Source: Candidatus Gastranaerophilales bacterium (GTDB lineage: Bacteria > Cyanobacteriota > Vampirovibrionia > Gastranaerophilales > Gastranaerophilaceae). Taken from it: a stretch of DNA of 34,413 nucleotides. Position numbers and translations under genes: made by a program. A model generated the notes under the pieces. That model saw only the letters and a program-made list of their open reading frames with translations, was not told the origin of the DNA and ran no database searches. This document shows, piece after piece, positions 1 to 34,413 of this stretch; within the stretch, counting starts at the first letter, position 1, and each line of letters starts with the position of its first letter. The stretch lies in assembly GCA_947587615.1 (NCBI GenBank), contig CANPYC010000022.1, positions 1-34,413 on the forward strand. Direction: 5' to 3'.

Positions 1-1217
1 GAGTAGCAATAACTACCGCTCATGTAATATCCTGAAGGACATGAAGTACAAGCTCCTGTTGTACTTGAACATGCTGAGCATTTACCATAAGAGGAGTTGC
101 TGCAACTTGTAGAGCCTGATGTACCACCGGGACAATAGCTGCCTGAAGGACATGATTTGCAATAACTACCGCTCATGTAATATCCTGAAGGACATGAAGT
201 ACAAGCTCCTGTTGTACTTGAACATGCTGAACATTTACCATAAGAGGAGTTGCTGCATGCTCTAGGACCTGCAGAGCCACCCGTACAATAATTATTTGAA
301 GTACAACCGTAACATGTACCACCGCTATAATAGTAGCCGGAGTTACAGCTTTGAGTACAAGTGCCTCCGTTGTATGAGCAATAAGAACAGTGTTTATATG
401 ATGAACATGATGAGCAGGATGAAGCACCTCCTGTTGAATATTTACTTGAAGAACTTGAAGCGCTTCCACAAAGGTTTTTTGTTTGGGTGCTTCCCGATTG
501 ATAACATTCATAACCCGCAGGACAGTTATAACATGTTGTACTTCCTGCGTAAGACCATTTACCGTTACCGCAAGGAGATTTAGAACCTCTTGAACATGTA
601 TAACCCTCAGGGCAATTTATTGTACAAGAATTTGCACCTTCATTAGACCACTTTCCGTCAGGACAATATTTTTTTATACCGTTTTGGCAATAATAACCCG
701 CAGGGCATCTTGAACAGCTCGACATTCCTGCACGGTCGGTATAATAACCCGAATCGCATACTTTACAGTCATGATACCCTGTTGAATATTGCCCTGTTGG
801 ACATTGTTTACAATAGGGAGAGTTGATTGGTGTTAAACCATAACCTGATGTACAGGCGTTGCACTTTTCTTCAGTACAAGAAAGACAATTGCCTCCATAA
901 GTAGAAGAGCATGTTTTACATACACAATCAGCCGTGCTTTTATATTGATCTGCAGCACAGCCTAATGTACAAACCAGACATTTTGATTTTGAACATAGTG
1001 TACATTTTTCATTTGGGAACTTTTTGATACATTTTGCGCTGATATTATCAGCTAATTTCATCACGGCTCTGTTTGACTTAATTTTTTTTGTAGCAATCGG
1101 CATAAATGCAGCAAGCATTACAGATACTACAATAATAGCAACCATGAGCTCGATTAGGGAGAATGCCTTAAAAAATTCCAGACATACTACCCCCTTGTTT
1201 TTTCGTTTTTCTACCAT
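1..1217 (-). CDS. Prepilin-leader protein with long Cys-rich repeat domain (partial, C-terminus off the left edge)
   Basis: An uninterrupted minus-strand frame runs from ATG at 1217 to the window edge (405 codons, no stop), preceded by AAGG six bases upstream. The N-terminus is a class III prepilin leader: a basic stretch, then KA before FSLIELMVAIIVVSVMLAAF, the usual Phe+1/Glu+5 hydrophobic helix. Cleavage would follow Ala rather than Gly. After about residue 70 the protein becomes very Cys-rich, with repeated C-P-x-G-Y-Y-x-C and C-x-x-C units such as CPAGYYCQNG and CPTGQYSTG. These resemble GCC2/GCC3 or ephrin-receptor-like and EGF-like modules of eukaryotic surface proteins. Two copies of a 51-residue unit lie at the left end. 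A pilus-associated or surface-anchored protein is inferred; the function is unknown. It is divergent from the XRE gene at 1371. Confidence 0.85.
   Translation of the reverse strand, partial: MVEKRKNKGVVCLEFFKAFSLIELMVAIIVVSVMLAAFMPIATKKIKSNRAVMKLADNISAKCIKKFPNEKCTLCSKSKCLVCTLGCAADQYKSTADCVCKTCSSTYGGNCLSCTEEKCNACTSGYGLTPINSPYCKQCPTGQYSTGYHDCKVCDSGYYTDRAGMSSCSRCPAGYYCQNGIKKYCPDGKWSNEGANSCTINCPEGYTCSRGSKSPCGNGKWSYAGSTTCYNCPAGYECYQSGSTQTKNLCGSASSSSSKYSTGGASSCSSCSSYKHCSYCSYNGGTCTQSCNSGYYYSGGTCYGCTSNNYCTGGSAGPRACSNSSYGKCSACSSTTGACTSCPSGYYMSGSYCKSCPSGSYCPGGTSGSTSCSNSSYGKCSACSSTTGACTSCPSGYYMSGSYCY
6..257 (-). repeat. 153-bp tandem repeat inside the Cys-rich gene
   Basis: Positions 6-104 and 159-257 match over 99 bases with one difference (g/a near 78/231). 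The period is 153 bases, which is 51 codons, so the reading frame is kept. Copy number beyond the left edge cannot be seen. Near-identity at DNA level implies recent expansion or conversion. Confidence 0.9.
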
Positions 1218-1259
1218 AAAATACCTTTTCTATAAATTAAGTAATAAAAATTGGAAAAT

Positions 1260-1326
1260 TTACCTATTTATCCATGAATTATATAAGTTAGGTAAAAATA
1301 TGTCAATAATTTACCTAATTATCCAT
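1260..1326. promoter_or_regulatory. Candidate operator: repeated TTACCTA-TTATCCAT boxes
   Basis: A 16-base box, TTACCTATTTATCCAT at 1260-1275, recurs with one change at 1311-1326 (TTACCTAATTATCCAT). An inverted half-site, TTAGGTAAA, lies between them at 1288-1296. The boxes sit in the divergent spacer between the prepilin gene (starts 1217, minus) and the XRE regulator (starts 1371, plus). That is a natural place for autoregulation and for control of the pilin-like gene. Binding is inferred. Confidence 0.5.
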
Positions 1327-1370
1327 TTTTAAAAGGAGTTGATAAAGATAAAATAAAAAAGAGGTAAAAA

Positions 1371-1697
1371 ATGGGAAATATAAAAATATTATTCGGTAAA
1401 AAAATAAAAGAACTTAGAAGAAAACACAATCTTACTCAGGCAAATTTGGCTGAGCTTGTAAATGTTGACAATAAGCACATAAGTTGTATAGAAAGCGGGA
1501 AGAGTTTTCCTTCGGCGGATTTAATCGAGCGATTAGCACAAGCACTCAAGGTTGAACCTAAAGACTTGTTTGAGTTTTATTATTTACAGGATGAAAAAGA
1601 ACTTAAAGACGACATTGTAAAAATTCTTGCAATGCTTAATAAATATGAACTTTCTTTAGCGCATAAATACATTAGAACTTTTTTATTAAACAGTTAA
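1371..1697 (+). CDS. XRE-family helix-turn-helix transcriptional regulator
   Basis: This 108-residue protein has a Cro/C1-type HTH at about residues 7-65. The first helix contains KKIKELRRKHNLTQANLAEL, followed by the recognition segment VDNKHISCIESGKSFPS and the hydrophobic closing helices LIERLAQALKV and DLF. The C-terminal 40 residues are helical and may mediate dimerisation. GAGG sits seven bases before the ATG. The gene is divergent from the Cys-rich prepilin gene, and repeated boxes at 1260-1326 lie between them, so it probably regulates itself and perhaps that neighbour. Its stop overlaps the 3' end of the convergent gene at 1694 by four bases. Confidence 0.85.
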   Translation: MGNIKILFGKKIKELRRKHNLTQANLAELVNVDNKHISCIESGKSFPSADLIERLAQALKVEPKDLFEFYYLQDEKELKDDIVKILAMLNKYELSLAHKYIRTFLLNS

Positions 1698-2044
1698 AAC
1701 GGTTTTGTTTGAGAAAGTCTGTTTCTTAATTCTCTGAATTTTGCAATATCTTCTTGTGCTTTAGAGCTTTCTTTGTATAAAGTTTGCGAAGCGGGGTGCA
1801 TTATAATAATTGAATCAATATGGATTTCTAAAAAGTCATATCTTCGAGGAGTACTCATTGCCCCTTGAGCAACAATTTCAGCATTGGTTACAGCTAAAAA
1901 CCTTCTTTCTTTATCGTTTAAAAGTTCGGTTAATTCACGATTGGACTTTGTAAACTTTGAAACATAAACCGTTCCTCTGATTTCATGGTCTTTAGTTATT
2001 ATACATACTTCAACGGGTGCTGTATCGGATGGTTGTTTTGTCAT
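1694..2044 (-). CDS. Conserved-looking hypothetical protein, 116 aa
   Basis: I do not recognise this protein with certainty. It has no signal peptide or membrane segment. The N-terminal 80 residues alternate hydrophobic and polar residues like a small beta-rich domain (VEVCIITKDHEIRGTVYVS, then FLEIHIDSIIIMHP). The C-terminus is a charged helix (ESSKAQEDIAKFRELRNRL). The start is well supported: AAGGAG lies ten bases upstream of the ATG at 2044. It is convergent with the XRE gene and divergent from rpsU. Confidence 0.7.
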   Translation of the reverse strand: MTKQPSDTAPVEVCIITKDHEIRGTVYVSKFTKSNRELTELLNDKERRFLAVTNAEIVAQGAMSTPRRYDFLEIHIDSIIIMHPASQTLYKESSKAQEDIAKFRELRNRLSQTKPF

Positions 2045-2176
2045 TTATATATTACTCCTTTAATGATAAAAATATTATAGACTATTTTTTTAAATTTAGC
2101 TATATTTAAATTTTTATTTTTTAATTTTAATTTGAAGAATATTATTATGAAGTGTTAATTTTTGTAAACATTTTCA

Positions 2177-2205
2177 TTGACGAACACTTTAGAGCATGGT
2201 AGTAT
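2177..2205 (+). promoter_or_regulatory. Sigma-70-type promoter of rpsU
   Basis: TTGACG at 2177-2182 and TAGTAT at 2200-2205 are separated by 17 bases, about 40 bases upstream of the rpsU start. Confidence 0.75.
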
Positions 2206-2245
2206 CAAAGTACTTATCAGCTAAATCTTAAAGGAGGTGAAAAAA

Positions 2246-2419
2246 ATGCCGGAAGTAAGAGTTCGTGAAAACGAAAGTATTGAATCAGCTCTTAAAAGAT
2301 TTAAGAAGAAAATTCAAAAAGCGGGAATTTTATCTGAAATTAAACGCAGAGAAAGATATGAAAAACCGTCTGTTAAGAGAAAAAGAAAATCTGAAGCAGC
2401 AAGAAAAAGAAAAGTTTAA
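2246..2419 (+). CDS. rpsU: 30S ribosomal protein S21
   Basis: The 57-residue product is a typical bS21: it starts [20 protein letters not shown] and ends in the very basic tail [15 protein letters not shown]21 binds the small subunit near the anti-Shine-Dalgarno region of 16S rRNA. A GTG nine bases upstream in frame (2237) is embedded in the strong Shine-Dalgarno AAGGAGGTG (2231-2239), so the ATG at 2246 is the real start. The gene has its own promoter (2177-2205) and a strong terminator (2441-2477), so it is monocistronic. Confidence 0.95.
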
Positions 2420-2440
2420 TTTTCTTGAAAAATTTGTACT

Positions 2441-2477
2441 AAAAGCGCAACTTACTACAAGTTGCGCTTTTGTTTAA
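2441..2477 (+). terminator. Rho-independent terminator after rpsU
   Basis: A perfect 13-bp stem (2441-2453 with 2459-2471) closes a five-base loop and runs into TTTTGTTT. It lies 21 bases after the rpsU stop. Confidence 0.85.
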
Positions 2478-2542
2478 TATGTTTATTGATTGGATTATGT
2501 AAAATTATTTGAGAACTACGGCAATAACGTATTTTAGCAGCA

Positions 2543-2711
2543 GGGTAAATTTTAGTCTATCATTTATAACTAAGTTAAAAACCAAAAAACCGTAAGTCAG
2601 GTTTTAGGACGGTAGACTAAAGTCTACCCTACGGTTTTTATCCCCATCTTTTTATCAATTCCCCGCCTTTGCTAATCGGGTAAACAGAAGCAGGGTAGAC
2701 TTTAGTCTACC
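2543..2711. repeat. Palindromic repeat cluster A (GGTAGACT-AA-AGTCTACC family)
   Basis: The rpsU-to-2988 spacer (2478-2987) has no gene. It carries a degenerate copy at 2543-2562, a perfect palindrome GGTAGACTAAAGTCTACC at 2611-2628, and one in the opposite sense at 2694-2711. The segment at about 2565-2610 (TAACTAAGTTAAAAACC, then GTAAGTCAGGTTTTAGGA) is the companion module also found in clusters B (21804-22806) and C (33423-33802). A CATTAGCGAGGGTG box near 2803 recurs in cluster B. The rest of the spacer is AT-rich with nothing recognised. Confidence 0.9.
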
Positions 2712-2987
2712 ATTACTACAGCTTTTTATCCTTTAAACATCCTTTTTAGCCACTTTCGCCCTCGTTAATGACGTATCTTAGAACACTTGTCCCAACTGAC
2801 ATTAGCGAGGGTGTAGCATTATCAAGCGCAACAACATCTTGAAAATATAAATTTTATGAGTTAGAATATTTAGAAATATATAATTTTTTTAAAAAAAATT
2901 AGTTTGGGTAGCAAAAAAAAATTTTTTGATGTTTTGTATAATAAACATTATAAACATGATGAATAAATTCAATAATGGAGAATATTG

Positions 2988-3341
2988 ATGAATAACGATA
3001 TCGCAAGAGATTTAACAAAATACATAAAAACCATGCCAATTAGAAAAATGGGCACTAAAGCTCAAAGCGAAAAAAATATAGAAAATATGGAAACCAACAG
3101 CCAAAAGCTTGAAGGCTCAATGGAAATGCTTAGTTTTTTAGGCAGTATACAGGTTATAAGAGATTACCCCGCAACGGTTAATCAATCGGTTGAAGAATTT
3201 ATTCAAGACCCGCATGCAGTAAGGGCAAAAGTTGAATTTTGCGATGAATTGGTTAATGGCGGGCTATGTCTTGAAGAGGCTGCAAATAAGACCCATCAAG
3301 TGTTTAAAGCTTTGCAAAATTCAAATACATATAATGAATAA
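2988..3341 (+). CDS. Hypothetical protein, 117 aa, cotranscribed with upp
   Basis: I do not recognise this soluble protein. It has a helical N-terminus (NNDIARDLTKYIKTMPIRKMG), a middle with acidic and Gln-rich helices, and a C-terminus with a conserved-looking VEFCDELVNGGLCLEEAANKT segment. GGAG at 2977-2980 lies seven bases before the ATG at 2988; a TTG immediately upstream (2985) is less likely. It ends 18 bases before upp, so the two probably form an operon. A TATAAT at 2937-2942 may be the -10, with no convincing -35. Confidence 0.7.
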   Translation: MNNDIARDLTKYIKTMPIRKMGTKAQSEKNIENMETNSQKLEGSMEMLSFLGSIQVIRDYPATVNQSVEEFIQDPHAVRAKVEFCDELVNGGLCLEEAANKTHQVFKALQNSNTYNE

Positions 3342-3359
3342 AACCAAAAGGACGGAGTT

Positions 3360-4016
3360 ATGGAAAAGTTAAATTTAAAAATTGTATCAAACCCGATTAT
3401 AAGTAATAACCTTGCTATAATCAGGGATAAAAATACGGATAGTGAAAAATTCAGCTCTGCCCTTAAAAGAATTGCCTACGCTTTATTTTACGAAGCTTCA
3501 AATAATTTACCTTTGGTTGATGTTAACATTGAAACACCCGTTGCAAATGCGAATTGTTCTGTTTTTGATAAGGATATGCAGTTGATTGTTGCACCAATTT
3601 TAAGAGCAGGATTAATTTTTCAAGAAATTGCTCAAAAACTCTTTCCCTTTGCAAATATTCACCATATCGGGATGTATAGAGATGAAAAAACATTAGAACC
3701 TGTATGGTATTACGATAAAAGAAAAGAAATTAAAAAAGATAAAAATAAAGTATATGTTATGATACTTGATCCTATGCTTGCAACAGGAAACAGCAGCGTA
3801 TATTCAATTGAAAATTTTATAAATAAAGGTGTTTTAGAGCAAAACATTACTTTTATCAGCCTAATTGCTTCACTACAAGGAATTGAAAACGTAAATTCCA
3901 AATTCCCGAATGTTAAAATTATCACGGCTTCGCTTGATGAAAAGTTGAATTATAAGGGTTATATTGTTCCGGGGTTAGGGGATGCCGGAGATAGAATATT
4001 TAACACCTTAGATTAA
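3360..4016 (+). CDS. upp: Uracil phosphoribosyltransferase
   Basis: UPRT makes UMP from uracil and PRPP in the cytosolic pyrimidine salvage pathway. The 218-residue length is usual for the family. The PRPP-binding loop is DPMLATGNS (about residues 137-145), the flexible region is APILRAGLIFQ (78-88), and the C-terminal uracil-binding signature is YIVPGLGDAGDRIF. The N-terminal segment has SNPIISNNLAIIRDKNT where many homologues have a His-Pro-Leu motif, so the enzyme is somewhat divergent. A purine-rich Shine-Dalgarno (AAGGACGGAG) precedes the ATG. Confidence 0.93.
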   Translation: MEKLNLKIVSNPIISNNLAIIRDKNTDSEKFSSALKRIAYALFYEASNNLPLVDVNIETPVANANCSVFDKDMQLIVAPILRAGLIFQEIAQKLFPFANIHHIGMYRDEKTLEPVWYYDKRKEIKKDKNKVYVMILDPMLATGNSSVYSIENFINKGVLEQNITFISLIASLQGIENVNSKFPNVKIITASLDEKLNYKGYIVPGLGDAGDRIFNTLD

Positions 4017-4053
4017 CTTTCTTATTTATAAATTATTCAAATTGTATAACATA

Positions 4054-4083
4054 TTGCCCTTGGGCTTATTTTTATTATATAAT
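4054..4083 (+). promoter_or_regulatory. Promoter of recA
   Basis: TTGCCC at 4054-4059 and a perfect TATAAT at 4078-4083 are separated by 18 bases. The predicted transcript starts about 25 bases before the ATG at 4114. I saw no clear LexA-like box. Confidence 0.65.
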
Positions 4084-4113
4084 TAATTACACTTTAGGGA
4101 AGTGAGGTTTTTT

Positions 4114-5208
4114 ATGTGCGCTCTGAAAGAAGAAGATAAAACAAAAGCGGAAGAAAAAGCTATTCAGGAAGGTAAAAATAAGGCTTTAAAACTCGCATTA
4201 GATAAAATTGAAAAAGATTTTGGTAAAGGTTCAATTATGCGCCTTGGAGATAAAACAAGTGTAAATTGTGACTGTATTCCGACAGGCGCTTTAGCGCTCG
4301 ATTTAGCTTTAGGTGTAGGAGGTGTTCCGAGAGGAAGAATTATTGAAATATACGGCCCTGAAGCTTCGGGTAAAACTACTTTAGCACAACATATTGTTGC
4401 AAATGCGCAGAAAAAAGGCGGAATTGCCGCTTATATTGACGCTGAACACGCACTTGACCCGGAATATGCAAGAAATGTCGGAGTTGATGTTGATCAATTA
4501 TTAATTTCTCAACCTGATACGGGTGAACAGGCGCTTGAAATCGCAGAAGAACTTGTCCGCTCGGGTGCAATTGATGTTATTGTTATAGACTCTGTTGCAG
4601 CGCTTGTTCCTAAGGCAGAAATTGAAAAAGCAATGGATGAACAGCAAATGGGTCTGCAAGCAAGATTAATGTCTAAGGGTTTAAGAAAATTAACGGCAAT
4701 TGTTGCTAAGACAAATACAACAGTAATATTTATCAACCAATTAAGACAAAAAATCGGCATAATGTTTGGAAACCCCGAAACAACAACAGGCGGACAAGCT
4801 CTTAAATATTATTCTTCCGTTCGTCTTGATATAAGAAAATGTGATACATTAAAAAACAAAGATAATGAAGAAATAGGAAACAGAGTAAGAGTTAAAGTTG
4901 CTAAAAATAAGGTTGCTCCTCCTTTTAAAGTTGCCGAATTTGATATAATTTATGGAAAAGGCATTTGCGCTTTAGGTAATATAATTGATGTTGCGGTTAA
5001 TTTTGATATTATCAAAAAAGCGGGTGCATGGTTTAGCTATAATGACGAAAAACTGGGACAAGGAAGAGATAAAGCTAAAGAATTTTTAGAACAGAACCCT
5101 GATATTTTAGCTAAAATTGAAGGCGAAGTAAGAGCAAAAATTGCTTCTAAAAATAAACCGCAAGAGCAACCGGAAGCTGAAAAAACATCTAAAAAAGAAG
5201 AAAAATAG
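4114..5208 (+). CDS. recA: Recombinase RecA
   Basis: RecA forms filaments on single-stranded DNA and drives strand exchange and the SOS response. The Walker A is GPEASGKTT (about residues 81-89). Walker B is in [11 protein letters not shown], loop L1 around [16 protein letters not shown], and loop L2 is [15 protein letters not shown]. The pattern NQLRQKIG, then [20 protein letters not shown] and [15 protein letters not shown] is closest to cyanobacterial RecA as I know it. The C-terminal tail ([12 protein letters not shown]) is charged and shorter than in E. coli. I chose the ATG at 4114 (364 aa); a GTG at 4102 is in frame but lies in the putative Shine-Dalgarno GTGAGG. Confidence 0.97.
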
Positions 5209-5274
5209 CCATATTTGCTATTAATTTAATAAAAAAATCGGCTTATAATGAGAAATATTTTAGGATTTTAATTT

Positions 5275-7431
5275 ATGAATAAAAAATTTATAATAGTTCT
5301 ATCGGCTTTATTTGCTCTGTCTTGTTTTGCTCAAGAAGTTTCACAGCAAGATATTCAAAGATACAGCGCCTATTATTCAAACGGCATGCAATATTTGAAA
5401 AACGGACAATTTAGCTCTGCTGTTATTGAATTTAAAAAAGTCCTGAGATTTTCTCCTTATGATACAACCATTCAAGAGGCTTTAGCAAATGCTTATTACG
5501 CAAGAGCGCAATACTTTAGGCAAACTACAAAAGAAGTTAAAAAAGCTCTTGTTGATTATAAAAGCGCATATTTTTACGCTAAATACTGGTCAAAAGCAAA
5601 CCCGTCAAATACAATGCTGACTTTAGCAAATGACTCTAGAAGAAATGCAATTGACCTTGAAAAAAGACTGCAAAGCGCTCAAACTCCGCAAAATAGAGCT
5701 CATGAAGCAAAAATCCTAAAAGCGCAAGGAGAACTCGCAGCTTCCGCTTATGATTATCAGGAGTTAAAAAATACAACCTATAAAGAAGAAGCTTATGAGA
5801 ATTTGGGAAATATTTATAAAAACTTAAATAACCTCTCTCAAGCAATGGAGTATCTGCAAGAAGCAATTGCAATTAACCCGACTAACCCTAAGCTGCATTT
5901 TAGCTACGGTGTTATTTTGGATGAAGCAAAAAATTATGAAGCAAGTATGGAGCAGTATAATTTAGCTCTGCAATACGGGGATAAAAGCCCTGAATTACTT
6001 GAAATACTTGAAAATAAATGGACTCATAATATTGTAAATAATCCGTCTGACGCTCAAAGTTATATTAATCTTGGTGCAATTTATCAAAAACAGGGTAATC
6101 TTGAAGCTGCTAAAAGTCAATATTTAAAGGCTTATAACTTAGATAGCTCGGATGAAACTTCTCTTTATAATTTAGCTTCTCTTTATACTCAACAAAAAGA
6201 TTATATAAATGCAATCGGGGTTTATGATAAGCTTTTAGCTAAAAAACCGAATAATATTGAGGTTTTAGAGTATAAAGCAAATGCCTATTGTGAGATTTCA
6301 AAATTTGATGAAGCAATTAAGCAGTATGAAACAATTTTAGCAATACAACCAAATAATCAAAATGCTAAAAATAATATTGAAAATATTGTAGCAAACCATT
6401 TTTCGGGTGCTAAACTTCAAAATTATTTAATGCTTAAAGCAAATTCAAACCCCGCAAGTTATGAAGCACAATTTAACTATGCTCTTGAACTTCATAAAAA
6501 TAAAAATCTTGATAGTGCGCTTATCTATTACAAAAAAGCGCTTAATATTGACCCATCCAAAGAAGAAACTTATATAAATCTTGCTCAGATTTATATTGAT
6601 AAAAAAGATTATAAATCTGCAACGGATATTTGCCAGAAAGGTTTAATGATTTTACCCAACAGCAAAAGTTTAAACCAATATTTAGCAGATATTAAAAACT
6701 ACGGGGCAAGTGAAAAATATGACCTTGCAACAAAATTGTTTAATGAAAAACAATACCAAAAAGCGTTAAATCAATATATGCAAATTCAAGATAAAACCCC
6801 TGAAGTTAATATGGCAATAGCTAGCTGTTATTGGCAGATGAACGACTTTAAAAACGCAAATAAATATTATCTTGACATTTTAACCTCTGACCCTAATAAT
6901 CAAGATGCACTTATAAACAGTGCCTATGCTTATAATTCTTTAAATGACTTAAATAATGCTAAAATTCAAGCTAATAAGCTTTTAGCGCTAAACCCGAATA
7001 ATCAAGACGCAATTAATTTAATTAAAGGTATTGAAGATAGTGAAACATCAAACGCTATTAATGATGTAATTGCTAAATATGAAGCAGGGGATTATAATAC
7101 ATCTTTAAATCTTGCAAATAAATATCTTACAAAAAAGCCTGATGACGAGTATGGATTGTATTATAAAGCACTTAATTTAGATGAGCTTAAAAAAACAAAT
7201 GACGCTCAAAAAATTTATAAACAATTAATTACAAAACATCCTGATTTTGCTCCTGCGTATTATTCTTGTGCGGTTAATCTTGATAATGCGCAAAAGTATG
7301 ATGAAGCGCTTAAAAATTATGAAAAATTCCTTTCTTTAAAAAATAATGAAAAAGATGAAATGACAGAATTTTCTTCTTCCAGAATTAAGGAATTAAAAGA
7401 CTATCTGGAACAATTAAATGCAAGTAAATAA
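5275..7431 (+). CDS. Exported tetratricopeptide-repeat protein, 718 aa
   Basis: The N-terminus is a signal peptide (MNKKFIIVLSALFALSCFA, cleavage before QE). The Cys is poorly placed for a lipobox, so Sec/SPase I export is favoured. Almost all the rest is TPR units, recognisable by repeated A-x-x-x-Y-x-x-A and L-x-x-x-P pairs (for example YLQEAIAINPTNPKLHFSYG and YYKKALNIDPSKEETYINLA). There are a dozen or more units in several blocks. TPR solenoids are scaffolds for protein complexes, so a periplasmic or envelope assembly role is inferred. A TATAAT at 5244-5249 gives a likely promoter. The stop overlaps the next gene by 14 bases. Confidence 0.9.
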   Translation: MNKKFIIVLSALFALSCFAQEVSQQDIQRYSAYYSNGMQYLKNGQFSSAVIEFKKVLRFSPYDTTIQEALANAYYARAQYFRQTTKEVKKALVDYKSAYFYAKYWSKANPSNTMLTLANDSRRNAIDLEKRLQSAQTPQNRAHEAKILKAQGELAASAYDYQELKNTTYKEEAYENLGNIYKNLNNLSQAMEYLQEAIAINPTNPKLHFSYGVILDEAKNYEASMEQYNLALQYGDKSPELLEILENKWTHNIVNNPSDAQSYINLGAIYQKQGNLEAAKSQYLKAYNLDSSDETSLYNLASLYTQQKDYINAIGVYDKLLAKKPNNIEVLEYKANAYCEISKFDEAIKQYETILAIQPNNQNAKNNIENIVANHFSGAKLQNYLMLKANSNPASYEAQFNYALELHKNKNLDSALIYYKKALNIDPSKEETYINLAQIYIDKKDYKSATDICQKGLMILPNSKSLNQYLADIKNYGASEKYDLATKLFNEKQYQKALNQYMQIQDKTPEVNMAIASCYWQMNDFKNANKYYLDILTSDPNNQDALINSAYAYNSLNDLNNAKIQANKLLALNPNNQDAINLIKGIEDSETSNAINDVIAKYEAGDYNTSLNLANKYLTKKPDDEYGLYYKALNLDELKKTNDAQKIYKQLITKHPDFAPAYYSCAVNLDNAQKYDEALKNYEKFLSLKNNEKDEMTEFSSSRIKELKDYLEQLNASK

Positions 7432-8392
7432 AGAAGTTAACCTTAACGAAATTAAAGTAATTCAAGCACCCTTGGCGGGGATTTCCGATATCGTTTTTAG
7501 AAGTTTAATTCGCAAGCATAAATCAAAATGTCTTATGACAACAGAGATGATTTCATCGGAAATGCTCTGTAATAATCCTAACCCAAGAATAATTGATTTT
7601 GCTGAATTTGAGTATCCTCTTGCTTTTCAGCTTGTCGGACATAAGATTGATAAAATGGTACGTGCGGCAAAAATCCTTACTCCTTTTGCTTCTTTAATCG
7701 ATATTAACTGCGGATGTCCCGTTAAAAAAGTTGTTGTATCGGGTGATGGCTGCGCTATGATGAAAACACCCGAGCTTGCTTGTGATATTGTTCAAGCTAT
7801 TAAAGAAGAAACAAAACTTCCTGTCAGTGCTAAATTTCGCCTTGGCTGGTCAAGTAATGAAGAAAATTATATTGAATTTGCAAAAGCGCTTGAAAAAGCG
7901 GGAGTTTGTTTTGTAACGTTGCACTCTAGAACCCGCTCTCAATTATATAGCGGGTGTGCTGATTGGAATAAAATTAAATTGCTTGTTGATGAGCTTAATA
8001 TTCCCGTTTATGCTAACGGGGATATTAAATCGGTAGAGGAAGCTAAAAATTGTCTTGATTTAACAAAGTGCAAAGGTGTTTCAATAGGCAGAGGTATTAT
8101 GGGAGATTTTACACTTCCATACAGAATTGAAAGATATATTGAAGATGGAACAATTATAGATGAACCTGATTTATCCTTAAAAATTGAAATGCTAAAAACT
8201 CACTTAAAGCTTGAAGTAGAAAGAATGGGTGAAAAAAACGGCATAAAATTTATGAGAAAATTTTATAATTACTATATCTCATCCTATAAAAATGCTTCAA
8301 AATATCGAAGCGTCTTAGTTACTTTAGAAAAAGAAGAAGAAATATTAAAAGTTTTAGATGAAATATTACTTGTACATAATAAAAACGGTTGA
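7418..8392 (+). CDS. dus: tRNA-dihydrouridine synthase
   Basis: Dus enzymes are FMN-dependent and reduce uridines in the tRNA D-loop. The 324-residue protein is a TIM barrel with the family signatures: IQAPLAGISDIVFR at the FMN/entry loop, and INCGCPVKKVVVSGDGCAMM with the catalytic Cys at about residue 100. These are followed by SAKFRLGW, VTLHSRTRSQLYSGCADW, VYANGDI and the phosphate-binding SIGRGIMG. The catalytic segment has Cys-Gly-Cys-Pro where Met-Gly-Cys-Pro is commoner. No other ATG lies between 7418 and the first conserved motif. The gene overlaps the TPR gene and probably depends on its translation. Confidence 0.93.
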   Translation: MQVNKEVNLNEIKVIQAPLAGISDIVFRSLIRKHKSKCLMTTEMISSEMLCNNPNPRIIDFAEFEYPLAFQLVGHKIDKMVRAAKILTPFASLIDINCGCPVKKVVVSGDGCAMMKTPELACDIVQAIKEETKLPVSAKFRLGWSSNEENYIEFAKALEKAGVCFVTLHSRTRSQLYSGCADWNKIKLLVDELNIPVYANGDIKSVEEAKNCLDLTKCKGVSIGRGIMGDFTLPYRIERYIEDGTIIDEPDLSLKIEMLKTHLKLEVERMGEKNGIKFMRKFYNYYISSYKNASKYRSVLVTLEKEEEILKVLDEILLVHNKNG

Positions 8393-8645
8393 TGATACGC
8401 TATATTGCGGAATAGCTCTTGATGTTATGAAAAGATTTTATGAACATTTAACTTCAAAAAAAGGAGCTAAATACACAAAATCTCATCCGCCTAAAGAAAT
8501 TGTGTATTTAGATTGCTTTTTAGATAGGTCATCTGCTTCAAAAGAAGAGTATAGAATAAAACATACGCTATCAAAAGCGCAAAAACTTGAGCTTATTGAA
8601 AAAAACAGAGAAAAAACGCAAGAAATTTTAAATAAATTAACTTAA
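8358..8645 (+). CDS. GIY-YIG (URI/UPF0213-type) endonuclease-like protein, 95 aa
   Basis: This is a stand-alone GIY-YIG domain. Strand 1 is YYLYIIKT, strand 2 is LYCGIA, and the helix DVMKRFYEH carries the catalytic-type Arg. The downstream acidic position is in SKEEYRIKHTLSK, as in the YhbQ/UPF0213 group. Such proteins are putative structure-specific or scavenging nucleases; the substrate is unknown. It overlaps the end of dus by 35 bases in another frame and is the last gene before the peptide/antisense modules. Confidence 0.9.
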   Translation: MKYYLYIIKTVDDTLYCGIALDVMKRFYEHLTSKKGAKYTKSHPPKEIVYLDCFLDRSSASKEEYRIKHTLSKAQKLELIEKNREKTQEILNKLT

Positions 8646-8651
8646 AAAATT

Positions 8652-8683
8652 AAGATATAAAACAGTTTTACCTGTTATATCTT
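8652..8683. other. Hairpin between the GIY-YIG gene and module 1
   Basis: AAGATATAAAACAG pairs with CTGTTATATCTT with one bulge, a six-base loop (TTTTAC) between. It lies just after the GIY-YIG stop and overlaps the first base or two of the module-1 antisense -35. It lacks a clear T tract, so it is only a possible end of the upstream operon. Confidence 0.35.
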
Positions 8684-8710
8684 GACAAATGGAGGAATAT
8701 AGTAAATAAT
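8682..8710 (+). promoter_or_regulatory. Antisense-RNA promoter, module 1
   Basis: TTGACA at 8682-8687, a 17-base spacer, and AATAAT at 8705-8710. It points toward the 3' end of the convergent peptide mRNA. Confidence 0.6.
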
Positions 8711-8716
8711 AAAGAT

Positions 8717-8830
8717 ATAGGGGGAAGCCCTAAAGAAAATCAGCTTCCTTAGGACTTCACTTAGTACCCTGTGATTTTACAACTTAAGTGCTATTACTAG
8801 CCCTAATAATGCCAGTAATAGCATTATTAT
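8717..8830 (+). ncRNA. Candidate antisense RNA, module 1
   Basis: The inferred start is about seven bases after the -10 at 8705-8710. The RNA would carry a GAAGCCCTAA...TTAGGACTTC hairpin and then the complement of the peptide ORF. It would stop at the 10-bp hairpin at 8789-8823 (TGCTATTACT with AGTAATAGCA), followed by TTATTAT. The ends are inferred from sequence only. Confidence 0.4.
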
Positions 8831-8845
8831 ATGTTCTAAAATCAT
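8777..8845 (-). CDS. Small hydrophobic peptide, type I toxin-like, module 1 (22 aa)
   Basis: An ATG at 8845, preceded by AAAGGAGG with an ideal seven-base gap, opens a 22-residue frame. It begins MILEHIIMLLLALLG and ends ALKL. Apart from Glu4, His5 and Lys21 it is entirely hydrophobic and could form a single membrane helix. The size and composition match Ibs/Ldr/Fst-type type I toxins. I infer function from this and from the convergent antisense promoter, not from homology. It is too short for routine gene callers. Confidence 0.7.
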   Translation of the reverse strand: MILEHIIMLLLALLGLVIALKL

Positions 8846-8919
8846 AGACTGCCTCCTTTCCACCGTTTTCTTAGTAAAATACGTGTGTGGGTTGGAGGGA
8901 AGTGCGGGCACATACCCTT
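8846..8919 (-). promoter_or_regulatory. Structured leader that can sequester the Shine-Dalgarno, module 1
   Basis: In the minus-strand leader, CCTCCAACCCAC can pair with GTGGAAAGGAGG. The CCAC/GTGG inner stem and CCTCC/GGAGG outer stem would bury the ribosome site. Between them CGTATTTT faces AAAACG. The same leader is kept in modules 2 and 3. Confidence 0.55.
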
Positions 8920-8926
8920 TGAAATA

Positions 8927-8955
8927 ATTATATTTTAAATATCTTAATTTGTCTA
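8927..8955 (-). promoter_or_regulatory. Promoter of the module 1 peptide mRNA
   Basis: On the minus strand TAGACA (8955-8950) and TATAAT (8932-8927) are exactly 17 bases apart, about 80 bases before the ATG at 8845. Confidence 0.75.
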
Positions 8956-8978
8956 AAACATTTTTCCCTTGTTATATC

Positions 8979-9007
8979 TTGACAATTGGAGGAATATAGT
9001 AAATAAT
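8979..9007 (+). promoter_or_regulatory. Antisense-RNA promoter, module 2
   Basis: TTGACA at 8979-8984, a 17-base spacer, and AATAAT at 9002-9007, as in module 1. Confidence 0.6.
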
Positions 9008-9013
9008 AAATAT

Positions 9014-9131
9014 ATAGGGGGAAGCCCTAAAGAAATGCTACTTCCTTAGAGCTTCACTTAGTACCCTAAAATTTTAGTAAATTAAGTGCTATTGCTAGCC
9101 CTAATAATGCCAGTAATAGCATTATTATTTT
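9014..9131 (+). ncRNA. Candidate antisense RNA, module 2
   Basis: This has the same architecture as module 1. The inferred end is the hairpin TGCTATTGCT (9087-9096) with AGTAATAGCA (9112-9121), one mismatch, followed by TTATTATTTT. Confidence 0.4.
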
Positions 9132-9143
9132 ATCTAAAATCAT
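9066..9143 (-). CDS. Small hydrophobic peptide, type I toxin-like, module 2 (25 aa)
   Basis: An ATG at 9143 follows AAAGGAGG at a good distance. The 25-residue product begins MILDKIIMLLLALLG and ends LNLLKF. It is a close paralogue of the module 1 peptide: Glu4-His5 is replaced by Asp-Lys and the C-terminus is longer. It would form a single membrane-spanning helix. The toxin role is inferred. Confidence 0.7.
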   Translation of the reverse strand: MILDKIIMLLLALLGLAIALNLLKF

Positions 9144-9225
9144 ACTTTCACCTCCTTTCCACCGTTTTCTTAGTAAAATACGTGTGTGGGTTGGAGGGAA
9201 GTGCGGGCACATACCCTTTGAAATA

Positions 9226-9254
9226 ATTATATTTTAAATATCTTAATTTGTCTA
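9226..9254 (-). promoter_or_regulatory. Promoter of the module 2 peptide mRNA
   Basis: The minus strand carries TAGACA (9254-9249), a 17-base spacer and TATAAT (9231-9226), identical to module 1. Confidence 0.75.
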
Positions 9255-9277
9255 AAACATTTTTCCCTTGTTATATC

Positions 9278-9306
9278 TTGACAATTGGAGGAATATAGTA
9301 AATAAT
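9278..9306 (+). promoter_or_regulatory. Antisense-RNA promoter, module 3
   Basis: TTGACA at 9278-9283, a 17-base spacer, and AATAAT at 9301-9306, as in the other modules. Confidence 0.6.
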
Positions 9307-9312
9307 AAAGAT

Positions 9313-9427
9313 ATAGGGGGAAGCCCTAAAGAAAACCTACTTCCTTGGAGCTTCACTTAGTACCCTATAACCAAATCAATAAAATTTTTAAAACCGTTAT
9401 AATTACCGTTATAACGGTTTTTATTAT
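9313..9427 (+). ncRNA. Candidate antisense RNA, module 3
   Basis: The inferred RNA would end at a perfect 13-bp hairpin (9390-9402 with 9409-9421, core AACCGTTATAA) running into TTTTTATTATT. This is the best terminator of the three modules. Confidence 0.42.
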
Positions 9428-9439
9428 TGCCTTAGTCAT
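9365..9439 (-). CDS. Small hydrophobic peptide, type I toxin-like, module 3 (24 aa)
   Basis: An ATG at 9439 follows AAAGGAGG. The 24-residue product starts MTKAIIKTVITVIITVLKIL and ends in Trp-Leu. It is hydrophobic with three Lys but has no sequence similarity to the module 1 and 2 peptides, although the flanking leader, promoters and antisense segment are conserved. The ORF contains a 13-bp inverted repeat that can also serve as antisense terminator. The toxin role is inferred. Confidence 0.65.
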   Translation of the reverse strand: MTKAIIKTVITVIITVLKILLIWL

Positions 9440-9521
9440 AATCTCGCCTCCTTTCCACCGATTTTTTAGTAAAATACGTGTGTGGGTTGGAGGGATGTTT
9501 GGGTACATACCCTTTAGAGTA

Positions 9522-9550
9522 ATTATATATCAGCTATACTAATTTGTCTA
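9522..9550 (-). promoter_or_regulatory. Promoter of the module 3 peptide mRNA
   Basis: The minus strand carries TAGACA (9550-9545), a 17-base spacer and TATAAT (9527-9522). Confidence 0.72.
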
Positions 9551-9635
9551 AGCCAACTCAAAAAAGCTTGCCATAATACAACTTTCCTGTCATACCATGG
9601 CTTTGTTTTTTAAGCTAAATTACTTATCAACCGTT

Positions 9636-12302
9636 TTATTTTTCCTTTACAACAGTATAAATAAAAGGTTTTGAAAAATATTTATTTGCAACCGTCAAAA
9701 TATCGTTTTGACTTACCGAGTTAATTAATGCTTTATACTCTTCAAAAGCGTTAAGGTTATATCCTAAAACATCATACCAACCCAATAAATTGGCTTCATC
9801 CATATTTGTTTCAAGAGATAAAAGCATTCTTCCCATAATCTTATCTTTAGCGTCATTTAATTCTTTTGTTGTTACTACTTCATTTTTTATTGTTTCAATT
9901 TCCGCTAAAATCCCTTGTTTTGCTTCATTGATGCTTTTTGCATTTGTTCCTATATAAGCAATGAAAGCTCCATCTAAAACATTTGTGCTCAAAGACGAAC
10001 CAACGGTATAAGCAAGGCTTTTTTCTTCTCTCAATTTAACAAAGAGCCTGCTTGACATTCCTTCTCCTAAAATTGCATTAATGACATTCAAAGTGGCAAT
10101 ATCTTTTCTATTAAATATTCCCGTTGTTTTAAAACCTAAGGCTATCCAATTTGCTTCAACTTCATTTTTATAAAGCGTTGTTTCAAGGTTGCTTTGCGGA
10201 TGAAAAATATTCATATTAACATTTTCATAAGAAAATTTAGAGCCTTTGGGGTTTGGCTGTATAATCTCATTTAATTTTTGAATTATGCAATTTTCGTCAA
10301 TATCTCCGACAACCGCAATTGACATATTTTCAGGGTTAATTATTCTCGAATAAAATTCAACAATATCATCTCTTGTAACGTTATTAATATTATTTAAAAT
10401 AAACGTTGAATTTTGTCCGTAGATTGAATCTTTAAAAGCGAGTTTTTTAAATTCATCAAAAACATAGCTTGAAGGGTTGTCAGAAATTGCCTTCAGACTT
10501 TGAATTTGTCTTGATTTAATTTTATCAATTTCATTATTGGAAAATACAGGTCTGTTAATTACTTCATCAAGTGCTATAAAAGCCTTGTCCAGATTATCTT
10601 TTGTTGTTTGAATAACAATTGAGAAAATATCGCTTGAACTATCAACAGAAAGCTTTATTCCGTTTTCATCCAAAAATTGCGCAAATTGAGAAGATGTAAA
10701 ATTTTCACTTCCTTTTGTAGCGGCAGCAGCAGCTAATAAGGCGCTTGCAGGCTTTTTTTCAACCGCTTTAGAGCCTTTAATTGAAAGGTCGATTGCAATT
10801 ATTGAGTTCATTGTTTTCTTTTTGGTAATCAAGGAAGCGCCGTTTGAAAGCAAATATTTTTTAGTATTGTCTTTTGTTTCAATGAGTTTATCTTCGCAAG
10901 CGTTTGTGTTTTGTGCTTGGTTAATATCTGCTATCGGTTTCATTTCTTTTTCGTTTGTTTTATTTACTTCATTGATAGCTTTAGGCTTCACAGTCGAAAT
11001 AGCATACTTATCTAAAGTCAGATATTTTTTTGCAACGTTGATTATATCTTCCCTTGAAACTTTTTCGATATTTTTTAAGTAGTTTTCATAAAAATTAACA
11101 TCATTTGCAAAAGTAAAATCATAACCTAAATCATCAGAGATATTTGAAATTGACTCTCTTGCGTAATATGTATCCGTTTTAATTTGATTAATTGCTTTAG
11201 TTAGGGTATTTTGCTCAAATTCTCCGTTTTGAATTTTTGTCAGTTCTTCTTTTATTGCACTTTCAATTTGCCCTTCTTTAGAGGGGTCATAAGTAACATA
11301 GATATAAAATAGCCCCGAGTCTTTTTGAGAATAGTTACCCGCCGAAGTTGATAAAACAAGCTCTTTATTTTCTTTCAGCTCTTGATTTAAGATTGAACTT
11401 TTACCGTCACCAAGCATTGTTGATAAAACATCAAGAGCGTAGTTATCCTTTGTATCGGTGAATTTTGGTGCAAGAAAAGCAATCATTGTATGGGTTTTAT
11501 TAATATCCATTGTTTCTTCTTTTCTTACGATTGAATTAAGGGGTTTAACCTTAGGATAGCTGATTTTAGTCTGTTTTCTTTTTTGCTTATTGTTTTTATT
11601 AAAAGCTTGCGATACTTTTTTTAGCGCTTCTTCTTTATTAACATCCCCTACAATTACCGTTGTATAAGCGTCAGGAGTGTAGAACTTATTAAAATAGTCT
11701 AAAATTTCTTCTCTTGTAACATTTTCAATTATTTCTTTTTTACCTATAACCGGTCTTTTATAAGGATGGTTTGATTTTTCATAAATTAAAGTATATAAGT
11801 TATCAAAAAGTCTGTTTTGCGGGCTGTCTTTTGTTTTGGATATTTCTTCTATAACAACTCCTCTTTCTCTTTCAAGCTCTTTTCTTGGTATTTGCGGATT
11901 TAAGAGCATATCCGAATGTAATTCAAGAGCTAAATCAAAATCCTTAGAAGGAATTTCAATATAATAATGAGTATAGTCTTTGCTTGTTGCAGCGTTAACG
12001 GAAGCGCCTTTTGAATCTAATATTTTATCAAAAGTTCCTGTCGGATATTTTTGTGTACCTTTAAAGAAAAGATGTTCTAAAAAATGGCTTATACCTGTTG
12101 TTTTGTCATCTTCGTTAATTGAGCCTGTATTAATCCAGGTATCAATTTTAACAATAGGATTATCATGTACTTCTTTTATAACAACCTTTTGCCCCGATGG
12201 CAGAGTATTAACGCTCAAACCTTCTTCAAGCGCAAAAACCATTTGAAAAGTAATTTGAAAAGTAAGAGCAATTATACATATAAAAAGTGAAATTTTTTTC
12301 AT
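9636..12302 (-). CDS. Exported M16 (pitrilysin-like) zinc peptidase, fused two-half form, 888 aa
   Basis: M16 metallopeptidases degrade peptides inside a two-half clamshell. A signal peptide (MKKISLFICIIALTF..., cleaved about residue 25) sends it to the periplasm. The N-terminal half carries the inverted zinc motif HFLEH (His73, Glu76, His77), with the third ligand 76 residues on in ERERGVVIEEI (Glu153). The second half, from about residue 485, repeats the M16 fold (KYLLSNGASLITKKK, then IALGFKTTGIF and the SSRLFVKLREEKSLAY substrate-binding Arg/Tyr segment) but has no HxxEH. The active and inactive halves are thus fused in one chain, as in PqqL-type proteins. The gene lies downstream of the prepilin cluster on the same strand. 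Confidence 0.93.
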   Translation of the reverse strand: MKKISLFICIIALTFQITFQMVFALEEGLSVNTLPSGQKVVIKEVHDNPIVKIDTWINTGSINEDDKTTGISHFLEHLFFKGTQKYPTGTFDKILDSKGASVNAATSKDYTHYYIEIPSKDFDLALELHSDMLLNPQIPRKELERERGVVIEEISKTKDSPQNRLFDNLYTLIYEKSNHPYKRPVIGKKEIIENVTREEILDYFNKFYTPDAYTTVIVGDVNKEEALKKVSQAFNKNNKQKRKQTKISYPKVKPLNSIVRKEETMDINKTHTMIAFLAPKFTDTKDNYALDVLSTMLGDGKSSILNQELKENKELVLSTSAGNYSQKDSGLFYIYVTYDPSKEGQIESAIKEELTKIQNGEFEQNTLTKAINQIKTDTYYARESISNISDDLGYDFTFANDVNFYENYLKNIEKVSREDIINVAKKYLTLDKYAISTVKPKAINEVNKTNEKEMKPIADINQAQNTNACEDKLIETKDNTKKYLLSNGASLITKKKTMNSIIAIDLSIKGSKAVEKKPASALLAAAAATKGSENFTSSQFAQFLDENGIKLSVDSSSDIFSIVIQTTKDNLDKAFIALDEVINRPVFSNNEIDKIKSRQIQSLKAISDNPSSYVFDEFKKLAFKDSIYGQNSTFILNNINNVTRDDIVEFYSRIINPENMSIAVVGDIDENCIIQKLNEIIQPNPKGSKFSYENVNMNIFHPQSNLETTLYKNEVEANWIALGFKTTGIFNRKDIATLNVINAILGEGMSSRLFVKLREEKSLAYTVGSSLSTNVLDGAFIAYIGTNAKSINEAKQGILAEIETIKNEVVTTKELNDAKDKIMGRMLLSLETNMDEANLLGWYDVLGYNLNAFEEYKALINSVSQNDILTVANKYFSKPFIYTVVKEK

Positions 12303-12418
12303 TTCCTCAACCTCTATAAAAGTATTATTTATATTTTAATTATAACTTATTTTATTTTATATAGGTTAAGTGTTTAATTGTTGTAATATTTTTATCAGTT
12401 ATGTTATGGCTCTATGGT

Positions 12419-13027
12419 TTATTTAACCCCTTGTTTTCCGATAGCAACAATGTATTGATCAACTCCTAAGGTGTTTGGTGCAGCTTGTGAATTTACGTCG
12501 TAAAAAATCAAACCACAGCTTTTTGTTGTGCTTCTTGTATCAATATAGGTCGGGTTGTAAATATTTGATTCTGTAGTTGTGCAGTTGCCGTTTAATTTAA
12601 AAGCAACGTAAGCACCTGTTTTTGCAACAAAAGATTTTGTGAAGCTTGAAGGCTTTAAACCGATATCTTTATTCGTATAGTCTTTAAGGGTCGTTGAAAG
12701 ATAGGTGCTATCTACCGTATTATTTCTTGTCGAACCTAAATGTTTCTTATATAGGTTTGATAAAATAGTATCTGCACCTGTTGCGGTTATGGCAATTTTA
12801 GTTCCGTCAAGTCCTCTTAGAGTTGAAAACGAATAGTTAATCGTGTTTTTAGCGAGTATGGTCTTTGAAGCAAATTCAAGGTGCATATAAAAACTTGAAC
12901 CCGATTTTTTGTAGGTCTCTATGCTTAAAGTATCGTTTTTTAGCGACGCCAACAGCGCCGCACCAAAAATTCCGATTATAACCATCGTTACCATAACTTC
13001 TATTAAGTTAAACGCTTGTTTTTTCAC
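12419..13027 (-). CDS. Prepilin-like (type II secretion/type IV pilus) protein C, 202 aa
   Basis: The leader MKKQA is followed by FNLIEVMVTMVIIGIFGAAL, a classical N-methylated pseudopilin helix with Glu+5. Ala, not Gly, precedes the cleavage site. The globular domain ends with IFYDVNSQAAPNTLGVDQYIVAIGK. This matches the D-x-N-(G)-x-x-x-P-N-x-x-G-x-D-Q tail shared with the three upstream prepilins and is possibly metal-binding. The protein is unlike the other three in its middle. The gene is the last of the prepilin run before the M16 peptidase (116-base gap). Confidence 0.85.
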   Translation of the reverse strand: MKKQAFNLIEVMVTMVIIGIFGAALLASLKNDTLSIETYKKSGSSFYMHLEFASKTILAKNTINYSFSTLRGLDGTKIAITATGADTILSNLYKKHLGSTRNNTVDSTYLSTTLKDYTNKDIGLKPSSFTKSFVAKTGAYVAFKLNGNCTTTESNIYNPTYIDTRSTTKSCGLIFYDVNSQAAPNTLGVDQYIVAIGKQGVK

Positions 13028-13061
13028 AAATTGCCTTATATAATTTCTTATTAACCTTTTT

Positions 13062-13109
13062 AGCTAAATCAATAACAGCCAATATAAGAACCGTCTTTTA
13101 AGAAAATGC
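13062..13109 (-). pseudogene. Relic fragment of a prepilin gene
   Basis: These 48 bases match 13481-13528 inside the prepilin A2 gene with two substitutions, a two-base insertion and a one-base deletion (shared core AAGAACCGTCTTTTAAGAAA). The surrounding 13028-13291 spacer has no ORF, so this looks like debris of a decayed extra copy. Confidence 0.6.
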
Positions 13110-13200
13110 TATATGTAAATATTATAGCAATGTAATTAAACGTTTATAATCTAAAGTACAAAAAACTCATATATTTAATGTACATTTTTTTTGATAAAAA

Positions 13201-13241
13201 ATTGCTTCTTCTTTTTAAAATTTAAAAAAGTAAGAAGCAAT
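13201..13241 (-). terminator. Terminator of the prepilin A2 transcript
   Basis: ATTGCTTCTT (13201-13210) pairs with AAGAAGCAAT (13232-13241). On the minus strand the stem runs into TTTTTATC. It lies about 50 bases after the A2 stop and could also work on the plus strand (TTTTGTTTT). Confidence 0.7.
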
Positions 13242-13291
13242 TTTGTTTTATAAAATTTTAAAGCCTGTTTTTAAAGCTTGCTCTTTAAATC

Positions 13292-13891
13292 CTATTTTGG
13301 TTTAACTTCCGTACCGTCTTTGTCATACTGTATTCCTTCAGCGCCAATAGGTATAACAAATTGGTCTTTACCTCTTAAATTCGGTTCGTCTTCTCCGTTT
13401 ACGTCAAAATAAATTGCGCCAAGACCCGGAGTTAGGGTTTTTTCCGTAGTTTCACCGGGGAATATTGTATTCAGTGCGGCAGCTGAATCAATAATAGCCA
13501 TATAAGAACCGTCTTTTAAGAAAAATGCGTTGGCATCATCAGCTGAAGTATTGTATTTACATTTAACTCCTTTGGTATCTTTTCTTATGGCTACAAGATA
13601 CATCTGATAAAGTTTTTTTACGTTTGCACCGCTACCCGTATAAGAAAATGAAGCTTCCCCTTTACCCTGGTTTAAAAGAAGTTTATCAAATTTTCCTTCT
13701 CTTGTATTATTAACAAGAATTTGAGTTGTAGCTGTGTCAATTTGACCTAAGATTTTTTTGGATAATACAACTAAGGCCTTGTCTCTGTATTCCGTCGGTT
13801 TTAAGGTGGTAATCATAATTGTTGCGATGATACCAAGTATCATCATTACAAGGACAGCTTCTGCCATTGTAAACGCTCTTTTAATTCTCAT
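13292..13891 (-). CDS. Prepilin-like protein A2, 199 aa
   Basis: The leader MRIKRA precedes FTMAEAVLVMMILGIIATIM, a pseudopilin helix with Glu+5 and Ala at -1. The globular part ends GAIYFDVNGEDEPNLRGKDQFVIPIG, a D-x-N-G-x-x-x-P-N-x-x-G-x-D tail that may bind a cation. Positions 13329-13883 are identical to 14703-15257, so this gene and A1 differ only at their extreme ends (QYDKDGTEVKPK here, QYDLTGTDVAVK in A1). AAGGAG lies unusually far (15 bases) before the ATG. It is probably exported and assembled by a type IV pilus or type II secretion machine encoded elsewhere. Confidence 0.85.
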   Translation of the reverse strand: MRIKRAFTMAEAVLVMMILGIIATIMITTLKPTEYRDKALVVLSKKILGQIDTATTQILVNNTREGKFDKLLLNQGKGEASFSYTGSGANVKKLYQMYLVAIRKDTKGVKCKYNTSADDANAFFLKDGSYMAIIDSAAALNTIFPGETTEKTLTPGLGAIYFDVNGEDEPNLRGKDQFVIPIGAEGIQYDKDGTEVKPK

Positions 13892-15257
13892 TATTTTGTG
13901 TTTTAACTCCTTTAAAATAATACCAGTTTTTAAATATCACCGTTTGTATATTTAATTCCACGCTTATAGAGTGGTAAAACATACTGATCACTGCCCAATT
14001 TATTGGGTTTGTTTTCTCCGTTTATATCAAAAAATATTGAAGCGCAAACGTTAGGTTGAGTGTATCTTCCTCTTTGTAATGACGGGTTTGTGTTTAATTC
14101 CGTCGCTTCGCAGCTTCCGTAGCTTCTAAAACCGATTAGTGTTCCGTCCTGAGCAAAAAAGAAGTTTTTATACGTTTCTTCTAACGTTACTCCGATTGGA
14201 GTTTTGTCATAATCCTTTATCGGAGCCGTAAAATATTCCACACTTACGTTGGGTTGTCTGTCAAGATATAGAATATATTTTTTAAATATTTCAGCAAGTT
14301 TAGCTTCATTATGAGGGTCTGCTATTGAGAATTTTTCTCCGGAGTCAAGATTGATTATGGTTAAATCGTCTAATGAGCAATCGTGTTGCAGGATATGCCC
14401 TATGGCTTCGGTAAAATATTCCTCCATTTTTTTTGCCCGTGTATCAAACCCTCTTTGTCTCGGGTTGAATATTTTAAGCTGAGGAATTGCTATCATCATA
14501 ATTATTCCGAGTATTACCAGTGTCAGTAATACTTCGGGTAAGCTAAAAGCCTTCTTTGTTTTTTTGTAATGATTATTCTTCATAATGCTATAATATAACA
14601 TTATCTGCTTTTTTTATATTGATTTATTAAAAGCTCATACTTTTGATGTAATTATTTTTATTTAATTATTTAACCGCTACATCTGTACCCGTAAGGTCGT
14701 ATTGTATTCCTTCAGCGCCAATAGGTATAACAAATTGGTCTTTACCTCTTAAATTCGGTTCGTCTTCTCCGTTTACGTCAAAATAAATTGCGCCAAGACC
14801 CGGAGTTAGGGTTTTTTCCGTAGTTTCACCGGGGAATATTGTATTCAGTGCGGCAGCTGAATCAATAATAGCCATATAAGAACCGTCTTTTAAGAAAAAT
14901 GCGTTGGCATCATCAGCTGAAGTATTGTATTTACATTTAACTCCTTTGGTATCTTTTCTTATGGCTACAAGATACATCTGATAAAGTTTTTTTACGTTTG
15001 CACCGCTACCCGTATAAGAAAATGAAGCTTCCCCTTTACCCTGGTTTAAAAGAAGTTTATCAAATTTTCCTTCTCTTGTATTATTAACAAGAATTTGAGT
15101 TGTAGCTGTGTCAATTTGACCTAAGATTTTTTTGGATAATACAACTAAGGCCTTGTCTCTGTATTCCGTCGGTTTTAAGGTGGTAATCATAATTGTTGCG
15201 ATGATACCAAGTATCATCATTACAAGGACAGCTTCTGCCATTGTAAACGCTCTTTTA
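13329..15257 (-). repeat. 555-bp identical direct repeat (13329-13883 and 14703-15257)
   Basis: The two segments are offset by 1374 bases and show no difference by eye, including third codon positions. They cover nearly all of prepilins A2 and A1, while the gene between them (B) is not duplicated at DNA level. Confidence 0.93.
13930..14601 (-). CDS. Prepilin-like protein B, 223 aa
   Basis: The leader, KKTKKA preceded by a basic stretch, meets FSLPEVLLTLVILGIIMMIA, a pseudopilin helix with Glu+5 and Ala at -1. The middle is acidic and helical. The C-terminus has SIFFDINGENKPNKLGSDQY, the same D-x-N-G-x-x-x-P-N-x-x-G-x-D signature as A1, A2 and C. It lies between the duplicated A1 and A2 genes with gaps of 64 and 38 bases, suggesting one transcript. 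A second in-frame ATG six codons in (MKNNHYKK) is an alternative start. Confidence 0.85.
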   Translation of the reverse strand: MLYYSIMKNNHYKKTKKAFSLPEVLLTLVILGIIMMIAIPQLKIFNPRQRGFDTRAKKMEEYFTEAIGHILQHDCSLDDLTIINLDSGEKFSIADPHNEAKLAEIFKKYILYLDRQPNVSVEYFTAPIKDYDKTPIGVTLEETYKNFFFAQDGTLIGFRSYGSCEATELNTNPSLQRGRYTQPNVCASIFFDINGENKPNKLGSDQYVLPLYKRGIKYTNGDI

Positions 15258-15271
15258 GTTCTCGTAAGCAT
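14666..15271 (-). CDS. Prepilin-like protein A1, 201 aa
   Basis: This is the first gene of the prepilin run. The leader MLTRTKRA precedes FTMAEAVLVMMILGIIATIM, with Glu+5 and Ala at -1. The body and the FDVNGEDEPNLRGKDQF tail are identical to A2. AAGGAAA lies about eight bases before the ATG. The upstream spacer (15272-15438) is AT-rich, with a TATAAT-like box on the minus strand near 15340, and is shared with the divergent radical SAM gene. Confidence 0.87.
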   Translation of the reverse strand: MLTRTKRAFTMAEAVLVMMILGIIATIMITTLKPTEYRDKALVVLSKKILGQIDTATTQILVNNTREGKFDKLLLNQGKGEASFSYTGSGANVKKLYQMYLVAIRKDTKGVKCKYNTSADDANAFFLKDGSYMAIIDSAAALNTIFPGETTEKTLTPGLGAIYFDVNGEDEPNLRGKDQFVIPIGAEGIQYDLTGTDVAVK

Positions 15272-15438
15272 TTTATTATTTCCTTTATGTTTTGTTATTA
15301 ACTATTAATATAATTCCCTTATTAATAACAGATTACACTATAATTATAGCATATCATTTTTTTTTTTTTTGAGAGCGCAGGCATGAAAAATCCTACGCTT
15401 GAAGTATAATAAATTTATAAAAGGTTAAATTTTTATTA

Positions 15439-16368
15439 ATGGAAAAAAGATATTATCCCTACAGCAAATATTTATTTGAAACTTTTCATAAAAAAGTTTA
15501 TAAAATTACTCTTGATTCGGGTTTTAATTGTCCTAATCGTGACGGCACAATTTCAAATAAAGGGTGTTTGTTTTGTGATGAAGTCGGAAGCTTTTCAAGG
15601 TGCATTGATGCCAATTTAACCCTTCAAGAACAGATTAAAAAAAGCATTGAAAAACTCTCCTCTCAATTTAAGGCAGAAGCTTTTATTGCCTATTTTCAAT
15701 CTTATTCAAATACCTATGCACCTTTAGAGGTTTTAAAAAAGGTTTATGACAGCGTATTTTTTGATGAAAGAATAGTGGGTATTTCAATTGGTACAAGACC
15801 TGATTGTGTTGATGGCAAAAAACTTGATTTAATTGCTCGCTATAAGCACCCTTGGATAGAATACGGGCTTCAAAGCGCAAACGATAAAACCCTTGAGTTT
15901 ATTAACCGGGGGCATGATTTTGAATGCTTTAAAAAAGCGCTCATTGAAACAAAGAAAAGGGGAATTAAAGTCTGCGCACATATTATTCTCGGTTTACCCG
16001 GAGAAAACCGTTCAATGATGATGGAAACGGCAAAAAAGCTTGCAATTCTTGAGCCTGACGGAATAAAAATTCACATGCTGACGATTTTAGCGGATTCACC
16101 TCTTTTTGAGCTTTATAAAAAAGAACCTTTTTATTTAATGAGTATGGAGCAATATTGCGAGCTTGTCTGCGATATTTTGGAAATATTACCTCCAAAAACA
16201 GTAATTCAAAGAATAGCAGGAACAGGCTTCAGCGAAACAACACAAGCGCCAAAGTGGGTAAATCGCAGGTTTGAGATTTTGAATAATATTGATAGAATTA
16301 TGCTTAAAAGAAACAGTAAACAGGGGGATTTTTTTAATAATTTAAAAACCGCTCAAACCGTCAACTAA
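15439..16368 (+). CDS. Radical SAM protein, TIGR01212 (YhcC-like) family
   Basis: The 309-residue protein has the family's N-terminal signature GFNCPNRDGTISNKGCLFC, which supplies the three 4Fe-4S Cys in the C-x(n)-C-x2-C arrangement characteristic of this group. AdoMet-barrel motifs follow: FIAYFQSYSNTYAP, ISIGTRPDC, WIEYGLQSANDKTLEFINRGH and HIILGLPGE. The family is widespread; its substrate is not established to my knowledge. A TATAAT at about 15405 may be the -10. The 3' end overlaps the convergent activase gene by 27 bases. Confidence 0.9.
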   Translation: MEKRYYPYSKYLFETFHKKVYKITLDSGFNCPNRDGTISNKGCLFCDEVGSFSRCIDANLTLQEQIKKSIEKLSSQFKAEAFIAYFQSYSNTYAPLEVLKKVYDSVFFDERIVGISIGTRPDCVDGKKLDLIARYKHPWIEYGLQSANDKTLEFINRGHDFECFKKALIETKKRGIKVCAHIILGLPGENRSMMMETAKKLAILEPDGIKIHMLTILADSPLFELYKKEPFYLMSMEQYCELVCDILEILPPKTVIQRIAGTGFSETTQAPKWVNRRFEILNNIDRIMLKRNSKQGDFFNNLKTAQTVN

Positions 16369-16992
16369 AACAAACCTTCCAAGGGTTTTAACTTCGCAAT
16401 ATTGCTTAAGAGAGTCTATAAAACAGGGGTTTTCGCAAAAACCGCCTGAAATACAAATTTTATCGGGGTTTTTTGCAAAATTAAAAGCATTAAACGCAAT
16501 GCCATGGATAAATTTTGCAATTGCAATTTTAGCTTCAATACCTTGTGCAACATCATCCATAATTTTTTCCAAGCCGAAAATTCCGCAGGTTACACTGTAT
16601 TTTTCAGGGTTATAGGTTAAATCTTTAACATCAAGCTGATAAAACTTTAAAAGCATTTCAATTGTTGCACCGGTAGCAGAAGCGCAGGAAGTATTCCAGT
16701 CCATATCTTGAAATTTTTTATTTTTAAATTTAACAAATTTAATATCCCTTGAGCCGAGGTCGAGCGCTATAAAATCATCTTCTAAATATTTTTTAGCACC
16801 TAAAGCAAGCGCTACAACTTCATTTTCATAAATTTCTTTTGATTTTACGAGGCTGTGACCCGTGCATTTTGTAATGTTCAGATTTAATTTGCGAAATTCG
16901 CTTGTAGGGATTATCTTGTATTCTTTTTTATCATTAATCGTTAAAATTTTTGTCCAGGTTGTACCCGCATCTATAAATATTTTTTCTTCCAT
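16342..16992 (-). CDS. BadF/BadG/BcrA/HgdC-type ATPase (2-hydroxyacyl-CoA dehydratase activase family), short form
   Basis: This ASKHA-fold ATPase has phosphate-1 DAGTTWTKI (residues 8-16), phosphate-2 ALDLGSRDIKFVKF and the adenosine motif SGGFCENP. The two Cys that bridge the 4Fe-4S cluster of a homodimeric activase appear retained, in TSCASATGAT and VTCGIFGLEK. At 216 residues it is shorter than the usual ~260. In known systems the activase injects an electron into a dehydratase or reductase, but no such subunits are in the window. The upstream gene (17002-17733) ends nine bases before it, so the two are co-transcribed. Confidence 0.82.
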   Translation of the reverse strand: MEEKIFIDAGTTWTKILTINDKKEYKIIPTSEFRKLNLNITKCTGHSLVKSKEIYENEVVALALGAKKYLEDDFIALDLGSRDIKFVKFKNKKFQDMDWNTSCASATGATIEMLLKFYQLDVKDLTYNPEKYSVTCGIFGLEKIMDDVAQGIEAKIAIAKFIHGIAFNAFNFAKNPDKICISGGFCENPCFIDSLKQYCEVKTLGRFVLVDGLSGF

Positions 16993-17001
16993 ATTCTTTT
17001 G

Positions 17002-17733
17002 CTACCTTAATTTTATAAATGCTTCTATTTTTGCTTTTATACTGTTTGTTGGAATTGTATCAACATCGACAAAAAGCCCCTGATATTTATTTGCAAGGTG
17101 TTTTGCAACAAGTGTTTTAGAGCAAAATGCCTGAGTAAAAAATACCGTTGGAAGGTTTTCTTTAACAAATGTTTCAATTCCCCAATCCCCGGGGTATCCC
17201 GCTTCAACTGCTCTTGACCAGCCAAAAACCTCGGTGTTGTCGGGAAAAATATCAAGCAAATTTAAGTCATTGGGCGGTACTCCCCAAAACCCAAAAGAGG
17301 GTTTAACGCTTTTCAGGTCGGAATAATCCTTTTGTTCATAAATATTTTTTGTTATGAGCTCAATTTTTTTCTTTAGAGGGAGATTGCTTTTTGAAATCGG
17401 CAGGTTTAGCGCATTATAGTTAGGGCATTTATCTTCAAAAATACTTTCAATAACAATAAAACCTTCTTCTTTTAAAAGCTCAGATAAAAAATAAGCACTG
17501 TCACACTTATCCTTGCCGATTGGAGCAAGAATTTTTATAATTCTGTCTTTTAAAAACATTGAATTATTATAAATATTTTTTATAATTGTACAGTAATTAT
17601 CAGGTAAAAGCTTTAAATCGGGGTAATTATAGTCAATATCCAAATCAACCCAAAGCGCATTAGCATATTCATCTTTTGTTTTTTTAATTAATTCTTTTCT
17701 CGGGTAACCCCAAAAGGCAATGATATCTTTCAT
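17002..17733 (-). CDS. Hypothetical protein paired with the activase, 243 aa
   Basis: I do not recognise this protein. It may consist of two related halves: an N-terminal IAFWGYPRKEL...ALWVDLDID and a second FGFWGVPPNDL (about residue 146) ending in GLFVDVDTIP. Three Cys occur (for example KDKCDSAYF and EDKCPN), but no CxxC cluster motif. It has no signal peptide or membrane segment. The tight spacing to the activase makes it a candidate activation target or chaperone, which is inference only. Confidence 0.7.
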   Translation of the reverse strand: MKDIIAFWGYPRKELIKKTKDEYANALWVDLDIDYNYPDLKLLPDNYCTIIKNIYNNSMFLKDRIIKILAPIGKDKCDSAYFLSELLKEEGFIVIESIFEDKCPNYNALNLPISKSNLPLKKKIELITKNIYEQKDYSDLKSVKPSFGFWGVPPNDLNLLDIFPDNTEVFGWSRAVEAGYPGDWGIETFVKENLPTVFFTQAFCSKTLVAKHLANKYQGLFVDVDTIPTNSIKAKIEAFIKLR

Positions 17734-18122
17734 TTTTCTATCTTATTGTAAATAGATACTTAGTTTGATAATTGATGGGCAGAAGGCTTTTTGTCATGCA
17801 ATTTAATTTATTGCTACGACTGATTTTCAGCCTTTGTATATCAATATTAACTCTTTTTTAATCAGATTTCAAGTTATTGAATATCTTTATTAATACCGTT
17901 TTTCAATAATTATGAAAATGGGAGTTTGTCAAACGCCCGCTACAATAGATGTGGATTTTTTGTAAATCTAAAATTCAAAAATCATTGATTTTTGTTGAAA
18001 AATGAGAAAAGTTTATGAAAAAAATATTAAACAAGATGTATTAATATAACAAAATTGATTATATATTAGCACATATAACTTTTTTGATATACTATTATAA
18101 ATAATTAAGTCGATTAATCAGC
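17734..18122. other. Intergenic stretch upstream of the HaeIII-like locus
   Basis: No gene is visible. The stretch is AT-rich, with a weak AAAAATC/GATTTTT hairpin at 17977-17993. A possible promoter for the methyltransferase is TTAGCA at 18066-18071, a 16-base spacer, and TATACT at 18088-18093. Confidence 0.5.
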
Positions 18123-19154
18123 ATGCAGGAATTAATTTTGAATAGAAAAGTTATAAGTTTATTTAGTGGATGCGGTGGTTTGGATTTGGGATTTGAAATG
18201 GCCGGATTTGAAATCCCAATAGCAAATGAGTTTGATAAAACAATTTATGAAACATTTAAAATAAACCATCCTAAAACCAAGCTTATAGAAGGTGACATTA
18301 GAAAAATAGACAGTACAGTATTTGAGAATATTGGTAAAATTGATGGAATTATCGGGGGACCGCCTTGTCAGTCATGGAGTGAGGCAGGTTCTTTACGAGG
18401 AATAAACGACGAAAGAGGACAACTTTTTTATGAATATATAAGAATCCTGAAAGCGGTAAAACCAAAATTTTTTCTTGCGGAAAATGTATCGGGGATGCTT
18501 GCTAATAGGCATAGTGAAGCCGTAAATAATATTATTTCAATGTTTAGTGAAGCAGGGTACGATGTTACTGTAAATTTAGTCAATGCAAAAGATTATGGTG
18601 TTGCTCAAGAAAGAAAAAGAGTATTCTATATAGGATTTAGAAAAGATTTAAACATTGAATTTGTATTTCCAAAGGGTTCTACTGCCGACAACAGAAAAAA
18701 AATAACTTTAAGAGATATTATATGGGATTTGAAAGATACAGCCGTTCCATCAATAGAAAAAAATTATCACAATAATAGAGCAATAAATAATAACGAATAT
18801 TTTACAGGTGCATACAGTCCGATATTCATGAGCCGTAATAGAGTAAAAAATTGGGACGAACAAGCATTTACGGTACAAGCTTCAGGGAGACAATGCCAAT
18901 TACACCCACAAGCTCCAAAAATGGAAAAAGTTGCGACCAATGTATGTAAATTTGTAAACGGTAAAGAAAATTTGTACCGCAGAATGACGATAAGAGAAGT
19001 TGCAAGGGTTCAGGGGTTTCCTGATGAATTTAAGTTTATATACAATAGTGTCAATGATGCATATAAAATGATAGGTAACGCTGTTCCTGTCAATCTTGCA
19101 TACGAGATTGCTTTATCTATTAAAAAACAGTTAGAGGAAAGCATTTATGACTAA
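18123..19154 (+). CDS. haeIIIM: DNA (cytosine-5) methyltransferase, M.HaeIII-like (predicted GGCC)
   Basis: The protein (343 aa) carries the C5-methyltransferase motifs in order. Motif I is [20 protein letters not shown], motif [18 protein letters not shown] with the catalytic Cys, and motif [12 protein letters not shown]. Motif VIII is [14 protein letters not shown], the target region includes [17 protein letters not shown], and motifs IX-X are [11 protein letters not shown] and [15 protein letters not shown]. From memory it follows M.HaeIII closely through the target-recognition region, which predicts GGCC. It overlaps the endonuclease gene by eight bases. The ATG at 18123 has no Shine-Dalgarno; a TTG at 18138 has AGGA seven bases upstream and would begin MNRKVISLF, like M.HaeIII. 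Confidence 0.93.
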
Positions 19155-20112
19155 TATGTCAAATAATAATGGTAGGGCATTTGAATATGCTTGTGTTAAA
19201 GAACTGGAAAAAAGTATTTCTTTACATAGACCCGTTATGCTAAATGATAAATCTATTGAAGCTTCAAAAAGGGCTTGGTGTGCAGTAAGTAAAGAACAGC
19301 AAAAAAAATTAATTCTTGCATCAAAAGCATTCATAAAATGTCTTTTTGAAGCCGAACCATTAATATTGGAGTGCGAATCAGAATCCGATATAGTGGAACT
19401 ATCTATAAATAAAGATAGTGATGCTGAAAATGGAGATGTAAGAGACATAATCCTTAAAAGGCAAGAAATATCTTGGGATATTGGACTTTCGATGAAACTT
19501 AACCATTTTGCCGCAAAGCACTCAAGATTATCTGCGAAAATAGATTTTGGTAACAAATGGTATGGATTACCTTGCTGTGATGCATATTGGGGAAAAATAA
19601 CTCCTATATTTGAAAGATTATGTTATTTAAAAAAACAAAAATGTACTTGGCATGATATGAGAGATAAAGAAGCTTCCGTTTATCTTCCTTTATTAAATGC
19701 ATTTAAACAAGAACTTGAAAGAGCATACAATGAAGATTTTCAAATACCGCAAAGATTAATTTCATATTTATTAGGTGTTAAAGATTTTTATAAAGTAGTA
19801 TCAGTTGACAAAAAACAAGTTACAGAATTTCAATGCTTTAATTTAAGAGGTGAATTAAATAAACACGGCAAAAGACATAAAGCAACAGTTATTATACCGG
19901 TTGCAAATTTGCCTGATGAAATTATATCAATAAGACTCAAACCAAATTCTAAAAATACGATAGAATTATTTTTAAATAACGGTTGGTCTTTATCATTTAG
20001 AATACACAATGCTTCAACAATAGTCGAGCCTTCATTAAAGTTTGATATTCAATTTATAGGTGTTCCAAGCAATATTATTACAATTAATTGCCAATGGGAT
20101 AAACTTTTATAA
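19147..20112 (+). CDS. haeIIIR: Type II restriction endonuclease, R.HaeIII family (predicted GGCC)
   Basis: The 321-residue protein follows R.HaeIII along its length as I recall it. It has [10 protein letters not shown] near the N-terminus, GDVRDI followed by [20 protein letters not shown], then [22 protein letters not shown] and FNLRGELN. The C-terminus is [20 protein letters not shown]. The Glu/Asp-x-Lys-type nuclease centre probably lies in the GDVRD...SMKLNH stretch. GAGGAA lies eight bases before the ATG at 19147, favouring it over the ATG at 19156. The gene appears intact, so with the methyltransferase it forms a complete type II system. Confidence 0.92.
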
Positions 20113-20128
20113 TTTACCAAATAGTAAA

Positions 20129-20371
20129 ATGAACTTAATAGAATAACTCATAACCGCTTTAACAGATGGCGATATTCTATTGCAAGATGCATTGCTAAAA
20201 TTAAAATATTTGCACAAAAAGTTAATAATACAGAATTGCTGAATTTTGCAAATAATAAAAGAAGGATATGATGAAAATCCTGCTCCTGATTATAGAATAA
20301 TATAAAATAAGATTATAGGCGGTATTGCTAACGGAGCAAGTAAATATAAAAATATGAATTTGAATATATAG
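20129..20371 (+). pseudogene. Decayed AbiTii-like gene
   Basis: Frame-shifted remnants read MNLIE-stop-LITALTDGDILLQDALLKLK, then in another frame AQKVNNTELLNFANN, then in a third KEGYDENPAPDYRII-stop-NKIIGGIANGASKYKN. Joined, they follow the AbiTii N-terminal domain pattern: M-x-L-I-E, L-T-D-G, L-L-x-K-L-K-x-L-A, E-L, G-Y, P-x-Y-R-I-I, G-x-I-x-N-G. There are two in-frame stops and at least two frameshifts, so it is non-functional. It starts 17 bases after the endonuclease, in a defence context. The rest of the spacer to 20515 shows no gene. Confidence 0.6.
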
Positions 20372-20515
20372 CCGAAATTCAAATGACGAAAAGGCTATAA
20401 TCTAACTATCTGCAATAATAAATATGCTTGTAATATCGAATTAAACAATCGACCACGCTTACCATGGAAAAAAATTTTCATGCTAAGATAATATTAGATT
20501 TTTAAGGAAGAAAAA

Positions 20516-21760
20516 ATGATAAAAGCTCAAAGAGGTACAAAAGATATTTTTGGTTTGGAAGCTGCAATTTGGCAAGGTATTGTTCAAAAGGCGAAAAATG
20601 TATTTACAAGCGCAGGTTTTGAAGAAATTAAAACCCCGATTTTTGAAGCTACCGAACTTTTTTCAAGAGGTGTCGGTGATTCAAGCGATATTGTTAACAA
20701 AGAAATGTACACATTTTCTGTTGGCGGTGCTGATAAAACCGCTTCTTCAATTACCCTTCGCCCCGAAAACACCGCAGGAGTAGTAAGAGCTTATATTGAG
20801 CATAATTTAAACCGCCAAAGTCCTCCTCAAAAATTTTGGTATTTTGGCCCGATGTTTCGCTATGAACGCCCGCAAGCAGGCAGACAGCGCCAATTTCATC
20901 AAATCGGCGTTGAGATGTTTGGTATAAAAGAAGCAGCGGCGGATGCCGAAGCAATATTATGCGCCGTTAGTTTTCTAAAGGCAATCGGATTAAATTCTCT
21001 TGAAGTTGAAATTAATTCACTGGGTTGTAAAAAGTGTAAGGGTGAATATAGAAGCTCTATTAAAGAAGTTTTAGCTCCTTATCTTGAAAAACTATGCGAT
21101 GATTGCAAAATGCGCTATGAAAAAAATCCCCTGAGAATTTTGGACTGCAAAAACGAAGAATGTCAAAAGATACTTGAGCTTGAAGAGGTTAAAAAAGTAA
21201 TTTATAAAGACTATATTTGTGATGAGTGCAAAGAGCATTTTGAAGAATTAAAAAAATATTTAGATGAGCTTAATATTAAATATTCAATTAATAAGCTTAT
21301 GGTTCGAGGGCTTGACTATTACAACAGAACGGTTTTTGAAATTAAAAGCTCTGCTTTGGGTTCTCAAAGCGCCGTTTGCGGCGGGGGCAGGTATGATACT
21401 CTTGTTGAAATGCTTGGAGGAAGCCCGACTCCAGCAGTCGGTTTTGCCATGGGGGTTGAAAGGCTTTATTCTTTAATTGAAAAACCTTTAGAGAGTGATG
21501 ATTTAAAGCTTGATTATTATATTGTTTCAACAAATACATTAGAAGCAATGAAGCTTGCTTCAAAGTTAAGAGAAAAGAATGTTAAAGCTGATTATGATAT
21601 GCAGAAAAGAAAATTCTCTAAACAGCTTGAAAAAGCGGCAAAAGCAGCAAAAAAAGCAATAATACTCGGTGAAGATGAAATCGAGAAAGGTTTTTACAGC
21701 GTTAAGGATTTAAAAACGGGTGAGCAAAGAAGAGTTAATTCTTTTGATGAACTTGTTTAA
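20516..21760 (+). CDS. hisS: Histidine--tRNA ligase
   Basis: HisRS charges tRNA-His with histidine and ATP. The 414-residue class II synthetase has motif 1 around EEIKTPIFEATELFSRGVG, motif 2 FWYFGPMFRYERPQAGRQRQ followed by FHQIGVEMFG, and motif 3 AVGFAMGVERL. The two His-specific signatures are LMVRGLDYYNRTVFEI and SAVCGGGRYD. A C-terminal anticodon-binding domain (LDYYIVSTN to EDEIEKGFYSVKDLKTGEQ) completes it. An insertion between motifs 2 and 3 contains four Cys-x-x-Cys-like pairs (CKKCKGE, CDDCKM, CKNEECQ, CDECKEH), suggesting a zinc knuckle. AAGGAAG precedes the ATG. Confidence 0.96.
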   Translation: MIKAQRGTKDIFGLEAAIWQGIVQKAKNVFTSAGFEEIKTPIFEATELFSRGVGDSSDIVNKEMYTFSVGGADKTASSITLRPENTAGVVRAYIEHNLNRQSPPQKFWYFGPMFRYERPQAGRQRQFHQIGVEMFGIKEAAADAEAILCAVSFLKAIGLNSLEVEINSLGCKKCKGEYRSSIKEVLAPYLEKLCDDCKMRYEKNPLRILDCKNEECQKILELEEVKKVIYKDYICDECKEHFEELKKYLDELNIKYSINKLMVRGLDYYNRTVFEIKSSALGSQSAVCGGGRYDTLVEMLGGSPTPAVGFAMGVERLYSLIEKPLESDDLKLDYYIVSTNTLEAMKLASKLREKNVKADYDMQKRKFSKQLEKAAKAAKKAIILGEDEIEKGFYSVKDLKTGEQRRVNSFDELV

Positions 21761-21803
21761 AGAGTGTTGGTGTGGTTGAGGGTAATCTTGGCGAAGTGAA
21801 GTT

Positions 21804-22806
21804 GGTGGACTGAAGTCCACCCTACGGATACCAAACCGAGATAGTAGAGAATTATAATTGTAGGGTAGACTTTAGTCTACCATCCCAAAATTACGGTTGA
21901 TTATAACTATTTGAAAGAGCAGTAGTCTTGAAACCTGACTTGCGGGTTCTTGGTTTTTAATTTAGAGTATGGTGGACTAATGTTGTTAAAGGTGGTGAAA
22001 ACAGTGCGGTAATTATATGGCAGTGTTATGGCATTTCAAATTTAGCTAATTAACGAGGGCGGGGGATGATAAAAGAATGGGAATAGGAAGCCGCAGGGTA
22101 GACTTTAGTCTACCATCTTACCCATCACATCATTAGCGAGGGTGTAACAGTAGGGTAGACTTTAGTCTACCATCTTGAAACCGACTTGTCGATTTTTGGT
22201 TTTTAACTTAGTTATAAACGATGGACCAAAGTCCACCCTACAGATACAAACCAATACGACAGAGAATTATAATTGCAGGGTAGACTTTAGTCTACCATCT
22301 TACTATATTCAATTAAATCAAAAGCTATCTTTAACAAAGGCAAGGAATTATAAAAAGATGAAAATAAAAAAGCCTTTAGTCTTACCTGCTACATCATTAG
22401 CGAGGGTGCAGCAGTAACAGTAGGGTAGACTTTAGTCTACCATCCATAAACAGAATAGGTGCATGTTCTAAAACAAAAAAGCGTTTTTAATTAAATTTTA
22501 TTATACATAATTACTTATTAAACAGCAGGGTAGACTTTAGTCTACCATCTCGAAACCTGATTTACGGGTTTTTGGTTTCTAACTTAGTGCATGGTGGAGC
22601 GAAGTCCACCCTACGGATACCAAACCGAGATAGTAGAGAATTATAATTGTAGGGTAGACTTTAGTCTACCATCCCAAAATTACGGTTGATTATAACTATT
22701 TAAAGAGCAGCCGCAGGGTATACCGTTTTATCAGGGTTTAACCCATGGCAATTATGCTGAATGTATACTTGTTTCAAGCGTAATGCCAGGCTAAAGTCTA
22801 CCCTGC
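21804..22806. repeat. Palindromic repeat cluster B (GGTAGACTTTAGTCTACC family)
   Basis: The spacer 21761-22988 has no gene. Perfect GGTAGACTTTAGTCTACC copies lie at 21864, 22097, 22154, 22279, 22424, 22529 and 22653. Variant copies with GTGGAC arms lie at 21804-21821 (GGTGGACTGAAGTCCACC), 22222-22237 and 22593-22610. Degenerate pieces occur near 21971 and 22788. A companion module (GAAACCTGACTTGCGGGTT, then TTGGTTTTTAACTTAG) occurs at about 21930, 22180 and 22551. CATTAGCGAGGGTG precedes two copies (near 22131 and 22395). Confidence 0.93.
21812..22710. repeat. Near-perfect 110-bp direct repeat within cluster B
   Basis: 21812-21922 and 22601-22710 differ by a single base indel (ATTTGAAAGAG versus ATTTAAAGAG). 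Each contains half of a GTGGAC-type palindrome and one full GGTAGACTTTAGTCTACC palindrome. Confidence 0.88.
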
Positions 22807-22988
22807 TGCTCCGGTTAAAATCCGCCTCGTAACGACATGATAAATAAAGCATTAGTTATAAACTTAAAACCTATCGGTTTTAGTCGCTTCGCAAGTCTAC
22901 TCAAACAGACGGGCTCGCTATCGTTACGCCCTAGCCTTGTTGGTTTGCTTGAAAATTAAAATCATTATTCTACCCAAACGCAAAAAAA

Positions 22989-23062
22989 TACCCCGGATGC
23001 GATTCGAACGCATGACACCTTGCTTAGAAGGCAAGTGCTCTATCCAGCTGAGCTACCGAGGC
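22989..23062 (-). tRNA. tRNA-Arg(TCT)
   Basis: The minus strand folds as a standard cloverleaf. The acceptor arms are GCCTCGG/CCGGGGT with two G-U pairs, followed by TA, the D-stem GCTC/GAGC, and the anticodon arm CTTGC-CTTCTAA-GCAAG. The T arm is ATGCG-TTCGAAT-CGCAT and the discriminator is A. The anticodon TCT reads AGA. The CCA end is not encoded. Confidence 0.95.
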
Positions 23063-23151
23063 ATATTTTTTTATTATTCAATTTTTATTTTTACGCTATA
23101 CAGCGCTACATTCTGTATAATACCAAATAAATTAAACTATGCAAGTTTTTT

Positions 23152-24858
23152 TTAAAATAAAGGTATATCAATTTTAAAAACTGTGCTATAACCTTTGTCA
23201 ATTGCCTCAGACAAGCTATCAAAAGAAATAAAACCCCTGTGTTTTTCAATAATTTTAGAACAAATTGCAAGACCCAAGCCTGTTCCCTGCCCTTTTTTCT
23301 TTGTTGTAAAACCTGCCTGAAAAATATTTGTTTTATTTTCTTCCAATATTCCCTTACCGTTATCCAAAATTTCTATTCTTAAAAAATCATCCTTAATATA
23401 GGTTTTAAGCTTAATCTTACCTAAATAAGCGCTGTTTTTTTCCTTAATCTCCTCAATAGAATGAATTGCATTCATTAAAATATTTAAAAACACCTGATTT
23501 AACATATTCGGATAACATCCGACAAGAGGAATTGAACCGTATTCTTTTTCAATTTCAAAACCGTTTTTTGTTTTATGATGAATTAAATCAAGCGTCAAAT
23601 CAAGCTCTTGATTGATATTTGCCTCTTGCTGCACTGTCTCATCCAGCCTTACAAAGCGCTTAAGCGATTGAACAATATTTGTTATTCTTTTAATAGCTTC
23701 TCTATCAACGCTGTTTATCTCTTTTAAAATATCAAGAGCATTTAAATTAAAATTATTGAAAACTTTTTCCATCATCTCATTATTTGCGTTAATTGCGCCT
23801 AAGGGAGTATTAATTTCATGCGCAACGGAAGCAACAAGCTGCCCCAAGGAAGCCATTTTCTCGGAATTAATGAGCTGGAGCTGTGTTTCTTTTAATTCTT
23901 TTATTGCTGTTTCAAGCTCTTCTTTTTTCTGCGAAATTTGATGAAACAAACTTGCCTGAATTAAAGAAGAAGTTACAACCATAGATATCCCGACCAAAAG
24001 CTCACGCTCAAGCGCCGTAAACTCTTTTCTCGGAGTAAAGATAACAGCCGCACCATAAAGCTGTGAGTTTTTTAAAATCGGCATAATAATTCTTGTAGTA
24101 GAATTTAAAAGCGGAATACTAGCCCCTTCGTGTTCTTTTAAGCAAGGTTGAATTGAATTATTCCCGCAATGCAGCTCATCCACAAGAGCCTTAGAATATG
24201 TTACAATTTCACCAATCTGCGGAGCATAAACCTCGGGGTATGTATATTTAATTATAAAATCTTCTTTTTGAAAAAGAATAAAATAGCTCTTACTTGCACC
24301 AAAAACAATGCTAAGCTCTCGAAGCGATTTTTCGATTAATGTTTTAATATCAAGCTCGTTTTTAATGCTAATTGAAATTCTATTCAATAAAGCCATTTTA
24401 ACTGCCTGATTTTGCGCTTTGGAGTTAGTGTTTGCAAATTCAATATTTTGTATTCTTAATTTTTCGTTTTCGTCTTTTAACTTTTCAGACTGCAATTCAT
24501 TTGTAATATCATAAAAATAAACAACCCTAAACCTTTTTTTAACACTGAAAGCCTTTATCATAAAATGATAAAACTCATCTTCTTCTCTTTGATAAGTAAC
24601 ATAGGTTGTAAAATTAACTTCTTTATTAATTGAATCAATTACGGGGTTGTATGTTCTTAAATCTTCCGATTTCAAAAAACACATCTGGTGAGAGAATTTA
24701 TAAGTTAATTTTGCCAGACAATCAAATCCTGATGAATTGTCAAAATCACCGAATATACGTTTAAAAGCTAAATTGTGGTGTAAAATATTTAATTTTTTAT
24801 CATAAATTATAATTGCTTCTTCAAGATTATGATAAAAACTGATTAAAGCATTACTCAT
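23152..24858 (-). CDS. Orphan sensor histidine kinase (PAS-GAF-HisKA-HATPase), 568 aa
   Basis: No membrane segment is visible, so it is probably cytosolic. Residues 1-125 look like a PAS domain (LEEAIIIYDKKLNILHHN, ending RVVYFYDIT). Residues 150-310 form a GAF-like domain (DIKTLIEKSLRELSIVFGAS, IIMPILKNSQLYGAAVIF). A short coiled coil leads to the H-box MASLGQLVASVAHEINTPLG with phospho-accepting His347. The ATPase domain has N-box NQVFLNILMNAIHSI, G1 LDNGKGI and G2 QGTGLGLAICSKIIEKH. No response regulator is adjacent. The gene follows a coiled-coil protein gene after seven bases, so the two probably form an operon. Confidence 0.93.
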   Translation of the reverse strand: MSNALISFYHNLEEAIIIYDKKLNILHHNLAFKRIFGDFDNSSGFDCLAKLTYKFSHQMCFLKSEDLRTYNPVIDSINKEVNFTTYVTYQREEDEFYHFMIKAFSVKKRFRVVYFYDITNELQSEKLKDENEKLRIQNIEFANTNSKAQNQAVKMALLNRISISIKNELDIKTLIEKSLRELSIVFGASKSYFILFQKEDFIIKYTYPEVYAPQIGEIVTYSKALVDELHCGNNSIQPCLKEHEGASIPLLNSTTRIIMPILKNSQLYGAAVIFTPRKEFTALERELLVGISMVVTSSLIQASLFHQISQKKEELETAIKELKETQLQLINSEKMASLGQLVASVAHEINTPLGAINANNEMMEKVFNNFNLNALDILKEINSVDREAIKRITNIVQSLKRFVRLDETVQQEANINQELDLTLDLIHHKTKNGFEIEKEYGSIPLVGCYPNMLNQVFLNILMNAIHSIEEIKEKNSAYLGKIKLKTYIKDDFLRIEILDNGKGILEENKTNIFQAGFTTKKKGQGTGLGLAICSKIIEKHRGFISFDSLSEAIDKGYSTVFKIDIPLF

Positions 24859-24865
24859 AATTGTA

Positions 24866-25507
24866 TTAACGGTTTGTATCTTTTTTAATATATAAGCCTA
24901 AAGGCATTTGAATATAAGAAGCTAATTCGCCTTTCAGGATATATACCTGTTTATTTAAAGAGTTAACCTGTTGTCTTAAATTTTCGTTTTCAGTCTTGGC
25001 TCTGATAAGTTCAACAATGATTTCATCAAAACCATCCATCTTTTCGCTTAACAAATCACCCATCTTTGACAAGATATTATTTTCAAGTCTGTCGAGTTTA
25101 TTTTGAAGCTGTACTGAAGGATAAGCCATACTATATGTAACAGGGGTTTCATTTTTAATTCTTGTTTTTGCTTTTTCAAGAAAATTAATTTTTTTATTGG
25201 GGCTATCTAAACGAACGGAAGTGCCGTTTGCTTTGTCGATAAAATTTTTAGCTACTGTGTCATCAACTTCTTTGTTTTGAAGGGTTTGAGATTTTGTATA
25301 TAATTCTTTCATTTTTTTTAAAGTATCGACATCATCTTTATCAAAGTAAGCATTTCCCTTTGCGTCCGTTTTTGGTTTGAGGCAGGCTTTTTTGCACAAT
25401 GAAACTACTTCTTCAATATCACTGTTTAAAATAACTTCTAATTCTTCCACATCAATTTTTTGCTTCGTTTGCAACTTTTGCACCGTATTGAATAATGATT
25501 CTTGCAC
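24866..25507 (-). CDS. Hypothetical protein with MerR-like N-terminus and C-terminal coiled coil, 213 aa
   Basis: I do not recognise a family with confidence. Residues 15-70 could be a small winged-helix domain of MerR type (DVEELEVILN...LKPKTDAKGNAYFDKDDVDTL). A Lys/Asn-rich linker follows. Residues 130-200 form a heptad coiled coil (LQNKLDRLENNILSKMGDLL, then LRQQVNSLNKQVYILKGELA). It is upstream of and almost fused to the histidine-kinase operon, so it may be a partner or output of that kinase, which is inference. Confidence 0.7.
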   Translation of the reverse strand: MQESLFNTVQKLQTKQKIDVEELEVILNSDIEEVVSLCKKACLKPKTDAKGNAYFDKDDVDTLKKMKELYTKSQTLQNKEVDDTVAKNFIDKANGTSVRLDSPNKKINFLEKAKTRIKNETPVTYSMAYPSVQLQNKLDRLENNILSKMGDLLSEKMDGFDEIIVELIRAKTENENLRQQVNSLNKQVYILKGELASYIQMPLGLYIKKDTNR

Positions 25508-25685
25508 GAATCTCTCCTCATATCAACCAATTATCCTTTATATGAAATATTATAAGATATAATTTATAAAAAAGTTAGAATTATTACAAATTATTTATAA
25601 AATGTAATAATTTATTTTATATATCGATTTTATTATTCATTAGCTGAATTATATGCTAAAATATAAAATAAAAGTTGAGGTATAT

Positions 25686-25958
25686 ATGAGCGAAATTATT
25701 AATTACAACACAACCGGTACATGCTGCTCTAATATGAGGGTTGAAATCGACAACGAAATAATTAAAAATGTTGAATTTATGGGCGGATGCAACGGTAATC
25801 TTCAAGGAATAAGAAATCTTATTATCGGGATGAATATAAATGAAGTTATAAAAAAATTAAAAGGTATCCGCTGTGCTTCAAAGCCGACAAGCTGCCCGGA
25901 CCAATTGAGCGTATGCTTGGAAGAATATATTAAACAAAAATCTAAAACAACGGTTTAA
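25686..25958 (+). CDS. TSCPD-domain protein (TIGR03905 four-Cys family)
   Basis: The 90-residue protein carries the family Cys pattern: TGTCCSNMRVEI, GGCNGNLQGI and GIRCASKPTSCPDQLS, the last being the TSCPD signature. The same domain occurs at the C-terminus of some ribonucleotide reductases; stand-alone proteins are presumed metal-binding with no known activity. GAGG at 25677-25680 supports the ATG at 25686. A more upstream ATG at 25653 lies in the probable -10 region (TATGCTAAAAT). It is convergent with pdxA. Confidence 0.88.
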   Translation: MSEIINYNTTGTCCSNMRVEIDNEIIKNVEFMGGCNGNLQGIRNLIIGMNINEVIKKLKGIRCASKPTSCPDQLSVCLEEYIKQKSKTTV

Positions 25959-25966
25959 TAAACCGT
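25950..25966. terminator. Possible bidirectional terminator between the TSCPD gene and pdxA
   Basis: ACGGTTT (25950-25956) pairs perfectly with AAACCGT (25960-25966). On the minus strand TGTTTTAGATTTTT follows, so it suits the pdxA transcript best. Confidence 0.4.
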
Positions 25967-25968
25967 GC

Positions 25969-26865
25969 CTAATCTTTATCAGCCAACTTAAGCGCCAGCT
26001 TTAGCGCTTCAATCATACTTGTCGGGTCTGCAAGGTTTTTTCCTGCAATATCATACGCTGTACCTGATGAGGGGGAAGTTCTTATAATATCAAGCCCGAT
26101 AGTTGTATTAACGGCTTTGTTAAACGCAAGAGCCTTCATCGGGCATAGACCTTGATCATGGTAGCAGGCAATTATTGCGTCATAGCTTAAATTTTCCTTG
26201 TTTATATATTGAGAGCCGATTTTAGCAAATAAAGCGTCAGCACTTTGCGGTTGAGAAATATTTATCCCTTTTTTATTCAAAATTTCACAGGCAGGTTTTA
26301 GAATTTCAATCTCCTCTCTGCCTAAAATTCCTTCTTCTCCGCAGTGCGGATTAAGAGCGCAGAGAGCAATTTTTGGAGATTTTATTTTATATTTTTTGCA
26401 AAGAAAATTATTTAAAACATTGCTTCTTATAATAACATCATCAACGGTAAGCTTAATATTCTTAAGGGCTAAATGTCTTGTTAAGAGCATAACCTTCAAA
26501 TTATCCGCAATAAAAAGCATTTGAGCAGATTTATCATCTTTACCAAGCAGACTTTCAATTACTTCTGTTTGACCGTTGAAATAATAACCGGCTTTATGAA
26601 GCTCTAATTTTGAAACAGGAGAAGTTACAAGGCTTTTAATTTTTTTATCTTTTGCAAGCAAACACGCTTTTTTTAAAGCTTCAAAACAAAATTTGCCGTT
26701 ATTTTCTTCTTTAATTTCTATAAAGTCATAATCAATATCAAGCTTTTCTCCGATAATTAAAATATCTTCTCTGTTTGGCTTGAGTGCTTCAAGCGCTTTT
26801 AGAGTAAGCTCTTTACCTATTCCTTTTTTATCACCCGTTGTTATCGCAGTTTTATAAGTCTTCAT
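25969..26865 (-). CDS. pdxA: PdxA-family 4-phosphate dehydrogenase (4-hydroxythreonine-4-P or tetronate-4-P type)
   Basis: PdxA enzymes oxidise 4-phospho-hydroxythreonine in vitamin B6 synthesis; the PdxA2 branch acts on 4-phosphotetronates made by DUF1537 kinases. The 298-residue protein has the N-terminal ITTGDKKGIGKE (usually TxGDPxGIGPE), metal-ligand regions ALNPHCGEEGILGREE and CYHDQGLCPMKALAF, and the C-terminal GTAYDIAGK. The third metal His, normally in D-H-G-T-A, is replaced: the sequence reads TSPSSGTAYD. The start overlaps the end of the upstream DUF1537 kinase gene by 14 bases, which favours the tetronate-type role. That assignment is inferred. Confidence 0.85.
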   Translation of the reverse strand: MKTYKTAITTGDKKGIGKELTLKALEALKPNREDILIIGEKLDIDYDFIEIKEENNGKFCFEALKKACLLAKDKKIKSLVTSPVSKLELHKAGYYFNGQTEVIESLLGKDDKSAQMLFIADNLKVMLLTRHLALKNIKLTVDDVIIRSNVLNNFLCKKYKIKSPKIALCALNPHCGEEGILGREEIEILKPACEILNKKGINISQPQSADALFAKIGSQYINKENLSYDAIIACYHDQGLCPMKALAFNKAVNTTIGLDIIRTSPSSGTAYDIAGKNLADPTSMIEALKLALKLADKD

Positions 26866-28171
26866 TATGCCTGTTAAAATAATTTATTATATCTAAAAGT
26901 GTTGTTGTGGTTCCAAAATTACCTGATTTTGTAACTATAATATTTCCGTTAATATCTTTACATAACGGTATAGCAGGCATGATAGCGTCAAGAATTTCTA
27001 AATAAGTTGAGCTGATTTTACTTGCGCATTTAAAAGAAGTTTCCCCGCCAACAATAATTAAAACGGACTTAATTTTTGAGTTAACTTCATAAACCAATTC
27101 ACTTAAAAAGTTTGTAATTCTGCTTGGAAATTCGTCTTTAGCAATTCCTACATCAATTAGCTGTCCTGAGGCTTCATCATCCGACATTTCTTTGTTTATG
27201 TATGAAGAGTGAACAACAACATCTAATCCTTTTTTTAAATTTTCGGTTATATATTCTGTTGTTTCAGTGTTTAAGCCTGAAATAATATCTTTAATTGTTA
27301 AATCTATAAAACAAATATGTTTAGCTTCCTGTTTTAATTTTTCAATTTGACTTAAGGTTAAATGCGTAGCCGAGCCTGAAACTACCAATCTTGGGAGTTT
27401 GGGAAGGTTGTATTCAAAAACCGTTTTTTTGAAGTCCTTTTCGTCGTTGACAATTTTATTAATAGCGCCTGCAAGCCCTGCACATCCGCAAGGAAGAATA
27501 TCATAAGTACTTTTGTTTATGGCAAGGGCAATTTGTTCTAAATCAGTATTAGACATTGCGTCAATTACTATTAGTTTTTTTCCTTTTTGAATTAAATCAC
27601 TGATTTTTAAATTAATAGGGCCCGCCCCTTTTGTAACGGTTTTAAGTCCAATTGTATCAATTAAATCATCCAGATAGTTATTTGCGTCTTTTTTTAAGAT
27701 ATCGGGTATGTATGATTCATAAATAGGCGCTTTAGGGTCGAGCGCACATTGCGTTCTTTCTATTACAACACCGTTTAAAAGCTGATAACCTCCTATTGTT
27801 GTTCTTCCTTCTTCAATATAAGCAGGAACAATAACAGCTGCGTCTTTTTTTGTAACATCAAGCATTGTTGCAATTTCTATTCCCGTTCTTCCTCTGAGAG
27901 TAGAGTCAATTTTTTTATAGAAGTTATCAATATTAAGAGTATTTTTTAATTTAGTAACAATATTGCTGACCGTTTGATGTGCCAAAACCCTATCAACGTT
28001 TCTGCTTTCTGTTGAAATTGCCCAAACATCGACTTTGTCGGTTTTTGAAAAATCTTGCGTGTAGTCAATTATAATTCTTGTTGATAAACCGTTTTTAAAA
28101 AATTGTAAAGCCGTATCGTTAGCACCTGTTAAATCATCGGCAACTATTATTGTTGAATTATTGCTTAACAT
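26852..28171 (-). CDS. Four-carbon acid sugar kinase family protein (DUF1537)
   Basis: DUF1537 kinases (DtnK/OtnK/DenK type) phosphorylate tetronates or similar four-carbon acid sugars. The 439-residue length is typical. The N-terminal domain has VADDLTGANDTALQF and KKIDSTLRGRTGIE (substrate site). The C-terminal ATP domain has LVVSGSATHLTLSQIE, LIIVGGETSFKC and the closing GNIIVTKSGNFG. It starts three bases after ssb and overlaps pdxA, so kinase and dehydrogenase are co-expressed. Together they would phosphorylate and then oxidise a four-carbon acid, feeding a triose phosphate. The exact substrate cannot be told. Confidence 0.9.
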   Translation of the reverse strand: MLSNNSTIIVADDLTGANDTALQFFKNGLSTRIIIDYTQDFSKTDKVDVWAISTESRNVDRVLAHQTVSNIVTKLKNTLNIDNFYKKIDSTLRGRTGIEIATMLDVTKKDAAVIVPAYIEEGRTTIGGYQLLNGVVIERTQCALDPKAPIYESYIPDILKKDANNYLDDLIDTIGLKTVTKGAGPINLKISDLIQKGKKLIVIDAMSNTDLEQIALAINKSTYDILPCGCAGLAGAINKIVNDEKDFKKTVFEYNLPKLPRLVVSGSATHLTLSQIEKLKQEAKHICFIDLTIKDIISGLNTETTEYITENLKKGLDVVVHSSYINKEMSDDEASGQLIDVGIAKDEFPSRITNFLSELVYEVNSKIKSVLIIVGGETSFKCASKISSTYLEILDAIMPAIPLCKDINGNIIVTKSGNFGTTTTLLDIINYFNRHNEDL

Positions 28172-28174
28172 ATA

Positions 28175-28516
28175 TCATGCCTCGACTGTTTGTGTTGTAT
28201 CCGCTTTACTACCTGTAAAACTATAATTTGTGGCATTAATTATATATCTTTCGTTCATTTCTCCTTCGGGTGTTTGCCATTTGGAAATAGCTATTTTTCC
28301 TTCAATTGCAACCATTGTACCTTTTTTAATCCACTCTGCGGCTGATTCCGCTTTTTTATCCCAAAATTGAATATTAAACCAATCTGTTTCTCTTGCTTTG
28401 GTTTTAGCATTCCATCTGTCAACCGCAACAGAAAAAGTAGTTCTGCTTTTACCGCTTTCAAAATATTTAATCTCAGGGTCTTGACCCGCTCTGCCTACAA
28501 TAATTACACTATTCAT
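28175..28516 (-). CDS. ssb: Single-stranded DNA-binding protein, tail-less
   Basis: The OB fold is clear: MNSVIIVGRAGQDPEIKYFE, TTFSVAVDRW, DWFNIQFWDKKAESAAEWI and GTMVAIEGKI. SSB coats single-stranded DNA and normally recruits repair proteins through an acidic C-terminal tip (D-D-x-I-P-F). This 113-residue version ends GSKADTTQTVEA, with no acidic tip and almost no linker. The reading frame looks intact. The gene is in a tight run with the DUF1537 kinase and pdxA, an unusual setting for ssb. Confidence 0.92.
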   Translation of the reverse strand: MNSVIIVGRAGQDPEIKYFESGKSRTTFSVAVDRWNAKTKARETDWFNIQFWDKKAESAAEWIKKGTMVAIEGKIAISKWQTPEGEMNERYIINATNYSFTGSKADTTQTVEA

Positions 28517-28559
28517 AAATTAACCTCATTCGCTTTATATAAATTATATTATGCAAAAT

Positions 28560-29165
28560 TTAGTTTTGCAAATAAACTTTAGCTAAAGCACACTTGGTGT
28601 CATCTAAAGTTGAATAAACTATTCTTATTAAAGAAGGAGAAACAATGTCTACTCTTGAATATGCAATATCATTTTCGTTTTTGTCCATATCTTCATATTT
28701 TGTAAGTTTTAGCATACCGTATTCTTTATAACCTTGCGAAAAAATAAGCATGGGTTTTTCATTAATTATTTTTTGCTGAATTTTATAATTTCCAACAGGT
28801 ATTATAGTTCCTTCAAAGGATATAATCGGGGCTATAAGCTTGATAAAATAAATTCCGTTTGTTAAGTTTTTAATAGCTTGAACTTCTCCTCCCTCGTCAG
28901 CTTCTTTTTCTTGAGGAGTAACATTTGAAGGAGTTTCAACACCATATTTTCTTCCGAATAAAAATGCTTTTAGTTTACCCTTAGGGCTGTTATCGACGGG
29001 CGCAGGGGTAAGTTTATTAATAGTGTCGTTAAATTCTTTATCGCTAACGGGTTTTATGCCGTCAAAAGCGGTGTCAATGAAGTTATAGTCAACATCAATA
29101 AAATCGTTTTCAGCAAAAGAAGGCAGCGCAAAAAATATTAACAATACAATTAAAAAATATCTCAT
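28560..29165 (-). CDS. Exported hypothetical protein, 201 aa
   Basis: A signal peptide, MRYFLIVLLIFFALPSFA, precedes ENDFIDVDYN. The mature protein has a Pro/Glu-rich linker (about residues 50-95) and a C-terminal beta-rich domain from KNLTNGIYFIKLIAP through AYSRVDIVSPSLIRIVYS. I do not recognise a family. It is probably periplasmic. It ends 43 bases before ssb on the same strand and may be the first gene of that transcript, although no Shine-Dalgarno is evident. Confidence 0.7.
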   Translation of the reverse strand: MRYFLIVLLIFFALPSFAENDFIDVDYNFIDTAFDGIKPVSDKEFNDTINKLTPAPVDNSPKGKLKAFLFGRKYGVETPSNVTPQEKEADEGGEVQAIKNLTNGIYFIKLIAPIISFEGTIIPVGNYKIQQKIINEKPMLIFSQGYKEYGMLKLTKYEDMDKNENDIAYSRVDIVSPSLIRIVYSTLDDTKCALAKVYLQN

Positions 29166-29343
29166 AACAATATTTTAATGATTTTTAACGGGTTGTAAAT
29201 TAAAATACATATTTTGATTTAGCTTTTTCTTTTTGCCAAACTCACTAAAACAGTTTATATGTAAGCATTAAAACAAAGTGTTGCGATTTGTAAATGAACT
29301 ATTATTAATTTCTTTACTTTTTTGATATAATCATTACGGAAAG

Positions 29344-30126
29344 ATGGATTGTATGTCTTCTAATAATTCAATCAAAAGCAAAATTCTTGAATATATTAAA
29401 AATTCCGAATTTATAAAAAAGAATAATTACGATAGGTTCATATTTTATTTTTTGTTTGGCTTAAAAAGTCAATTTGGGCAATTTAAAATAAATATTGATA
29501 CAAATTGTCTTGTCTTATCTCAGTATCCGGGTGCGGAAACAAAAGGACTGGGCGGATTAATTGCTCAATATCCTAAAAATTTTGAAATTCTTTGTTTTAC
29601 GAACGGCTCAGATATGCTTGAAGACCTTGATCCGATTGAAAGTGCAAGCGTTAAAAAACAACAGTTTCAAGATGTCATGAAGCTTGTAAGAGTTAAAGGT
29701 TATAAAGTTTTTGATATTGACAATAAAACTTTGAAAAATCATTATTCGACTTTTAAAAAAATTGATATATCGGAAGCTGATTATATATTTATTCCTAATA
29801 TTTACGATAATAATATTGATACGGTTGCTCTTTTGAAACATTTTAAGCAAATGCTTAAAGAGAAGGAATATAAACCGACCCTTAAAATTATAATGTATGA
29901 ATCGGATTTTCCTTTGTGCGTATTTGACTATTACGTTAATACAAGCTCAATCATTGAAACAAAAAGAAACATGTTAAAAATATATTATCCTAATGAAAAA
30001 TATCCGAACTTGGTTGAAAAAATTATAGGAATTAATTATTTCAGGGCAATTAAACATAATTGCGACTATTGCGAAACATTTATGAGTTTTAGCGTTGATG
30101 AATTTTTTGCAATTCCCGTAATTTAA
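29344..30126 (+). CDS. PIG-L/LmbE-like protein with degenerate active site, 260 aa
   Basis: The fold pattern resembles PIG-L/LmbE N-acetyl-sugar deacetylases: a strand and loop CLVLSQYPGAETKGLGGLIA (where HPDDE-x-x-G-x-G-G is expected), then EILCFTNGSD, a helix with SASVKKQQFQDVMKLVRVKG, and YIFIPNIYDNNIDT (where P-x-x-x-D-x-x-x-x-H is expected). The zinc ligands His, Asp and His appear lost (YPGAE, no His after IYDNN). The protein may therefore be non-enzymatic or the assignment wrong. An ATG at 29353 is an alternative start. TATAAT at 29325-29330 is a probable -10. Confidence 0.6.
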   Translation: MDCMSSNNSIKSKILEYIKNSEFIKKNNYDRFIFYFLFGLKSQFGQFKINIDTNCLVLSQYPGAETKGLGGLIAQYPKNFEILCFTNGSDMLEDLDPIESASVKKQQFQDVMKLVRVKGYKVFDIDNKTLKNHYSTFKKIDISEADYIFIPNIYDNNIDTVALLKHFKQMLKEKEYKPTLKIIMYESDFPLCVFDYYVNTSSIIETKRNMLKIYYPNEKYPNLVEKIIGINYFRAIKHNCDYCETFMSFSVDEFFAIPVI

Positions 30127-30263
30127 TTTTTAGGTTTGATAACATAATAATTTTTATTGAATAATTAATTTTTTGTTAACATATAAATATTTTTTTAATT
30201 TTGCCTATATTATAATAGAGTAATATTAATTTAAGACTTTAATCAGAAAATGGAGGATATTAT

Positions 30264-30548
30264 ATGATTAAACCTTTAGCAGACAGGATTGTAATTAAGG
30301 TTATTGATGATGTTCAACAAACATCAGGCGGAATTTTTATTCCCGATAGCGCAAAAGAAAAACCGCAAAAAGGTGAAGTAGTTGCAATCGGTTCAGGTAA
30401 AACTTTAGACAGCGGTGAAAAAGAACCAATGGAAGTAAAAGTTGGGGATGTTGTATTATTTGCAAAATACTCTGGAACTGATGTTAAGATTAATGATGTT
30501 GAGTATAAGATTATCAGTGTAAAGGACGCTTTAGCTATACTAGCGTAA
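30264..30548 (+). CDS. groES: Co-chaperonin GroES
   Basis: This is the 94-residue lid of the GroEL chaperonin. Family segments are IKPLADRIVIKVID, the mobile loop QQTSGGIFIPDSAKEKPQKG, VVAIGSGK, VKVGDVVLFAKYSGTDVK and YKIISVKDALAIL. GGAGG lies seven bases before the ATG. A TATAAT at 30211-30216 is a likely -10, without a good -35. No CIRCE element (TTAGCACTC-N9-GAGTGCTAA) is upstream, so HrcA control is not indicated. groEL follows after 80 bases. Confidence 0.97.
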   Translation: MIKPLADRIVIKVIDDVQQTSGGIFIPDSAKEKPQKGEVVAIGSGKTLDSGEKEPMEVKVGDVVLFAKYSGTDVKINDVEYKIISVKDALAILA

Positions 30549-30601
30549 TACGAGTATTAGTATAAGAGCTAAACTCAAATAACAGCTCCAAAAAAGTTTA
30601 A

Positions 30602-32281
<1,680 letters not shown>

Positions 32282-32310
32282 AAAGTAAGCCAGAGTGGAG
32301 CCGTAAAGAA

Positions 32311-32341
32311 AATGCCAATGTGTCGAGCATTGGCATTTTTA
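32311..32341 (+). terminator. Terminator of groES-groEL
   Basis: AATGCCAATG (32311-32320) pairs with CATTGGCATT (32328-32337) around a seven-base loop and runs into a T tract. Confidence 0.88.
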
Positions 32342-32541
32342 GGCAAAACTGTTGATAACCGCCGTAGGATAATCGAACAAAATTTGCGACAGCGTTAGCC
32401 TAAGCAAATTTTTGCGAGATACCCACAGGCGGAAAACCCGAATCGAGCGAACTTTAGAGCGCTTGTGCGCTGTAGAAAATTACGAATAACTCGAAAGGAT
32501 GTAAGCACAAAAGACGGTAAAATTCTTATTTTACCGTCTTT
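32342..32541 (+). ncRNA. Structured intergenic RNA candidate ending in a strong terminator
   Basis: No gene is present between groEL and 32880. From about 32342 to 32510 nested complementary segments stand out. CCGCC pairs with GGCGG enclosing AAATTTGC/GCAAATTT, and TCGAG with CTCGA enclosing AGCGC-TTGT-GCGCT. The stretch ends in a perfect 13-bp hairpin (32510-32522 with 32529-32541, core AAGACGGTAAAA) followed by TATAT. It is not RNase P, tmRNA or SRP RNA by their usual motifs. I see no clear promoter. The following 32542-32830 is AT-rich with nothing recognised. Confidence 0.35.
32510..32541 (+). terminator. Strong 13-bp hairpin terminator
   Basis: The 13-bp stem AAAGACGGTAAAA/TTTTACCGTCTTT with a six-base loop is symmetric enough to act in either direction. 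No protein gene is immediately upstream on either strand. Confidence 0.65.
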
Positions 32542-32831
32542 ATATAAGGACGGTTTTTGCACTTTTGCCTCACAGAAACAAAAAATTCAGAGAAATTCAG
32601 CTTCTTTTTCTCTTCGCTATCATACTTCCCCAAAACAAACCAGCCTCGTATAACACAAGAAAAAAACTTCCATTTCTAAAAGGGGAGATTTTGTTTGTTT
32701 GCCCTCGGATTTTTTGGTTTACTTTCTCTCTTGTATATATAAAGTATATTTTAATTATAGAATTACTAAATAATGTTTATTTACTTAATATTTTTTAACA
32801 AAATATAACAAAATCCGCTTATAAAAAGTAA

Positions 32832-32857
32832 AAAGTCCGTACAAAAGTACGGACTTT
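32832..32857 (-). terminator. Terminator of the 32880-33338 gene
   Basis: AAAGTCCGTAC (32832-32842) pairs perfectly with GTACGGACTTT (32847-32857) around four bases. On the minus strand TTACTTTTTAT follows. Confidence 0.8.
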
Positions 32858-32879
32858 GATTAGTAATATTTATCGTTAA

Positions 32880-33338
32880 TTAAACATCGATTTTTCCGGG
32901 ATCGGCATTTTTGTTATAAATATAAGCTATGCCGCCGAACAAAAGCTGACCCAAACCGTAGAAAGAACATCCGATTGCAGCAGGAATTGTTGATTTAACC
33001 TGTTCAAATTTTATTGTTCTGATTAAATCTTTATCCTTCTTTACGTCAAGATTATATTTTTTCGCAACCGTTTCATCCGAGCGAAGAGCATAATATGCGC
33101 TTGCTGTAGCACCCGCCAAAGCCGACCAACCCGAAGCCGTTATCTTTGCTTTGGCTACGGTTTTTTGTTTTTGTTCTTTGCTTAAGACATCGTAGGAGCA
33201 ATCGTTTCTTTCGAATTTGTCACAGGGTATTTCTTCGGGTTTAAAATTCGGAATTTCTTGCGCTTTGTTAACCGAATTTGTTTTTGCAACACCTTGAAAC
33301 GATTGAACGTTATTTATCATAACCGTACCCTTGAACAT
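32880..33338 (-). CDS. Small hypothetical membrane-associated protein, 152 aa
   Basis: I do not recognise a family. The N-terminal 65 residues are polar with a Lys-rich stretch (SKEQKQKTVAKAKI). Two moderately hydrophobic segments follow: ASGWSALAGATASAYYAL (about 69-86) and IPAAIGCSFYGLGQLLFGGI (about 119-138), suggesting membrane insertion or a small helical bundle. An internal ATG at 33320 (starting MINNVQSFQG, with AAGGG upstream) is an equally good start. The gene has a terminator at 32832-32857. Confidence 0.65.
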   Translation of the reverse strand: MFKGTVMINNVQSFQGVAKTNSVNKAQEIPNFKPEEIPCDKFERNDCSYDVLSKEQKQKTVAKAKITASGWSALAGATASAYYALRSDETVAKKYNLDVKKDKDLIRTIKFEQVKSTIPAAIGCSFYGLGQLLFGGIAYIYNKNADPGKIDV

Positions 33339-33422
33339 ATTAAATACCTATATATCAATTAAAACAGCCAAATCTTAACATTTGCCGGGATTAGTTTATT
33401 ATTTTTACATTACTTAACACAA

Positions 33423-33802
33423 TTTATAACTAAGTTAAAAGCCAAAAATCCGCAAGTCAGGTTTTAGGGATGGTAGACTAAAGTCTACCCTACAATTACA
33501 ACCCCGCTTTAGTATCCGTAGGGTGGACTTCAGTCCACCGTTTATAACTACCCTGCAATTGCAATTCTCTGTTCTAGTATCCGTAGTTTTAGGATGGTAG
33601 ACTAAAGTCTACCCTACAATTGCAACCCCGCTTTAGTATCCGTAGGGTGGACTTCAGTCCACCGTTTATAACTAAGTTAAAAAACCAAAAACCCGCAAGT
33701 CAGGTTTTAGGATGGTAGACTAAAGTCTACCCTACAATTACAATTCTGCACCTTATCCGTAGGGTGGACTTTAGTCCACCGTTTTAACTAAAGTCCACCC
33801 TG
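33423..33802. repeat. Palindromic repeat cluster C
   Basis: GGTAGACTAAAGTCTACC lies at 33472, 33596 and 33714, alternating with GGTGGACTTCAGTCCACC at 33522 and 33646, a TT-centred variant at 33763-33780 and a half copy at 33785-33802. Each unit also carries TAACTAAGTTAAAA...CCGCAAGTCAGGTTTT and TACAATTACAA...TATCCGTAG. Orientation is opposite to most of cluster B. The spacer 33339-34035 contains no gene. Confidence 0.93.
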
Positions 33803-33832
33803 CTTCTAAAAACTAAAATTTATATTTAGTTA

Positions 33833-33989
33833 CAATAGTTAAAATGGTGCATAAATTGATAAAGCATTGTTGTAGCTAATAATTTGTCTTTATAATTTAG
33901 AAAATTCTAACACATTTATATTATTGACTTTACACAAAGACGGTGTTATTGTAAAGTAAATTAAGTTTTATGCACCATTTTAACTATTG
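33833..33989. mobile_element. MITE-like element with 23-bp terminal inverted repeats
   Basis: 33833-33855 and 33967-33989 are perfect 23-base inverted repeats (outer end CAATAGTTAAAATGGTGCAT) bounding a 157-bp AT-rich segment without a gene. This could be a miniature transposable element or a large operator pair. No clear target-site duplication is visible. Confidence 0.45.
33924..33952 (+). promoter_or_regulatory. Promoter of the Asn/Gly-rich exported protein
   Basis: TTGACT at 33924-33929, a 17-base spacer, and TATTGT at 33947-33952. It lies inside the inverted-repeat element, about 80 bases upstream of the ATG at 34036. Confidence 0.6.
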
Positions 33990-34035
33990 AAGTGCAAATC
34001 TTAGACAATAATGGGTAAGATTAAGGAATTAAGAA

Positions 34036-34413
34036 ATGAACAAGAGAAAATTTTTATTAGCAAGTACGCTGTTAATTTGCTTTAGTGCGCAATATGCCTT
34101 GCCTGTTTTTGCAGACCATAACGACGTATTTAACGGCAGCACCGGCGGAACCGTTACACTCCATGGAGACGGTACAGGAAGCGTAACAAATAACGGTAAA
34201 GGTGATGTTGAATTAAAAAGTGACGTTGGAAATCGTAAATTTACAGGCTCTCTTAAAAATAAAGGCGGCGGGAAGTTTACAAATAACGTTAAAGTCGAGG
34301 TAAATAACGGTGATGTGATTGAAAACACAGGAGAAAGCTCAACTTTTACAAATAATAGCGGTATAACTGTCAATGAAGGCGGTTCTTTAACAAATTCAGG
34401 CATATTTAATAAC
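34036..34413 (+). CDS. Exported Asn/Gly-rich repeat protein (partial, 5' end only)
   Basis: An open frame of 126 codons runs from ATG at 34036 to the window edge, with AAGGA eight bases upstream. The signal peptide is MNKRKFLLASTLLICFS...LPVFA, cleaved before DHND. The mature part is rich in Asn, Gly and Thr, with short repeats such as TNNGKG, NNGDVIENTG, TNNSG and EGGSLTNSG. This is typical of parallel beta-helix adhesins or autotransporter passenger domains. The family cannot be fixed from the fragment. A minus-strand frame over the same bases is a shadow. Confidence 0.8.
   Translation, partial: MNKRKFLLASTLLICFSAQYALPVFADHNDVFNGSTGGTVTLHGDGTGSVTNNGKGDVELKSDVGNRKFTGSLKNKGGGKFTNNVKVEVNNGDVIENTGESSTFTNNSGITVNEGGSLTNSGIFNN

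Follow-up and report, generated by a model that had tools for sequence, protein, structure and literature searches.

A cysteine-rich modular prepilin of Gastranaerophilales as a probable member of a genus-specific, diversifying repertoire of type IV pilus adhesins

Modular type IV pilins are known from Streptococcus sanguinis, and an adhesin role was shown for two of them, PilB and PilC (PMC8179133, PMC9934059). A survey of modular pilins distinguishes 264 architectures; the available part of this survey does not name a cysteine-rich Eph/TNFR-like module among them (PMC8179133). The Legionella protein Lcl has a C-type-lectin-like head and binds sulphated glycosaminoglycans (PMC11162425). The domain DUF1566, which has a C-type lectin fold, is the commonest target domain of diversity-generating retroelements (DGRs), and pilin-like fusions have been mentioned earlier in this context (PMC6642488). 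In addition, type IV pilus genes have been reported in other Gastranaerophilales (PMC5877343). Our partial coverage of the literature yielded no prior report of the gene family described here.

The window, that is the whole stretch of 34,413 nucleotides which was analysed, is the entire contig C22 of a Gastranaerophilales genome of 2.13 Mb (81 contigs, 99.55% complete). As the sequence-only reading had pointed out, an open frame on the minus strand (positions 3–1217) runs without a stop codon up to the contig end. It is the 5′ portion of a gene for a modular prepilin rich in cysteine, with 53 Cys in 405 amino acids, and has an in-frame continuation in contig C55. Leftward extension did not reveal any frameshift: the terminal 77 nucleotides (1–77, minus strand) are an exact suffix–prefix match to the first 77 nucleotides of C55, as a k=77 assembly graph predicts, and the joined frame stays in phase up to its stop codon, yielding a protein of at least 736 amino acids with 91 Cys. 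This length is a minimum because repeat units were possibly collapsed in the assembly, which breaks in a near-identical tandem Cys repeat with a unit of 153 nucleotides or 51 amino acids (6–290, minus strand; TRF, 1.9 copies, 90% matches). The repeat number of the full-length protein is uncertain, the join being a 77-nucleotide assembly overlap inside this repeat. The other contig end truncates a secreted-looking gene start with Asn/Gly-rich repeat sequence (34036–34413, plus strand). We consider it probable that the prepilin gene belongs to a repertoire of modular type IV pilins that is confined to one genus, and that these pilins act as surface adhesins, are diversifying and are mostly individually regulated.

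The leader of the gene reads KA^FSLIELMVAIIVVSVMLAAFMPIATKK and has the features of class III leaders, namely Gly/Ala at −1, Glu at +5 and a hydrophobic helix of about 21 residues. The helix after the predicted cleavage site A18^F19 (1083–1163, minus strand) contains Glu5 (E23) and Pro22 (P40); the AF2 model places a helix at residues 21–43, with low confidence there. TIGR02532 scores 18.9 bits on this leader, which is above the cut-off of 16.3, and the Pfam model N_methyl scores 20.2 bits, slightly below its cut-off of 21.2. Moreover, the S, E and P columns of the leader do not vary among all 21 aligned relatives. The earlier claim that a class III leader is joined to Cys-rich repeats holds. 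The leader also contains a rare-codon motif, TTYTCNCTARTCGAG (window 1149–1163, minus strand). Among 28 genomes of the genus, five contain this motif, with 14 occurrences in total, each at a leader position of the family. A general recombination site at the leader was rejected, as TTYTCNCTARTCGAG is found in these 5/28 genomes and in no others.

The genome of the window encodes PilD (C1:58411), a secretin–PilB–PilC run (C1:76–82 kb) and two PilT-like ATPases (C1:108 kb and C4:69 kb). Since these components are encoded, export of the cysteine-rich prepilin by a pilus machine appears plausible. Many large proteins with an N_methyl leader are not known to have a pilus role, and the sole secretin operon found could serve a type IV pilus or a type II secretion system. 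Both points would fit a reading in which the leader is only a membrane anchor or a pseudopilin signal for type II secretion, with the Cys-rich proteins stalked on the inner membrane or the surface of the cell and outside the pilus. We regard this as unlikely, because Glu5 and Pro22 are both invariant, because PilT-like retraction ATPases are encoded and because PilB and PilC of S. sanguinis set an example of large modular pilins that are part of a pilus (PMC8179133, PMC9934059). Against the pilin–adhesin reading counts that about 50–90 Cys are a heavy load for pilus assembly. Ordinary pilins are encoded in a cluster at 12.4–15.3 kb of the window, without a divergent HTH gene. Two genes of this cluster (13292–13891 and 14666–15271, minus strand) are identical in 574 of 585 nucleotides, 555 of them in an exact match, which points to a recent duplication or conversion.

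The leader is followed by a conserved N-terminal Cys module with 12 invariant Cys columns in alignment A1 (801–1031, minus strand) and by a Cys repeat of the ephrin-receptor-like or GCC2–GCC3 type (693–788, minus strand; PF07699 with E=7e-5, and Foldseek). In the window protein ephrin_rec_like (PF07699) scores 22.9 bits and is 0.2 bit short of the gathering score of 23.1, which is exceeded in the relatives L079 (27.0 bits) and L013 (79.3 bits). A sequence search of the PDB gave a weak match to the Chlamydomonas mastigoneme, and Foldseek led from the AF2 model, which is reliable only for residues ∼60–200 and poor beyond (mean pLDDT 53), to the mastigoneme, to ELAPOR1 and to the EphA2 CRD. Pfam, the PDB search and Foldseek are thus concordant with the Eph or GCC2–GCC3 type of repeat originally proposed. 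The multigene family, the lectin-like heads, the paired regulators, the gene conversion and the DGR of a sister species, all described below, had gone unnoticed in that reading. A 2402-amino-acid frame (L028) in G044, a genome of another family, also has ephrin-like Cys repeats, followed by Ca-binding-like repeats; no prepilin leader was seen in this frame.

The range of the family was determined with the profile A1, which covers the leader and the first Cys module and has 15 invariant columns. By this profile the family is present in 11 of 386 genomes of the phylum, all of which fall into one Gastranaerophilales genus out of 142 genera. When the window protein itself is used as query, a match is found in 26 of the 27 other genomes of the genus. 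Five genomes contain 40, 28, 21, 14 and 6 matches to A1, respectively. The arrangement is also conserved: of 58 related genomes, 31 give a match, and the loci analysed contain 67 distinct leader proteins. In complete members, a linker of ∼20 residues connects the leader with the N-terminal Cys module; Cys repeats that vary between members follow, and the C-terminus is of several kinds. By profile A3, 33 of 55 complete members have one to four Lcl_C-like heads, 3 have Gly-rich ends and 19 have other ends. The additional modules of the relatives are not pilus-specific; they are ephrin_rec_like over the gathering score (L013, L079) and Lcl_C heads, with Lcl_C (PF07603) over the Pfam cut-off in L099, L083 and L013. 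Neither Pfam, hmmsearch nor the Lcl_C-like profile detected Lcl_C in the C-terminus of the window gene, that is the C55 tail, and the search gave no Lcl_C match anywhere in the genome of the window. By hhalign the tail aligns weakly with an Lcl_C-like head (E 1.5e-4, probability 52%), so that the head of the window gene may at best be a very divergent relative of the Lcl_C head. Carriage by phages or plasmids was rejected, as scans of IMG/VR, of phages and of plasmids did not reveal the family. In genome G008 there are also short leader genes (loci L113, L114, L115, L117, L118) of ∼96–117 amino acids with 8 Cys and the same C-x-C-E end; in L113 and L114 the short gene immediately precedes a long family gene, with which it likely forms a two-gene unit.

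Two further contigs of the genome of the window end inside sequences of the family. The end of contig C41 falls within a leader and has an exact stretch of 77 nucleotides in common with the window gene; from the leader onwards the identity is 99.1% over 115 nucleotides, and in the 150 nucleotides upstream the similarity is at the level of shuffled DNA. Contig C33 ends in another Cys-rich 3′ part which has 71 exact nucleotides in common with C55. Thus, two or more paralogues of this genome are mosaics which differ in their C-termini and whose 5′ flanks are unrelated.

The unrelated 5′ flanks of the paralogues largely consist of the regulator and promoter of each copy. In the window, a gene for a Cro/CI-type (XRE) HTH regulator (1371–1697, plus strand; HTH_3 46.1 bits and HTH_19 47.6 bits, both over the cut-off) is oriented divergently from the prepilin gene, and the intergenic region (1218–1370) by its position presumably contains both promoters. 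It had been expected that homologues would lie next to pilus genes. This pattern is absent; instead, the copies are scattered, each adjoining its own HTH regulator to the following extent. Among the 88 leaders with at least 450 nucleotides of upstream sequence, 63 have a divergent Cro/CI-type HTH gene directly upstream, as judged with an HMM that was trained partly on the counted set, and an HTH gene on the same strand only was seen in 0/88. Control genes of at least 180 amino acids have a divergent HTH gene in 1 of 77 cases (Fisher p=1e-23 versus the family). Eight weaker HTH matches were put through Pfam, and seven of them are over the HTH_3 cut-off. Of the 25 family genes without HTH match, some have another small HTH gene (e.g., MerR) and others lie in tandem behind a family gene. 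Since most copies are paired divergently with an HTH gene of their own, of the Cro/CI type, each could be switched separately.

The copies of the sister species G025 are otherwise divergent and yet have exact stretches of up to 206 nucleotides in common. In a test that keeps the match rate of each column constant, the identical runs of 11 among 78 pairs exceed the simulated length at the Bonferroni level; column rates were used because Sawyer's runs test ignores rate variation. The long runs lie within the first 600 nucleotides, far from the heads. In genome G020, seven contig ends are near-identical from the leader onward and the upstream DNA is unrelated. Stalk segments pass between paralogues by gene conversion. 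Assembly breaks are frequent in the genus because contigs end inside the family leaders. Gene conversion between copies, together with in-frame stops in the leader fragments of G008 and assemblies that break in leaders, would also be expected for antigenic variation of the gonococcal pilE/pilS type, in which one site is expressed and the donors are silent. We consider such a system quite improbable here, as nearly all copies have their own start codon, an unrelated 5′ flank and mostly their own regulator, and thus the donors are not silent by structure; in addition, the short open reading frames of G008 share their end point and resemble a paired short gene. Finally, a pilin leader misjoined in the assembly to a Cys-rich gene of foreign, perhaps eukaryotic origin can practically be dismissed, for although the contig is of the metagenome type and the gene ends at a repeat break, the architecture is common to 67 distinct leader proteins on many contigs of independent genomes and the family is limited to one genus.

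In addition to gene conversion of the stalks, the modular pilins are diversified at their heads in a sister species. Reverse transcriptases of the RVT_1 type are present in 5 of 12 genomes that were examined. The DGR locus of G025 comprises in this order the 3′ end of a target, Avd, the reverse transcriptase and two template repeats with many AAY codons; the reverse transcriptase is over the RVT_1 cut-off, and Avd matches NF033474 with E=7e-13 but stays below the 80 bits of the curated cut-off. On other contigs, the 3′ ends of five family genes match template 1, and 102 of their 136 mismatches are at template adenines as compared to 27% expected (p=4e-31). In L111 of G025 all changes (18/18) are at a template adenine, as are 6 of 6 changes in L172, the target end beside Avd at the end of the DGR contig. 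Almost all DGR changes in G025 affect codon positions 1 and 2. Altogether there are at least six targets, five of which are confirmed family members. The G025 DGR therefore hypermutates the lectin-like heads of several modular pilins. About 200 nucleotides past the stop codon of L104 (G025:C17) a second family leader (MKKGFSVLE) is found, and the 3′ region contains a possible stem–loop which is common to several copies, as expected near DGR targets.

In G010, Avd and a reverse transcriptase are immediately downstream of a family gene, and behind the reverse transcriptase lies a repeat of 213 nucleotides (L171:2818–3030) which has 92% identity with the 3′ end of the neighbouring prepilin gene. 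Of its 16 mismatches, 12 are at T (binomial p=6.6e-5) and 13 at codon position 1. As this repeat is T-biased and has no adenine bias, G010 was rejected as a proven DGR. In G022, Avd and a reverse transcriptase are present and no repeat was found nearby. The reverse transcriptases L174:26–1624 (G017) and L175:1451–2332 (G002) are retron-like, the one of G017 resembling the RT-TIR and RT-Toprim retron types. The genome of the window (G000) gave no RVT_1 match at E≤0.01, and a DGR acting in this genome was rejected for lack of a reverse transcriptase. Of the features described, the window copy shows the leader and the stalk as well as the pairing with a regulator, but its head is divergent, and a DGR reverse transcriptase is missing from its genome. 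Because its genome has neither RVT_1 nor an Lcl_C match, the DGR part of the mechanism described below is not applicable to the window copy as assembled.

Thus, we suggest the following mechanism for the modular pilins. The prepilin peptidase would cleave after A18, and the helix with Glu5 and Pro22 would become part of a type IV pilus or pseudopilus, with the tip as the probable site. There, a disulphide-bonded Cys-rich rod would hold out a variable C-terminal head, often of the C-type-lectin-like Lcl_C kind, which might bind a glycan or a protein. Each copy could be expressed independently or exclusively through its own regulator. Gene conversion reshuffles the stalk segments, and a DGR hypermutates several heads in at least one species. 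More tentatively, each regulator–prepilin pair might be a bistable switch, such that a cell displays one or a few adhesins out of tens, and new heads would keep arising through gene conversion and, in some species, through a DGR with several targets; the repertoire would then be a pilus-borne bacterial counterpart of the variant surface protein repertoires of protozoa, an idea that we put forward as possible rather than probable.

How gut Gastranaerophilales, uncultured relatives of the cyanobacteria, attach to the host, to mucus or to other microbes is little known, and the family is a concrete candidate for this role. The candidate is a large, fast-changing repertoire of type IV pilus adhesins with one small regulator for most adhesins, in which two known routes of diversification, gene conversion and hypermutation by a DGR, meet on one pilin family. 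Expression in single cells and ligand binding of the candidate adhesins are now directly testable.

As modular pilins, Lcl heads, DUF1566 targets of DGRs and pilin-like fusions are already known, the family is not a new category. With PilB and PilC of S. sanguinis it shares the class III leader with Glu5, the pilin helix and a large non-pilin module, which is a binding module in PilB and PilC; it differs in its Cys-rich Eph/TNFR-like stalk, in its dozens of paralogues and in the divergent HTH gene of most copies. The repeats resemble those of Eph receptors, TNFR and the mastigoneme protein Mst1 (PF07699) in spacing and fold, whereas the window family is bacterial and anchored by a leader, and both homology and convergence could explain the likeness. 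Legionella Lcl has the same stalk-and-head design with a DUF1566/Lcl_C head (PMC11162425). However, its stalk is collagen-like and trimeric and it has no pilin leader, in contrast to the Cys-rich stalk and pilin leader of the window family, and Lcl-CTD is without disulphides whereas the heads of the window family are Cys-rich. Finally, the DGR of G025 agrees with the known DGRs that target DUF1566 in having Avd, a reverse transcriptase, a template repeat and adenine-specific changes at the 3′ end of C-type-lectin-like targets (PMC6642488). It differs from these in that several targets are located on different contigs, in that the targets are modular pilins with leader and Cys-rich part and in its occurrence in Gastranaerophilales, where it is proven in one species only.
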